Shown in pieces: positions 1 through 64,000 of a stretch of DNA of 64,000 nucleotides. Source of the DNA: Bacteroides sp. (GTDB lineage: Bacteria > Bacteroidota > Bacteroidia > Bacteroidales > Bacteroidaceae); assembly GCA_022648295.1 (NCBI GenBank), contig JALCME010000007.1:1-64000 (forward strand), given 5' to 3'. Both the position numbers and the translations under genes were made by a program. Below the pieces are notes generated by a model. The model did no database searches. It saw nothing but the letters and a program-made list of their open reading frames with translations, and was not told where the DNA came from. Each line of letters begins with the position of its first letter. Within the stretch, counting starts at the first letter, position 1.

Positions 1-80
1 TTTAATCATGTTTTAAAAGCCTTTTAATACATCAATGAAAGCCTTTCTTTTTAGTATTAAAAGCCTTTTAATTGATAATA
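1..80. repeat. Tandem array of degenerate 22-nt dyad-symmetric units (AAAAGCCTTTTAAT-type), running off the left edge
   Basis: AAAAGCCTTTT at 15-25, GAAAGCCTTTC at 37-47, AAAAGCCTTTT at 59-69, each 22 nt apart; in-phase TTTAAT at 1-6, 23-28 and 67-72. Confidence 0.75.
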
Positions 81-273
81 ACTTAGGAAGGCAACCTAAA
101 TGTATAATTATAATACATACTGTCATGCTATTAAAACAAAAGACAAAGCTACTAAATCGCTATCTATTTGCGATAATCAGATAAGTGCATCTTCTGCCTG
201 AAAGATGAAATCATTCGTGAATGCATAGTATAATATAACGTAATCTCCACTTTTTTACTAACTTTGTCTTGAT

Positions 274-1038
274 ATGAAGAAGAGAAAAGCAGATAATATT
301 GTAATCATGAACTTCAGTCATATCTACGAGCAAGAAAAGTTCCTGCAAAATGCTCGTTTCCAATGGATAGACTGCACTGACGTGTACGGATGTAATTGTT
401 ATTGCGATTCGGATGCCATCAATGTATTGCAACAAAAAATAGCTATATATCCACCAGAAGGCATTCATTTTATTGATTCCGGGAATTATCACTACGTGAC
501 CAAGCTATGGACGGATAAAATAGAGCATCCTTTCTCACTTGTAGTTTTCGACCACCATCCTGATATGCAACCTTCATTATTTGAAGGACTCATGTCCTGT
601 GGGTGTTGGGTAAAAACAATATTAGACACTAATCCCCAATGCAAAAAGGTATGTATCATAGGAGCATCGGAAAAACTAATCAATGAAGAAAGAGACCCCA
701 TTTACAAAAACCGGCTCGTATTCTACAGCGAAAATGACTTAAAAAGAGAGGAGACATGGAAACAGTTCGCAGCTATTCACATCAAAGAACCTATTTATAT
801 TTCCGTAGATAAAGATGTACTTAGCAGGAAGTATGCTATCACAAATTGGGACCAAGGGACTTTATCTTTGGAGGAATTAAAAGAACTATTAGATTTGATT
901 ATTAAAAAGCAGCAAATCATAGGAGTAGATATATGCGGCGAATGTTCTGACACTATTAACCTGTTCAATTGCGGGGAAGATATAAAAACGAATAATTGCA
1001 CAAACAAAGACATTTTTCTTACCTTTGCCGACGCTTAG
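274..1038 (+). CDS. Arginase/ureohydrolase-family protein
   Basis: 254 aa; metal-ligand-like motifs VVFDHHPDMQ and ISVDKDVLS, plus IGVDICGE near the C-terminus. The start could be the downstream ATG at 307 (MNFSHIYEQ), because a TAACTTTG box lies at 259-266. Confidence 0.7.
   Translation: MKKRKADNIVIMNFSHIYEQEKFLQNARFQWIDCTDVYGCNCYCDSDAINVLQQKIAIYPPEGIHFIDSGNYHYVTKLWTDKIEHPFSLVVFDHHPDMQPSLFEGLMSCGCWVKTILDTNPQCKKVCIIGASEKLINEERDPIYKNRLVFYSENDLKREETWKQFAAIHIKEPIYISVDKDVLSRKYAITNWDQGTLSLEELKELLDLIIKKQQIIGVDICGECSDTINLFNCGEDIKTNNCTNKDIFLTFADA
996..1027 (+). promoter_or_regulatory. Putative Bacteroides-type promoter for the biotin operon, inside the 3' end of the preceding gene
   Basis: TTG (996-998), 21-nt spacer, TACCTTTG (1020-1027), matching the TTTG/TAnnTTTG consensus; first downstream ORF at 1073. 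Confidence 0.55.
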
Positions 1039-1072
1039 CCGTTAACAGTGGTAAAGCATGTAGAGAACGAAA

Positions 1073-1522
1073 ATGAAAAAGAAACTGTCAAATAATCAAT
1101 TTATCCGTTTCCGACGCTGGAGCAGAAAGGCTTATGCAGCATTTGCCAGCATAGGAAAATGCGTTACCATTGGTTGCTTACGCAAAAGTGTGGCAGACAG
1201 TTCTTTATCTAAACAGCAAAATAGTAGTGCAGCCAAATGCGGACTTGAAAGTTATTCCGGTACAGTAAAAGGAGAGAACAAGGAGAATGGGCTCCCACCG
1301 GAATATGAAGACTTACTATCTTTAATTACAGAAAGAATAAAACTAAGAGAAACAATAGTTGAACCATGTTTTTGTATCCAACAAAATAGCGGTTCAATCA
1401 ACGCGTTTTATATAATCGAATCACCAAAAAGGTGCATGGAATATGGGAAATTATTCGTAATGAATACCCAAATTTCATGCACCTTTTTATTTTTTAACCA
1501 CATAAATGAAGAGAAAGGATGA
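1073..1522 (+). CDS. Short leader-like protein upstream of bioB; basic N-terminus [33 protein letters not shown]
   Basis: 149 aa ORF whose stop overlaps the next ATG (ATGA at 1519-1522). The N-terminus looks like a recurring Bacteroidales small-protein motif (recalled, not verified). The last ~35 codons overlap a terminator-like hairpin, so the true C-terminus is uncertain. Confidence 0.5.
1426..1488 (+). terminator. Terminator/attenuator-like hairpin upstream of bioB
   Basis: Perfect 13-nt arms AAAAAGGTGCATG (1426-1438) and CATGCACCTTTTT (1476-1488), then ATTTTTT; inner pairing GGG/CCC and TATTC/GAATA. Confidence 0.6.
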
Positions 1523-3768
1523 GCAATACATCACATTCTAAAATCAATCTACTGAAAGAAAAGGTTATTCAAGGTTTAGCTATTAATCCGGCGGAAGCTA
1601 AATGGCTAGCTACCGAAGCCGACAAAAAACTGCTATATGAAGCGGCACATCAAATCAACCGTATAATGGCTTCACAAACATTCGACATGTGTTCCATCAT
1701 TAATGCCCGTTCCGGAAAATGTTCCGAGAATTGCAAGTGGTGTGCACAATCCGCTCACTATCAAACGCAAGCTGAAGTTTACGGACTAGTCAGTAAGGAG
1801 GAATGTCTTCAACATGCCCTTCATAATGAAGAGCAAGGAGTAGTGCGTTTTTCGTTGGTAACCAGCGGACGAAAACCATCATCCTTAGATATGAAAAAGC
1901 TTTGTGAAACAGCAAAACATATGCGCCGCCACTCATCCATAGCCTTATGCGCATCTTTGGGACTAGTGAATGAGGAAGAGTTACGGGCACTACACGAATC
2001 CGGGGTGACCCGCTATCACTGCAATCTGGAAACCGCTCCTTCTTATTTTCCAACGCTATGCAGCACACACACACAGAAAGATAAATTGGAAACATTAAAG
2101 GCTGCACGAAAAGTCGGGATGGACATTTGTTGTGGTGGTATCATAGGTATGGGTGAAAGCATGCAACAACGCATTGAGTTTGCCTTTACACTCAAAGATT
2201 TAAAAGTGCTATCCATACCCCTGAATTTACTACAACCGATAACAGGTACTCCCCTTCAAGGTCAGCCGTCTCTTTCTGAAGAAGAGGTTCTGACAACAAT
2301 CGCATTATTTCGCTTTATCAATCCCACTGCTTATCTCCGCTTTGCCGGCGGGCGTTCTCAATTAAGTCGTGAAGCTGTGCAAAAGGCATTGTATATAGGC
2401 ATCAATTCAGCAATTGTGGGAGATCTGCTTACCACCCTGGGGTCTAAAGTATCCGAAGACAAAGTATTGATAGAGGATGCAGGGTATCACTTCAGTGATT
2501 CGGACTTTGACCGGGAACATTTGTGGCACCCATATACTTCAACCACCAGCCCGATACCGGTTTATAAAGTAAAGTGGGCGGATGGAGTGAATCTGTTTCT
2601 TGAGAATGGGCAGACCTTAATAGATGGAATGTCTTCCTGGTGGTGTGCCATACATGGCTACAATCATCCGGTATTAAACCAGGCCATTGAAAGTCAACTT
2701 AAACAAATGTCCCACGTCATGTTCGGAGGACTGACCCACGAGCCCGCCATTGAATTAGGCAAACTATTGCTAAAAATAGCTCCACCTTCAATGCAAAAGA
2801 TCTTTTATGCTGATTCCGGTTCGGTAGCCGTGGAAGTTGCAATGAAAATGGCAGTGCAATATTGGTATGCTAAAGGAAAGAGTGAAAAGAATAATTTCAT
2901 AACCATACGAAGCGGCTATCATGGAGATACGTGGAATGCCATGTCAGTATGCGATCCAGTGACAGGCATGCATTCACTATTCGGCAGTGCATTACCCATA
3001 CGTTATTTTGTCGATCATCCCCACTCCCGCTTTGACGGAGAATGGAATCCCGATGACATTCTATCACTAAAAACGGCCATAGAAGCACATGCAGACGAAT
3101 TGGCAGCTCTTATTTTAGAGCCTATTGTACAAGGTGCAGGAGGGATGTGGTTTTATCACCCGCAATATTTACGGGAAGCGGATAAACTGTGCAAAGAGCA
3201 TAGCATTCTTTTAATATTCGATGAAATAGCGACAGGATTCGGACGAACCGGAAAGCTATTTGCCTGGGAACATGCCAACGTGGAACCGGATATCATGTGC
3301 ATTGGGAAATCACTAACCGGAGGATATATGACCCTGTCCGCCGTATTGACCACCAATGAGGTGGCCGATACAATATCCAACCATGATCCGGGAGTATTTA
3401 TGCACGGTCCCACGTTTATGGGTAATCCATTGGCATGTTCTGTTGCAGTAGCCTCCATCAACCTTCTATTATCATCCAATTGGCAGGATAAAATAAATCG
3501 AATAGAACAGCAAATGCGTAAGGAGCTGGAACCTGCACGTCAACTGCCTCAAGTTGAAGATGTACGGGTGCTGGGAGCTATTGGAGTGATTGAAACCAAA
3601 CAACCGGTAAACATGGAGCAAATGCAAAAGCTATTTCTGAAAGAAGGTATCTGGGTACGTCCATTCGGCAAACTGGTTTATATTATGCCTCCTTACATCA
3701 TCAAAGAAGAACAACTAACCTCCCTGACACATGGTCTGATCAATGTTGTCCGGCAAATCAATGGATAA
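1519..3768 (+). CDS. bioB-bioA: Bifunctional biotin synthase (BioB) / adenosylmethionine-8-amino-7-oxononanoate aminotransferase (BioA) fusion
   Basis: 749 aa; radical-SAM motif [14 protein letters not shown] in the N-terminal half; BioA-like [25 protein letters not shown] and K-containing GKSLTGGYM in the C-terminal half; junction near 2490-2515. Confidence 0.95.
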
Positions 3769-4933
3769 AACAGTAACTATGGAAATCATTAATCGAATGG
3801 AACAGGAGATGCAAGCCCTTAAATCAGCAGGGAATTTGCGTACTCTCCCCCCTTTATTGCATGAAAGCAAAAATATCATTGTCAAGGGAAAAACGATGCT
3901 GAATCTGTCTTCCAATGATTATCTGGGATTATCAACCAACATGGAACTCAAAGAAAGATTCTTAAAAGACATCACTCCCGAACGTTTCTTCCCCACTTCA
4001 TCGTCATCGCGTCTGCTGACCGGCAATTTTAGCATCTATGACGAATTGGAGCAAACACTTGCCAAACTCTTTGGTACGGAAGAAGCTTTGATCTTCAATA
4101 GTGGGTATCACGCCAACACCGGCATTCTACCGGCGGTAAGTGATGCACAGACTTTAATCTTGGCCGATAAACTAGTACATGCAAGTCTGATTGATGGCAT
4201 ACGCTTATCATCTGCACATTGCATCCGTTATCGCCACAATGATATGGGGCAAGTTGAGCGTTTGGTACATGAAAACCATTTGGCATATCGTGAGATTATC
4301 ATCGTTACGGAAAGTATTTTCAGCATGAATGGAGATGCAGCCAACCTAAATGCACTGGTAAAGTTGAAATATCAATACGATAATGTTCTACTCTATGTTG
4401 ACGAAGCGCATGCTTTCGGGGTACGGGGAGCTAACGGACTGGGATATGCAGAAGAAGAAAATTGTATTCACGACATCGATTTTTTAGTCGGTACATTTGG
4501 CAAAGCCATTGCTTCAGTAGGTGCATTCGTTGTTTGCAAACGCATTATCAAAGCGTATTTAGTTAACCGGATGCGGACATTTATTTTCACAACCGCCCTG
4601 CCTCCGCTCAATATAGCCTGGACACTTTTCATTGTAGAACAATTAAAAGAATGGCAGTCTCAGCGGGAACATCTGAAATTAATCAGTAAAGAACTTAAAG
4701 CAGCACTTATCCTAAAAGGATATAAATGCCCAAGTATCAGCCACATCATCCCCATGATTGTCGGGGCAAACGAAGCTACTATTTTACAAGCAGAAGCCCT
4801 ACAACAGCATGGGTTTTATGCCCTACCCGTACGTCCGCCTACAGTACCTGCAGGAACTTCCCGCATTCGTTTTTCACTTATGGCAGCACTATCAGCAGAT
4901 GAAATCAACCAATTGATTCAAAGCATCCAATAA
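3743..4933 (+). CDS. bioF: 8-amino-7-oxononanoate synthase (start may be at 3761 or 3779)
   Basis: 396 aa; [35 protein letters not shown]; overlaps the bioB-bioA 3' end. Confidence 0.93.
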
Positions 4934-5030
4934 GAGCATCAAGACTAAAAATTTACATCATAAAACTTAAGTAACAAGTAATCATAAAAGAAACAATTCA
5001 ATTATACCTAATAGAATAACACTAATAAGA

Positions 5031-5702
5031 ATGAAACAAAAGTTTATTATACAAGAACATCACCCCCGGCTATTACTATTCTTTGCCGGATGGGGAGCCG
5101 ACGAAACACCTTTCAAGAGTTACCATCCAACTCATAGCGATTATATGATCTGCTATGACTACCGCGACCTCTTCTTCAACGCAGAGGACCTCGCGGGTTA
5201 CTCTGAAATAAATTTGGTAGGCTGGTCCATGGGAGTCTGGGCAGCCACACAGCTATTCGGTACGTGGAATGCCAAATGTAACCTTCCTATCAAAAGTCGT
5301 ATAGCCCTTAACGGAACCCCCTATCCCATTGACGAACAGCGTGGCATACCACCACATATTTACGAAGGAACACTAGACGGCCTGTCAGGAGCTTCTTTAC
5401 ATAAATTCCTACGACGAATGTGTGCCGGGAAAGAGGCGTTCCGTGAATTTCTAACAGTTACCCCCACACGCCCGCTAGCGGAATTGAAAGAAGAATTAAT
5501 CCGAATAAAAGAGATGTACCTAACTCTTCCTACTCCGACTTTTCAATGGCAAGAAACCGTCATCGGAACTAACGACCGGATCATTCCACCGGAAAATCAA
5601 TTAAAAGCCTGGCAGGGCATCCAAACCCTCCAAACGGAAGATGCCCACTACCAAGCTGAATTATTCCACTATTACTTAGAAGAGAGATGGACAAAGAACT
5701 AA
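5031..5702 (+). CDS. bioG: Pimeloyl-ACP methyl ester esterase, BioG type (DUF452)
   Basis: 223 aa; LLLFFAGWGADETPF and LVGWSMGVWAA alpha/beta-hydrolase nucleophile elbow; located between bioF and bioC. Confidence 0.88.
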   Translation: MKQKFIIQEHHPRLLLFFAGWGADETPFKSYHPTHSDYMICYDYRDLFFNAEDLAGYSEINLVGWSMGVWAATQLFGTWNAKCNLPIKSRIALNGTPYPIDEQRGIPPHIYEGTLDGLSGASLHKFLRRMCAGKEAFREFLTVTPTRPLAELKEELIRIKEMYLTLPTPTFQWQETVIGTNDRIIPPENQLKAWQGIQTLQTEDAHYQAELFHYYLEERWTKN

Positions 5703-6457
5703 TAGCGAAGCGATTTAGCAAAGCAAAAGACACCTATACGGACACGGCATATATCCAACATCACATTGCAGAAAAGATGATCCGGCTTTTACTGACTCAC
5801 ACTTCATCCCGTTCTTTTCAACATATTGTAGAATTTGGATGTGGCACGGGCATCTACTCCAGGATTCTACAGCAAGAGTTTCATTCCAAAACGCTGTTAC
5901 TGAACGATCTCTGCCCGGCAATGGAAGACTACCTGCAAGTTCCACTGCAAACAGCGCAACAATCGTCCGTACAATTCATTGCCGGAGATGCCGAGCGTCT
6001 GAACTTTCCAAAAGGAACCGATCTGATTACGTCTTGCTCCACCCTGCAATGGTTTGATGATCCGCAAGCCTTTTTTATCCGCTGTCAACGTTTTCTGGAT
6101 ACAAATGGTTATCTGGCTTTCAGTACATTCGGGAAAGAGAACCTTCAGGAAATAAAGCAACTCACCGGAAAAGGCTTGAATTACTATTCAACAGAGCAAT
6201 TGCATGAAATGCTTGCTCCTTATTTTGAAGTCATTCATTGTGAAGAAGAGTTGCAATCCCTCATATTTGATTCTCCCATCCAAGTACTTTATCACCTTAA
6301 GCATACAGGTGTTACAGGAACCGAACATTGTACCTGGACGCGTAGCCGTTTACAGTCATTCAGTAATGAATATACCAGAGCATACTCGCAACCGGACGAT
6401 AAAGTCAGACTAACCTATCATCCGGAATACTTCATTTGTCGAAAAAGAAATCAATAG
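5687..6457 (+). CDS. bioC: Malonyl-ACP O-methyltransferase
   Basis: 256 aa; SAM-binding VEFGCGTGIYSRIL, LITSCSTLQWFDDP; 16-nt overlap with bioG. Confidence 0.9.
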   Translation: MDKELIAKRFSKAKDTYTDTAYIQHHIAEKMIRLLLTHTSSRSFQHIVEFGCGTGIYSRILQQEFHSKTLLLNDLCPAMEDYLQVPLQTAQQSSVQFIAGDAERLNFPKGTDLITSCSTLQWFDDPQAFFIRCQRFLDTNGYLAFSTFGKENLQEIKQLTGKGLNYYSTEQLHEMLAPYFEVIHCEEELQSLIFDSPIQVLYHLKHTGVTGTEHCTWTRSRLQSFSNEYTRAYSQPDDKVRLTYHPEYFICRKRNQ

Positions 6458-6490
6458 AACATAACACTTAAATAAAAGAATTACAGAAAC

Positions 6491-7135
6491 ATGAAAAGTA
6501 ACATTTATTTTATTAGTGGCATTGATACTGATACCGGAAAATCTTACTGTACAGCCTATCTGGCTAATACCATGATACAAAACGGTCATCATGTAATTAC
6601 CCAAAAGTTTATTCAAACAGGTAATGTCGGACGCTCTGAAGACATTGAGCTTCATCGTCGCCTAATGAATATTCCACCTACACCAGAAGATTTGAAGCAA
6701 TTAACCATGCCCGAAATATTCTCTTATCCCTGCTCTCCTCACCTGGCAGCACGCATTGATAAACGGGCCATTAATTTTAGCAAAATAGAACATGCCACTC
6801 AGGAACTTGCCAAACGATATGACACTGTTCTCATTGAAGGCGCAGGCGGATTGATGGTCCCACTCACGGAAGACTTCCTTACTATAGACTATATTCAAGA
6901 GAAAAAGTATCCACTGGTATTTGTAACTTCAGGGAAGTTAGGAAGTATCAATCATACTTTATTAAGTCTGGAAGCCATACAACACCGCAATATCCGACTC
7001 GATTATGTGCTCTACAACTTGTATCCCGTAGCTAAAGATACCACTATACAAGAAGATACCTTACAATACATCGAGAAATACTTAAAAAAGAATTTTCCAG
7101 AAACCCAATTTATGATTGTACCCGAAATGAAATAA
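6491..7135 (+). CDS. bioD: ATP-dependent dethiobiotin synthetase
   Basis: 214 aa; FISGIDTDTGKSY P-loop and LIEGAGGLMVPL. Confidence 0.93.
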   Translation: MKSNIYFISGIDTDTGKSYCTAYLANTMIQNGHHVITQKFIQTGNVGRSEDIELHRRLMNIPPTPEDLKQLTMPEIFSYPCSPHLAARIDKRAINFSKIEHATQELAKRYDTVLIEGAGGLMVPLTEDFLTIDYIQEKKYPLVFVTSGKLGSINHTLLSLEAIQHRNIRLDYVLYNLYPVAKDTTIQEDTLQYIEKYLKKNFPETQFMIVPEMK

Positions 7136-7177
7136 ATTGTGTATTTTTGCATCGCATAAATATTCGGTGCAATAAAT

Positions 7178-8350
7178 ATGAATACATTTACATTTGATAC
7201 GATAGAGCAGATCCTGCTGGCTGTAGTCGGCATTCTTTTCATTGTCCAGTCTCTATACTATTTGCTAGTTTACAATCGCATTCACCTGCGTAACCGGGCT
7301 GTAAAAAAAGAGAATGTGCACTTCAACGAGGAGCTGTCCCCCGTATCAGTCATAATCTGTGCCAGTGAAGAAGTAGATAATCTACGGAATAACTTAACTG
7401 CTGTATTGAGACAAGATTATCCGCAATTTGAAGTAATCGTAATCAATGATGGAAATACCGACGAAAGTGCAGACTACCTGACTTTACTCAGTGAGAGGTA
7501 CCGGAATCTTTATCACAGCTTTGTCCCCGACTCATCCAGATACATTAGTCGCAAGAAATTAGCCATAACCTTAGGAATAAAAGCCAGTAAATACGATTGG
7601 GTCGTATTTACGGAAGCGAACTGTCGCCCTGAAAGTAATCAATGGCTGCGCATGCTGGCACGAAATTTCACTTCACGTGCACAAGTTGTATTGGGCTACA
7701 GCGGCTATGAGCGAGGTAATAAATGGGTACATAAGAAGATTTCTTTTGATAATCTGTTTACCTCTATGCGCTATTTAGGAATGGCTCTAGCCGGGCATCC
7801 TTATATGGGTATCGGACGTAATATGGCCTATCGAAAAGAACTGTTTTATGCCCAAAAAGGCTTTTCCACTTATCTTAACTTACAACGAGGAGATGATGAT
7901 TTATTTATTAATCAGATAGCTACAACAGAAAATACCCGCGTAGAAATAGATAAAGACGCAATTGTGCGCATGCAGCCTGTGCCCCGCACCAAAGATTGGA
8001 AGGAAGAAAAAATAGGTTACCGTTCCACCGGCAAATACTATCATGGCATACAACGTCATCTAATAGGAATGGAAACCGCTTCCCGGCTATTATTTCACCT
8101 ATCGTGGATAACAACGGTTGTTGTTGGATTATTAAATAAGAATTGGATTATTCCCGCTATTGTATTTTTCCTGTTTCTATTACGATTCACTATGCAGGCC
8201 ATTATCATCAACACAACGGCAAAGGAATTGAACGAAAAGAGACGCTATTATTTTTCTCTTCCTTTGTTTGATATTCTACAGCCTCTACAATCACTACAAT
8301 GGAATCTTTATTGCCTATTCAGGAAGAAAAGCGACTTTACAAGAAAATAA
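7178..8350 (+). CDS. Family 2 glycosyltransferase with C-terminal transmembrane segments
   Basis: 390 aa; PVSVIICASEEVDNLRNNLTAVLRQDYPQFEVIVINDGNTDES typical GT2 N-terminus. Confidence 0.85.
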   Translation: MNTFTFDTIEQILLAVVGILFIVQSLYYLLVYNRIHLRNRAVKKENVHFNEELSPVSVIICASEEVDNLRNNLTAVLRQDYPQFEVIVINDGNTDESADYLTLLSERYRNLYHSFVPDSSRYISRKKLAITLGIKASKYDWVVFTEANCRPESNQWLRMLARNFTSRAQVVLGYSGYERGNKWVHKKISFDNLFTSMRYLGMALAGHPYMGIGRNMAYRKELFYAQKGFSTYLNLQRGDDDLFINQIATTENTRVEIDKDAIVRMQPVPRTKDWKEEKIGYRSTGKYYHGIQRHLIGMETASRLLFHLSWITTVVVGLLNKNWIIPAIVFFLFLLRFTMQAIIINTTAKELNEKRRYYFSLPLFDILQPLQSLQWNLYCLFRKKSDFTRK

Positions 8351-8366
8351 GAGGAAAATTCATCTT

Positions 8367-9611
8367 CTATTCATATCTCATGGAATCAGCCGGATGAATA
8401 CGGGTAATTAAGTAAGATGGTCCTAAAAGCATTAATACGGAAACCAATAAAGTACCAACATTCAACAATATGAACAATATTAAGTTGAGAGATACTGGCA
8501 CGGTATCCATATAGTAAGTATCTGGATCAAGCTTAAAAATACCGAACCATTTTTGTACAAAATAGAAAAGTAATCCTATAGCGTTTCCCCACAACATTCC
8601 TTTGCCAATAAGAAAAACCGAGAACCATAGAAATATCTTACGGATAGTGGTATTATTGGCACCAAGAGACTTTAATATCCCAATCATTGAAGTCCGTTCT
8701 ATAATAATAATGAGTAATCCGGAAATCATTGTAAATCCTGCTACTCCAATCATTAAAACAAGAATAACCCAGATATTCAAATTCAAAATGCCAAGCCATG
8801 CAAACAATTGTGGATTGAGCTGTTCCACATTTCGCACACAATACTTAGCACCATACTCATCCGTCTGCTCGTCCATATCTGCGGCTATTTCATAAGTTGT
8901 AGCATCAAGACGATCGTAATCACGTATTTGAAGCTCCACTCCGCTAACCTGCTGGGGCTTCCAATTATTGAGACGATTTACCAAACATAAGTCCGTAATC
9001 AGAAAAAGATTATCAAACTCGGAGAAATCAGTCCGGTAAATACCAACGATCTTCAAACGACGAGCCCGCACATTGTCCTGTATATAATAGGTATCAATTT
9101 TATCCCCCAGCTTCAGTCTCAGTTTTGTTGCTAAAGTCTCAGATATGACAACCTGATTGGAAGAAGCAGAATCACTAAATTGAGGGAATACACCTTTTAC
9201 CAGATGATGACGAAAAAAAGAGGCATCATATTCCGGTCCCACCCCTTTCAATACCATTCCTTGGAAGCTGTCCGCCGTCTTAACCATTCCCGGTTTGGTA
9301 GAATAACGCTGTATATGTTTTACTTCCTGATAATTGGAAAGAGCGGCTAATAAACTATCATTAACAACAACCGGCCTTGTTTCATACGACTGAACCGCAT
9401 CAGCATTTCCTATTTGAATATCAGAGCCAAAACCTACCACCTTATCACGCACCTCACTTTTAAAGCCCACAACTACGGATACGGTAACTATCATCACAGC
9501 CAAACCAATAGCGATACCTATCAAAGCAATAAGCACAGCTGGTTGTGAAACATGTTTACCTGCATCACTGTTACGATATATACGTCTGGCAATAAATAGA
9601 GATAATGACAT
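8367..9611 (-). CDS. ABC transporter permease, LolC/LolE (FtsX) family
   Basis: 414 aa; N-terminal SLFIARRIYRN and C-terminal ITRIHPADSMRYE resemble lipoprotein-release permeases. Confidence 0.8.
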   Translation of the reverse strand: MSLSLFIARRIYRNSDAGKHVSQPAVLIALIGIAIGLAVMIVTVSVVVGFKSEVRDKVVGFGSDIQIGNADAVQSYETRPVVVNDSLLAALSNYQEVKHIQRYSTKPGMVKTADSFQGMVLKGVGPEYDASFFRHHLVKGVFPQFSDSASSNQVVISETLATKLRLKLGDKIDTYYIQDNVRARRLKIVGIYRTDFSEFDNLFLITDLCLVNRLNNWKPQQVSGVELQIRDYDRLDATTYEIAADMDEQTDEYGAKYCVRNVEQLNPQLFAWLGILNLNIWVILVLMIGVAGFTMISGLLIIIIERTSMIGILKSLGANNTTIRKIFLWFSVFLIGKGMLWGNAIGLLFYFVQKWFGIFKLDPDTYYMDTVPVSLNLILFILLNVGTLLVSVLMLLGPSYLITRIHPADSMRYE

Positions 9612-9663
9612 TTTTCAAGTTTTACAGACCACGAAAAAAAGAATATTCAGAGGAAATACTCGT

Positions 9664-10863
9664 TTATTCTATCCGCCCCGGATATGCTTCCAAAGCCTTT
9701 TCCAAAATAAAGAGGGCGCGCGTTAAATCTTCCTTCTTAAGTACATAAGCAATGCGAACCTCATTATAGCCCGATCCTGGAGTGGTATAGAACCCTGAAG
9801 CAGGAGCCATAAAGACAGTCTGTCCTTCATATTCAAAATCAGAAAGGCACCATGCACAAAATTTATCAGAATCATCCACCGGCAATTTAGCCACGGTATA
9901 AAAGGCCCCCATCGGAATGGGAGAATAGACACCGGGAATACGATTCAGCCCATCTATCAGACACTTACGCCTCTCAACATATTCATCGTATGTATCACGT
10001 AAATAATCCTCTCCGGCATCCAAGGATGCTTCGGCCGCAACTTGACCAATTAAAGGAGGACTTAAACGGGCTTGACAGAACTTCATTACAGAGTCCCTTA
10101 TTTCTTTATTCTTCGTAATTAAAGCACCTATACGAATACCACATTCAGAATAGCGTTTGGAAACAGAGTCAATCAGTACCACATTATTTTCAATACCAGC
10201 CAAATGGCAAGCTGAGATATAAGGAGAGCCGGTATAAATAAATTCACGATATACCTCATCCGAGAACAAAAACAAATCATACTTCTTCACCAAATCACGA
10301 ATCTGATTCATTTCACGACGGGTATAGAGATAGCCTGTCGGATTATTAGGATTACAGATTAAGATTCCCTTAGTCCGTTCATTAATTAATTCTTCGAACT
10401 TCTCAACTTTGGGCAAAGAAAATCCTTCCTCTATTGTTGTAGCTATCGTACGAATAACCGCTCCGGCTGATATGGCGAATGCCATATAATTGGCATAGGC
10501 AGGTTCCGGAACAATAATTTCATCTCCCGGATTGAGGCATGCCATAAAAGCAAACAATACCGCTTCCGATCCGCCAGATGTGATAATGATGTCATCTGCT
10601 GTAAGCTTAATATTAAATTTATCATAGTATCCCACCAATTTCTCACGATAGCTACGATAACCCGCACTTGGGCTGTATTCCAAGACCTTTCTATCAATAT
10701 TGCGTATCGCCTCAATCGCGACTTGAGGCGTTGGTAAATCAGGTTGTCCAATGTTTAAATGGAATACATGCACCCCCCGCTGTTTTGCTGAATCAGCAAG
10801 AGGAGCCAGCTTTCTGATAGGAGATGCAGGCATCTCCATTCCGCGAATAGAAATTGTTGGCAT
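9664..10863 (-). CDS. Pyridoxal-phosphate-dependent class I/II aminotransferase
   Basis: 399 aa; FHLNIGQPDLPTP, NPNNPTGYLY, DSVSKRYSECGIRIG (PLP lysine). Confidence 0.88.
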   Translation of the reverse strand: MPTISIRGMEMPASPIRKLAPLADSAKQRGVHVFHLNIGQPDLPTPQVAIEAIRNIDRKVLEYSPSAGYRSYREKLVGYYDKFNIKLTADDIIITSGGSEAVLFAFMACLNPGDEIIVPEPAYANYMAFAISAGAVIRTIATTIEEGFSLPKVEKFEELINERTKGILICNPNNPTGYLYTRREMNQIRDLVKKYDLFLFSDEVYREFIYTGSPYISACHLAGIENNVVLIDSVSKRYSECGIRIGALITKNKEIRDSVMKFCQARLSPPLIGQVAAEASLDAGEDYLRDTYDEYVERRKCLIDGLNRIPGVYSPIPMGAFYTVAKLPVDDSDKFCAWCLSDFEYEGQTVFMAPASGFYTTPGSGYNEVRIAYVLKKEDLTRALFILEKALEAYPGRIE

Positions 10864-11127
10864 GTTTAAATAATTACTTTTACTTTGACAATTTAATCTT
10901 GAATGATAAGATATTACTTCCTTTTATCCATCAAATTTGCAAATGTAGCACTTTATTTGAAACAAAAAGGTAGTAGTGATACAAAAACTTTAAATTCATT
11001 ATCTATACTAAAAAATGAGGAATGTATGAAAAGAAACTTGTACCTTTGAAGGTCGGCATTAAAGCTGTATTTCTCTAGATCAGACCGAAAAAGATATTTA
11101 ATAAACAATTGATAAACAGAAAGCATT

Positions 11128-12363
11128 ATGGTTTTAAATCTGATTACCTTTGCGTCTCCACTTCATAAAAAGACATCAATCCTCCAATCTCACGAACTTT
11201 TAATCAATGAACTAGAAAAATATTTTACTGTAAACTTCATAAAGCATCAGGATATCGGCACACTTACCAAAGATGATTTTTGCTTACTATTCATTGCTAC
11301 CGGAGGTGTTGAAGGACTCGTAGCCCAATATTTCGAAAAGCTCCCCAGACCGGCTATTCTGCTTGCAGACGGAATTCAAAACTCTTTGGCATCTGCATTG
11401 GAAATTTCTTCCTGGCTCCGTACCAGAGGTATGAAAAGCGAAATACTACATGGTGATCCTGTTGATATTGTCAAACGCGTCTTTATTTTACACAACAATT
11501 ATCAGGCTCAACACGTCATTGCAAAATATCGCATTGGAGTCATTGGTACTCCTTCTCCTTGGCTTATAGCAAGCAATGTGGATTATTTACTATCCAAGCG
11601 ACGTTGGGGCATTGAGTATATTGATATATCTTTAGATAAAGTCTATAAGTATTTTCATCAGATTAAAGACGAAGAAGTGCAAGAAGCCTGCACTACGCTC
11701 ACCAATAAGGCACTCGCTATCCGCGAAGCTTCCCCAAAAGATATAGAAAAAGCAATGCGACTTTATTACGCCCTAAAAAAATTGGTGCAGGATGAACATT
11801 TGGGGGCAATTACGCTTAATTGCTTTAAACTCATAGAAAATATTGATACGACAGGCTGTTTAGCACTTTCACTTTTAAATGATGAAGGTATTATGGCTGG
11901 ATGCGAAGGAGACTTACAATCCATCTTTACTCAAATTGCAGTCAAAGCGCTAACAGGAAAAGCTTCTTTTATGGCTAATCCTTCCATGATTAATATCCAT
12001 AATAATGAAATAGTACTGGCACATTGTTCTATAGGCCTCGAGCAAACAGAACGCTACATTGTCCGTAACCATTTTGAGACAGAAAAAGGAGTCAGTATTA
12101 AAGGAATTCTTCCAACAGGAGACGTGACTGTAGTAAAATGTGGTGGGGAATGTTTGGACGAATATTATCTTAGCACAGGGACATTAATAGAAAATACAAA
12201 TTACATTAACATGTGCCGTACTCAGGTACGTATAAAAATGGACACTCCTTCCGATTACTTTCTGAAAAATCCTCTGGGTAATCATCACATTATGCTACAA
12301 GGTAACTATGAAACAGTATTGGAAAATTTCATGGAAGCCAACAATTGCAAGCGAATGAGATAA
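11128..12363 (+). CDS. L-fucose/L-arabinose isomerase-like protein
   Basis: 411 aa; EHLGAITLNCFKLIE, NDEGIMAGCEGDLQSI, MANPSMINIHNNEIVLAHCSIG resemble the isomerase-like fold family. Confidence 0.65.
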   Translation: MVLNLITFASPLHKKTSILQSHELLINELEKYFTVNFIKHQDIGTLTKDDFCLLFIATGGVEGLVAQYFEKLPRPAILLADGIQNSLASALEISSWLRTRGMKSEILHGDPVDIVKRVFILHNNYQAQHVIAKYRIGVIGTPSPWLIASNVDYLLSKRRWGIEYIDISLDKVYKYFHQIKDEEVQEACTTLTNKALAIREASPKDIEKAMRLYYALKKLVQDEHLGAITLNCFKLIENIDTTGCLALSLLNDEGIMAGCEGDLQSIFTQIAVKALTGKASFMANPSMINIHNNEIVLAHCSIGLEQTERYIVRNHFETEKGVSIKGILPTGDVTVVKCGGECLDEYYLSTGTLIENTNYINMCRTQVRIKMDTPSDYFLKNPLGNHHIMLQGNYETVLENFMEANNCKRMR

Positions 12364-12372
12364 AGTAATACC

Positions 12373-13623
12373 TTAACCTTCTTCATGAAGTGCTTCCACC
12401 GGTTGCAGATTCATCGCATTCCGGGCAGGAAACCATACTCCACACAGTATGATTATGCTCAGCAAAATCAATACACTTAAAAAACAGAAGATGAAACGCC
12501 CTGTTGTAGGCTCCATCAATGTATGGACTGTCAGATCTGCTATATCTATATTAATACAGATAATAACCGCCGGTATAGCTGCAATTAACAATAGAAAGAT
12601 ACTTTCCAATACATAATAACCGAATACATTTTTACGCGTACTACCCAAAGCCATTCTCAATGCAATCTCTCCTCTTCGTCTTCTCATCCGATACCAAAAG
12701 GTTCCTAAAATACTCAAGAATACATTGAACATAAAAAAGGCAATGACTGCATAAGTTGTATTTAAATAATTCACCGTACCTGTTTCAAGATCATAAACTC
12801 TCTTCATATTAGAATAGGATTGGACATTTTCAAGGTAAAAGGGACCGATTGCCAATTTTGATTGCATATCCTCCAAAAAGCGCTCTCTAAAATCTGATAG
12901 CTGATTGGTATTTACACGGAAAGCAATATGACACCACCACCCCATCTGTTCCGACGCCGGCAGATAGATGAACGGTTCGTAACGCTCATAATCGCCTAAT
13001 TTATGTTTAGGCAAAACAGCCATCACCTTATAATTCGTGACAGGATTGTTACTCCCTATGAAATAAGGATTAAAACAAGTCTCTCCTACAGGACTGGAGC
13101 TATGGAAAACCGAATCACACAAGGAAACACTCATCAACACAGGCATCGGATATTCACTTTCTTTCCACTGATCTGAATGAAAGGTTCCGGACAAAGATTT
13201 TAAGTGAAACACTTTAAAATAGGTCGGATTAACATAGCGAATATAACAACCGGTTACATGAGTAGAGTCTGTATGAGACGCATACCCCTCATATGTTATC
13301 TGATCTGTATATGGAATAGAACCATAATAATAACAAGCTTCACAAACTCCGGGATAATGTTTTACCAAATTATAAATCTGCCATATATAATCAGAAGAAT
13401 GACTCATTAAAACCGAATCCTTTTCTTGCCCGGGTTTCAGATTAACAGTTAAATCAAAAACAGATTCCGTATCATATCCTTTAGGTTGCAAGGCAGCTCC
13501 TTCGTAATTATAGACCAAGTCAATGGCATACCATAACAAAACAATAACAATCACCAATTCTATTCCAACCCACGAGTTAGCATACCGCTGAGCCCAAATC
13601 TGTTTGAGTAAACTCTTCCACAT
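12373..13623 (-). CDS. FtsX/MacB-like ABC permease, B-type (pair 4)
   Basis: 416 aa; GTFWYRMRRRRGEIALRMALGSTRKNV and PARNAMNLQPVEALHEE. Confidence 0.88.
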   Translation of the reverse strand: MWKSLLKQIWAQRYANSWVGIELVIVIVLLWYAIDLVYNYEGAALQPKGYDTESVFDLTVNLKPGQEKDSVLMSHSSDYIWQIYNLVKHYPGVCEACYYYGSIPYTDQITYEGYASHTDSTHVTGCYIRYVNPTYFKVFHLKSLSGTFHSDQWKESEYPMPVLMSVSLCDSVFHSSSPVGETCFNPYFIGSNNPVTNYKVMAVLPKHKLGDYERYEPFIYLPASEQMGWWCHIAFRVNTNQLSDFRERFLEDMQSKLAIGPFYLENVQSYSNMKRVYDLETGTVNYLNTTYAVIAFFMFNVFLSILGTFWYRMRRRRGEIALRMALGSTRKNVFGYYVLESIFLLLIAAIPAVIICINIDIADLTVHTLMEPTTGRFIFCFLSVLILLSIIILCGVWFPARNAMNLQPVEALHEEG

Positions 13624-13627
13624 ACTT

Positions 13628-14881
13628 CTATTCTCCTTTTAATATAGATACGATATTACGATGCACTGCAATCCAGGCAGGCAGACAAACAGACAACAGA
13701 TTAAAAACCACGCACGTTCCTAATGCTATAATGAATAGAAGAGGACGCAACATCAGCCCTCCACTTAAAGCAATTCCATCTAAGTCAACTCCACCTGTGC
13801 CCAATAACCATGTTCTCCCGATAAAGATTAAAAGGCATGATAGCAGATACCCTATTACCCCACCTAATAAAGTCGTCACCAAACTCTCAGTAAAAAGACG
13901 CCCCATTATAGATAAGTTGGAAGCTCCATAAACTTTGCGGAGCGCCATTTCAGCTAAATTACCCTGCATTTGTGCATGCATAAGACCTGATATACTAATT
14001 GCGGGAACAATCAGCAGTACGATAATTAATAGCCCGTATGCCAAAGAGGCATTAATACTACTCCCTCGGAAAAAAGAATAATTAGTTTGCGTATAAAGAT
14101 TTTGCATCTTAAATATATATTCTTGTCCACTATTGTTTAAACGATCCTGCCGACGCTGAACTTCTGCTTCCACAGATGAAAATTTTGTATCCGGATACAT
14201 CTTTAATAATCCTCTTCGAAATCCTCCCAAACCTGCAGTCCACATTTGATAATTATCCTCATCTTCTAATGAGAATGGAAGAAAAGCATCAGCATAAGCA
14301 ACCTGAAAAATAGAACTAACATCTTGTATTACTCCAACAACCTTGGTCGAAACAAAATCTGCAAAGAAATATTTTCCTACAACATCGACGGTGCCAAATA
14401 ATTGGCGTGCCGTATGCTCTGTTATCACACAAACCCTGCGCCGGGCATCGTATTCTTCTTGGGTAAAAGGACGCCCTGAAACAATGTTATAATGGAAAAA
14501 GGAAAACCAATTAGATGCAACCGAACGAACGAAGCAATTATATGTGGATTGAGAGGCCGGTAAGGAACAGGGAATTCTTGATATTCCTTCATACCAGGTA
14601 GCATCTTCTATACCGGGTAACTTTGTAAAAAGAGCGTCAAAAGCGACCTTCCCCATACCTGTATTCACATTCGTTCCATTCTTTCTGAGAGTTTGGCCTA
14701 TATCCGTATAAATCATACGGGATCTATCTGTTTCGGGAGCAATATCCGCAGTTCGAAAATCATAAATCATCACCACCACCATAACAAAGGCTATTGTCAC
14801 AGCCGTCCCCACAATACTGATTATTGAATAGAAGCGATTCTGCTTCACCAAATTAATAGCTTGTATAAATAATTGTTTCAT
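13628..14881 (-). CDS. FtsX/MacB-like ABC permease, A-type (pair 4)
   Basis: 417 aa; IVGTAVTIAFVMVVVMIYDF and LAEMALRKVYGASNLSI. Confidence 0.87.
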   Translation of the reverse strand: MKQLFIQAINLVKQNRFYSIISIVGTAVTIAFVMVVVMIYDFRTADIAPETDRSRMIYTDIGQTLRKNGTNVNTGMGKVAFDALFTKLPGIEDATWYEGISRIPCSLPASQSTYNCFVRSVASNWFSFFHYNIVSGRPFTQEEYDARRRVCVITEHTARQLFGTVDVVGKYFFADFVSTKVVGVIQDVSSIFQVAYADAFLPFSLEDEDNYQMWTAGLGGFRRGLLKMYPDTKFSSVEAEVQRRQDRLNNSGQEYIFKMQNLYTQTNYSFFRGSSINASLAYGLLIIVLLIVPAISISGLMHAQMQGNLAEMALRKVYGASNLSIMGRLFTESLVTTLLGGVIGYLLSCLLIFIGRTWLLGTGGVDLDGIALSGGLMLRPLLFIIALGTCVVFNLLSVCLPAWIAVHRNIVSILKGE

Positions 14882-14901
14882 CCTCTATAAACTAAAAAGC
14901 A

Positions 14902-16158
14902 CTATTCTTCATGAAGAGCCTCCGCTGGTTGAACCGCCATAGCTTTTCGGGCAGGAAACCAAATACCTAACAATATCATTAAAGCAATTACCCCCCAAGA
15001 CATTAAAACTGTAATAATAAACCGTCCTACGGATAGCGTCGTTCCGTTATACCAAGCATTTAATTCGGCACGCGCCAGATTATAATCTACAATAATCGCT
15101 AAAATAGTTGCAAAAGATAGTAATAACAAAGCTTCTGCCAATAAACGCCCAAAAACACTGCTAGTAGTACTCCCCAATGCCATGTGCAAAGCTATTTCCG
15201 CCCGACGCTGCTGCGTACGAAACCAAAATGTTCCCAACAATCCCAAGAAGATATTCAGCATAAGGAAGCCCATACCGGCCAGATAATTGCGCAATTGATT
15301 TGTTTGGTATTGTTGAAAGTTACGACGTATATCGTGAAAAGAACGAATATTCGAGATGAATACATTTCCAATACGGAATTGTTTTTCAGAATCGGCTTTT
15401 AAGTGTGACATGAAGTCCACATCTTTGTCTGCTTTCACACGAACACAAAGTTCCGCGCCTACTCTATATTGTGAATGGGGCAAGAGCCTAACAATACTCG
15501 CGCTATTATATGCAGACTGATAATCAATATAACGGACTGTTTTTAGAGCTGCTGACAACTTGAACGACTTTGTTGTATCACCCTCCAGAAAGAATGATTT
15601 TCCCACTAAGTCTGTCATTTTAACTCCATACCGATTCGTGAAGATATTATCGGATGCTAAGAATGTATTTTCTGTCAACATTTTAGCTAGTTGCTCAGAA
15701 GTTTCTCCTTGTGTACCCTGATATCGAAATACTTTTAAGAAATCAGGAGTTACCATCCGCCGTACAATATAACTATGGGCATTTATACTATTCAAACTAT
15801 CACACTGAATAACACATCCACTATTACTTCCATTGTAAGGATAAGAATTTTGGGATAAACTTACTGCTTCTACTTCAGGACGATGTCGCAAGCGATCCAT
15901 TATTTCTGCAACATCATCCGTAGTAAGTGTATCTGCAGGATTGAAATCAGCACTCTTTGAAGTAAGGTATTCCATTTCAATTAAATAACAATGAGTTGCA
16001 TCGAAACCGCGCGGCTCGTTGTAAACAGAATATTGTACATAAAGATAGTCAATAATAAACCACATTACAATGCTTACTAGAAACAATTCAATGAGCAGCC
16101 ATAAATTAGTTCGCCATTCATTACGTATTTGTATAAAAAGTTTTTTATTCATATTCAA
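14902..16158 (-). CDS. FtsX/MacB-like ABC permease, B-type (pair 3)
   Basis: 418 aa; GTFWFRTQQRRAEIALHMALGSTTSSVFG and PARKAMAVQPAEALHEE. Confidence 0.88.
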   Translation of the reverse strand: MNMNKKLFIQIRNEWRTNLWLLIELFLVSIVMWFIIDYLYVQYSVYNEPRGFDATHCYLIEMEYLTSKSADFNPADTLTTDDVAEIMDRLRHRPEVEAVSLSQNSYPYNGSNSGCVIQCDSLNSINAHSYIVRRMVTPDFLKVFRYQGTQGETSEQLAKMLTENTFLASDNIFTNRYGVKMTDLVGKSFFLEGDTTKSFKLSAALKTVRYIDYQSAYNSASIVRLLPHSQYRVGAELCVRVKADKDVDFMSHLKADSEKQFRIGNVFISNIRSFHDIRRNFQQYQTNQLRNYLAGMGFLMLNIFLGLLGTFWFRTQQRRAEIALHMALGSTTSSVFGRLLAEALLLLSFATILAIIVDYNLARAELNAWYNGTTLSVGRFIITVLMSWGVIALMILLGIWFPARKAMAVQPAEALHEE

Positions 16159-16165
16159 GGGTTAT

Positions 16166-17464
16166 TTAATACGTTTTTCCTCCAAGAGCATTTACTATAC
16201 TCGTACGCGATGCCCTCCATGCCGGAATGCCACTACTCAACAGGTTAAGTACAAAGCAAAAAAACAATGCATATAGAAATGTGGAGGCATGTAATAAAAT
16301 AGAAGCATCAATGGTTGGAGGGTTAAATGTATTACTATATGGTTGTGAAAATAGTAGCACATTTCCTGCATAAGCAAATATAAGACTGAAGATTAACCCT
16401 ACAATACCTGCCAACAACGTAATTACTAAGTTTTCCATTATAATCTGCCCAACCATCTCCAGACGTGTACTCCCAAAGGCTCTGCGAACACCTATCTCCG
16501 CCACCCGTTGGCGTAATCGGCTCTGCGTCATGCTACTTAAATTGATGGCTGGAACTAAAAGAAGAATAATAAAAATAATAGCCCGATGCATACGATCCGC
16601 TTTCAAATCAGGCTCCCAATTAGCAGCAAAAGCTATTGCCTGCTTCTCCTGATCATAAGGACGGTTACGATAAATGAAATGAAATCCAGTGCTTTCACTT
16701 ATTGTTTTATTATAAGCATCCCGCCGACGCTCTACTTCTCCCCTTATTTTATCAAAATCATCTCGTGAACGAGCAAGTATCGTTACAGAAAACATTCCCA
16801 TATTGCCTCCACACCACGTATCTTTAGGAGAATCAGTTGAAGTAAAAGGAATCCATACTTGTCCGTAAGCGGAATCAGCAAGAGTAGAAACATCATGTAC
16901 TACCCCAGAAACTTTATAAGAAGCATGATTCAATAGAAAGGTCTTTCCCACTACATCAGTCGTACCAAAGAGCGTACGTGCCACTCCTTCTGTAATTACT
17001 GCAACAGATAGTCCTGCATCAAAATCAGCTTTGCTATATGGTTTCCCTTGAATAAAAGCAAAATCGAATACCCGCCAAAAATTATCATCCGTTTCCCGAA
17101 TATCAGCTCCCGTAGCAGATTGACCTGGCAGCGAAACAGGAGTAGTTCTTGTAAAAGCAAGATAAGTGGTAACAACTTCAGGCAGTGTTAAGCTCTTAAA
17201 ACATTCTTTCGCAGTACGCACACTCATCGGTCCATTGCTGCTATCTCCCTCTCTCCAATCCTTGCTTGTAATGCTCATATAGCGAACATGCAAGAAACGA
17301 TTTCTATTACTTTCCGGCGAAAAAGGCGCTACCTTTACTTGCTGAATCATAACAACCAACATAATGAGGAATATGGCAAGCGCCGTACCCAACACCGTAA
17401 TAATACTGATTACAGGTTGTTGATGTAATTGTGCAATAGCTTGTTTAAAATATTGTTTTATCAT
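16166..17464 (-). CDS. FtsX/MacB-like ABC permease, A-type (pair 3)
   Basis: 432 aa; VLGTALAIFLIMLVVMIQQ and VAEIGVRRAFGSTRLEM. Confidence 0.87.
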   Translation of the reverse strand: MIKQYFKQAIAQLHQQPVISIITVLGTALAIFLIMLVVMIQQVKVAPFSPESNRNRFLHVRYMSITSKDWREGDSSNGPMSVRTAKECFKSLTLPEVVTTYLAFTRTTPVSLPGQSATGADIRETDDNFWRVFDFAFIQGKPYSKADFDAGLSVAVITEGVARTLFGTTDVVGKTFLLNHASYKVSGVVHDVSTLADSAYGQVWIPFTSTDSPKDTWCGGNMGMFSVTILARSRDDFDKIRGEVERRRDAYNKTISESTGFHFIYRNRPYDQEKQAIAFAANWEPDLKADRMHRAIIFIILLLVPAINLSSMTQSRLRQRVAEIGVRRAFGSTRLEMVGQIIMENLVITLLAGIVGLIFSLIFAYAGNVLLFSQPYSNTFNPPTIDASILLHASTFLYALFFCFVLNLLSSGIPAWRASRTSIVNALGGKTY

Positions 17465-17526
17465 TTCATCATATTAATTATAAATGAGACACCTTTAATG
17501 AGCAGAAATATTATATATCTGTAACA

Positions 17527-18162
17527 TTACTTTCCGATAAATAAATGGCGAGTATTCACTCGGCCTATTCCACCTTTCGAAATATCGGCACGACCAGCCG
17601 AACCGCTTAATTCCATACTTCCTATGCCTTCAACATCAGCTTTCAAATAATCACAGTTTACATGTATATTAGCTTTACCTACACCTTCTATTTCAACCTT
17701 TAGAGTGCGACATTTCAAATCAACAATATTGACCTTTCCTACTCCCTCAATTTCAAATTTCACATCACCTAATTTTAAAGAAGACTTACTATTAAAAGAG
17801 CCTACTCCCGCAAATTCAACTTCTTTCAAGTCAGGAGCCGTAAGATAAATCACAACGCCGTCCTTCTTCCCATTCTGCACAGTCAAATTCCCGTTACTAT
17901 CCTTTTCTCTTTCTATAGTTAAAACGCCATTTTTTACATAACTTTTTGTTTTCTTTACCCCTTTCTCTTTTCCTTCTATTTTAAAAGAGCAGCGATCACT
18001 CTGTTCAAAATAGATTGTAGCAACAGCTGTAATATCTATAGAAGAAAAATTCTCTACTTTTCGTTTCTCACTCACTCTCACATCTTTATTATCAACTGCA
18101 CCATAAACGGCAGTTACAGCAAGGGCAAATAATAAGCCCAAAGTTATAGTCAAAGTTCTCAT
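17527..18162 (-). CDS. DUF2807-like (head GIN domain) periplasmic protein with signal peptide
   Basis: 211 aa; repeated VEIEGVGKANIH / VEGIGSMELSGSAGRADIS beta-helix-like pattern. Confidence 0.75.
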   Translation of the reverse strand: MRTLTITLGLLFALAVTAVYGAVDNKDVRVSEKRKVENFSSIDITAVATIYFEQSDRCSFKIEGKEKGVKKTKSYVKNGVLTIEREKDSNGNLTVQNGKKDGVVIYLTAPDLKEVEFAGVGSFNSKSSLKLGDVKFEIEGVGKVNIVDLKCRTLKVEIEGVGKANIHVNCDYLKADVEGIGSMELSGSAGRADISKGGIGRVNTRHLFIGK

Positions 18163-18183
18163 ACTAATTATATTTTAAATGTA

Positions 18184-19446
18184 TTATTCTTCATGTAAAG
18201 CCTCAGCCGGTTGAATATTCATTGCACGATGCGCAGGAAAGCAGATTCCAATAACAACCATAGACGCCATCAATAACCACGCCTCCGCAGACCCTAAAAG
18301 AAAACGGACAAAACTCCATTTAACCGGCCAAGTTGTTATTAGTTCCGTTCGTCCGATTGAAAATTCAGAGATGCCGATATTATAACATATAACCATAGCG
18401 GGAACAGCAGCTAAAGTCAGCAGAAGCAGCCCCTCTCCAGTTAACATACGAAATATTCCGGTTCTGGTACATCCCATACTTAACCGTAACGCTACTTCAC
18501 CCCGTCTTTTCCTTGTACGTAGCCAAAACGTACCAATCAAGCCTAAAAAGACATTTGCCAGCAGAAATACGGCAATAATGGTTTGACTATTTACTTTATC
18601 AACATCCCCACGCATCACTTCATACTGCAACTGCTGATTGGAGAATGGAGCGGCATCTGCAACAAACATATTATCCGTATCCAATCGCGGAGCTATATCC
18701 TTCAAAAAATGGCTGCGATAATCTGCTCCATCTGCGTGTTCCTTTACCCGGAATACAATTTGACCTTGATCGTTCAGCAGATCTTTATCTTTTTTATTCT
18801 CATCCAAACGCGTAAAACACCATGCCGCATCCGCACCATAACGCCACCCTCGGAACCGTCCGATAATTCCATATTGCCGGACGGAATACAAAGAATCCCC
18901 AACCCAGCGCAAAGGAGTATCACGAGAAAATTTCGGCATCTCTTCACGGAAAAGGTCAAATGCACCTTCGCTTAAAATAACGGAATTATCATTTGCTGGC
19001 ATCTTATCAAACTGGTGGTTTTTATCTTCATTCATTCGAAACACACGGGTATATCCTTTAGTGGATTCAATCATACGCACATCCACTCCCACAGAATCTG
19101 CTGCAGCCAAAGAACTATAGCTACTACTTCCACTCATAGGCAGACTCCAATAACAAAAACAGGCAGCTTCAACCGTGGGCTCTTCTCTCAATTTCTTTAA
19201 AATACTGACATATTTATCAGCACGCGACAGCGTTGAGTCCTTGCTCTCTCCTCCCATAATCATCGAAAGTTGATATACATGATTTATATTGTATCCTAAT
19301 GGTTTATAAAAAGTATATTTCATGCAGCCCAAAGAGTCACAAAGAAACCACAAGACAATAAATACCAGAAAAAGTTCCGCCAATACCCATCCGTTAGAAC
19401 GGAAACGGGAAAATATCATACGAAGATTATGTAATACGAATTTCAT
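18184..19446 (-). CDS. FtsX/MacB-like ABC permease, B-type (pair 2)
   Basis: 420 aa; GTFWLRTRKRRGEVALRLSMGCTRTGIF and PAHRAMNIQPAEALHEE. Confidence 0.88.
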   Translation of the reverse strand: MKFVLHNLRMIFSRFRSNGWVLAELFLVFIVLWFLCDSLGCMKYTFYKPLGYNINHVYQLSMIMGGESKDSTLSRADKYVSILKKLREEPTVEAACFCYWSLPMSGSSSYSSLAAADSVGVDVRMIESTKGYTRVFRMNEDKNHQFDKMPANDNSVILSEGAFDLFREEMPKFSRDTPLRWVGDSLYSVRQYGIIGRFRGWRYGADAAWCFTRLDENKKDKDLLNDQGQIVFRVKEHADGADYRSHFLKDIAPRLDTDNMFVADAAPFSNQQLQYEVMRGDVDKVNSQTIIAVFLLANVFLGLIGTFWLRTRKRRGEVALRLSMGCTRTGIFRMLTGEGLLLLTLAAVPAMVICYNIGISEFSIGRTELITTWPVKWSFVRFLLGSAEAWLLMASMVVIGICFPAHRAMNIQPAEALHEE

Positions 19447-19456
19447 AAGGCAATTG

Positions 19457-20728
19457 TTATCTATCGTTTAATGAATCCACAATAGTATGGCGAGCAGCCA
19501 ACCAGGCAGGTAATCCTGCACTCAACATATTAATCAAGAAGCAGAACAGGAAAGCCAAGAAAAAGACCCAAGGATTAAATAAGGCTCCCATACTTAAAGA
19601 AAAATCTCCGGATGTTCCAATATTCTGACCGTTTGTAAATAACCATATACGCATACCATACACCGCCAAATAGCTCAAGCATAAGCCCAATAAACCACCC
19701 AACAAGGTTAGCAACATATTCTCATTAAGAATTTGTCTAACCAATATCCCGCGAGTTGCACCGAAGGCTTTACGTACCCCCAATTCACTAATGCGTTGTT
19801 GCATACGGCTGTTGCTTAGTCCACACAAATTGAGTGAAGGCACTAATAAGATAATGGCAAGAGCTATGATATATTGTAAATATAGCAAACTTAAATTAGG
19901 CCTTACATTAACCCACACATGATTAACATGTGCTACGATCCCATCCGGCTGATCCATAATATCCAATTGCATATCCCTCATCCCGGCATTCACATCTTTC
20001 ACCAGTTTAGTTATCCCTTGTTTAATAACCGGGATATCGTCAGTATTGCGTGGTAATGCCACAACCGTCATTCCACCTCCATAACTCGATTCGGAAGTAA
20101 TATTCAGATAGCTGGAAGGATACATTGTCCACACTTGGGCATAAGCATCTTTAGCCGTAACAGACACGTCTTTAACCACCCCGCAAATACGTGCAACTTC
20201 ACGATTAAGCAATATGTTTTGCCCTGATACATCAGTTTTGCCAAACACTTTACGAGCTACAGATGCTGAAATAACTATAGCTTTTGTACCATTAATACGA
20301 TCTTCTTCCGTAAATCCATGTCCATTCAAAAACTGGAATCGAAATATCTTCCAAAATCCGGGATCAGATTTCTTCAAGTCCACTTTCACCCGATTTGAAC
20401 CATCCGCCATAGAAACCAAAGCAATATCCGGCGAAGAAAAAGCCGTACACACAATTACTTTTTTTAAAGGCATTACACATGCTTTCATGAAAGCAGGAGA
20501 ACATTCTCCCCAATTGTTCCTTTCATTATCTTTGCTGTGCAAGTGCATTGCACTAAAATAAAGGCAGGAGCTTCTGTTTACCTCCGGCTCTAAATCGGAA
20601 TATTTCGTCTTTCCTGTTATGACAATAGCCATAATCATAGTAATGGCAAATGCAGTACCTAATATTGAGATTATACTTAATAGAAGGTTTTGGCGTAATA
20701 ATGTAAAGGTTTGGCGAATAATATGCAT
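19457..20728 (-). CDS. FtsX/MacB-like ABC permease, A-type (pair 2)
   Basis: 423 aa; ILGTAFAITMIMAIVITGK and ISELGVRKAFGATRGILV. Confidence 0.87.
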   Translation of the reverse strand: MHIIRQTFTLLRQNLLLSIISILGTAFAITMIMAIVITGKTKYSDLEPEVNRSSCLYFSAMHLHSKDNERNNWGECSPAFMKACVMPLKKVIVCTAFSSPDIALVSMADGSNRVKVDLKKSDPGFWKIFRFQFLNGHGFTEEDRINGTKAIVISASVARKVFGKTDVSGQNILLNREVARICGVVKDVSVTAKDAYAQVWTMYPSSYLNITSESSYGGGMTVVALPRNTDDIPVIKQGITKLVKDVNAGMRDMQLDIMDQPDGIVAHVNHVWVNVRPNLSLLYLQYIIALAIILLVPSLNLCGLSNSRMQQRISELGVRKAFGATRGILVRQILNENMLLTLLGGLLGLCLSYLAVYGMRIWLFTNGQNIGTSGDFSLSMGALFNPWVFFLAFLFCFLINMLSAGLPAWLAARHTIVDSLNDR

Positions 20729-20740
20729 GGCTTGCTATTT

Positions 20741-21406
20741 TTATTCCACTTGGCGTCCATCAAAGAAACGTATGGTACGACTGGTCTGCTTGGCTTGCTC
20801 TTCATTATGTGTCACCATCACAATGGTACGCCCGTCTTCTTTATTCAACTGATGCAACAATTCCATTACTTCCGCTCCCATTTTGGAATCCAAGTTACCG
20901 GTAGGTTCGTCAGCAAGGATAATTTCAGGATTGCCAATAATAGCACGGGCAACAGCAACACGTTGACATTGACCACCGGAAAGTTGTGTAGGCATGTGTC
21001 GCATACGGTGACTTAAACCAACCTTTTGCAGAACTTCTTCCGCCAACCGACGACGCTCTTTGGCCGAAACCTTACGATACAATAATGGAAGCTCCACATT
21101 ATCCACCACGTTTAATGAATTGATCAAATGGAAAGATTGAAACACAAAGCCAAGTTTCTTATTACGAAAAGAGGCTAATTCTTTATCTTTCATACCTTCC
21201 GTGCGTATGCCGTCAATTTCGACCGCTCCACTGGTAGGTGCATCCAATAATCCCATAATATTCAATAAGGTAGATTTTCCACACCCTGAAGGTCCCATAA
21301 TACTAAGAAATTCTCCTTTATCCACTTCGAGATTGACATTCTCCAATGCAACGGTTTCAATCTCATTGGTCCGATAAATCTTGTTTATCCCAGTTAACTT
21401 AATCAT
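20741..21406 (-). CDS. ABC transporter ATP-binding protein, LolD/MacB type
   Basis: 221 aa; GPSGCGKST Walker A, LSGGQCQRVAVARA signature, ILADEPTGNLD Walker B. Confidence 0.95.
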   Translation of the reverse strand: MIKLTGINKIYRTNEIETVALENVNLEVDKGEFLSIMGPSGCGKSTLLNIMGLLDAPTSGAVEIDGIRTEGMKDKELASFRNKKLGFVFQSFHLINSLNVVDNVELPLLYRKVSAKERRRLAEEVLQKVGLSHRMRHMPTQLSGGQCQRVAVARAIIGNPEIILADEPTGNLDSKMGAEVMELLHQLNKEDGRTIVMVTHNEEQAKQTSRTIRFFDGRQVE

Positions 21407-21442
21407 AATAATGAGTATTAAATTATTAATTTGTTATTTTTT

Positions 21443-22741
21443 TTATTCATCATGCAATGCTTCCGTCGGGGCTATTCTACTAATCCTGCGAGCTGGAATA
21501 TAAATACCAATCAAAACAACGACGAGTAAAATAAGATAGACAATTAAAGAAACTCCCACAAAATGCGGTACAAAATCGGAAACCCAATATTTATTTTGAA
21601 AAGTTCCCCAACCATTCCCCTCGTATAATCCTTCTTTAATAGCGTACTGTAAATAAAGCATGCAGCCTATCAATGTACTCAATGTTGTCAACACTACCCC
21701 TTCTCCCATTAGCAAACGAATAATATGCCCCGGAGTTCCACCAAAAGATAAGATAATTCCCACTTCCTCCCGGCGTACCCGCGTTTGCAGCCAAAATGTA
21801 CCGACAACTCCCAGACACAAGTTCATCAAAAAGAAAAGTGCTAAAGCCATATTCATACGATAAGTTCCTGTAACCCCTTCGGTAAATTCGCGATCTTCTA
21901 TCATTTTTGTGTAAGGTTTAACCGAACGCACAAATAGATTGCCAGCTCTCAAGTTTCTTGTCATCCAAGGACGGAACTCGTAAGAAAAACGATTGATACT
22001 GGCACTTGATTTCAGACGGATAGCAATAAGAGCACTTTGGGGGATATCCTGAACATTAAAGGTTAGCTGCGGTTGAAAAACTACAGGTGATGGACGCCAT
22101 GAGCTATAAGCCTTTATATCTTTCAACGTACCGATGACAGGCATATAAGTGGTATCTGTTTTGTTTGCAGAGTAACAACGCTTAGCATATATATCAGCAC
22201 TTCCAAACAAGCCTGTAGCTAAATTCTCTGTAATTACAAGATCATGATTAGTATAGTTATAATCAGACAATTTTTCCGCACTCATGCGCTTTCCTCCTTC
22301 CATACCAAAAGTCTCGAAGAAATGAGTGTGAGGTACAAAATACATAATCATACAATTGATATCCACCGTGTCTCCTTCAGCCCGGAATTGACTATTACTA
22401 TTGCCTTGGGAATTCGGATAGCAGTAGCCTAAAATAGGAGTTGCCTGTTCTACATCCGGATAATCTTTAACCCTACGTATCAATTGCAAATAGTTGTCTA
22501 CCAAATTGGCGGAATCAGCTGCCGTCTTATTATATCCCAAAGCACCAGGTTCTAAAGCACCTAATGACAGAACAAAAAGATGATCATCCTGATAGCCAAG
22601 CGGAAGATGGCGATCATGCGTCAACACAATTACCGGGTCTAATATTACCCACGTCACAACACTTACTACTATTAGTTCGGCAAACAACCAGCCATTTCGC
22701 CGGCGCCGTGCCCAAAGATTCTTAATTATTATTTTGAACAT
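21443..22741 (-). CDS. FtsX/MacB-like ABC permease, B-type (pair 1)
   Basis: 432 aa; GTFWLQTRVRREEVGIILSFGGTPGHI and PARRISRIAPTEALHDE. Confidence 0.88.
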   Translation of the reverse strand: MFKIIIKNLWARRRRNGWLFAELIVVSVVTWVILDPVIVLTHDRHLPLGYQDDHLFVLSLGALEPGALGYNKTAADSANLVDNYLQLIRRVKDYPDVEQATPILGYCYPNSQGNSNSQFRAEGDTVDINCMIMYFVPHTHFFETFGMEGGKRMSAEKLSDYNYTNHDLVITENLATGLFGSADIYAKRCYSANKTDTTYMPVIGTLKDIKAYSSWRPSPVVFQPQLTFNVQDIPQSALIAIRLKSSASINRFSYEFRPWMTRNLRAGNLFVRSVKPYTKMIEDREFTEGVTGTYRMNMALALFFLMNLCLGVVGTFWLQTRVRREEVGIILSFGGTPGHIIRLLMGEGVVLTTLSTLIGCMLYLQYAIKEGLYEGNGWGTFQNKYWVSDFVPHFVGVSLIVYLILLVVVLIGIYIPARRISRIAPTEALHDE

Positions 22742-22793
22742 AGGATATCTTATCTATTTTTTGATTCAATTATTTATAGTCACAACTTATAAC

Positions 22794-24107
22794 TCATCTC
22801 TTTTCATTTAATGAATTAATAATTGGTTTATGCAACGACCTCCATGCCGGAATTATAGCAGAAAGCATATTAAGAATTATGCATAGTACTAAGGCTGAAA
22901 TAAAAATAATCGGAGCGAACAGCATTTCTCCCGATATCGCTGGTACAACCCCATCAGGTAATTGTTCCGGCATAGACTCAAAAAGAGAAAAGACCCATAC
23001 CCTACCGGTATATAAAATACCCCATGCCAATAGCATACCAAATAAGCCACCGATAAGTGTTAATAACAAGTTTTCCCACATTACTTGCGAAAGTAGGCTG
23101 CTTCGATGGGCACCGAATGACTTACGTACCCCCATTTCAGCCAACCGTGTTTCCATACGGCTGGATATCATCCCGCTCAAATTAAGAGCCGGGACTAAAA
23201 GAAGCACTAATATAATCAGTAAATAATGTCGTATTGTCCCCCAAACCGAGAAGTCTTTAGCACCCGGATAAGCTTGAAAAACACTCTGCAAATGTGATAT
23301 CGGTTGCTTCCAAATCATTAATTTCCATTCTTTTGCATGAACCAAATTCACCTTACGTACAAGATTTTCCACTTCCAGATGTAAGGCCTGCTCCTGCTTC
23401 GCAGATTTTACAAGAAACAGAACCTGATAGTTACCCAAATAGTCAAAACTCCATGCCTTATCATAATCACGTTGAATTGTATAAGGTAAATAAATTTGCG
23501 CATAAGATTTGGGAGTAAGATAACTGCCCGCTTTTACCACTCCGGCAACTTTGCAGTCCATATAATTCAATTTAAACATACGCCCGGTCACATTACGATC
23601 AGTATCAAATAAACGACGCGCCATCTCATCCGTAATTACAGCTGAATGAATGCCACTGCTAAAATCAGCTTGTGTAAAAGGCTTACCTTCTATAAATCGA
23701 AAATCGTAGATCCGAAAGAAGGCAGTATCAGTCAACTTAACCTGAACCGGATAGTCTCCACTCTGGTCAGCAGGCTGTATATAGTTCTCGCTTTGCCAAT
23801 TCTGATATACAGCCGAAACACATTCAACATTTTTTAACGGATAAAACCACTCTTGCAAAGCTTTATATGAAGAGTATGACTGAGAAGTACCTCCACCGGA
23901 AGCAGTTTGAATCCGCACACTCGTAAGGTATAGCGTATGTTCACGATTCACTTCAGGATAGATAGGAGCTATTTTAACATAATAGGCAATAGCCATTGTC
24001 ATCGTCACAGCAATTGCAAGTCCTGTCCCCACTATATATAGGGTGCTAAACAAAGGATTCTGTTTTAATAGAACCCAAGCCTGCTTAATATAGATTTTAA
24101 TCATCAT
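22794..24107 (-). CDS. FtsX/MacB-like ABC permease, A-type (pair 1)
   Basis: 437 aa; IVGTGLAIAVTMTMAIAYYVKIAPIYPEVNRE and LAEMGVRKSFGAHRSSLL. Confidence 0.87.
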   Translation of the reverse strand: MMIKIYIKQAWVLLKQNPLFSTLYIVGTGLAIAVTMTMAIAYYVKIAPIYPEVNREHTLYLTSVRIQTASGGGTSQSYSSYKALQEWFYPLKNVECVSAVYQNWQSENYIQPADQSGDYPVQVKLTDTAFFRIYDFRFIEGKPFTQADFSSGIHSAVITDEMARRLFDTDRNVTGRMFKLNYMDCKVAGVVKAGSYLTPKSYAQIYLPYTIQRDYDKAWSFDYLGNYQVLFLVKSAKQEQALHLEVENLVRKVNLVHAKEWKLMIWKQPISHLQSVFQAYPGAKDFSVWGTIRHYLLIILVLLLVPALNLSGMISSRMETRLAEMGVRKSFGAHRSSLLSQVMWENLLLTLIGGLFGMLLAWGILYTGRVWVFSLFESMPEQLPDGVVPAISGEMLFAPIIFISALVLCIILNMLSAIIPAWRSLHKPIINSLNEKR

Positions 24108-24162
24108 TTAGATCGTATTTATTAGCAATATTAGGCGAACTGTTTTCAAACAGTAATTCATT

Positions 24163-25410
24163 TTAATTCAATTTCAACCTGTTCTTATTTTTGTATTCGT
24201 TCATATCACTGACCACCACCTGATCACCTGGTTTCAAACCATTAACAACTTCAACATACTCAAAATTACTATCGCCTAATTGGACTTTACGTTTCACAAG
24301 TTCATTGTCTGAATTTCGCACAAACAAATCATACTCCCCACGCCCTACATAATAAGAAGCATTTGCAATGCGCATCACATCTTCCTTCACTGCGTTCATC
24401 ACATAAACGTCAGTCTTCAATCCGGACCGAAGACGTCTATTATTATCTTGCTTCAACTGAACCGTAAATGATATCACTCCATTCCGGGAAAGCGGAGTCA
24501 CACTACTCACCGTACCTTCCAATTTTTCATTTCCTATCTTAACAATAGCTTTTCCGCCGGCAGCCACTCTATCGCCATACGTATCGGCTATTTCACCTTC
24601 TACTTTAAAATGGCTAAGGTCTGAAATAACAGCAATTTGGCTACCTTCGGACACTTGTGCCCCAATCTGATTGTTGATATAAGTCAGTATGGCTTTACGC
24701 GGTGAACGAACCTGTGCATCATCCAATGTCCGTTTCATTTCGGCAAGACTTTTACGGAACATACTAAAATCCAATTCTTGCACCTTATATTCCGCTGCAA
24801 GTACCTGCTTCTCATTTGCATATTGCTGCTTCAGTTGCTCATATTCTAATTGAGCAACATTATAGCTAAGTTCAGCCTGACGAACTTTATCCGTGGTACC
24901 CGAACCAAGACTATCCAGATACTGCTCATTACGTAATTCCACTTTCATGCGGTTCAGTTTCATCGCAGAAACCTTAATCTGCATTTGCAAATCATTCAGT
25001 TTAGTCTGATTATTCACACGAAGCTGATCTAACTTATAGCTGCGCATTTGTTCTTCATCAAGAAGTTTCTTATAATCGGTCTCCGTGCTCTGCAAATCAA
25101 GTTTCAAAATAGGCGTCCCCACATCCACGCTATCACCACCTTTTTTATAGATTTCCAGAATACGGGTATTGATCGGAGAATTTATAATTTCCTCAAAGGC
25201 AGGGACTACTTTGCCCGATGCGCTCACACTCACCTCAATGGTACCTTTATCCACAGTAGAAAATGCCAAATCTTTCTCTTTAACCCCTGTACGCATAACA
25301 GAGATAAGTATACTGATGAGCACAATACCTACAATACCAATAACTCCATAGCGAATAATCTTTTTATTCCGCTCTTTATTCCGTTCTTCTTTTGGGATTT
25401 CTCTATCCAT
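24163..25410 (-). CDS. HlyD/RND-type periplasmic adaptor (membrane fusion) subunit
   Basis: 415 aa; single N-terminal TM, coiled coil, lipoyl-like VSASGKVVPAFEEIINSPINTRI, C-terminal VEVVNGLKPGDQVVVSD. Confidence 0.9.
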   Translation of the reverse strand: MDREIPKEERNKERNKKIIRYGVIGIVGIVLISILISVMRTGVKEKDLAFSTVDKGTIEVSVSASGKVVPAFEEIINSPINTRILEIYKKGGDSVDVGTPILKLDLQSTETDYKKLLDEEQMRSYKLDQLRVNNQTKLNDLQMQIKVSAMKLNRMKVELRNEQYLDSLGSGTTDKVRQAELSYNVAQLEYEQLKQQYANEKQVLAAEYKVQELDFSMFRKSLAEMKRTLDDAQVRSPRKAILTYINNQIGAQVSEGSQIAVISDLSHFKVEGEIADTYGDRVAAGGKAIVKIGNEKLEGTVSSVTPLSRNGVISFTVQLKQDNNRRLRSGLKTDVYVMNAVKEDVMRIANASYYVGRGEYDLFVRNSDNELVKRKVQLGDSNFEYVEVVNGLKPGDQVVVSDMNEYKNKNRLKLN

Positions 25411-25513
25411 ATACTTCTATACTATTTTTAATAAAAGATTCTATATATTCACTGATATGCTAAATATATGCCAAAATCATAATTAACTGAATATGAGATG
25501 ATAAATAAAAATA

Positions 25514-25537
25514 AAGGTGTCCGATATCGGACACCTT
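25514..25537 (-). terminator. Perfect 24-bp palindrome, probable terminator after the PUL
   Basis: AAGGTGTCCGAT/ATCGGACACCTT; the minus-strand continuation is TATTTTTATTTAT; lies just past the GH97 stop. Confidence 0.65.
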
Positions 25538-25605
25538 GTACATTTTTAAAACGAAAAAGCCTTTATTATGGATTACTAAAATCCAGGCAAATAATCTATA
25601 CTTCA

Positions 25606-27759
<2,154 letters not shown>

Positions 27760-27763
27760 TTAT

Positions 27764-30274
27764 CTATTCATATAAAAACTTTATGCTATGCTGCTGCCCA
27801 TCATCCGGTAAGCGAAAGAGACAAATTCCGTCCTTCTTATTCACAGACCAGACTATTCGATCAAAAACCGTTTCCATAGACTGGCTCAGACTTTCTTCCT
27901 TCTGTCTTTTGACCTTCTTTCCATCTATAAACACCTTCTTTGGTATTTGCTCGGTATAGATGCGAAACAGCAGATTACGCTGTCCGGGCAAATTATATTT
28001 TTCTCCTTCACGCGCTTTAATATCAAGTGCATACCCGTTATCCACCGTGCGACAAACGATTGGAGTGCGCAAATATTCTCCACGCAAATATCCCAAGTCC
28101 ACCCCATCATCTTCGTAAAGAGAAAAAGAAGCTTGCTCTCCTTTCAAGGCCGGAAAGACTTCAAAAGTCAACGGATAGACCGGTTTTTCATCCGTGTAAT
28201 TCATTATTGGCATTTCAGGAACAATACTACCGTTCTTTACCAACATAGGAACAACATTCAGGGGAGCATCCACTGTAACCCATTGCCCACCTGTATATTT
28301 AGTATGTTTATCATGAAAATCAATCCATGTCCCCTCCGGTAAATACACCTTTCTGCTGCGTGCTCCTTTATTGACAACAGGAGCAACCAGCAATTCATCC
28401 CCAAACATAAACTGGGTATCAGTGGAAAAAGTCTGTTCATCCTCGGGATATTCCAAAAACATAGGGCGCATAATAGGGTAACCCTTATCGTATGCTTCAC
28501 GCGCATACGTATAAATATAAGGCAGCAAACGATATTTCAATTCAATAGCAGCTTTTGCCGCCTGTTCCGCTTCTATCCCAAACAACCAGGGCTCAACAGC
28601 CACATTTCCTTCATGATGGATACGGCTTAAAGGATTAAATGCTCCCATCTGTATCCAACGGACATACAATTCCGCCATCGCACTATAATCCTCTATATCC
28701 CCGCAATATCCTGAGATATCACAAGTCAGAAAAGGGCTACCTCCCAAACCGGAAGATAATAACACGGAAATTTGATTGCCCATTTGCCCCCAGCCTTGCA
28801 ATACATCATTTCCACTGCCACAATCGCCGGTCCAGGCAAAAGTATAGCGCTGCAATCCGGCAAAAGCCGCACGGGTCATTTGAAAAACACGTCGGTTGGG
28901 ATTCCGTTTTTCAAACTGCTCCTTCACCACTTTATCCCACGTCAAGCCATATACATTATGAATCTCATCATGCATCCCCAGATGATGCCTCATAACCAAA
29001 CGCCCGGTTTGTTCTTCATTACTCCAAGCCGGTTCTCCCATATCCGTCCAGAATCCCTGTACTCCGTCATCAAGCGGTTTTTGTTGATAACACCCCCACC
29101 AGTCGGCCACCTCAGGTAGTGTAAAATCCACTACTCCACAATTACCTCCCCAAGGCCATGGCATATCATAACTTTTCCCTGTAACAGAATCTCTCACAAA
29201 ATAACCTAGACTATCGGCTTCCCGCCATTGCTTCCTATTCTCTTGCGAAATAACGGGATCTTGGGAAACCACCACCTTAAATCCCATCTTTTTCAAATCA
29301 GCCAACATTTTCCGGGGATGTTGATAATTTCCTTTCCTCCATTCAAAGTTTTGCAGATATTGTGTCCAACCTATATCCTGATAAATCACATCACAAGGTA
29401 TTCCCCGTTTCCGATATCCTTCCGCTATTTCATATGATAATTTCTCATTAGTTAACAAACCGCGACACTGGGCAAATCCTAAAGCCCACCGCGGAGGCAT
29501 AATTGGTTTTCCTGTCAGACCAATATATTGGTTGAGTATCTCTTTGTAATCCTTTCCGTAAATAAAATAGTAAATCATTTCTCCCTTTGGAGCTTCAAAA
29601 CTATAATAATCGGGATTTTCGGTACCAAACTTGAATTCTGTTTTATAAGTGTTATCTAGGAAAATTCCATAATGATAACTACTCATAAAAAACGGAATGC
29701 TTTGATACAATGGATCCTCCGTCACACTATAGCAAGGCTTATCACTATTCCACATTTTATAAGATTGTCCCAAGCGGTCCAGTTTACCGGTTTTCTCACC
29801 TAATCCGAAGAAGTGCTCATCACGCCTCAAAGTCTTATATTCAATCTTATGTTCTCCTTTACTTATATGCCCCTGATCAGCATAATCGCTAAACAGTAAC
29901 TTTTGATATTTATCGAACACCTGCAATCCGAAAGGCATCTTATTAACGCGGATACGCAACTTTGAGGTATATATTTCATAGCAAGAAGGTTCTTCATTCA
30001 CCTTAGCTTCCAATTTATCATCCAAGTTTTCGTTTATCACGGCAAAGGAAGGATTATGTCTTTGCAATTTTCCGGTTGGTGAAAACCAGATACGTAACAC
30101 GGAAGAACTGCACAGATGCAATTGCACTACCGAACTATCACTCAAATTAAAAATTACTTCCCGCCCCGCTACCGAGTAAGAGACACAGTCTCCCGACTTA
30201 TTACCTGCAAATACCGACGGAACAAATAAACAGATGAATAAGATAGTCAGCCTATATCTTTTTAAGACTTTCAT
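27764..30274 (-). CDS. Glycoside hydrolase family 31 (alpha-glucosidase-like)
   Basis: 836 aa; GLGEKTGKLDRLGQSYKMWNSD, GVQGFWTDMGEPAW, WTGDCGS, GSPFLTCDISGYCGD. Confidence 0.93.
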   Translation of the reverse strand: MKVLKRYRLTILFICLFVPSVFAGNKSGDCVSYSVAGREVIFNLSDSSVVQLHLCSSSVLRIWFSPTGKLQRHNPSFAVINENLDDKLEAKVNEEPSCYEIYTSKLRIRVNKMPFGLQVFDKYQKLLFSDYADQGHISKGEHKIEYKTLRRDEHFFGLGEKTGKLDRLGQSYKMWNSDKPCYSVTEDPLYQSIPFFMSSYHYGIFLDNTYKTEFKFGTENPDYYSFEAPKGEMIYYFIYGKDYKEILNQYIGLTGKPIMPPRWALGFAQCRGLLTNEKLSYEIAEGYRKRGIPCDVIYQDIGWTQYLQNFEWRKGNYQHPRKMLADLKKMGFKVVVSQDPVISQENRKQWREADSLGYFVRDSVTGKSYDMPWPWGGNCGVVDFTLPEVADWWGCYQQKPLDDGVQGFWTDMGEPAWSNEEQTGRLVMRHHLGMHDEIHNVYGLTWDKVVKEQFEKRNPNRRVFQMTRAAFAGLQRYTFAWTGDCGSGNDVLQGWGQMGNQISVLLSSGLGGSPFLTCDISGYCGDIEDYSAMAELYVRWIQMGAFNPLSRIHHEGNVAVEPWLFGIEAEQAAKAAIELKYRLLPYIYTYAREAYDKGYPIMRPMFLEYPEDEQTFSTDTQFMFGDELLVAPVVNKGARSRKVYLPEGTWIDFHDKHTKYTGGQWVTVDAPLNVVPMLVKNGSIVPEMPIMNYTDEKPVYPLTFEVFPALKGEQASFSLYEDDGVDLGYLRGEYLRTPIVCRTVDNGYALDIKAREGEKYNLPGQRNLLFRIYTEQIPKKVFIDGKKVKRQKEESLSQSMETVFDRIVWSVNKKDGICLFRLPDDGQQHSIKFLYE

Positions 30275-30289
30275 AGTTAATTCTTTTTC

Positions 30290-32086
30290 TTATTTATACT
30301 CCACTACAATCATTGTCCAATATTTCAATGACGGTAGCACAAACGAAATCATACCACTTTTCTGCTCAAACGCCAACTCCTGCGAAGCTCCCGCCAGTTG
30401 ATCGGGCGAAGCAACCCATACTCTACTGACACTACCAGATACACTCAAATTAAAAGATATATCGGTCAATAAAGCCGGTTCCGGCATCGTACCATTTGTA
30501 TCCCTCCAGCTCGTACTATCTGCATTTCTAAAATTCAGCAAGTGAATCACCTGCTTTCCTCCCACCATCTTAGCATAAGCCGTAACCGCACCGGTTTGTG
30601 GCGGCCACGCATTTAATTTTAAGTTAGAATTCGTTGTAGTCAATGCCATGGTCTGTTCTTCACCCCCTCCACGCAATAGGTTCTGATAAGCAGTCATGAA
30701 GTCATAATAATGTATCATCGCCGTTTTAAGTGCATCAGTCATTTTAAGACCTGCGTAAGGAAAGTATTCACGACACAACATGTGATCTCCTCCCAATTCC
30801 AAGTGAGAACCACCTAAAGCAAACATTACGGCATCTGTCAGTAATACTCCGGAGGTATTAAAAGAGGCATTATCCATATTGTAATTCATATAAGCAGCAA
30901 ATACTGTTTTCAAGGAATGATTGCTGTACGCATCATTAGCCCGGATAATAGTACGCAAATCATTATAGTTGGCCTCATCACCCCAAACTTCATTATATAG
31001 AAAATCCACATCGCCTGTGCCGGCAATCTGAGATGCTCCATATTGGGCCACAGCATTCATAACCAACCTTTTTTGAGGATGCTTGGCTTTCATTGCTTCA
31101 ATAAACGAAGCATAGCCTTTGGGAAGGTTTACCTTATTTCCATTATAATCATAACGATCACCCCGATTGCCCAATTGGTCTATCTGATAACCATCAAAAT
31201 CGAAATTGACATATACATCATCATTACGCTGTGCCATGTACGCTTGCCACTCCTTATTAGCCGGATCAAGCAAATAGATATCACTCTTCCAACTTGAAGG
31301 TAAATCATGGTAATCTTTCTCAGAATGATTTGTCCCTTTATAAATATACCATTCCTCCTTTACACCATCCGAGGCAGCATCGTCCAAAGCCCCATAACAA
31401 AGATTATAGAACATGGATTTCATGCCATAACTATGTTGCACTGCAATATAATTTTTCACCACATTGGTGTAAACATCGCGATTGGCTATATCTTTATACA
31501 CTTCCTCCAAGTGATCTCTTGTTCCCCCTAAAGGCCAATGATGTTTATTGTGCCAATCCTGAAATTGCACACCGTTGATATGATAACGATTTAAAGAGGT
31601 CATTTCTTCTTGAATCACCTCTATCGTTTTTTCAGCACCAAAGGTTGCTACAAAGCCGTAACGGGGGAAACGAGTCCAGTCGCTGGATACGTCCACAGCA
31701 ATCGTTCCCAAAATGACTTCCGTGCCATCGCTCTTTGTACGATATACATCCACCAGATAACCGGTAAAATCAATGGCAGGTGCCGTCCATGCCCAAGCAT
31801 TACCCGAAGCATCCACTTTATCAATTAACTTATTCATTGAGCGATAACGTATCTTAGCCCCCGAAGGCATATTATCCGCTGTAAAATGGACTTTCTCCCC
31901 CGGATTGTAACAAGCCTTATCCGTTGTCAGATTAACAGTTAAATCGGATACCACAGGCGTCACATCTGTAACTCCCCCTGTAACGTCTCCCGATCCGGAA
32001 CCGGGATTATCAGTTCCTTCATGATCTTTACTACAAGCTCCCAATGCAAGAACTATTGCTATCAGAACTAAAATTCTTTTTATCAT
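30290..32086 (-). CDS. Glycoside hydrolase family 66 dextranase, lipoprotein
   Basis: 598 aa; lipobox LGACSKD; RYHINGVQFQDWHNKHHWPLGG, DGYQIDQLGNRGDRYDYNG, NEVWGDEANYNDLR. Confidence 0.9.
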   Translation of the reverse strand: MIKRILVLIAIVLALGACSKDHEGTDNPGSGSGDVTGGVTDVTPVVSDLTVNLTTDKACYNPGEKVHFTADNMPSGAKIRYRSMNKLIDKVDASGNAWAWTAPAIDFTGYLVDVYRTKSDGTEVILGTIAVDVSSDWTRFPRYGFVATFGAEKTIEVIQEEMTSLNRYHINGVQFQDWHNKHHWPLGGTRDHLEEVYKDIANRDVYTNVVKNYIAVQHSYGMKSMFYNLCYGALDDAASDGVKEEWYIYKGTNHSEKDYHDLPSSWKSDIYLLDPANKEWQAYMAQRNDDVYVNFDFDGYQIDQLGNRGDRYDYNGNKVNLPKGYASFIEAMKAKHPQKRLVMNAVAQYGASQIAGTGDVDFLYNEVWGDEANYNDLRTIIRANDAYSNHSLKTVFAAYMNYNMDNASFNTSGVLLTDAVMFALGGSHLELGGDHMLCREYFPYAGLKMTDALKTAMIHYYDFMTAYQNLLRGGGEEQTMALTTTNSNLKLNAWPPQTGAVTAYAKMVGGKQVIHLLNFRNADSTSWRDTNGTMPEPALLTDISFNLSVSGSVSRVWVASPDQLAGASQELAFEQKSGMISFVLPSLKYWTMIVVEYK

Positions 32087-32097
32087 AGGCCTAAATT

Positions 32098-32146
32098 ATA
32101 AGAGGAGATGCGCCAGAAGACTTACTCCCGACATACCTCCTCTTAT
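32098..32146 (-). promoter_or_regulatory. Intercistronic stem-loop between the SusE/F-like and GH66 genes
   Basis: Arms ATAAGAGGAG (32098-32107) and CTCCTCTTAT (32137-32146), 10-bp perfect stem in an 89-nt gap. Confidence 0.5.
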
Positions 32147-32175
32147 TTTAAAACAAACTTTTTACCATTACTCTA

Positions 32176-33678
32176 TTATTGCTTCACTATTGAAATAGTC
32201 TCTTCCAATTGGTTCAATGTGATTTTATATGTACCTGCACTCGCTATTTTCCACTTATGATCTACCCCACCAACGGAAACATCCAAATATTGAGCAGCAA
32301 ATGCATCACTCGATTTATCTATAAACAACATCGGCTCACTCTCTCCTGTAGGTGCATCACCATCTTTTACAGCCATAAACCAAGCCCCGTTCCAATCGGA
32401 CTGTTTATCACAAGTAAACTTCAATTCTCCTGCATTCAGTACTCCCTGCCAAGTAAAAATATACGGACTATCCGTTGCTACCATCGGAGTAGCATCACCT
32501 ATACTCCATCCACTAGGAGTGGCATCACCAACCAGATAAACCATCTCATAAGGAGTAAATGCATTCATCATCATACGTTCTTTCCCGGTACGGATATCCA
32601 CACATATCTTATATGCCTTTCCACATTCTTCATCTTTCAGGAACCATTTATTATCAGGATCAGTTCCTTTCACCAGTTCCACATTAGTATCGGTATAGGA
32701 TGCATTAGCTACTGTAGCCTTATACATATTTTCCCAAGAACCGTCGGACGTTCCGAATTTAAACTCCCCTCCTTCTCCGATAGCAAAGAGCCGACCGTAC
32801 CGGAATAAGAACGGATCTAACGCATCTTGCTTCATTTCCACAAACGACCATCCTGTAGGATTACCTACAAAATAGAGTTGATCATAAGCCGGACCGGTTT
32901 CAGCATTATCAGTCTTTACCAAAGTGAGTTTGCCGGTAAACAGATTGACCTTAAGATTATAATAATGTTCTTCTTCAACAGAGAACTGTCCATCCGCTTC
33001 TTCATCACTTGTACGAAGCACTAAGTTTCCATCTGTTCCCTTATTATAAGAAGGTAAGAAACTCCCCAATGTAGTGATAAACTTAAAAGAGCCAACTGTC
33101 AATTTACCAGTCCAAGTGAAGATACCCTTATCCGATTGTGTCATAACAGTGGCATTATCCACACTCCAACCATTAGGAGTAGCATCGCCAATCAGGTATA
33201 ATGTGGAAGTCAATGGTTTATACGAAGTGACCTTAAATGATGTCGTAGAAACTTGAGGCTCATTTAGGCCTGCAACTGTAGCCGTTATACGTGCTTCCAA
33301 AGATAGTGTTTCACCCCCTTCAGCACCGAAACTTTCACGTAATATGGTATTCAGCTCTTCTACTGTTTTCGACCAGGAATATTCTTGCACGCTACTTTCC
33401 ATAGCAACATACGGATTTGCAAAATTTGTTCCTTCTTTAGCTATCTCCAATTTGTACGATATTTTATTACCCGTCCCGTAATTGGTCCCTGTACTCCAGG
33501 AAAGCGTTAAAGCATCACTACTATAATTCTGTTCGGTCAACGTTAACTCGGAAGTATTTGCAGTTAACGTCAATTCATCATTTCCTTTATTTAATATGGT
33601 GTAATCGTCATCTATACAGGAAGTAAACAGAGTTACTCCGAGCAGCAAGTACACCAGATGTAAGATATATTTTTTCAT
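32176..33678 (-). CDS. SusE/SusF-like surface glycan-binding lipoprotein with three repeated C-terminal modules
   Basis: 500 aa; lipobox LFTSCIDD; repeats LYLIGDATPNGWSVDNATVM / LYFVGNPTGWSFVEM / VYLVGDATPSGWSIGDATPM. Confidence 0.87.
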   Translation of the reverse strand: MKKYILHLVYLLLGVTLFTSCIDDDYTILNKGNDELTLTANTSELTLTEQNYSSDALTLSWSTGTNYGTGNKISYKLEIAKEGTNFANPYVAMESSVQEYSWSKTVEELNTILRESFGAEGGETLSLEARITATVAGLNEPQVSTTSFKVTSYKPLTSTLYLIGDATPNGWSVDNATVMTQSDKGIFTWTGKLTVGSFKFITTLGSFLPSYNKGTDGNLVLRTSDEEADGQFSVEEEHYYNLKVNLFTGKLTLVKTDNAETGPAYDQLYFVGNPTGWSFVEMKQDALDPFLFRYGRLFAIGEGGEFKFGTSDGSWENMYKATVANASYTDTNVELVKGTDPDNKWFLKDEECGKAYKICVDIRTGKERMMMNAFTPYEMVYLVGDATPSGWSIGDATPMVATDSPYIFTWQGVLNAGELKFTCDKQSDWNGAWFMAVKDGDAPTGESEPMLFIDKSSDAFAAQYLDVSVGGVDHKWKIASAGTYKITLNQLEETISIVKQ

Positions 33679-33697
33679 ATCATTTTATTTAAAGCGA

Positions 33698-35188
33698 TTA
33701 ATAACCTGGATTTTGTGTCATCAAAGAATTGGTATCCATTTCCGTTTGCGGTATGGGAAATAACAAACGGTTTTTGTTCACATTAGTCTTACCAATTGAT
33801 TTTAAGAAATTGATAGCATACTCACCGTTATTTATACGAATCATATCAAACCAACGGTGCCCCTCAAAGGCCAACTCCATACGCCGCTCATGAATAATCT
33901 TATCACGCATGGCTTCTTGTGAAAGTCCTGACACGCCAGCCAGTCCGGCACGTTTCCGTACAATATTTAAAGGAACAGCAGCTTCATCCGGCTTCCCCAT
34001 TTCGTTCAAAGCTTCGGCTTTCATTAATAACACATCTGCGTACCGGTAAACCACAAAATTAGCAGGATTTGTATTGTACTCCGGAGAGATAGATTTCTTT
34101 ACTAAGAATTTGCGCACATTATATCCTGTGTTCGAATAAGAGCTCTTATATACATGCCCGTCAAAATCGGGACAACCATTATAAAAGATCGTCAAGTCTT
34201 TACGTTTGTCTCCTTCTTCATATTGACTGACAAATTCTTCTGTTGGTTGGTTCCACCCATAACTACCGGCTACAAAGTTAGAATTACGCGGTCCCATAAA
34301 AGTAGATAGCCAGGAAGACTGTACATTTCCACTCCAGAAATCATATTCCGTACTTCCCGAATATTGCACTTCAAACAATGACTCGGGGCCATTATTGATG
34401 GTTGCATCAAAGTTATCTGCATAGTTATATGCAGACAGATCATATCCCAGTTTCGCAATATCATCACACAAATCCGCGGCCTCCTTATAATACCCGGAAT
34501 TATTAGGAGCTAAAGTCATATACACATCAGCAAGCATAGCCATAGCGGCATCTTGGCAAGCGCGCCCTTTATTGGAATCACTGTATGCAGCTTTAGTTGG
34601 CAATAACTTGATTGCACTTTTACAGTCGGAGATAATTTGATCATAAACTTCATCAGCCGAAGCACGTGCAATATCCGTTGATTCACCAGGGTTATAAGGT
34701 TCCAAACGCAGAGGTACTCCTCCATATAAACGGACCAATATGTAATAGTAATGAGCACGTAGAAAAGAGGCTTCGCCCATACAACGATCCCGAAGGGAAG
34801 TAGATACCCCATCTGCTTGTGCAAGGCTATTGAGCACGATGTTACACTGTCCTATTCCCACCCAGGGCGAACGCCACATATATAATGCCATTCCATTGTC
34901 ACTCTGCGTAATAAAGTTGGAAGCTTGAACTGTTTCCAACCCGTCTGTTCCGCCACCGGCACCAACCAAGCTGTTTCCTGCGACTATATCCAATGACCAA
35001 ATACGCTGATTATACATATTTGAAGATTGCAAGGTTCTGTAACATGCAGTAGTCAGAGCCACTGCTACACTGTCGGTCACTGTGGTTTCAGGATCAACGA
35101 CATCCGTTGGCATTTTATCTAAAAAATCGCTGCACGATGCCAGCATCACTGCAACCAATGCATATATTATATTTGTTATCTTTTTCAT
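33698..35188 (-). CDS. susD-like: SusD/RagB-family nutrient-binding outer membrane lipoprotein
   Basis: 496 aa; lipobox LASCSDFLDKMP, RADVLLMKAEALNEMG, HERRMELAFEGHRWFDMIR. Confidence 0.95.
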   Translation of the reverse strand: MKKITNIIYALVAVMLASCSDFLDKMPTDVVDPETTVTDSVAVALTTACYRTLQSSNMYNQRIWSLDIVAGNSLVGAGGGTDGLETVQASNFITQSDNGMALYMWRSPWVGIGQCNIVLNSLAQADGVSTSLRDRCMGEASFLRAHYYYILVRLYGGVPLRLEPYNPGESTDIARASADEVYDQIISDCKSAIKLLPTKAAYSDSNKGRACQDAAMAMLADVYMTLAPNNSGYYKEAADLCDDIAKLGYDLSAYNYADNFDATINNGPESLFEVQYSGSTEYDFWSGNVQSSWLSTFMGPRNSNFVAGSYGWNQPTEEFVSQYEEGDKRKDLTIFYNGCPDFDGHVYKSSYSNTGYNVRKFLVKKSISPEYNTNPANFVVYRYADVLLMKAEALNEMGKPDEAAVPLNIVRKRAGLAGVSGLSQEAMRDKIIHERRMELAFEGHRWFDMIRINNGEYAINFLKSIGKTNVNKNRLLFPIPQTEMDTNSLMTQNPGY

Positions 35189-35200
35189 ACCTATAAAATA

Positions 35201-38200
35201 TTAGAAGTTAAAGTTCAAGCCCACACTAAACGTACGCGAAATCGGATAACGGGAAGAATCAATTCCATTAATATCCACTTCAGGATCAAACCCTGAATAT
35301 CCCGTAATAGTGGCTACATTCTCACAGGAGACTGAAAGGCGTGCATTCTCAATTTGGAGTTTACTTAACCATTGTTTCGGAAAACTATAGGAAAGCGTCA
35401 CATTCTTTAAACGTAAGTAAGAACCACTTTCCACGAAGCGATCGGATACCCGGCAATTCTGATTCGGATCACCATAGACGGCACGAGGCATAGAGTTACT
35501 GGTTCCTTCGCCTGTCCAACGTTTCAACACATCGGTTGTTTGATTATATGCAGCCGCCATACCTATATTGTCTATATCATTGGCATTATAAATTTTGTTC
35601 CCAGCCACCCCTTGCAAAAAGACAGAGAGTTCAAAACCTTTATAGGTCAGACTATTATTCATGGAAAAGAGCCAGCTAGGATTCGGATTACCTATTACTG
35701 TACGATCCTTATCGTTAATCACTCCATCATTATTCAGATCTTTGAAACGTATATCTCCCGCTTCTGCCCCGGGCTGTACAGCATGATCATTTACCTCTAC
35801 CTGATTTTGAAATAGACCATCCGTCACATAACCATAAAAGACATTGATCGGATAGTTTTTAGCCAACATAGTTACATACGAGTTCCCAATCTGGTTGATG
35901 TAATAGGGTACATCACTATTTAAATCTTTAATTTTATTTCTATTATAAGTTGCAGTTATACTACTCTCCCAACCTAACGGACCAGTCAGGTTTACCGTAT
36001 TTAAACTCATCTCAACTCCTTTATTACTTACCTTACCGGCATTGGTATATGTGGTCGTTGTATCTTCAAATCCCGATGTAATAGGGATTGAAGCTTTGAC
36101 CAACATATCACGCGTTTCTTTGAGATAGGCATCCAGTGAGAGATTTACGCGTGAGTTAAACAGCGATACATCAAAACCAATATTGGTTTGTGCCACTTCT
36201 TCCCAATGAATATAAGGATTGGCAAGTGTAAGTGAGATTAGTGCCGTTTGATTAGCTCCCGTAGTCCCCAAAGGATATACTCCTGTGTTGTAAGAGGCCA
36301 AATAGCTATAGTTGCCTACGCTGGCCTGACTTCCTGTAACCCCATATCCTACACGTAATTTCAAATCATTGATAGAAGTATTCTTTGGAAACCACTTTTC
36401 TTGTGAAAGACGCCATGCGGCTGATACAGAAGGAAAAGTACCCCAACGATTCATCTTCCCGAAACGGCTTGATCCATCCCGGCGTATTGTTGCTGTCAAC
36501 AAATAACGGTCCTCATAAGAATAGTTGGCACGAGCCATATACGACATCAACGCCCATTCACTTGAAGTTCCGCCAATGGCATACATCTTCTCCCCATTAT
36601 CCATTTCATGCACGTTATCGAACATGAAAATATTCTTTTGGGCACTTAAATTGTCCGACTCATTCCATTGGGCTGACGTTCCGGCCATCAATCCGACATG
36701 ATGTTTTTGAGCAAAAGTATAATCCAAGAGGAAATAGTTATCCCACAAATAAGTAAATGACTTGCTATCTTTTCGATAACGGGATGATTCTTCTATAGGA
36801 GTAGGCTTCCAGTTATATTTCGGAGTAAAACTATCATCAAACCAAAATTTTGCATCATAACCAAAAGTACTTTTAAACTTTAGCCATTTAGTGAAAGTGA
36901 GCTCTGCCGTCATATTAGCTAAGAAGTTATAGCCTTTCGTCTCACTTTTATTCAATTCAGTAGGTCCAATCGGATTTCGTATACTACCGTACCATTCGGC
37001 ATTTCCTTCAGGACCACTCCATGCACCGTTTGCATCTTTCACAGCTAAAGTCGGTAGGGCTTTCAAAGCATCTCCAATACTGTATGATCCTGATTTCTTA
37101 GTGTCTGCACTGAATGTGAGGTTATTGGAGAACTTTAACCACTTTAGAACTTGTGCATCGCTATTTGTTTGGAAAGTAAAGCGTTTATAGCCTACACTCC
37201 GTACCGTACCCGTTTGATCTAAAAAACCTCCCGATACATAATAATGTGATTTTTCTCCCCCACCGGAATAACTAACCGTATAATTCTGCATACGACCCGT
37301 ACGAAGCAGCTCATCCAACCAGTCCGTCCCTTCAGCTAATGAAGAAGGGTCCGCCCATTCAGGATTTGGGTTACGCCCACTATTCACCATCATGTCATTG
37401 CTCAACTTGGCATATTGTGACGCATTCAACAAATTCGGCACGCGAGTGGCATTTTGAATCGCATAATTTGCAGAGAAGGTTAGCTTTCCTTTACCTGCCG
37501 CACCACGCTTAGTTGTGATCATCACCACTCCATTCGCTCCACGAGAACCATAGATGGCCGTTGCCGAAGCATCCTTCAGTACATCCAGACGTTCCACATC
37601 CGCCATGTTCAATGAAGACAGTCCTAAATCGGTGGGAACTCCGTCAATCACCACCAACGGGTCGCAATTATTAATAGAGCCTAACCCACGGATTTTAATG
37701 GAAACATTATCCCCCGGTTTACCGGCATCGACTATCTGTACGCCCGAGATCTTTCCTTGAATAGCCTGCCCCAGATTAGAAACAGGAGCATCTTTTATTT
37801 GTTTGGTTCCCACAGAAGCAACAGCACCTGTCAGGTCACTCTTCTTCATCGTACCATAGCCTACTACAACCACTTCATCTAGCAATTCAGTATCTTCCGA
37901 CAGTACAATCTGGAAGCGTTTCTTTCCATTGACCTGAATATCCTGAGTTTTATACCCCACAAACGAAACCTGTATCACACTGTTTGAAGGGGTCTTCAAG
38001 GTAAATTGCCCATCAACATCGGTTATTGTTCCGTTAGAAGTATTCTTTTGCACCACACTGGCACCAATGACCGGTTCTCCTGTGTGATCTTTCACTACAC
38101 CTTGTACTGTAATTTGCTGTGCTGATACGCACATTGGAAACAACATTCCCATCAGGTAAGCTATTACCCGTAACCTGATTGGTTTCCTGTACTTTTGCAT
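35201..38200 (-). CDS. susC-like: SusC/RagA-family TonB-linked outer membrane protein
   Basis: 999 aa; carboxypeptidase-regulatory-like N-terminus, EVVVVGYGTMKKSDLTGAV, SGVQIVDAGKPGDNVSIKIRGLGSIN. Confidence 0.96.
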   Translation of the reverse strand: MQKYRKPIRLRVIAYLMGMLFPMCVSAQQITVQGVVKDHTGEPVIGASVVQKNTSNGTITDVDGQFTLKTPSNSVIQVSFVGYKTQDIQVNGKKRFQIVLSEDTELLDEVVVVGYGTMKKSDLTGAVASVGTKQIKDAPVSNLGQAIQGKISGVQIVDAGKPGDNVSIKIRGLGSINNCDPLVVIDGVPTDLGLSSLNMADVERLDVLKDASATAIYGSRGANGVVMITTKRGAAGKGKLTFSANYAIQNATRVPNLLNASQYAKLSNDMMVNSGRNPNPEWADPSSLAEGTDWLDELLRTGRMQNYTVSYSGGGEKSHYYVSGGFLDQTGTVRSVGYKRFTFQTNSDAQVLKWLKFSNNLTFSADTKKSGSYSIGDALKALPTLAVKDANGAWSGPEGNAEWYGSIRNPIGPTELNKSETKGYNFLANMTAELTFTKWLKFKSTFGYDAKFWFDDSFTPKYNWKPTPIEESSRYRKDSKSFTYLWDNYFLLDYTFAQKHHVGLMAGTSAQWNESDNLSAQKNIFMFDNVHEMDNGEKMYAIGGTSSEWALMSYMARANYSYEDRYLLTATIRRDGSSRFGKMNRWGTFPSVSAAWRLSQEKWFPKNTSINDLKLRVGYGVTGSQASVGNYSYLASYNTGVYPLGTTGANQTALISLTLANPYIHWEEVAQTNIGFDVSLFNSRVNLSLDAYLKETRDMLVKASIPITSGFEDTTTTYTNAGKVSNKGVEMSLNTVNLTGPLGWESSITATYNRNKIKDLNSDVPYYINQIGNSYVTMLAKNYPINVFYGYVTDGLFQNQVEVNDHAVQPGAEAGDIRFKDLNNDGVINDKDRTVIGNPNPSWLFSMNNSLTYKGFELSVFLQGVAGNKIYNANDIDNIGMAAAYNQTTDVLKRWTGEGTSNSMPRAVYGDPNQNCRVSDRFVESGSYLRLKNVTLSYSFPKQWLSKLQIENARLSVSCENVATITGYSGFDPEVDINGIDSSRYPISRTFSVGLNFNF

Positions 38201-38276
38201 AATATAAGAATTTAAAGTTAATAATTAAAACTCAATGTATACGTGTCCTTCCGAATTGCTTCTCCAAAGACAACAG

Positions 38277-38305
38277 CAAAAATATCGGATAGAATATGAA
38301 TACAA
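38277..38305 (-). promoter_or_regulatory. Putative Bacteroides-type promoter for the PUL
   Basis: On the minus strand TTG (38305-38303), 18-nt spacer, TATTTTTG (38284-38277), ~77 nt upstream of the susC-like ATG. Confidence 0.45.
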
Positions 38306-38411
38306 TGAGTGTAATAGAAAGAAAGTAGTTGATTATAGGAAATAACAACTGTTATATTACTAATAAACAATTAGTTAAGCAAAATAGTATAGGCTAAAAA
38401 AGTAGTAAAAA

Positions 38412-38436
38412 TATAAGCGTAAAGGAAACACTTATA
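38412..38436 (-). terminator. Probable intrinsic terminator after the SusR-like gene
   Basis: TATAAGCGT / ACACTTATA arms (one mismatch), followed on the minus strand by ATTTTTACTACTTTTTTAG. Confidence 0.5.
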
Positions 38437-38455
38437 CAAAGAAAGAGAGAAGTTT

Positions 38456-40111
38456 TTAGGCTTTTAACTTGCCTATTTTCATCACTTCTGCTTCCAACCG
38501 ATCACGATCACCAGCTGCTTTATTTCTCACTTTCGTCCGGTAATTATAGATTGTAGTAACAGAATAACGAAGGAACTGGGCTATCTTCACACTATCCGTA
38601 ATACCCAGACGAATCAATGCAAAAATGCGTAATTCGGTATTCAACCGTTCATTTCCCTTTGGATAGGTTTGTTCTCCTTCGGCCAACAGCGTATTAAAAT
38701 CTTCTACAAAAGTTGGAAACAATTGCAAGAAAGTCATATCAAAATTCTCATAAAAATCTTTTAGTTCTTCTTCTATAAACTTAGTAGACTTAATATGTTG
38801 ATAGAGCTCTTCCACTTTACCGGTAGAAGCTATTTTCCCTAATGAGCGGCGATAATTGTCCATCTTCTCCAGATAGACAGAGCATTGATCCATATATCGC
38901 CCGATATATTCTTCTTTTAAATAGGAGTTTTCAGCTATACTCCGGTTGGCCTCCATCAATTGGTCATTAAAACGATGCAATTCCCCATTAAGTTCTTTCA
39001 ACTTTTGATTAGCTTCAATGACCGCACGACGGGCAAACGCAACCTTCTTCATCTGCTTATAGACATAAAAAACAGCTATAATAAGAAAGATGGAAAGCAG
39101 ACTGATAGAGATTAATGCGATTTCCATGTGTTTCTGCTGTACTTCCTCCCTCTTTTGATATGCATTATTTATAATCGGAAATATTTGCAAAATCTCCAGT
39201 ATGCGCAACCGTGCATTACAGAACACAGCATCATCCATACACAGCTTTAAATAGGAATAAGCCCGGTCCAGATCTCCTTCATGGTACAATAGAACTGCTA
39301 ACTTTCGCAAAGAAACATATTCACGGACACCCGATTTCATATCTGCTATTGATGAAAGAATGAGATATTTCTTCTCCTTTTCAATATCTCCTTTCAGTCG
39401 GTATGATTCAGATAATGTATAAGCATATATGGCCATGTCATGGATGTCATCCATCTTCTTTCGCATAAAAGAAGATAGTGTATTAATGGCTTTATCATAT
39501 TCATTCCGCGCATTGTACTGATCACATTTTATAAGCACATAGATCAATGAATCTTTCTTGTTTACCAACAGCAATGAATCACGATAACGATCGGTATATT
39601 CCAAATATATTTTTTTCTCTTGATCTGTTACCGCATAATCGGCCATCAATCCATATACAATGCGGTAGATATGATAATAATACGGATGCAGATAATCGGG
39701 CAATTGAGCAATGTGCACGGTATGCATCAAGTCGAGCGCCTCCTTATACATTCCGGCAGTCCCCATGATTTCAGCCATATTCATCCGGGCGTCATCAATA
39801 TGTTCCTGCTTTTTCAGACGCACGGCAACCTGATAACGGGCACGCGCCACTGACAAAGAAGAGTCTGTATTGTACGAACGATATTCATCAACCAGTTTAC
39901 CTAAAAGAGAAAAGCGTTCTTCATCAGAAAGAGGTCGTTTCAGTTGCTGTTTCAATTCTTCCATTCTACGCTCCTTCTGCTCTATATATACGGGGCGATT
40001 TAGAATGGCTTGATCTAATTGCAACAATAATGAATCTATAGGGGCATTTGCTGCATGCAAAACTCCACAAATCCCAAATACAACCCACAATATAGCTCTT
40101 CTACTCCACAT
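38456..40111 (-). CDS. SusR-like (DUF6377-type) regulator: signal/TPR-like N-terminus, one TM, C-terminal HTH-like segment
   Basis: 551 aa; TM IALISISLLSIFLIIAVFYVY; C-terminal ELRIFALIRLGITDSVKIAQFLRYSVTTIYNYRTKVRNKA; divergence from downstream susCD fits a PUL regulator. Confidence 0.8.
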   Translation of the reverse strand: MWSRRAILWVVFGICGVLHAANAPIDSLLLQLDQAILNRPVYIEQKERRMEELKQQLKRPLSDEERFSLLGKLVDEYRSYNTDSSLSVARARYQVAVRLKKQEHIDDARMNMAEIMGTAGMYKEALDLMHTVHIAQLPDYLHPYYYHIYRIVYGLMADYAVTDQEKKIYLEYTDRYRDSLLLVNKKDSLIYVLIKCDQYNARNEYDKAINTLSSFMRKKMDDIHDMAIYAYTLSESYRLKGDIEKEKKYLILSSIADMKSGVREYVSLRKLAVLLYHEGDLDRAYSYLKLCMDDAVFCNARLRILEILQIFPIINNAYQKREEVQQKHMEIALISISLLSIFLIIAVFYVYKQMKKVAFARRAVIEANQKLKELNGELHRFNDQLMEANRSIAENSYLKEEYIGRYMDQCSVYLEKMDNYRRSLGKIASTGKVEELYQHIKSTKFIEEELKDFYENFDMTFLQLFPTFVEDFNTLLAEGEQTYPKGNERLNTELRIFALIRLGITDSVKIAQFLRYSVTTIYNYRTKVRNKAAGDRDRLEAEVMKIGKLKA

Positions 40112-40595
40112 GATTCCTTGACTTTGCTTTTAGATATGCCGCATGGTTAACTATGCATTTCAATTTAAGTGTTAACGTAATATCTGACAAAGATAAAAAA
40201 CATTTTTCATATTAATTATAAACCCTGTTGTTTTACCCTGAATAGAACTGACTGTACCCACCATATATTCCGAGAAGGAATAACCTTTCTTGGTAAGAGC
40301 AAAAATCAATAAGCCAAGAGCTTTATTAAGTATTGAAAGGGCAAACTGACAACCTCTTCAGAGGCAATGAATGCAAACTTACAACCTATTTGGTGCTTCT
40401 TCAATTTAGTTGAAAAGGGCTAAAGACAAAAAGATCTTTTATCTAAAAGCCTGTTTTATAGTAGCCTTATTCGAATTTCACCTCTTGTTTCGTGAAGTAG
40501 TATTCGTTTTCAACTAAATTAAAGAAGAACCACCTAATAAGTTAACTTACACACTATTAACCGGTAGAACGTAGCATAGGTTCTGTTTTCTATAG

Positions 40596-40697
40596 GGAAA
40601 CAACTTGTTTTGCTACTCAAAACGAGTTGTTTTGAACGTCAAAACACTTTGTTTTAAGCATCAAAACAAAGCATTTTGAAGCATAAAACACAATCAG
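40596..40697. repeat. Tandem array of degenerate 22-nt dyad-symmetric units (cAAAACnnnnTTGTTTTgannnt)
   Basis: Unit starts at 40596, 40618, 40640, 40662, 40684, exactly 22 nt apart; GGAAACAACTTGTTTTGCTACT / CAAAACGAGTTGTTTTGAACGT / CAAAACACTTTGTTTTAAGCAT / CAAAACAAAGCATTTTGAAGCA / TAAAACACAA... Confidence 0.8.
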
Positions 40698-41140
40698 TCA
40701 AATGACCACTGATATTCTTCACTATAAGATTCAAAAGCGAGTTCCTCTACAACTCCTTGTTGTTGGAACAAGCGACGGATGTATTCCTGATCTTCAGGAG
40801 TAAGAAATAACTCTTTACGATAGAAACGATAGTATTTGTTTCTTCCAAAATGCCCCAGCATTCTGTTTTTCAATTCATAAACCTGTTTATAGGGAATACT
40901 ATCAAACAAATGTTTAATTCCCCACGCCACATGAACTTTTTTAGCCGAATGAAAGTAAGCACAAGCTCTGGAATCCGACGGAATGCAGGCCGGATTGATA
41001 ATGTTTATAGTAGTACATTCCTTGGGACAATGTTGTGCTGCAATATACCGGAGGCACTCCCCAGTCTTTTGACATTGACTATTAAAGCAATGAGCATAGT
41101 TATAGGGTACCAATTGATAATTAAATTCGTCTTTCATCAT
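40694..41140 (-). CDS. Cysteine-containing conserved protein (DUF6078-like)
   Basis: 148 aa; NYAHCFNSQCQKTGECLRYIAAQHCP motif; stop codon (40694-40696) lies inside the last unit of the 22-nt array. Confidence 0.6.
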   Translation of the reverse strand: MMKDEFNYQLVPYNYAHCFNSQCQKTGECLRYIAAQHCPKECTTINIINPACIPSDSRACAYFHSAKKVHVAWGIKHLFDSIPYKQVYELKNRMLGHFGRNKYYRFYRKELFLTPEDQEYIRRLFQQQGVVEELAFESYSEEYQWSFD

Positions 41141-41215
41141 AGTTTTCTAACTCTCTTTTTAAAGAATGATCTTCCTTTCCATACTAAAGGCTTGCAACAA
41201 AAACATTCTGTGATA

Positions 41216-42115
41216 TTAACGCAACCTCAATCTGTCACCTATTTCGGGAACATAATCAGGATCCTTACGATTCATCTTATAAAGATTCTTCAGACGAATG
41301 CCAAACCGTTGGGAAATATCATGCATGGAATCGCCATCTCTCACAATATATACCGTATAAGGCTTATCAGCTTTCTTCTTTTTCGACTTTAGATAGATGA
41401 CATCACCATCCGTCAAGGTATAGTCTTTATGCAGATCATTATATTTCACTAACTTCTTCCATCTGATACCAAATTCCTTGCCTAATCCTTTAAAGGTATC
41501 TCCACTACGCGCTACAATATAGGCAATGTCGTTGGCTATATACACCTGATGTTGGTAAACAGGCTCCTCTGTCTCTACGGCAACAAAAGCTCCTTTTCGA
41601 TCATACCGATACAACTCATAATCTTCTATAATCGTAATCAATCGGTTAGCATACGACGGATCGGTGGCATAACCAGCCTTCTTCAATCCACGCGCCCATC
41701 CTTTGTAATCGGTTATTTTCAAATCGAACAGAAAAGCATAACGCGCCCCCCGTCTTAAAAAAAGAGAATGATCTTCATATGAGTCCTTAGGATTACGATA
41801 GGCACGGAAGCATTCCTGCCGCGCATCATCATCATGCCTGACAGAACGCCCATTCCAGCTTCCTCCACACTTTATACCAAAATGATTATTACTTTCACGA
41901 GATAACTCACTATATCCCGCTCCACTCTCAAGCAAGCCTTGCGACAGCGTGATACTCGCAGGTATCTTATGACGCTTCATCTGGTCCACAGCCATTGGTG
42001 CATATTGTTTGATATATTCCACGTAACGGCTGTTCCGCCTCTGTGCACCGGCTGATACCGAAACCAGCAAAACAAGACAAATAAGAAAAGGTTTATATAA
42101 GTTGATTTTATTCAT
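41216..42115 (-). CDS. Glucosaminidase-domain protein with C-terminal LysM repeats
   Basis: Internal start MNKINLYKPFLICLVLL fits a signal peptide; SITLSQGLLESGAGYSELSRESNNHFGIKC; two LysM-like segments (YIVARSGDTFKGLGKEFGI, YIVRDGDSMHDISQRFGI). Confidence 0.9.
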   Translation of the reverse strand: MNKINLYKPFLICLVLLVSVSAGAQRRNSRYVEYIKQYAPMAVDQMKRHKIPASITLSQGLLESGAGYSELSRESNNHFGIKCGGSWNGRSVRHDDDARQECFRAYRNPKDSYEDHSLFLRRGARYAFLFDLKITDYKGWARGLKKAGYATDPSYANRLITIIEDYELYRYDRKGAFVAVETEEPVYQHQVYIANDIAYIVARSGDTFKGLGKEFGIRWKKLVKYNDLHKDYTLTDGDVIYLKSKKKKADKPYTVYIVRDGDSMHDISQRFGIRLKNLYKMNRKDPDYVPEIGDRLRLR

Positions 42116-42153
42116 ATCATCTTTAATTGAGAACACAAAAATCTTAAAAAAAA

Positions 42154-42183
42154 TTGAGAATACCAATCTCTTTTCTAACTTTG
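42154..42183 (+). promoter_or_regulatory. Putative Bacteroides-type promoter for cdd
   Basis: TTG (42154-42156), 19-nt spacer, TAACTTTG (42176-42183); ATG at 42212. Confidence 0.6.
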
Positions 42184-42211
42184 TATCCCCAATAAAAAAA
42201 CAAAGGTTGTT

Positions 42212-42691
42212 ATGAAGAATTTATCCCTGCAAATCAATATCAAGATATATGATTACAATGAGCTAAGCAATGCCGATCGCGAACTCATGGATCAGGCTAT
42301 AGCAGCAACCGAACGAAGCTATGCGCCCTATTCCCATTTCTCGGTAGGTGCAGCGGCACGGCTTACCAATGGAATTATTGTATCCGGTTCTAATCAGGAA
42401 AATGCAGCATATCCGTCAGGGATTTGTGCCGAAAGAACCACTTTGTTTTATGCCAACTCGCAATATCCGGATCAGGCGGTCGAAACATTGGCTATTGCCG
42501 CCCGCAATGGTCAGGGACTTCTTGACGATCCCATTCCTCCATGTGGGGCATGCCGACAAGTCATGCTGGAGACAGAAAAACGGTTTAATCATCCCATGCG
42601 GGTATTGCTCTATGGTGAAAAAGGTATCTATGAAATGAAAGAAATAGGCGATTTATTACCACTATCCTTCAAAGCTTCATCCATGGAATGA
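42212..42691 (+). CDS. cdd: Cytidine deaminase
   Basis: 159 aa; CAERTTLFYANSQ and PCGACRQVMLE zinc motifs. Confidence 0.93.
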   Translation: MKNLSLQINIKIYDYNELSNADRELMDQAIAATERSYAPYSHFSVGAAARLTNGIIVSGSNQENAAYPSGICAERTTLFYANSQYPDQAVETLAIAARNGQGLLDDPIPPCGACRQVMLETEKRFNHPMRVLLYGEKGIYEMKEIGDLLPLSFKASSME

Positions 42692-42716
42692 AGAAAGAAA
42701 GCATCTGAACTAATAA

Positions 42717-43238
42717 TTATTTCCGTAATAACGAATAAAATTCCATATCCAATATAACGCCGTCAAACCTCTCTTCACACTGCCGCAAGCAACCTTCATA
42801 CTGGAATCCGCACTTTTGAATAACTCTTCGCGAACGGGGATTTATAGAATAACAAGTACAGGTAATGATATCTACCGGTAATTCCTGAAAACCTCTTTCA
42901 ATGATAGCACGGGCAGCCTCAGTCATTAAACCTTTTCCCCAGTGATGCTCCGACATCGCATACCCCAGCATCAAAGCATGAGGATTCGTACGCCTGTGGT
43001 CGGGAATGAGTCCGATACTCCCAATCATCTTATTTGTTTCCTTCAATACGATACCAAATATATTCTCTTGTCCAATAAATACCTCACTCATTATTTTGCG
43101 AGTTTCCTCAATACTCTCATGAGGTTTCCAACCGGCATTGGGACCCACATTTAGTTCTTTTCCATACTCAAATATATCTTCAGCATCGCTTTCTACAATA
43201 TGGCGTAGTAGCAATCGTGTTGTTTCAAAATCCTTCAT
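42717..43238 (-). CDS. GNAT (RimJ/RimL-like) N-acetyltransferase
   Basis: 173 aa; TTRLLLRHIVESDAEDIFEYG, LGYAMSEHHWGKGLMTEAARA. Confidence 0.88.
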   Translation of the reverse strand: MKDFETTRLLLRHIVESDAEDIFEYGKELNVGPNAGWKPHESIEETRKIMSEVFIGQENIFGIVLKETNKMIGSIGLIPDHRRTNPHALMLGYAMSEHHWGKGLMTEAARAIIERGFQELPVDIITCTCYSINPRSRRVIQKCGFQYEGCLRQCEERFDGVILDMEFYSLLRK

Positions 43239-43256
43239 ATCGGCTCTCTTTTATTA

Positions 43257-43943
43257 TTAATTACTTGATCTTAAGCCAAAACGCAACGGACATCCCATAC
43301 GGCATTTATTGCATTCCACTGTTCCAATACCCCCGAACGTTGTCTTATAAGTATACTCCCGGCAAAGCTCTTGATTTACGGTTTCATTTTCATTAATAGC
43401 ATGAACGGGGCAATTATCAATACATTTACGGCACTTCGGAGGACAGAGATTAACGCATAATTCATCGGAAGGTAAATTAAGAGATAATAAAACAGCCCCT
43501 ACCGTCAGCTGGTTACCAAACATCTGGTTTATCAACAAAGTATTCTTACCCATAAAACCTACACCGGCAGCTACCGCTGCATGCTTCATGGAAAGTATTC
43601 CACGGGCAGTTTTTGTTTCTTCATCCCAAAAGCTAACAGGCGAATCACTGGGAAGTGGTACAGCAATGCCGCCAAAATCACGTTCAATAGCTCTAGCAAC
43701 TTTTAAGATTATCCCGTCCAGCATAGAACAACCCAACTCATTAAAATATCCGTAAATAAACCGAGGATCAACCTCCGACAAGCCATGTGGTAAAGCCAGA
43801 CCTAAAACCACAACCGACTGACATCCCTCATAAATATCCGTAGGAGAAAACCCTTCAGGTGTATCTGCAAACCTATCAATATTCGCAAACCCACACACAT
43901 CGGCGCCAGACTCTAATACTATATTTCTAATTTCTTCCTTCAA
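43257..43943 (-). CDS. Epoxyqueuosine reductase (QueG)-like 4Fe-4S protein
   Basis: 228 aa; MKHAAVAAGVGFMGKNTLLIN and CPPKCRKCIDNCPVHAI. Confidence 0.8.
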   Translation of the reverse strand: MKEEIRNIVLESGADVCGFANIDRFADTPEGFSPTDIYEGCQSVVVLGLALPHGLSEVDPRFIYGYFNELGCSMLDGIILKVARAIERDFGGIAVPLPSDSPVSFWDEETKTARGILSMKHAAVAAGVGFMGKNTLLINQMFGNQLTVGAVLLSLNLPSDELCVNLCPPKCRKCIDNCPVHAINENETVNQELCREYTYKTTFGGIGTVECNKCRMGCPLRFGLRSSN

Positions 43944-43947
43944 CGCT

Positions 43948-44298
43948 TCATTTCTTTATTGTCATGGCTTTCTTCGCGCTCATCTCTTTAACATACGCTT
44001 CTTCTCCTATCATCTTAATGCGATATACGCATGCCTTACGATCGGAACGAAAAATTAATCCAAATACCTTGCTAATGAAATTACTGTATTTACCACAATC
44101 AGCTACATCCATATTGCAGTCAGCACAAGTGTGGTTCCCGCTTTCCATGTTACACTTACGAATTTTACACCACGTTGCTTTATCATTCAAGCGACAGCCA
44201 GAACATTTACCATTAAGGTATTTATGGCATGCGCCACAATATAGCCCACAGTAAGCTATCAATTCCCGATCAGCTATAATTTCGTTCATCATAACCAC
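43948..44298 (-). CDS. DUF3795-like cysteine-rich protein
   Basis: 116 aa; AYCGLYCGACHKYLNGKCSGCR and CNMESGNHTCADCNMDVADCGKY. Confidence 0.75.
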   Translation of the reverse strand: MVMMNEIIADRELIAYCGLYCGACHKYLNGKCSGCRLNDKATWCKIRKCNMESGNHTCADCNMDVADCGKYSNFISKVFGLIFRSDRKACVYRIKMIGEEAYVKEMSAKKAMTIKK

Positions 44299-44430
44299 TT
44301 ATCATTTAAATAATACCAATGTTATATTTTACCTGCCCTTTATTAAAAGCAAATATTTTGTCTGAAACAACTAAGCAAGATACAAGATACAACTTTAGAA
44401 GTCATATGTGCGGTCAAACAACCACCTCCG

Positions 44431-44460
44431 CAAAGGTACGCTCTTTTTTAAACTAAACAA
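44431..44460 (-). promoter_or_regulatory. Putative Bacteroides-type promoter for the DUF3795/QueG-like/GNAT genes
   Basis: On the minus strand TTG (44460-44458), 19-nt spacer, TACCTTTG (44438-44431). Confidence 0.55.
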
Positions 44461-44579
44461 TCAATGAACCCGCTTTTTCATTACAATTTATATTTATATC
44501 GTTTATTCGTTTCATCGCGTACGTAACCCGACATCAGCAAACCTCTCCATTAATAATCTTTCAAAAGACAAGACCTGTT

Positions 44580-44611
44580 TTTGCATAATCCGGCAAAACA
44601 TATTATCTTTG
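44580..44611 (+). promoter_or_regulatory. Putative Bacteroides-type promoter for the ABC-F gene
   Basis: TTTG (44580-44583), 20-nt spacer, TATCTTTG (44604-44611); implies a ~200-nt leader before the ATG at 44830. Confidence 0.6.
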
Positions 44612-44829
44612 CGCCCATTATTTAAAAAGCTACCCCAATGAAAGTATCCGAATAAGGACATAACGCATTTCAGTAAACATCAATCATTATCATTCGCTTT
44701 TTCTTTAAAGATATAAGCATCACCATAGATGTTTAGTTTAAATTGTGTTTGTCCGGTAATCCCTATCCCACAGAGAATCACTCATGCACCAACGTGCATT
44801 ATTATTTAATCTGAAACACAGTTTATTTT

Positions 44830-46437
44830 ATGAGTATCATCATCAAAGATCTTACCTATATTCATCCCGATAAGGAAACCTTATTTGAACATCTAAATCT
44901 GGTTATTAACGAAGGAGAAAAAATTGCCCTAACCGGTAATAACGGCTGCGGCAAATCAACGCTCATGCAAATCATTTCCCAAAAGCTGTCTCCCACTTCC
45001 GGAAGCATAATATCTTCGGAATTGGGAATGATGTATTATATTCCACAGCACTTCGGGCAATATGACACCCTGTCATTAGCACAAGCATTAGGCATCAATT
45101 CCAAAATAGAAGCGTTACATTCCATTTTAAACGGTGATGCATCAGAGAGCAATTTCTCTACACTGGATAATGATTGGAACATTGAAGAGCGGGTTCATGC
45201 CGCCCTGAAGACATGGAGTTTAGATCATCTCTCCATGACTTGCCTATTGAAACAGCTGAGTGGTGGAGAAAAGACCCGTCTCTTTCTCGCTGGAATGGAA
45301 CTGCACCATCCTTCTATTATCTTAATGGATGAACCAACGAATCATTTGGATACCGCAGGCAGAAATCAATTCTATAATTATGTACAACATAGCACAGCCA
45401 CTTTACTGATCATTAGTCATGACCGCGCTTTGCTCAATCTGTTACCAACTGTCTGTGAGTTATCCCACACAGGAATAATCCGTTACGGTGGAAATTACGA
45501 CTTCTATAAAGAACAAAAGGTTGCTCAACTGAATGCTTTACAACAACAGTTGATAGAAAAGCAGCATTCGCTAAAATTGACTAGGCAAACCGCCCAAGAG
45601 ATAGAAGAGCAGAAGGCAAAGCAAAATGTACGGGGTGAAAAAAGAAATATAAAAAAAGGCGTTCCGCGGATAGCTCTGAACTATTTAAGGAATAAAGCTG
45701 AGCAGAGCACCAGTAAACTAAATGACATCCATGCAGAAAAAGCGATAAAGCTTCAGCAGGAAATTCAGATCATAAAGAACACTCTGCCTTTAAGTGAAAA
45801 ACTAAAAACAAACTTCAACGCCTCAGAACTTCATCCCGGCAAAATACTTGTAACAGCCAAAAACGTCCTGTTTCACTACCCTGCAATAGAAACCAATATT
45901 TGGACAGAACCCCTGAACTTTCAATTACGAAGCGGTGACCGGTATTGCATAAAGGGAAATAATGGAAGCGGGAAAACAAGCTTACTCAAGTTAATCACAG
46001 GAGAACTATCGCCAACCACCGGAATAATGGAACGTTCTGATTTTACTTATGTATATCTGGACCAGGAATACTCTATGATACAAAACGAGCCCAGCATTGT
46101 AGAGCAAGCAGAATCTTTCAATCGACGACATTTGCCCGAGCATGAAATAAAGATGATTCTAAACCGCTATTTGTTCCCAAAGGAAACATGGAACAAGCCG
46201 TGTCAGCAACTTAGTGGTGGAGAAAAGATGCGCCTTTCCTTCTGCTGTTTAATGATTGCCAACAATACTCCGGATATCTTCATTCTGGATGAACCGACTA
46301 ATAATCTGGATATAGAAAGTATTGAAATCATTACTGCTACTATCAGGGATTACACCGGAACTGTTCTAACCGTTTCACATGATAAAGAATTCCTCAAGGA
46401 AATCAATTGTGAACATGAATTGGTGTCAATCGAATAG
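44830..46437 (+). CDS. ABC-F family ATP-binding protein (two ABC domains, no TM)
   Basis: 535 aa; GNNGCGKSTL, LSGGEKTRLFLAGMEL, LMDEPTNHLD, second GNNGSGKTSLL / LSGGEKMRLSF / LDEPTNNLD. Confidence 0.93.
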   Translation: MSIIIKDLTYIHPDKETLFEHLNLVINEGEKIALTGNNGCGKSTLMQIISQKLSPTSGSIISSELGMMYYIPQHFGQYDTLSLAQALGINSKIEALHSILNGDASESNFSTLDNDWNIEERVHAALKTWSLDHLSMTCLLKQLSGGEKTRLFLAGMELHHPSIILMDEPTNHLDTAGRNQFYNYVQHSTATLLIISHDRALLNLLPTVCELSHTGIIRYGGNYDFYKEQKVAQLNALQQQLIEKQHSLKLTRQTAQEIEEQKAKQNVRGEKRNIKKGVPRIALNYLRNKAEQSTSKLNDIHAEKAIKLQQEIQIIKNTLPLSEKLKTNFNASELHPGKILVTAKNVLFHYPAIETNIWTEPLNFQLRSGDRYCIKGNNGSGKTSLLKLITGELSPTTGIMERSDFTYVYLDQEYSMIQNEPSIVEQAESFNRRHLPEHEIKMILNRYLFPKETWNKPCQQLSGGEKMRLSFCCLMIANNTPDIFILDEPTNNLDIESIEIITATIRDYTGTVLTVSHDKEFLKEINCEHELVSIE

Positions 46438-46536
46438 ATTTCACTCTAACATGATTTTTCAATATAGCAATAATGGATATTATAGAATAAATCATAAAGT
46501 CGTACATTTGTATCATAACATAAAAAGAATGGTACG

Positions 46537-47311
46537 ATGAACAACGAATTTGCAAAAGCATTGATTTGTAATAGAAAAAACGATCGAATCCCGGAAGAGG
46601 ATAATTATTTCGAGGCGTTAATAGGAGAATGGGATTTTGAATGGACGGACCACTATGAAGCTGCAAATCCACGGCGTATGATTGGTGAATAGCAGAAGAA
46701 ACCGGTTATCAGACTCCGTACGCATTATCGAAAGCATTCAAGAAACGTTTTCAAATAACACCATCAGCATACAAAACGTCCTCCGGAGATCTTAGTATTC
46801 CAACGAATGAAATACAATATTCACATACTTATATCCCGGAAATCAAGCACATAGATACAACCGAACTGTTTTGCATCCGGGTTCCCAATCCTTATAAATA
46901 TAAGAATGCATTTACTGTGGCATGGGATAAGCTGATGAAAAATACTATGCTCCGTGGAATACCGGACAATGACATACATTATTATAGCCTGAGTATTGAT
47001 GTCCCCACTATCACACAACCGGACCGGCAACGATTCTATGTTTGTATCAACACCTCCAATGCCATCAACAACACAAAGGCATCGGAGCAACAGACAAAAT
47101 CGAAGGTGGAGAGTATGCAGTCTTTACAGTTCATGGATCGCACAAACTATTATCAGAAGCTTATTCTTACATTTATAGATTTTGGATTCCGAATAGCAAC
47201 TATCAGCTACGAGATTGCATCAGGTTTGAAAAATATCTCAATAATCCAGATAACACAGAGGAGAAAGATATAACCACCGAAATACATATTCCGGTACAGA
47301 AATATACTTAA
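46537..47311 (+). pseudogene. Chimeric pseudogene: 51-aa N-terminal fragment of a DUF1579-like protein joined to an AraC C-terminal HTH plus frameshifted GyrI-like domain
   Basis: 46537-46692 encodes MNNEF...LIGEWDFEWTDHYEAANPRRMIGE*; a second frame then reads IAEETGYQTPYALSKAFKKRFQITPSAYK (AraC HTH); GyrI-like sequence moves to another frame near 47040-47080 (GATDKIEGGEYAVFTVHG...DITTEIHIPVQKYT). Confidence 0.75.
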
Positions 47312-47394
47312 AATAGCTTTAAGAGGAAAAAGTATTTGCTCATTTTTGTACCTTTGCAGCCGGAAATCATTCCGTTACATAAAGTACTTTTCTT

Positions 47395-48207
47395 ATGGAA
47401 ACTGTAACAAAATCAATTCCTACGCAATGGTACATCTTCTTTGAAGATCAACTGTTATTAAAAAAGAGAACAATAGCAAAATCAGATAGCAATATTGTGA
47501 GTTATTCCGTACCTTATAGTACAGAAGCTCCAGTGGGAGGATTAAATGGAAATATAGTCCATGAAGTATCTCTTCCGGATGGTAGAGTAATAAATACCGT
47601 ATCTGTTAACCAGCTTATTGCCGATACTGACGATTGGACCATGATGAACCTCCGGGCTTCTTACGAACACATCAATCACAAAGAGTATGCTGCCGCAGGA
47701 AAAGCTTATCAGATTCTCTATTGGGACAAGCACAGTCGGTATTGTCCGGTATGTGGCACTCCAACCAAACAGCAGACTCCAATCATGAAGAAATGCCCGT
47801 CCTGTGGGTTTGAAATATACCCCCCGGTAGCCACTGCGGTCATTGTTTTAATACGTCGGGAAGATAAAATATTGTTGGTGCATGCCCGCAATTTCCGTGG
47901 AACATTTTACGGGTTAGTAGCCGGATTCCTCGAAGCAGGTGAGACGCTGGAACAATGTGTGGAACGTGAAGTAATGGAGGAAACCGGATTACGCATCAAG
48001 AATATCACTTATTTCGATAATCAGCCCTGGCCCTATCCAAGCGGTCTAATGGTTGGCTTTATAGCAGATTACGAAAGTGGAGACATCAAACTTCAGGAAG
48101 ATGAATTAAGTGCCGCTGAATTTTATGACCGCAACAATTTGCCTGAAATACCGCGCAAGTTGAGCCTTGCCCGCAAATTAATAGATTGGTGGTTGGAGCA
48201 TTGCTAA
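47395..48207 (+). CDS. nudC: NAD(+) diphosphatase / NADH pyrophosphatase (Nudix with zinc ribbon)
   Basis: 270 aa; CPVCGTPTKQQTPIMKKCPSCG; Nudix box GFLEAGETLEQCVEREVMEETG. Confidence 0.93.
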   Translation: METVTKSIPTQWYIFFEDQLLLKKRTIAKSDSNIVSYSVPYSTEAPVGGLNGNIVHEVSLPDGRVINTVSVNQLIADTDDWTMMNLRASYEHINHKEYAAAGKAYQILYWDKHSRYCPVCGTPTKQQTPIMKKCPSCGFEIYPPVATAVIVLIRREDKILLVHARNFRGTFYGLVAGFLEAGETLEQCVEREVMEETGLRIKNITYFDNQPWPYPSGLMVGFIADYESGDIKLQEDELSAAEFYDRNNLPEIPRKLSLARKLIDWWLEHC

Positions 48208-49535
48208 TGCGCTGCCAGAGACTTAGGCCGGGGCCTCGGTAAAACCAGATAAAGTACAACATATCCTAAAATACCAGCAATAATAGTCCCCATTAAAACG
48301 CCGAATTTTGCCTGATTAAGTAGTTCTGGATAACCATTGGCGAAAGACAGATTGGCAACGAACAGAGATACGGTAAATCCGATACCTCCTAACAAAGATA
48401 CTCCTGCCACACTTTTCCAATTCATCCCGGGAGGCATTTGTGCGAAACCACTTTTAATAGCCAGCCAGGTAAACAAGAATATGCCTACAAACTTACCGAA
48501 GAGTAATGCTGTGGCTACGGCAATGCTAACACTTCCAAATAACTCCCCTCCACCACTAAAGACAACTCCTGCATTGGCAAAAGCAAATAAAGGCAGAATG
48601 AGAAAGTTTACCACACCATGCAAACTATCTTCCAAAGATTGTAACGGACTAATCACATAATCGGAAGCAGCTTTTACTTGTTTCAGTGTGGCTATTTGAT
48701 CATTCGTCAGTACAATAGCATCAGATTGAAGAACAGGAAAGCGACTAATGACTTCACGTATGCGTCGAATATAAATCACAACATCCAAACGGGGACGGGC
48801 AGGAATAACAAAAGCCAGTAACACCCCGGATATCGTACTATGAATACCCGATTGCATAAACAAATACCAGATAATCACTCCAAAAAACAGATAAAAACTC
48901 TTTTGCTGGATACCCATTCGTCCCATAAAATACAAGAAGATCAATAATAAGGCAGCCACCAATAAATAACCGTAAGCAACATGTGAACTATAAAAGATGG
49001 CAATGACCAAAATTCCACCGATGTCATCTACAACCGCAAATGCAGTCAGAAAGACTTTTAGACTTAATGGAACACGCTTGCTTAGTAAACTAAGAACACC
49101 AAGAGAGAAGGCAATATCTGTTGCCATGGGAATTGCCATTCCGCGAGTCTCAGGTGTACCTGAAGCAACCATATAACAATAAAAAAGAACCGGTAGAAGC
49201 ATGCCTCCGCATGCGGCAATAAAAGGCAATGAAGCTTTTTTGAAAGAAGACAGCTCACCAACCAATACTTCCCGCTTGATTTCTAATCCTACCGTAAAGA
49301 AAAAGATAGCCATCAAACAGTCATTGATAAACTCGATCATCAACAAATTATGTCCTCCATGGGATAACAGATTGAAATCTCCTATCCTCAGATGCAGTTC
49401 CTGACTAAGAAAACTTTGATAGACATCTGCAAAAGAAGAATTGGCAATAAGGGCAGCTAAGATAGCTGTAACAAACAGGAAAACACTTGCTATAATATTC
49501 AGAGAAGTGGCTCTAAGACTACGTAATATTATCAT
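48204..49535 (-). CDS. nhaA: Na+/H+ antiporter NhaA
   Basis: 443 aa; FFTVGLEIKREVLVGELSSFKKASLPFIAACGGM, MATDIAFSLGVL, AVVDDIGGI. Confidence 0.95.
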   Translation of the reverse strand: MIILRSLRATSLNIIASVFLFVTAILAALIANSSFADVYQSFLSQELHLRIGDFNLLSHGGHNLLMIEFINDCLMAIFFFTVGLEIKREVLVGELSSFKKASLPFIAACGGMLLPVLFYCYMVASGTPETRGMAIPMATDIAFSLGVLSLLSKRVPLSLKVFLTAFAVVDDIGGILVIAIFYSSHVAYGYLLVAALLLIFLYFMGRMGIQQKSFYLFFGVIIWYLFMQSGIHSTISGVLLAFVIPARPRLDVVIYIRRIREVISRFPVLQSDAIVLTNDQIATLKQVKAASDYVISPLQSLEDSLHGVVNFLILPLFAFANAGVVFSGGGELFGSVSIAVATALLFGKFVGIFLFTWLAIKSGFAQMPPGMNWKSVAGVSLLGGIGFTVSLFVANLSFANGYPELLNQAKFGVLMGTIIAGILGYVVLYLVLPRPRPKSLAAH

Positions 49536-49623
49536 CTTTCTAATAGGATTTAGTAAGGAGTATTCTTTTGAATTTCATACAGTAAAGTGGGTTATCCCCA
49601 AAACAATGCTTTTTTCCCTTAAA

Positions 49624-51405
49624 TTAATCCAGCTTCAAAACAGCAAGAAAAGCTTTTTGAGGAACTTCCACACTACCTATCTGCTTCATACGTTTTTTCC
49701 CTTTTTTCTGTTTCTCCAATAATTTACGCTTACGACTCACATCACCGCCATAACATTTAGCTGTGACATCCTTGCGTACTGCTTTAATTGTCTCACGGGA
49801 TATGATTTTAGCTCCGATAGCTGCCTGTATAGCGATATCAAACTGCTGGCGGGGTATCAAATCTTTCAACTTCTCACACATCCGCCGACCTAAATCATAT
49901 GCATTGTCAAAATGAGTCAAAGTGGAAAGAGCATCCACGGATTCACCATTAAGCAAGATGTCCAATTTAACCAATTTGGAAGGGCGAAAGCCATTGGGAT
50001 GATAGTCGAATGAAGCATATCCTTTTGAAATGCTTTTCAATTTATCATAAAAGTCAATCACAATCTCACCCAAGGGCATATCATAATAAAGTTCTACACG
50101 GTTGCCCGAAATATACTCCTGCTTTACCAATTCACCACGCTTACCCAGACACAGTGTCATGATAGAACCAATATAATCGGTAGTTGTAATAATGGAAGCA
50201 CGTATATAAGGTTCTTCAATATGATCTATCAAAGTTGGTTCGGGCATGCTACCGGGATTATGCACTTCCATCACATTTCCCTGTTTATCGTAAATATTAT
50301 AAGAAACATTAGGAACTGTGGTTATTACATTCATATCGAACTCACGATCCAATCTCTCCTGCACTATTTCCATGTGAAGTAGTCCCAAGAAGCCGCACCG
50401 AAAACCGAATCCCAATGCCAGAGACGATTCCGGCTGGAAGGTTAATGATGCATCATTCAACTGTAGTTTCTCCAAAGAAGAACGCAGATCTTCAAAGTCT
50501 TCCGCTTCAATAGGATAAACGCCAGCAAAAACCATTGGCTTCACTTCTTCGAAACCAGATATCGCTTTACTACATGGACGTGCTATATGCGTGATAGTAT
50601 CACCTACTTTCACCTCTTTCGATGTCTTAATACCGGAAATGATATATCCTACATCTCCTGTGCGTAGCTCTTTGCGCGGAACCAGATCCATCTTCAATAC
50701 CCCTATTTCATCAGCATCGTATTCCTTACCGGTATTAAAAAACTTCACTTTATCTCCTGTACGGATTACTCCATTCAGTATTTTAAAATAAGCTATAATT
50801 CCGCGAAAAGAATTAAAGACGGAATCAAATATCAAAGCCTGCAAAGGTGCCTCTTCATCTCCTTTGGGACAAGGAACACGTTCAACAACAGCTGCAAGAA
50901 TTTCTTCCACTCCCATCCCAGTTTTGCCGGATGCACGAATAATCTCCTCCCGCTTACAACCGAGCAACTCTACAATTTCATCCTCCACCTCCTCTGGCAT
51001 GGCACTTGCCATATCACATTTATTAATCACCGGAATAATCTCCAAATCATGCTCAATAGCCATATATAAGTTAGAAATAGTCTGAGCCTGTACTCCCTGT
51101 GAAGCATCCACTATAAGCAATGCACCCTCACAAGCGGCAATGGAACGGGACACTTCATACGAAAAGTCCACATGCCCCGGAGTATCTATTAAATTAAGAA
51201 TGTAGTTTTCCCCTTTGTACCCATATTCCATCTGGATGGCATGACTCTTAATCGTAATGCCTCTTTCCCGCTCCAGATCCATATCATCAAGCATCTGTCC
51301 CTCAGTGACCTGAATGGTATGGGTAAAGTCGAGTAAACGATCTGCCAATGTAGATTTTCCATGGTCAATATGGGCAATAATGCAGAAATTCCGTATATTT
51401 TTCAT
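49624..51405 (-). CDS. lepA: Elongation factor 4
   Basis: 593 aa; [48 protein letters not shown]-terminal [28 protein letters not shown]-type tail. Confidence 0.97.
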
Positions 51406-51558
51406 TTGTTATATTACCTATTTTAAATCAAAACAAGATATTGTAAACTCTTTGAGAGTGCAAAGATAATAAAAATACTACGATTTAAACTGATTCACTA
51501 TTCTACTGTCAACAAAGAGATATATTAAATTACCACAGCAATCGTATAGTTATATAAC

Positions 51559-51599
51559 AAAAAAGCGTTGATAACTTTATAAAGTACCAACGCTTTTTT
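51559..51599. terminator. Intrinsic (possibly bidirectional) terminator
   Basis: AAAAAAGCGTTG (51559-51570) / CAACGCTTTTTT (51588-51599), with inner palindrome ACTTTATAAAGT. Confidence 0.7.
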
Positions 51600-51624
51600 A
51601 TTATAAGATAAAAATTCTGTACGC

Positions 51625-51825
51625 TCAAATCAACTTAATAAACCAATCGCCTTCCACTTCCTGAGTAGAGATTTTATCTTCCCTCAATAACCATCCAAGG
51701 CCTAAGAACAAATCTTTATCAACCAACTTAGTTAGTTTTTTGATTTGTTTAGCAGTTAAACCTTCAGTTCCATCCAGTGCATTCCAAATTTTTCCTGCAG
51801 TTTCACCAGCTTTTTCTTTTAACAT
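51625..51825 (-). CDS. Small winged-helix (DUF2582-like) protein
   Basis: 66 aa; AGKIWNALDGTEGLTAKQIKKLTKLVDKDLFLGLGWLLREDKI. Confidence 0.75.
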   Translation of the reverse strand: MLKEKAGETAGKIWNALDGTEGLTAKQIKKLTKLVDKDLFLGLGWLLREDKISTQEVEGDWFIKLI

Positions 51826-51984
51826 CTTCTTTTTCTTTTTTAGTTAGACATGCTTTTGCCCTTCACCCTTGTTATCAAGAATTTCAGGTTTTATTTCAAA
51901 GGCAAATATAGCTATTTTTATGTTATATAACACATTATCGACATTTTTTTCTTATTAATGTCATAAAAGCATAAAAAAGAAGGC

Positions 51985-52455
51985 TTATTTATCATTTTTT
52001 TCCAGATATTCTCCCCAAATACGTGCAGCTCCTTCTACCATCTTTACACATGGACGTTTAGCATAGTATTGTTCAGTGCGTTCTTCCGGCACATAACTTT
52101 CTTCTGTTTTCTTTATACCCAGAAGCTCCCCACAGATCAAAGAACCGTTACGTTTGACAAATTCGGCAGCTAATTGCCTTACCAACGCATAATTAGCAGC
52201 CTTTCCTGCACGATCCTTAGAATCAATGGCACCGGTCTCAAGGCCCGCAAGCAGAAACATGCCACATGCTGCTCCACAAGTCTGGCGCATACGCCCTATA
52301 CCTCCTCCGAAAGAAGCTGCCATTCGCAACATCTGTTCTTGAGTAAATCCATAACGATCGGTAAATGCCGCAGCCACAGACTGGGAACAATTATATCCAC
52401 TCTTAAAAAGTATACTGGCTTTCTCAACTACTTCTTCTACTTCTTTTTCTGACAT
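51985..52455 (-). CDS. C_GCAxxG_C_C family protein
   Basis: 156 aa; GYNCSQSVAAAF, SFGGGIGRMRQTCGAACGMFLLAGL. Confidence 0.88.
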   Translation of the reverse strand: MSEKEVEEVVEKASILFKSGYNCSQSVAAAFTDRYGFTQEQMLRMAASFGGGIGRMRQTCGAACGMFLLAGLETGAIDSKDRAGKAANYALVRQLAAEFVKRNGSLICGELLGIKKTEESYVPEERTEQYYAKRPCVKMVEGAARIWGEYLEKNDK

Positions 52456-52465
52456 CTCTTTTTAT

Positions 52466-53230
52466 TTAATCAACTATTTCCAATAACATAGGACAATGAT
52501 CAGAATGTACAGCTTCACCTAGGATCCTTGCTCCCTTAAGCATTGAACGCATATTTTCTGTCACCATACAATAATCTATTCTCCAACCCTTATTCTTAGC
52601 ACGCGAGTTAAACCGATAGCTCCACCATGTATACTCTTGACTATCGGGATGCAATAAACGGAAGGAATCAATAAATCCTGTGTCCAAAAAACGAGTCATC
52701 CACTCACGCTCTTCCGGCAAGAAGCCACTATTGGTTGCATTTCTCACAGGATCATGAATATCTATTGCTTCATGACAGATATTGTAATCACCACAAAGCA
52801 CCAACTTAGGGCGGGACTTTCGAAGTTCTGTTACGTACTGCTGGAATTTCTCCAACCAAATCATCTTAAAAGCCTGGCGTTCATCTCCACTTGTTCCGGA
52901 AGGATGATATACACTGACAACCGAAACATCACCATAATCAGCACGGATAAAACGTCCTTCATTATCATATTCTTCCATCGCCATGCCATATTCCACATGA
53001 TCCGGTTTAGTTTTACTTAAAATGGCCACTCCGCTATATCCTTTCTTTTGAGCGGAAAACAAGTAATGATTATATCCCAAGACGCTCATCGCTTCTTCCG
53101 GATATTGTTCCGGCTGCAACTTCGTTTCTTGTACACAGACAACATCCGCCTGTTCTTGTGCAAGCCATTCAGGTAACCCTTTTCCTATCGCTGCGCGCAG
53201 GCCATTGACATTATATGTAATTATTCTCAT
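52466..53230 (-). CDS. xth: Exodeoxyribonuclease III
   Basis: 254 aa; ITYNVNGLRAAIGKGLPEWL, VVCVQETKLQ, SDHCPMLLEI. Confidence 0.93.
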   Translation of the reverse strand: MRIITYNVNGLRAAIGKGLPEWLAQEQADVVCVQETKLQPEQYPEEAMSVLGYNHYLFSAQKKGYSGVAILSKTKPDHVEYGMAMEEYDNEGRFIRADYGDVSVVSVYHPSGTSGDERQAFKMIWLEKFQQYVTELRKSRPKLVLCGDYNICHEAIDIHDPVRNATNSGFLPEEREWMTRFLDTGFIDSFRLLHPDSQEYTWWSYRFNSRAKNKGWRIDYCMVTENMRSMLKGARILGEAVHSDHCPMLLEIVD

Positions 53231-53276
53231 AACTATATTCTTTTTCTATAAACAATCACACTATTCTTTTTTAATC

Positions 53277-54542
53277 TCAAGACAAACCTGATATAAGTAA
53301 CATAATATTCAAAATAGTTACAACTCCGGCAATCGTATAAAGTACGCCACTACTCCATTTGCTATTAGCGTATTTCCCCATTACTTTACTTGAAGAAGTT
53401 AGCCCAACTTGCAAGAAAACAGTAAATGGCAATTGAATACTCAAAACCATTTGAGAAATCAACAATCCTTTAAAAGGGTCACCAATAAAAAAGATTAGCA
53501 ATAAAGCTATGCCTAATGAAAGCACGACTCCCACCTGAGAGTGAATATCTTTGATATGATAAGGTTCCTTAAATATACCTGCAAATATAGACCCGGCAGC
53601 CATACCACTGGTAATGGTAGAAGATATACCGGCCATTAACAAAGCCAAAGCGAAAATCACGGCTGCACTATTCCCCAACAAAGGCTCCAATAAAGCCTTT
53701 GCCTGTTGTAGTTCCTCTACGTGAACGCCTTCCCGATAGAAGGTAGTAGCTGCCAAAAGAATCATTGCACTATTGATTGCCCATCCCACAATCATAGAGA
53801 ACAAGGTATCAAACAATTCATATTTCAATACCTTCTGAATGGATGCATCATCCTTTTTATTATATTGATGGCTCTGAATTACCTCCGAATGCAGAAACAA
53901 ATTATGCGGCATTACAACGGCACCTAAGACACTCATAATAATAAGCATGCCTCCTTGCGGAAAAGAAGGCTTTACCCAGCCTTCCAATGCTAACGGCCAA
54001 TTGATATGTACCAAAAACAATTCGTAAATAAATGATAACCCAATAACCGATACAAATGCAATAATAGAGCGTTCTATCTTTTTATACGAATTCGTAAACA
54101 GCATAATAAACACGAAGACTGTTGTTAACACAGCTCCCCAAGCAATTGGAATATTCAAAAGCATCTGTAAGGCGATGGCCCCTCCCAATATTTCGGCAAG
54201 CGAAGTAGAAATAGAAGCCATCACAGCAGTTGCTAATATAGGGCGGGCTACCCACTTCGGAGCATATTGTGTAGCGGCTTCAGATAAACACAGCCCTGTA
54301 ACAATACCTAGATGGGCTACATTATGTTGTAATACAATCAGCATAATAGTAGATAAGGTCACCACCCACAGCAAAGAATAACCAAACTCTGAACCTGCTG
54401 CAAAATTCGAAGCCCAATTTCCCGGATCAATAAATCCTACCGTAACCAATAGACCGGGACCTATATACCTGAATACATCCAAACCACCTAAATAGTGTTT
54501 GTGATCTTTTCGTCTCAGGTCCTTCAATATATTTTTCATCAT
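53277..54542 (-). CDS. mntH: Nramp-family divalent metal transporter
   Basis: 421 aa; GFIDPGNWASNFAAGSEFGYSLLWV and VVMPHNLFLHS. Confidence 0.93.
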   Translation of the reverse strand: MMKNILKDLRRKDHKHYLGGLDVFRYIGPGLLVTVGFIDPGNWASNFAAGSEFGYSLLWVVTLSTIMLIVLQHNVAHLGIVTGLCLSEAATQYAPKWVARPILATAVMASISTSLAEILGGAIALQMLLNIPIAWGAVLTTVFVFIMLFTNSYKKIERSIIAFVSVIGLSFIYELFLVHINWPLALEGWVKPSFPQGGMLIIMSVLGAVVMPHNLFLHSEVIQSHQYNKKDDASIQKVLKYELFDTLFSMIVGWAINSAMILLAATTFYREGVHVEELQQAKALLEPLLGNSAAVIFALALLMAGISSTITSGMAAGSIFAGIFKEPYHIKDIHSQVGVVLSLGIALLLIFFIGDPFKGLLISQMVLSIQLPFTVFLQVGLTSSSKVMGKYANSKWSSGVLYTIAGVVTILNIMLLISGLS

Positions 54543-54604
54543 CTTTTCGTTTTAACGACGTAAAAATACAAAATTATAGCATACGAAAGGATGTAGTATA
54601 AAAA

Positions 54605-54635
54605 AGAAATCCCGATTTCATCAATCGGGACTTCT
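54605..54635 (-). terminator. Probable intrinsic terminator
   Basis: AGAAATCCCGATT / AATCGGGACTTCT (one mismatch), 5-nt loop, between the Nramp and TSCPD genes. Confidence 0.6.
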
Positions 54636-54669
54636 ATATGTTGTTAAAAAGAAAGTCAGAAATAGGCGA

Positions 54670-54915
54670 TCAATATCCCATCTCATGTAATGCTTGGCAT
54701 AATTGATCCGGACAGGAAGTTGGACGGGGTCCGCACGGAATACCTTCCAGACGTGAAATAATATCACGCACAGGCATCCCCTTTATTAATCTGGATATAG
54801 CCTCCAAATTTGCATCACACCCTCCATAGAACTGAACACTTTTAATCTTATCATCTTCCACTTCCAGCTCGATCCTATTGCTACATGTACCTTTCGTTTT
54901 ATAAGTATACTTCAT
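54670..54915 (-). CDS. TSCPD-domain protein (TIGR03905-like)
   Basis: 81 aa; TKGTCSNRIELEVEDDKIKSVQFYGGCDANLEAISRLIKG, GPRPTSCPDQLCQAL. Confidence 0.85.
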   Translation of the reverse strand: MKYTYKTKGTCSNRIELEVEDDKIKSVQFYGGCDANLEAISRLIKGMPVRDIISRLEGIPCGPRPTSCPDQLCQALHEMGY

Positions 54916-54917
54916 TT

Positions 54918-55658
54918 TTATTCATCCTCCTCCTCAGACGGTTTCATATTTGTATAAACCGTTTGCACATCATCAAATTCCTCTAAACGATCAACCATTT
55001 TATTAATCGTCTCACGTTGCTCAGGAGCTACATCTTTCAAATCATTCGGTATATAAGTAAATTCCCCACCAACGTCTTCAAAGCCACACTCTTCAAGATG
55101 TTTCTGAATTTGCGCATAGCTTTTGGGATCACCATAAATGGTAATTGTCCCCTCTTCTTCATCTTCATCAAATTCATCTTCCACATCATAATCTATCAAA
55201 TCAAGAATCAATTCTTCCATATCAACACCATCTTTCTTCTTAAACGTAAACATACATTTATGATCAAACAAGAAAGCTAATGAGCCCATTGTGCCCATGT
55301 TCCCGCCAAATTTGTTGAATACCGAACGAACGTCGGCAACAGTACGGGTGGCATTGTCAGTCAATGTATCCACAAAAACCGCCACACCATGAGGACCATA
55401 TCCTTCATAGGTCATTCCTTTGTATTCACTCTGGTCTTTACCCATCGCATTCTTGATGGCACGCTCTATATTATCCTTCGGCATATTTTCACGTTTACAC
55501 GTGACAATTACTGAACGTAATGCCGGATTGTTCTCGGGTTCGGGACCACCAGCCTTCACTGCTATAGCGATTTGTTTTCCAAGTCTTGTAAAAGTCTTGG
55601 CCATATGTCCCCACCGTTTCAATTTGGTAGCTTTTCTATATTCAAATGCTCTTCCCAT
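54918..55658 (-). CDS. yebC: YebC/PmpR-family regulator
   Basis: 246 aa; MGRAFEYRKATKLKRWGHMAKTFTRLGKQIAIA, YEGYGPHGVAVFVDTLTDN. Confidence 0.95.
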   Translation of the reverse strand: MGRAFEYRKATKLKRWGHMAKTFTRLGKQIAIAVKAGGPEPENNPALRSVIVTCKRENMPKDNIERAIKNAMGKDQSEYKGMTYEGYGPHGVAVFVDTLTDNATRTVADVRSVFNKFGGNMGTMGSLAFLFDHKCMFTFKKKDGVDMEELILDLIDYDVEDEFDEDEEEGTITIYGDPKSYAQIQKHLEECGFEDVGGEFTYIPNDLKDVAPEQRETINKMVDRLEEFDDVQTVYTNMKPSEEEDE

Positions 55659-55693
55659 TGGTTCTTGAATTTATAACTGTTACTATATTATTT

Positions 55694-58159
55694 TTATCTA
55701 AGTTTCGCGTCTAATTTATCCTCCAGGTTCTTCACCAGCTTCGACATAATTTTATCAATTGTCTTATCATTCAAAGTCTGTGCTTCATCCTGCAACATAA
55801 AACTTACGGCATACGATTTCTTTCCTGCTTCCATATTTTTGCCCTCATAAACATCAAAAAGTTCCACCTCCTTCAATAGTTTCTTTTCTGTTTCATAGGC
55901 AATCTTTTCAATTTCGGCAAACTGAATCTTCTTATCCAGCAATAAGGCCAAATCTCTTTTCACTGCAGGGAATTTAGGTATTTCCGTATAGCCAACCTTT
56001 ACAGAACGAATTGCTTTCATCAATTCCTTCCAGTTCAAATCGGCATAATAGACTTCATTATCGATATCAAATCCCTTCAATATTTTTTTCGTCATCACGC
56101 CCATAGTTGCCAGAAGTTTTCCACCTCTGGTCTGCACCGATAGTGCCGTGGCATATATATCGTTTACCAAATTGCCCACGACTAAATTTTTCATATCCAA
56201 TCCCAAGCGACGGAATACATTCTCCACATAAGCTTTTAACTCATATACCGAACTATCCTCATCAGCGTGTGCCCATGAATTGGAGACCTTTTTCCCGGTT
56301 ATCCATAAACCAAGATGGTAGCTTTCAGAATATGCAGCCAATACCTTTTCGGGATTCTTCTTCTCCTCGTTGTAATAATAGCAATTACCAAATTCGAAGA
56401 ACTTCAAATCTGCATTCTTACGATTAGCATTATGGGAAATACTTTCCAAACCTCCGAAAAGCAGAGACTGACGCATCACATTTAAGTCAGCACTCAACGG
56501 ATTCAGCAGCTTCACCGCATTCTTCAAAGGATAAGATTCCGATTCGTTATAATATGCTGCACGAGTCAACGAATTATTAAGAATTTCATTGAATCCGCAA
56601 CCAACTAGCTGTTCCGCTACTAAATTCTGTAACTTATTCGATTTATCATGCTCACCTTTAGTGGTCAGGCTTGACTTTAGCGTAGTAGGAATTTCAACAT
56701 TATTATATCCATAAATACGAAGAATATCTTCAATGACATCACAGTCACGTTGCACATCCACACGATAAGGAGGAATAGACAAGACTAGTCCTTCGGAAGT
56801 TTCATCAACAATCTTCATCTCCAGACTGGAAACAATGCTCTTAATGGTCTCTACAGGAATAACTTTACCGATTAAAGAATGAACCTTTTCATAAGTCAGG
56901 CTAACAATGAAATACTTTCCCAAATCACCTGTACAAACATCCTTTATTTCACAGGATATTGCTCCTCCGGCAAGTTCTTTTACCATCAAGGCAGCCATCT
57001 TCAAACAATAGATCGTTGCATTCGGATCAATTCCTCTTTCAAAACGGAATGAAGCATCGGTATTCAAACCATGTCTACGGGCTGATTTACGAATCCATGT
57101 TGGATGGAAATAAGCACTCTCAAGAAATACATCCTTTGTGGCTTCAGTGGAACCAGAGTCCAATCCCCCAAATACACCGGCAATACACATAGGCTTTTCT
57201 GCATCACAGATCATCAAATCGCGGTCAGAGAGTTTACGTTCCTCACCATCCAGGGTTATAAATGGAGTGCCTTCCGGCATTGTTTTCACAACTATTTTTC
57301 CACCTTTTATCTTATCAGCATCAAAACAATGCAAAGGTTGCCCAAAAGCATGGACAATATAATTGGTAATATCCACAACATTATTAATAGGACGTAAACC
57401 AATAACACGAAGTTTATTCTGTAACCACTCCGGACTTTCTTTAACCGTCACTCCTTTCACTGTCACACCGGCATACCGGGGACAAGCCTCAGTATTCTCC
57501 ACGGTAACATCTATATCAAGATCGTGATTTTCTACAGCAAAAGCATCAACTGAAGGCTTCTTTAATGTAGTGGATTTCCCATTCTGAATTAGATAGGCAT
57601 ATAAATCACGTGCCACCCCATAGTGTGAACACGCATCCGCACGGTTGGGTGTAATATCCACCTCCAATACGTAATCGCTTTTTATATTATAATAATCTTT
57701 GGCAAGAGTACCCGGAACAGCTGTATTAGGTAATACAATAATACCTGCATGATCCGTACCGATACCTATTTCATCTTCTGCACAGATCATTCCGATAGAC
57801 TCTATACCACGAAGTTTAGACCTCTTAATTGTAAAGCACTCATCTCCGTCATAAAGTTTTGTACCTAACGTCGCTACGACAACCTTTTGACCGGTAGCCA
57901 CATTAGGTGCACCGCATACTATTTGTACAGGCTCCCCTTGTCCTAAATTCACGGTAGTTACATGCATGTGATCGGAATTGGGATGAGGGGCGCAAGTCAG
58001 CACCTCTCCAATCACCAGACCTTCCAAACCGCCTTTAATTGTTTGTACTTCTTCTACGCTCCCAGTCTCCAAACCAATAGAAGTCAAAGCAGCAGCCACT
58101 TCGTCCGGTGTCAGATCGAAGTCGACATACTCTTTCAACCAATTATAAGAGATATTCAT
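55694..58159 (-). CDS. pheT: Phenylalanyl-tRNA synthetase beta subunit
   Basis: 821 aa; MNISYNWLKEYVDFDLTPDEVAAALTSIGLE, tRNA-binding domain, C-terminal FDX-type domain. Confidence 0.97.
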   Translation of the reverse strand: MNISYNWLKEYVDFDLTPDEVAAALTSIGLETGSVEEVQTIKGGLEGLVIGEVLTCAPHPNSDHMHVTTVNLGQGEPVQIVCGAPNVATGQKVVVATLGTKLYDGDECFTIKRSKLRGIESIGMICAEDEIGIGTDHAGIIVLPNTAVPGTLAKDYYNIKSDYVLEVDITPNRADACSHYGVARDLYAYLIQNGKSTTLKKPSVDAFAVENHDLDIDVTVENTEACPRYAGVTVKGVTVKESPEWLQNKLRVIGLRPINNVVDITNYIVHAFGQPLHCFDADKIKGGKIVVKTMPEGTPFITLDGEERKLSDRDLMICDAEKPMCIAGVFGGLDSGSTEATKDVFLESAYFHPTWIRKSARRHGLNTDASFRFERGIDPNATIYCLKMAALMVKELAGGAISCEIKDVCTGDLGKYFIVSLTYEKVHSLIGKVIPVETIKSIVSSLEMKIVDETSEGLVLSIPPYRVDVQRDCDVIEDILRIYGYNNVEIPTTLKSSLTTKGEHDKSNKLQNLVAEQLVGCGFNEILNNSLTRAAYYNESESYPLKNAVKLLNPLSADLNVMRQSLLFGGLESISHNANRKNADLKFFEFGNCYYYNEEKKNPEKVLAAYSESYHLGLWITGKKVSNSWAHADEDSSVYELKAYVENVFRRLGLDMKNLVVGNLVNDIYATALSVQTRGGKLLATMGVMTKKILKGFDIDNEVYYADLNWKELMKAIRSVKVGYTEIPKFPAVKRDLALLLDKKIQFAEIEKIAYETEKKLLKEVELFDVYEGKNMEAGKKSYAVSFMLQDEAQTLNDKTIDKIMSKLVKNLEDKLDAKLR

Positions 58160-58301
58160 ATCATTATATGTTTATGTTTTCAAAAGTGACCTGCAAAGGT
58201 AATAAGATTTTTTGGTTGACAGGGAATTATCTTACAAGAAATTGCACAGAGCTCCACATGCAAAAGAGGCATATAAAAGTATCCCAATAATAAAGATAAA
58301 T

Positions 58302-59822
58302 CTAGAATTTAAGGCAAAATGTACGGGATGCTTTAGCAGTAAATCCCCACTTATCCTCTGCTTCTACCTCTAGCGAATGTACACCTTGTTTACATTCTAT
58401 TGGGAGTTGAATACTCCAAACTTGTTGTGAAGGTCTGTTCCTATATGGATTTAAACGACTAAACTTTGTAGGATATACCTTTAAATGATTCCAAGTCATA
58501 GTTCGAGCAACATTAGGGTCCATTTCCTCCACATGTTTGCACTGTACCCACTCCTTTCCATCTACCTTACAGCGCACATTGGTATATAGTGAACCACCAT
58601 ATACTGTAATCAAAACGTCCCCTGCTTTCTTCGGAGTTAAGAATCTAATAGAATTAGACAAAGAATCGGCACCTGCTACCCAAATATTCATATTCTTTGA
58701 GCCATCCTGTCCAATACCCTTATAATGAAATGTATAACTATCTTTGGTAAAGTCAAAAACAAAATAGTTACGAGGAGTTCCACATTGCATCAAAGCCGAT
58801 GGAATGCCTTCCTCGTCTTTTTCTCCTACCCACCAAAAGCCACAACTTGCTCCAGCTACAAGCTCATGAATAGTTACTCCATTACCTTCTGTAATAGAGC
58901 GTTGTACTTGATGTAAATGTCCAGAAAGCACTAAGACATTTCCCCGTCCGGCCAATAGAGAAAGCAAATCGTCTTTATTCTTCGTCAAAAACAACGGAAT
59001 ATGCATACAAATAACAAGCTGTTTGGATAAACTCACTCTTTCAAGATCATTCTTCAAGAAATTCAATTGACGTTCTGGTATTCGTCCTTCATAAGAACGC
59101 ATTCCCGTACCATACACGTTATTCAGCACAATAAAATGTACATTTCCTCTATTAAAAGCATAATAAGATGCTCCCCAGAAATTATTGTACGTAACCTCTT
59201 GGTTCATTCTTACAGTATCAGCATCACGATCGTGATTTCCTATTATAGTCCACGATTTCATAGGTAACTGACTTATCATCTGTTTAAGTGGCGAAAACAG
59301 AGTAAGATTATTGTTTACCAAATCACCTAAAAACAGATTAGTTGGCATAGAACTTCCTGCTAATAATTCAGAGAACAAACTACATGATGCATAATTAAGT
59401 TCTTCCCAATTACCAACTTGTACATCACCAATTGCATTTACAATGAAATGATTATCCACTTCTACTTTATGAATTCCGAATTTTACAGTTTTTGCAAGAG
59501 AATGCGATGGGCCCCAATAATAAAATGCACTATTCTCTATCATCCCCTTGGAAAAAGCGTAATTAGATGGAAGGATTGGAAAGACACTCCATCCCGGCAG
59601 CATATCCAGCACAAACTCCCCATCACGATCTGTCACAACAATAGCCTCACCATTGGAAACGTCTATACCTGATATTCCTTTTTCATTTCTATCTTGAACA
59701 CCATTTTTATTCTTATCATTAAAGATCGTTCCATGGATCGCCTCCAAATTTTGTTGAGCCCAGCAGTGATAAGAGAGTAATATTTGCAAGAAAAGAAATG
59801 CTCTTTTAATATTCATATTCAA
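58302..59822 (-). CDS. Exported calcineurin-like metallophosphoesterase with N-terminal SdrD/B-like domain and C-terminal beta domain
   Basis: 506 aa; GTIFNDKNKNGVQDRNEKGISGIDVSNGEAIVVTDRDGEF; AIGDVQVGN, LGDLVNN, IGNHDRD, VLSGHLHQ. Confidence 0.87.
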   Translation of the reverse strand: MNMNIKRAFLFLQILLSYHCWAQQNLEAIHGTIFNDKNKNGVQDRNEKGISGIDVSNGEAIVVTDRDGEFVLDMLPGWSVFPILPSNYAFSKGMIENSAFYYWGPSHSLAKTVKFGIHKVEVDNHFIVNAIGDVQVGNWEELNYASCSLFSELLAGSSMPTNLFLGDLVNNNLTLFSPLKQMISQLPMKSWTIIGNHDRDADTVRMNQEVTYNNFWGASYYAFNRGNVHFIVLNNVYGTGMRSYEGRIPERQLNFLKNDLERVSLSKQLVICMHIPLFLTKNKDDLLSLLAGRGNVLVLSGHLHQVQRSITEGNGVTIHELVAGASCGFWWVGEKDEEGIPSALMQCGTPRNYFVFDFTKDSYTFHYKGIGQDGSKNMNIWVAGADSLSNSIRFLTPKKAGDVLITVYGGSLYTNVRCKVDGKEWVQCKHVEEMDPNVARTMTWNHLKVYPTKFSRLNPYRNRPSQQVWSIQLPIECKQGVHSLEVEAEDKWGFTAKASRTFCLKF

Positions 59823-59850
59823 TTAATATTATTTATCCTTGATATATAAA

Positions 59851-59893
59851 TATAGAGAGTAAAAACGGAAAATTCCATTATTTACTCTCTATA
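59851..59893. terminator. Probable terminator stem-loop
   Basis: Perfect 13-bp arms TATAGAGAGTAAA (59851-59863) / TTTACTCTCTATA (59881-59893), in the gap between 59822 and 59940. Confidence 0.6.
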
Positions 59894-59939
59894 ACTTATG
59901 TGAATTATACTCGTCTTTGATTATTAAGAAATAATCTTC

Positions 59940-61436
59940 CTATTTTTTAATGTCATATTTGTAAATCATAGCATGGTCATCTGCATCAGTAAATATAACG
60001 TAGCCTATCCCAGTTGAAGAAAATACCATATCAAAATTATCAGCAGCAACGTCAGCCAGCTTAACCGGGGTACTCCACTGTTTTGTTTCACTATCCAAAT
60101 AAATAACTTTAGGATAATCTTGATCAGCCTCGTCTTTATAGGCTACAAACGGAGTACCATCAGGTGCAACAGCTACAACTGCGGAAGAATGAGTCGAAAG
60201 TATGATACCCAAAGGATTACCACCGACTGTTGACCACGCTTGAGTTTGAGGATCGTACTTTCTTAGTCTTAATTGATAACTTCCGGTAGTTGCCGCATCA
60301 TCTCCTGTTAATAAATAAACTGAACCATCAGCTCCTACCGCCAGATTTAACATGACAATGGAAGTTTGAGTAGCATTAGGCTCAAGGTAGTTATCCAGCA
60401 AAGTAGTCCATTGGCCATTTTCGTATTTATAAACCGAATGTCCATAATTCACTCCATTTACAGTACCACGATTAAGTAAAGCTAAATAAACTTTATCTCC
60501 TACACTAGCCATGTCACACAAATAAACAGGTGATCCTGAAGATAACAATGGAAGTTCAGCATTAGCCCAACTACCCGCATAGGTAGACAAAACAAATGCA
60601 TTTCTTGCATAGATAGAATTTCGACTATTATTAACCTGTCCTACAAATATTTGGCCATCATTAGAAATAGCCATGCTTATCTTTTGTGACTGTGCCTCAA
60701 TAAATCCCTGACTTCCAACATACTCCCAAGAAGATCCGCCCCACTTCATTAAAGAGGCTGCTCCTGAAATCGGACTTGTACTCTGGTCTGAATAGACCAC
60801 ATAAGGAGTACCGTCTTTATCAAATGAAAAATCAAAATAGGAAGAAGAGACTTGGGACCCAAAACCATCCGAAGGACCAACTGCCTCCCAAGCTGTATTA
60901 TTCCATTTAACCACACTCATCTTATAATTCTCATTTTCCCGAATCTTAAATCCCATATATGGAGTTCCATCAGTAGGATTAATTTTCAATTTAACCCCGT
61001 CATATAATGTTGTAGAAGTAAACATTGGCAATGAAGACCACTCCATATTAGAAGCCTTAGCTATAGTTACAGTATACTTGACGTTTGTTTTTCCGTTGCT
61101 CACAATAAAATCTACAGGGACCGTATAATCATTCACGGTAACGCTATTTTCTTGAGTGACTCCATCCACTAAAACAACATTATCTTCATTTGTTGTAAAA
61201 GTAGCGACTAATTTACTTTTGTCTACAAATGCGGGCATAGTAAATTCAATATTAGTAGAAGTCACATTCACGGTGTAATCTTCAGAAATAATCCCCTGAT
61301 TATTTTCCACTTTAAAACTAAAAGTTAATAATTTAGGATCTTGAACTTTAACTTCTTCATCGTTACTATCTGAACAAGATGAAAAGATAGCCAATAATCC
61401 AATCGTCATCCATAATAAACCTTTTACTCTTTTCAT
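59940..61436 (-). CDS. Lipoprotein with N-terminal DUF5018-like beta domain and beta-propeller-like repeats
   Basis: 498 aa; lipobox IFSSCSDS; repeated DGTPYVVYSDQS, DGSVYLLTGD, DGTPFVAYKDE motifs. Confidence 0.65.
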   Translation of the reverse strand: MKRVKGLLWMTIGLLAIFSSCSDSNDEEVKVQDPKLLTFSFKVENNQGIISEDYTVNVTSTNIEFTMPAFVDKSKLVATFTTNEDNVVLVDGVTQENSVTVNDYTVPVDFIVSNGKTNVKYTVTIAKASNMEWSSLPMFTSTTLYDGVKLKINPTDGTPYMGFKIRENENYKMSVVKWNNTAWEAVGPSDGFGSQVSSSYFDFSFDKDGTPYVVYSDQSTSPISGAASLMKWGGSSWEYVGSQGFIEAQSQKISMAISNDGQIFVGQVNNSRNSIYARNAFVLSTYAGSWANAELPLLSSGSPVYLCDMASVGDKVYLALLNRGTVNGVNYGHSVYKYENGQWTTLLDNYLEPNATQTSIVMLNLAVGADGSVYLLTGDDAATTGSYQLRLRKYDPQTQAWSTVGGNPLGIILSTHSSAVVAVAPDGTPFVAYKDEADQDYPKVIYLDSETKQWSTPVKLADVAADNFDMVFSSTGIGYVIFTDADDHAMIYKYDIKK

Positions 61437-61481
61437 ATAAAAAAATATTTGCGGACAATATGTCCAAGTTAATGTATATAA

Positions 61482-64000
61482 TTATTCACCCTTACGAGGA
61501 TATAGTACAGCTTTAATCATAGGAACATCCACGATGAGAGAGCGAGCAAAATCTGCCACCTCCTCTATCGTTATATTCTTTAGCATCTTATCGTAATTTT
61601 CTACATATCCCCAATCTTCAGACTGATTATACACAGCATTACGTATCAGTGAACTCCAATATGAATTCTTTTGCTTATTCAATGCAAAGTCTTTCAATAA
61701 ATTATTCTGTATATTTTTCAAGATATCCGCATAGTCCATAGGAATCTTACACAAATGGTTTATTTCCATACGGGTTGCGTCAACTAATGCATCTACATCT
61801 TTCGGTAAACAAACAAAACTGATCATTGTACGTGAAAGAAATGAGGGATAGAGTCCCGCAGCAGATTTAACGCTAACGCCGTAAACTTTTCCCATCTCTT
61901 CACGCAAATGAGTCCTTAAAGTTGTTTTCAACAAATCTCTCAATATTTCAGACTTTAACTGAAATTGCTGAAAGTCCTCCGGCATATGTGCATTTTGGAA
62001 TATCAAAGAAACAACAGCCTTTGGAGAATTGCCCGTATGCCGTTCTAGCGAAACAGTCTCTGTAGGAATCTCTCTTTTTCTAAATACATAAGCTGTGTCT
62101 GGTTGTCCTGTCGGTAATCCTCCTATATAAGTTTTTATATATCCTCTCACTTCTTCTAAAGAGCAGTCTCCTATTAACACAAAAGTATAGCCAGCTGCCT
62201 TACCAAAAAATTTATTAAATAAGGGTAGCATATCTTTCTGTTCTACAACATCAGATAGGATTGAATCAGTCAATTCTCCATTTGTATAATTGCGGCCACT
62301 AAGCAGCCAAGATAATTCACGCTGAAAAACTTCTTCAGGTGTCTTTATCTTAGTACGGTATTCATCTTTCATCTTTGAAATAACCTGATCATAAATCAGT
62401 GTATCCAACCGAGGAGCCGTCCATTTGGTATAAAGTAACTGAAATAATGTTTCCATATCTTTTTTCTGGGAACTTCCTGCAATACCGGTCCGAGTCTTAT
62501 CCACCAAAAAGCGCATGGAAGCCGAATTGCCCGAAAGGAAATAATTTAGTTCTTCCCGAGAAAATGATCCAGCCCCTGAGAGACTGACAATATTAGGAGC
62601 TAATAGGCCACTGTAATATTCCAAAGAATCCAAACTATAAAGCCCTCCTCTTCTAAAACCCGTGAACACTATTCTGTCCTTATCCAATTGAGAAGATTTA
62701 AAAATTACACGAGTTCCATTGTTTAGCCATAAGGAAGTGGCTCCGATCTCCGGTAAGTTTTGTTCTTTTATAATTTCCCCACTCCGGGGAGCTTCGCCTA
62801 GTTTTTCAAACAATGCTATTTCTTTATAATATCGTGGAACCTTTTCTTTCTCTGCCTGCTGAATTATCTTCATCAATTTGCTGTCAGATTCCACCTCTTT
62901 ATAAATCCGATTATCTCCACTTAATAAATAATGTATCTTTCCGCCATCATAATCCTTCTGTAATACCTTTACTAGACTTAATGAATCTATTGTTGGTAAA
63001 TAACGTTTTAATAAATTCAATTCATATTTAGGAGAGATAAAACGATTGTTCACGAAGAAATCGGAATAGATATCGTTCATTACTTGGGCAGAAGCCACTT
63101 CTTGTTTGCTATTGACCTGATTAGCTAAAGTAGTATACAGTCTCTTTTTAGCACTTTCTATTTCCAAACCTGTAAAGCCATAACGAAACACTTGTTTCTT
63201 ATTGGCAATGAAATTCTGAATTCCATCAGTTATTTTATCCGGTTGCAACTCAACTGAGCCAAGAAGCACCCCCGTTGTATTTAAGAAACTGCTTCTTTGA
63301 ATAGTTGCCTTTTTATAAGATGGATTATCAAAAGCCAAAGCATCAAAACGCATCTTAAGTAATCTATTAATCAGTGTCCTATACAAATACTCCTTATAAT
63401 TCTGCTCTGTAAGTACGGCAGAAGGCAACGGAAGTAATTCAATCATATTCAATTCTATATCTTCCGCTGATTTATGAACAACCGACTTAGCTAAATTTTT
63501 CTTATAAGGAGGTATCGGATAAGTTTTTGCATTAGGGACAACTTCTGCATATGGAAATTCAAATTTATGTCGGATTTGTTTTTCCACTGAATCCACATCC
63601 ACATCGCCGACCACAGCAATAGCCATCAATGAGGGGTGATACCATGTCCGGTAATAGGCAGCAATATCCCGTGGGGAGCAATGCTTAATCACAGCTGTAT
63701 CTCCAATTGTTATTCGTTCTGAATATCTTGAATTATTCAGCAATTCATTCAGAAAAGCCATTTCCTCCTCTTGCTGAGAACTCTGCCTAGACAACCATTC
63801 AGATAGTATAACCCCTCTCTCCTTCTCCACTTGTACAGAATCAATTAAAAGTCCAGAACCCCAATCTGATAATATAGTTAATGTGGAATCTACCATCCCT
63901 TGCGAAGAAGACGGAAGCTGAAGTTTATATACCGTTTCATTAAAAGAAGTATGCGCATTTAAATCTTTTCCAAATTTTGCACCTTTTCCTTCCAAAAAGC
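61482..64000 (-). CDS. M16-family (insulinase/PqqL-like) zinc peptidase, 5' end beyond the window
   Basis: LEGKGAKFGKDLNAHTSFNETVYKLQLP is internal M16 sequence; VEKERGVILSEW; PRDIAAYYRTWYHPSLMAIAVVGD. The HxxEH motif is expected upstream, outside the window. Confidence 0.88.
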   Translation of the reverse strand, partial: FLEGKGAKFGKDLNAHTSFNETVYKLQLPSSSQGMVDSTLTILSDWGSGLLIDSVQVEKERGVILSEWLSRQSSQQEEEMAFLNELLNNSRYSERITIGDTAVIKHCSPRDIAAYYRTWYHPSLMAIAVVGDVDVDSVEKQIRHKFEFPYAEVVPNAKTYPIPPYKKNLAKSVVHKSAEDIELNMIELLPLPSAVLTEQNYKEYLYRTLINRLLKMRFDALAFDNPSYKKATIQRSSFLNTTGVLLGSVELQPDKITDGIQNFIANKKQVFRYGFTGLEIESAKKRLYTTLANQVNSKQEVASAQVMNDIYSDFFVNNRFISPKYELNLLKRYLPTIDSLSLVKVLQKDYDGGKIHYLLSGDNRIYKEVESDSKLMKIIQQAEKEKVPRYYKEIALFEKLGEAPRSGEIIKEQNLPEIGATSLWLNNGTRVIFKSSQLDKDRIVFTGFRRGGLYSLDSLEYYSGLLAPNIVSLSGAGSFSREELNYFLSGNSASMRFLVDKTRTGIAGSSQKKDMETLFQLLYTKWTAPRLDTLIYDQVISKMKDEYRTKIKTPEEVFQRELSWLLSGRNYTNGELTDSILSDVVEQKDMLPLFNKFFGKAAGYTFVLIGDCSLEEVRGYIKTYIGGLPTGQPDTAYVFRKREIPTETVSLERHTGNSPKAVVSLIFQNAHMPEDFQQFQLKSEILRDLLKTTLRTHLREEMGKVYGVSVKSAAGLYPSFLSRTMISFVCLPKDVDALVDATRMEINHLCKIPMDYADILKNIQNNLLKDFALNKQKNSYWSSLIRNAVYNQSEDWGYVENYDKMLKNITIEEVADFARSLIVDVPMIKAVLYPRKGE

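Follow-up and report, generated by a model that had tools for sequence, protein, structure and literature searches.

A phased dyad array at the 3' end of a DUF6078 gene

The window, by which we mean the whole 64,000-nt stretch of Bacteroides sp. DNA that was analyzed, carries at positions 40596-40697 an array of 22-nt phased dyads with the plan AAAAC-N5-GTTTT-N7. It consists of four complete units followed by a half unit, which adjoins the stop codon of a minus-strand gene. From left to right, the five units read GGAAACAACTTGTTTTGCTACT, CAAAACGAGTTGTTTTGAACGT, CAAAACACTTTGTTTTAAGCAT, CAAAACAAAGCATTTTGAAGCA and TAAAACACAATCAG. All of the unit starts proposed in an earlier note on this DNA (40596, 40618, 40640, 40662 and 40684) were reproduced from the sequence, and the AAAAC-n5-GTTTT dyad that it ascribed to most units has both half-sites in four of the five, the fifth unit holding AAAAC only. 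The array also includes an extra, degenerate unit on its left side (CATAGGTTCTGTTTT, 40575-40589). TRF detected the repeat independently at 40598-40669 with a period of 22, and 40596-40697 is both the best lag-22 stretch of the window (44 of 66 positions identical) and its best phased-dyad stretch. A chance origin was rejected, as no such array arose in five runs of a Markov null matched in composition. Identity as a CRISPR was rejected as well, given 22-nt units that lack unique spacers and the absence of any Rfam match for the array.

The degenerate unit 0 and its CTATAG linker (CATAGGTTCTGTTTTCTATAG, 40575-40595) are similar in the other copies of the element in this genome. They are preceded by a leader on the plus strand (ACACTATTAACCGGTAGAACGTAG, 40551-40574), partly common to the copies on contigs C12, C32 and C6, and by an 18-mer on the minus strand (GTAAGTTAACTTATTAGG, 40533-40550). 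Directly left of the element is a 26-nt inverted repeat (92%), with arms at 40391-40416 and 40507-40532 and 90 nt between them, which has the appearance of the termini of a small IS or MITE.

On the right, the last unit reaches the stop codon (40694-40696), as the earlier note had it, and the gene that the note called DUF6078-like is indeed a member of that family: the minus-strand ORF at 40694-41140 encodes 148 aa and matches PF19555 with 168.7 bits (E=1e-49), the gathering score being 27 bits. A second period-22 dyad array, with the different core TTAAAAGCCTTTTAA, was located at 14-72 by the lag-22 and dyad scans, at the edge of contig C7, where the earlier reader had also seen it.

Dispersed copies of the element

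The 141-bp stretch at 40560-40700 is found at nine places in this genome, itself included, each time with several in-phase units; the longer of the other matches are 78-94% identical to it. The copies have the leader, the CTATAG linker and end pieces in common. Four sites in the genome contain the 18-mer, each of them beside an element copy. It brackets one of the nine copies (that on contig C4) as an inverted pair, and two further copies have it at a single side. At the RUG11619 arrays, neither inverted 18-mer flanks nor any flanks in common were present. The copy on contig C19 (L042, G000:C19:96696-96845 plus right flank) carries a stray DUF6078 3' end, 80% identical over 220 nt with the array included, at a place where there is no such gene.

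A phage or plasmid origin of the element was rejected, as no DNA match was obtained in phage or plasmid collections. Since, in addition, 80 congeneric genomes returned a single weak match, the element sequence is local to the species. Judged from pattern matches, the array architecture is, unlike the element sequence, not species-local. Public genomes contain at least 119 stretches with the pattern AAAACN5GTTTTN7AAAACN5GTTTT. Prevotella accounts for many of these, Hoylesella and Odoribacter are also represented, and P. falsenii alone has 362 matches when one mismatch is allowed. Outside of Bacteroidota, most matches to the pattern resemble ordinary perfect-hairpin terminators. The flank TGANNATCANNNGTTA is present at some Prevotella arrays (five occurrences near arrays and three elsewhere in 880 kb), and was rejected as a general flank on the grounds that it applies to a minority of arrays only.

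A period of 22 nt as the defining trait

In an unbiased survey, unselected stretches were scanned at lags p of 12-49, and noncoding segments were counted when they reached 38 or more identities out of 66. About 20% of this genome was sampled in this way (864 kb, of which 77 kb is noncoding) and yielded 18 arrays at p=22, seven at the harmonic 44 and at most two at any other period; extrapolation gives roughly 90 arrays per genome. Eight congeners (700 kb) gave 21 arrays at p=22, six at 23, seven at 44, four at 46 and at most two elsewhere, while the same survey of E. coli (400 kb) gave none, as did five runs of a size-matched first-order Markov null. Dyad symmetry played no part in the selection of arrays, and 32 of 39 arrays were nevertheless significantly dyadic when compared with column permutations (mean 0.55 versus 0.42). 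The period-23 arrays, such as CGTAACTCCGTTAC (L128:1098-1230) and others in congeners, constitute a second, less numerous class.

Several core families coexist in one genome, a core being common to the units of an array and to its copies. Those of this genome are AAAAC..GTTTT, CCCACA..TGTGGG (about 12 copies), ACTGA..TCAGT, CCTACCTTTGC with its complement, AACAGAC..GTCTGTT, TTGCTCTACGA and TTAAAAG..CTTTTAA. The proposal in the earlier note of a family defined by its period rather than by its sequence is thereby supported, with period 22 standing alone and with multiple cores, and the similarity among the units of an array is consistent with the concerted evolution that it invoked. Contigs C5, C12 and C24 end in or near CCCACA-type arrays and C7 ends at the TTAAAAGCCTTTTAA array; as several contigs end in this manner, assemblies seem to break at arrays.

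The single period bears on the reading that the element is a MITE with an internal minisatellite, similar to BrickBuilt, in which the 22-nt spacing is an accident of slippage and the DUF6078 gene a chance neighbor. The leader and the 18-mer found inverted on either side of one copy are what such a MITE might show, and BrickBuilt itself provides a precedent (PMC4596501). Slippage would not be expected to settle on one period across so many genomes and unrelated cores, however, and on this point the reading is already contradicted; the want of common flanks at the RUG11619 arrays and a DUF6078 linkage far above chance (below) also stand against it, and we regard it as very improbable.

With gene context taken from simple ORF calls, which makes the figures approximate, 15 of 38 arrays have convergent genes on their two sides, where intergenic length predicts 8.0 (P=0.008). 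The association with gene 3' ends that the earlier note had wished to see examined is thus moderate overall, and very strong for DUF6078 genes, a family to which the note gave a name but no special place. Tandem bidirectional intrinsic terminators would account for a bias towards convergent genes, and the many terminator-like matches to the AAAAC pattern outside of Bacteroidota are in keeping with that idea. The array itself argues otherwise: its stems are AT-rich, it has no T tracts, and neither strand has a terminator-like site in or beside it, the one such site, at 40141, being within the range of shuffled sequence. Moreover, several RUG11619 arrays are situated past separate canonical terminators. 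The terminator role raised in the earlier note consequently found no support, there being no GC-containing stem with a T tract in or beside the array, and we consider this explanation extremely improbable.

Linkage of period-22 arrays to DUF6078 genes

By protein family alone, 60 DUF6078 genes of relatives were retrieved. A period-22 array is present within -30 to +150 of the stop codon in 36 of the 60, and eight more have one on the upstream side, at most 500 bp from the start, for a total of 44; at a laxer threshold of 33/66, the number of genes with an array rises to 48. The corresponding background is 25 of 1153 genes on the 3' side (2.2%) and 21 of 1153 on the 5' side, giving a Fisher probability of 1e-36 for the 3' side, which is to be read in light of the mutual relatedness of the DUF6078 genes, the 60 being not fully independent. 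Periods of 18-20 and 24-26 gave no arrays 3' of the same 60 genes. Almost all of the upstream arrays come from a single DUF6078 clade with strong support (100/99). The core is particular to each linked array, examples being GAAACAAAGTGTTTC, GACACAACTGTC, GGGACACTTGTCCC, TAAACTGACAGTTTA, GGTAATCCGATTACC and TGTAACGGCGTTACA, and DUF6078 aside, no neighboring gene recurs convincingly at arrays.

An independent set was provided by a plasmid collection, in which all four annotated DUF6078 genes (two from Parabacteroides distasonis and one each from Bacteroides finegoldii and Treponema saccharophilum) have an array no more than 40 nt from the stop codon, with lag-22 identities of 51, 44, 44 and 37 of 66. 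The Treponema gene and its array (L375:1189-1626) are carried on plasmid pTS1, in a host outside of Bacteroidota, and were likely moved jointly by horizontal transfer. DUF6078 fragments without an adjacent array were also encountered, in P. falsenii and others (L344, L349 and L335).

The distance from the stop codon to the array is 6-80 nt in most DUF6078 genes, a spacing that would also suit an element acting in RNA. According to that reading, the array is transcribed as part of the DUF6078 mRNA, in its 3' UTR or its 5' leader, and forms tandem 15-bp hairpins bound by DUF6078 or by an RNase, with 22 bp corresponding to two turns of A-form RNA. The RNA fold of the array is unusually stable (z -3.6), the C20 copy has two perfect hairpins, and the variable N5 segments of adjacent units are complementary slightly beyond expectation (P about 0.01-0.02). 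The DNA fold is at least equally unusual (z -5.0), however, and dispersed copies are found between convergent genes without consistency of strand. In addition, a palindromic array looks identical on both strands, which makes a role in RNA unnecessary. We judge an RNA-level element to be distinctly unlikely.

Correspondence between DUF6078 proteins and array cores

Across the 44 gene-array pairs, protein identity correlates with array similarity (Mantel r=0.24), a value that none of 5000 permutations reached, although co-inheritance of linked DNA could be responsible for part of the correlation. GRCACAAC-GTGYC is common to a close group of genes from four genomes, that of B. finegoldii included (L297, L320, L321 and L376), and half-sites resembling GGGAAC-GTTCCC are common to L301, L313 and L315. 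In-phase RAAAC-N5-GTTTY units accompany 5 of the 12 genes whose proteins are at least 37% identical to that of the window versus 2 of 51 others (P=0.002). The strict RAAAC label shows no clustering on the DUF6078 tree (7 changes, 6.8 in shuffles). The match of protein to core by strict motif is therefore suggestive only, and linked DNA is inherited together with its gene.

Dispersed GAAAC arrays offer a better test of cognate cores than linked ones do. Genomes with a GAAAC-linked DUF6078 gene contain 67, 67, 19, 17, 16, 10, 5, 1 and 0 of them, versus 6, 4, 3, 1 and ten zeros in other genomes with DUF6078 (P=5e-4). Within the genome of the window, the core next to the DUF6078 gene is also the core of the eight dispersed copies, while a second DUF6078 gene, on contig C10, has a GGGAAC array with no dispersed copy in the genome. 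The main dispersed core of P. falsenii, P. disiens and G109 (AAAAC) differs from the cores linked to their DUF6078 genes. G108, G110, G114 and G116, some of which are drafts, are rich in arrays and have no detectable DUF6078, and most array families of the present genome, including the dispersed family F2 (about 12 copies), have no DUF6078 partner. A search beside these other families for a distant DUF6078 homologue returned nothing above noise. These observations depart from a simple scheme of one protein for one array. Lost partners and other protein families would be the obvious explanations for partnerless arrays; decayed DUF6078 partners would explain such orphans.

Properties of the DUF6078 protein

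Only six residues are invariant among 28 DUF6078 sequences, namely four Cys, one Gly and one Gln, and a catalytic set of invariant Tyr, His or acidic residues is absent. Four invariant cysteines and no catalytic-looking residues are suggestive of a site for zinc and not of an enzyme. Weak Pfam matches to an Xre-like HTH, at residues 80-124, occur in three members (E 0.0017-0.05). Two AlphaFold models (four sequences each) agree on a C-terminal domain, modeled with confidence, in which two strands enclose three helices, and on a Cys-rich half with no resolved fold, a large part of each model having a pLDDT <50. Foldseek returned nothing significant for either model; HTH domains of the lambda, XRE and controller types recur among the non-significant matches of both. 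The HTH assignment is weak. No significant match to DUF6078 was obtained in the PDB, by sequence or by fold, or in BFVD, no convincing match in PADLOC or NCBIfam, and none in four single-protein scans of IMG/VR. A search of the accessible literature found no mention of DUF6078.

These properties bear on a selfish system of the REP/RAYT kind, in which DUF6078 or some unidentified partner copies the arrays, the linked array being the master and the dispersed ones its non-autonomous offspring. The layout resembles that of rayt genes with their flanking REPs (PMC2817692), with linked palindromes, dispersed intergenic copies and a matching of protein and repeat similarity: as in that system, the partner is flanked by its own type of repeat, on the evidence of the 44 of 60 genes with an array and of the Mantel correlation. 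Leader and end pieces shared among copies, as well as the stray DUF6078 3' end on C19, would also fit a copying process. Against this, Y1_Tnp (PF01797) has no matches in the present genome, P. falsenii, G108, G109, G110 or G113, and DUF6078 shows no catalytic signature. The P. intermedia repeat PINSR is found mostly at sites common to two strains and is thus not very active (PMC4755523). No GTAG or CGTC tags were apparent by eye in the listed array units. Membership of the RAYT/REP class was rejected, as no Y1/HUH transposase was detected in the six genomes searched, and we hold a REP/RAYT-like selfish system to be unlikely.

A proposed mechanism

We favor, at slightly better than even confidence, the interpretation that the DUF6078 protein encoded next to the array has in it a cognate site linked to its own gene, and that the copies are dispersed sites comparable to REPs. 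DUF6078 would be a zinc/HTH-like DNA-binding protein, a dimer of which might occupy each dyad of about 15 bp, with cooperative binding along four to eight dyads spaced 22 bp, or about two helical turns, apart. Strict helical phasing is a point against this arrangement, as B-DNA would favor 21 bp over 22 bp. Each DUF6078 lineage would have a half-site of its own, here AAAAC/GTTTT, and would keep one array beside its gene, on the 3' side or, in one clade, on the 5' side. Copies would be scattered intergenically, more often between convergent genes, in the manner of REP/BIME elements. Acting at gene ends, dispersed arrays may thereby assemble several dimers into nucleoprotein blocks that keep adjacent transcription units apart or insulated from one another. 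Where no cognate gene is resident, an array would be what is left after the loss of a DUF6078 gene. DNA binding by DUF6078, its cooperativity, the insulating role and the mode by which copies spread are what we infer here from sequence comparison.

A broader claim, to which we give a little less than even credence, is that Bacteroidales, and also a Treponema plasmid, possess an undescribed repeat-protein system in which the members of a fast-diversifying family of DNA-binding proteins each re-specify a palindromic site of their own and spread period-22 arrays of it through the chromosome. Every species would thereby possess several families of dispersed nucleoprotein sites, sequence-specific and with the 22-bp spacing as their sole common trait. 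If true, orphan repeats such as PINSR would have a common explanation, DUF6078, a protein family of unknown function, would acquire a testable role, and roughly 90 unannotated sites per genome would be revealed in dominant gut bacteria. A changing core with a constant period would further provide a natural series for the co-diversification of a DNA-binding protein and its site.

Comparison with known systems

Plasmid iterons and ParB/parS clusters are tandem sites about two helical turns apart, and the cognate protein that binds them is encoded by an adjacent gene. The present arrays differ from such iteron and operator arrays in that they follow the gene, have copies all over the chromosome and are not alike in sequence from one paralogue to another, and no replication or partition gene was seen nearby. 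The REP/BIME elements of gammaproteobacteria and their RAYT (TnpA-REP) partners (PMC2817692) are similar in being intergenic palindromes, on the order of 100 per genome, of lineage-specific sequence, with a small gene that has its own repeat type at its flank. The partner here is DUF6078, with its invariant cysteines, in place of a Y1/HUH transposase, and the arrays have a fixed 22-nt tandem period and are usually on the 3' side only.

Two repeats of related bacteria also invite comparison. BrickBuilt of P. gingivalis is an intergenic MITE of 19 copies with a 23-nt minisatellite, a leader and a tail (PMC4596501). It is akin to the present element in its intergenic position, its short tandem period and its leader and tail, and differs in its period of 23, its TIRs akin to those of the IS5 family and its restriction to P. 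gingivalis and P. gulae; dyads and a DUF6078 link go unreported in the text available (PMC4596501). BrickBuilt is a possible cousin of the period-22 class. PINSR is a 188-bp intergenic repeat of P. intermedia and P. nigrescens, with 177-184 copies in P. intermedia and of unknown function, which has no terminal inverted repeats, is also present in P. falsenii and is said to be confined to one clade (PMC4755523). The dominant dispersed repeat of P. falsenii is an element of ~215 bp built on period-22 AAAAC dyads, and PINSR, as compared by host, size and dispersal, probably belongs to the same class. Period-22 dyads and a DUF6078 link are absent from the available description of PINSR (PMC4755523). 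The array of the window was rejected as a PINSR copy.

The statement in the earlier note that there is no named feature class for such arrays is nearly right: no account of a general class with a 22-nt period, or of its link to DUF6078, was found in the literature, the accessible parts of the PINSR and BrickBuilt papers included, whereas PINSR is a probable named member and BrickBuilt a possible cousin. The arrays dispersed between genes in gut bacteria of the Bacteroides/Prevotella group, together with DUF6078, point to an undescribed system of protein plus DNA repeat.
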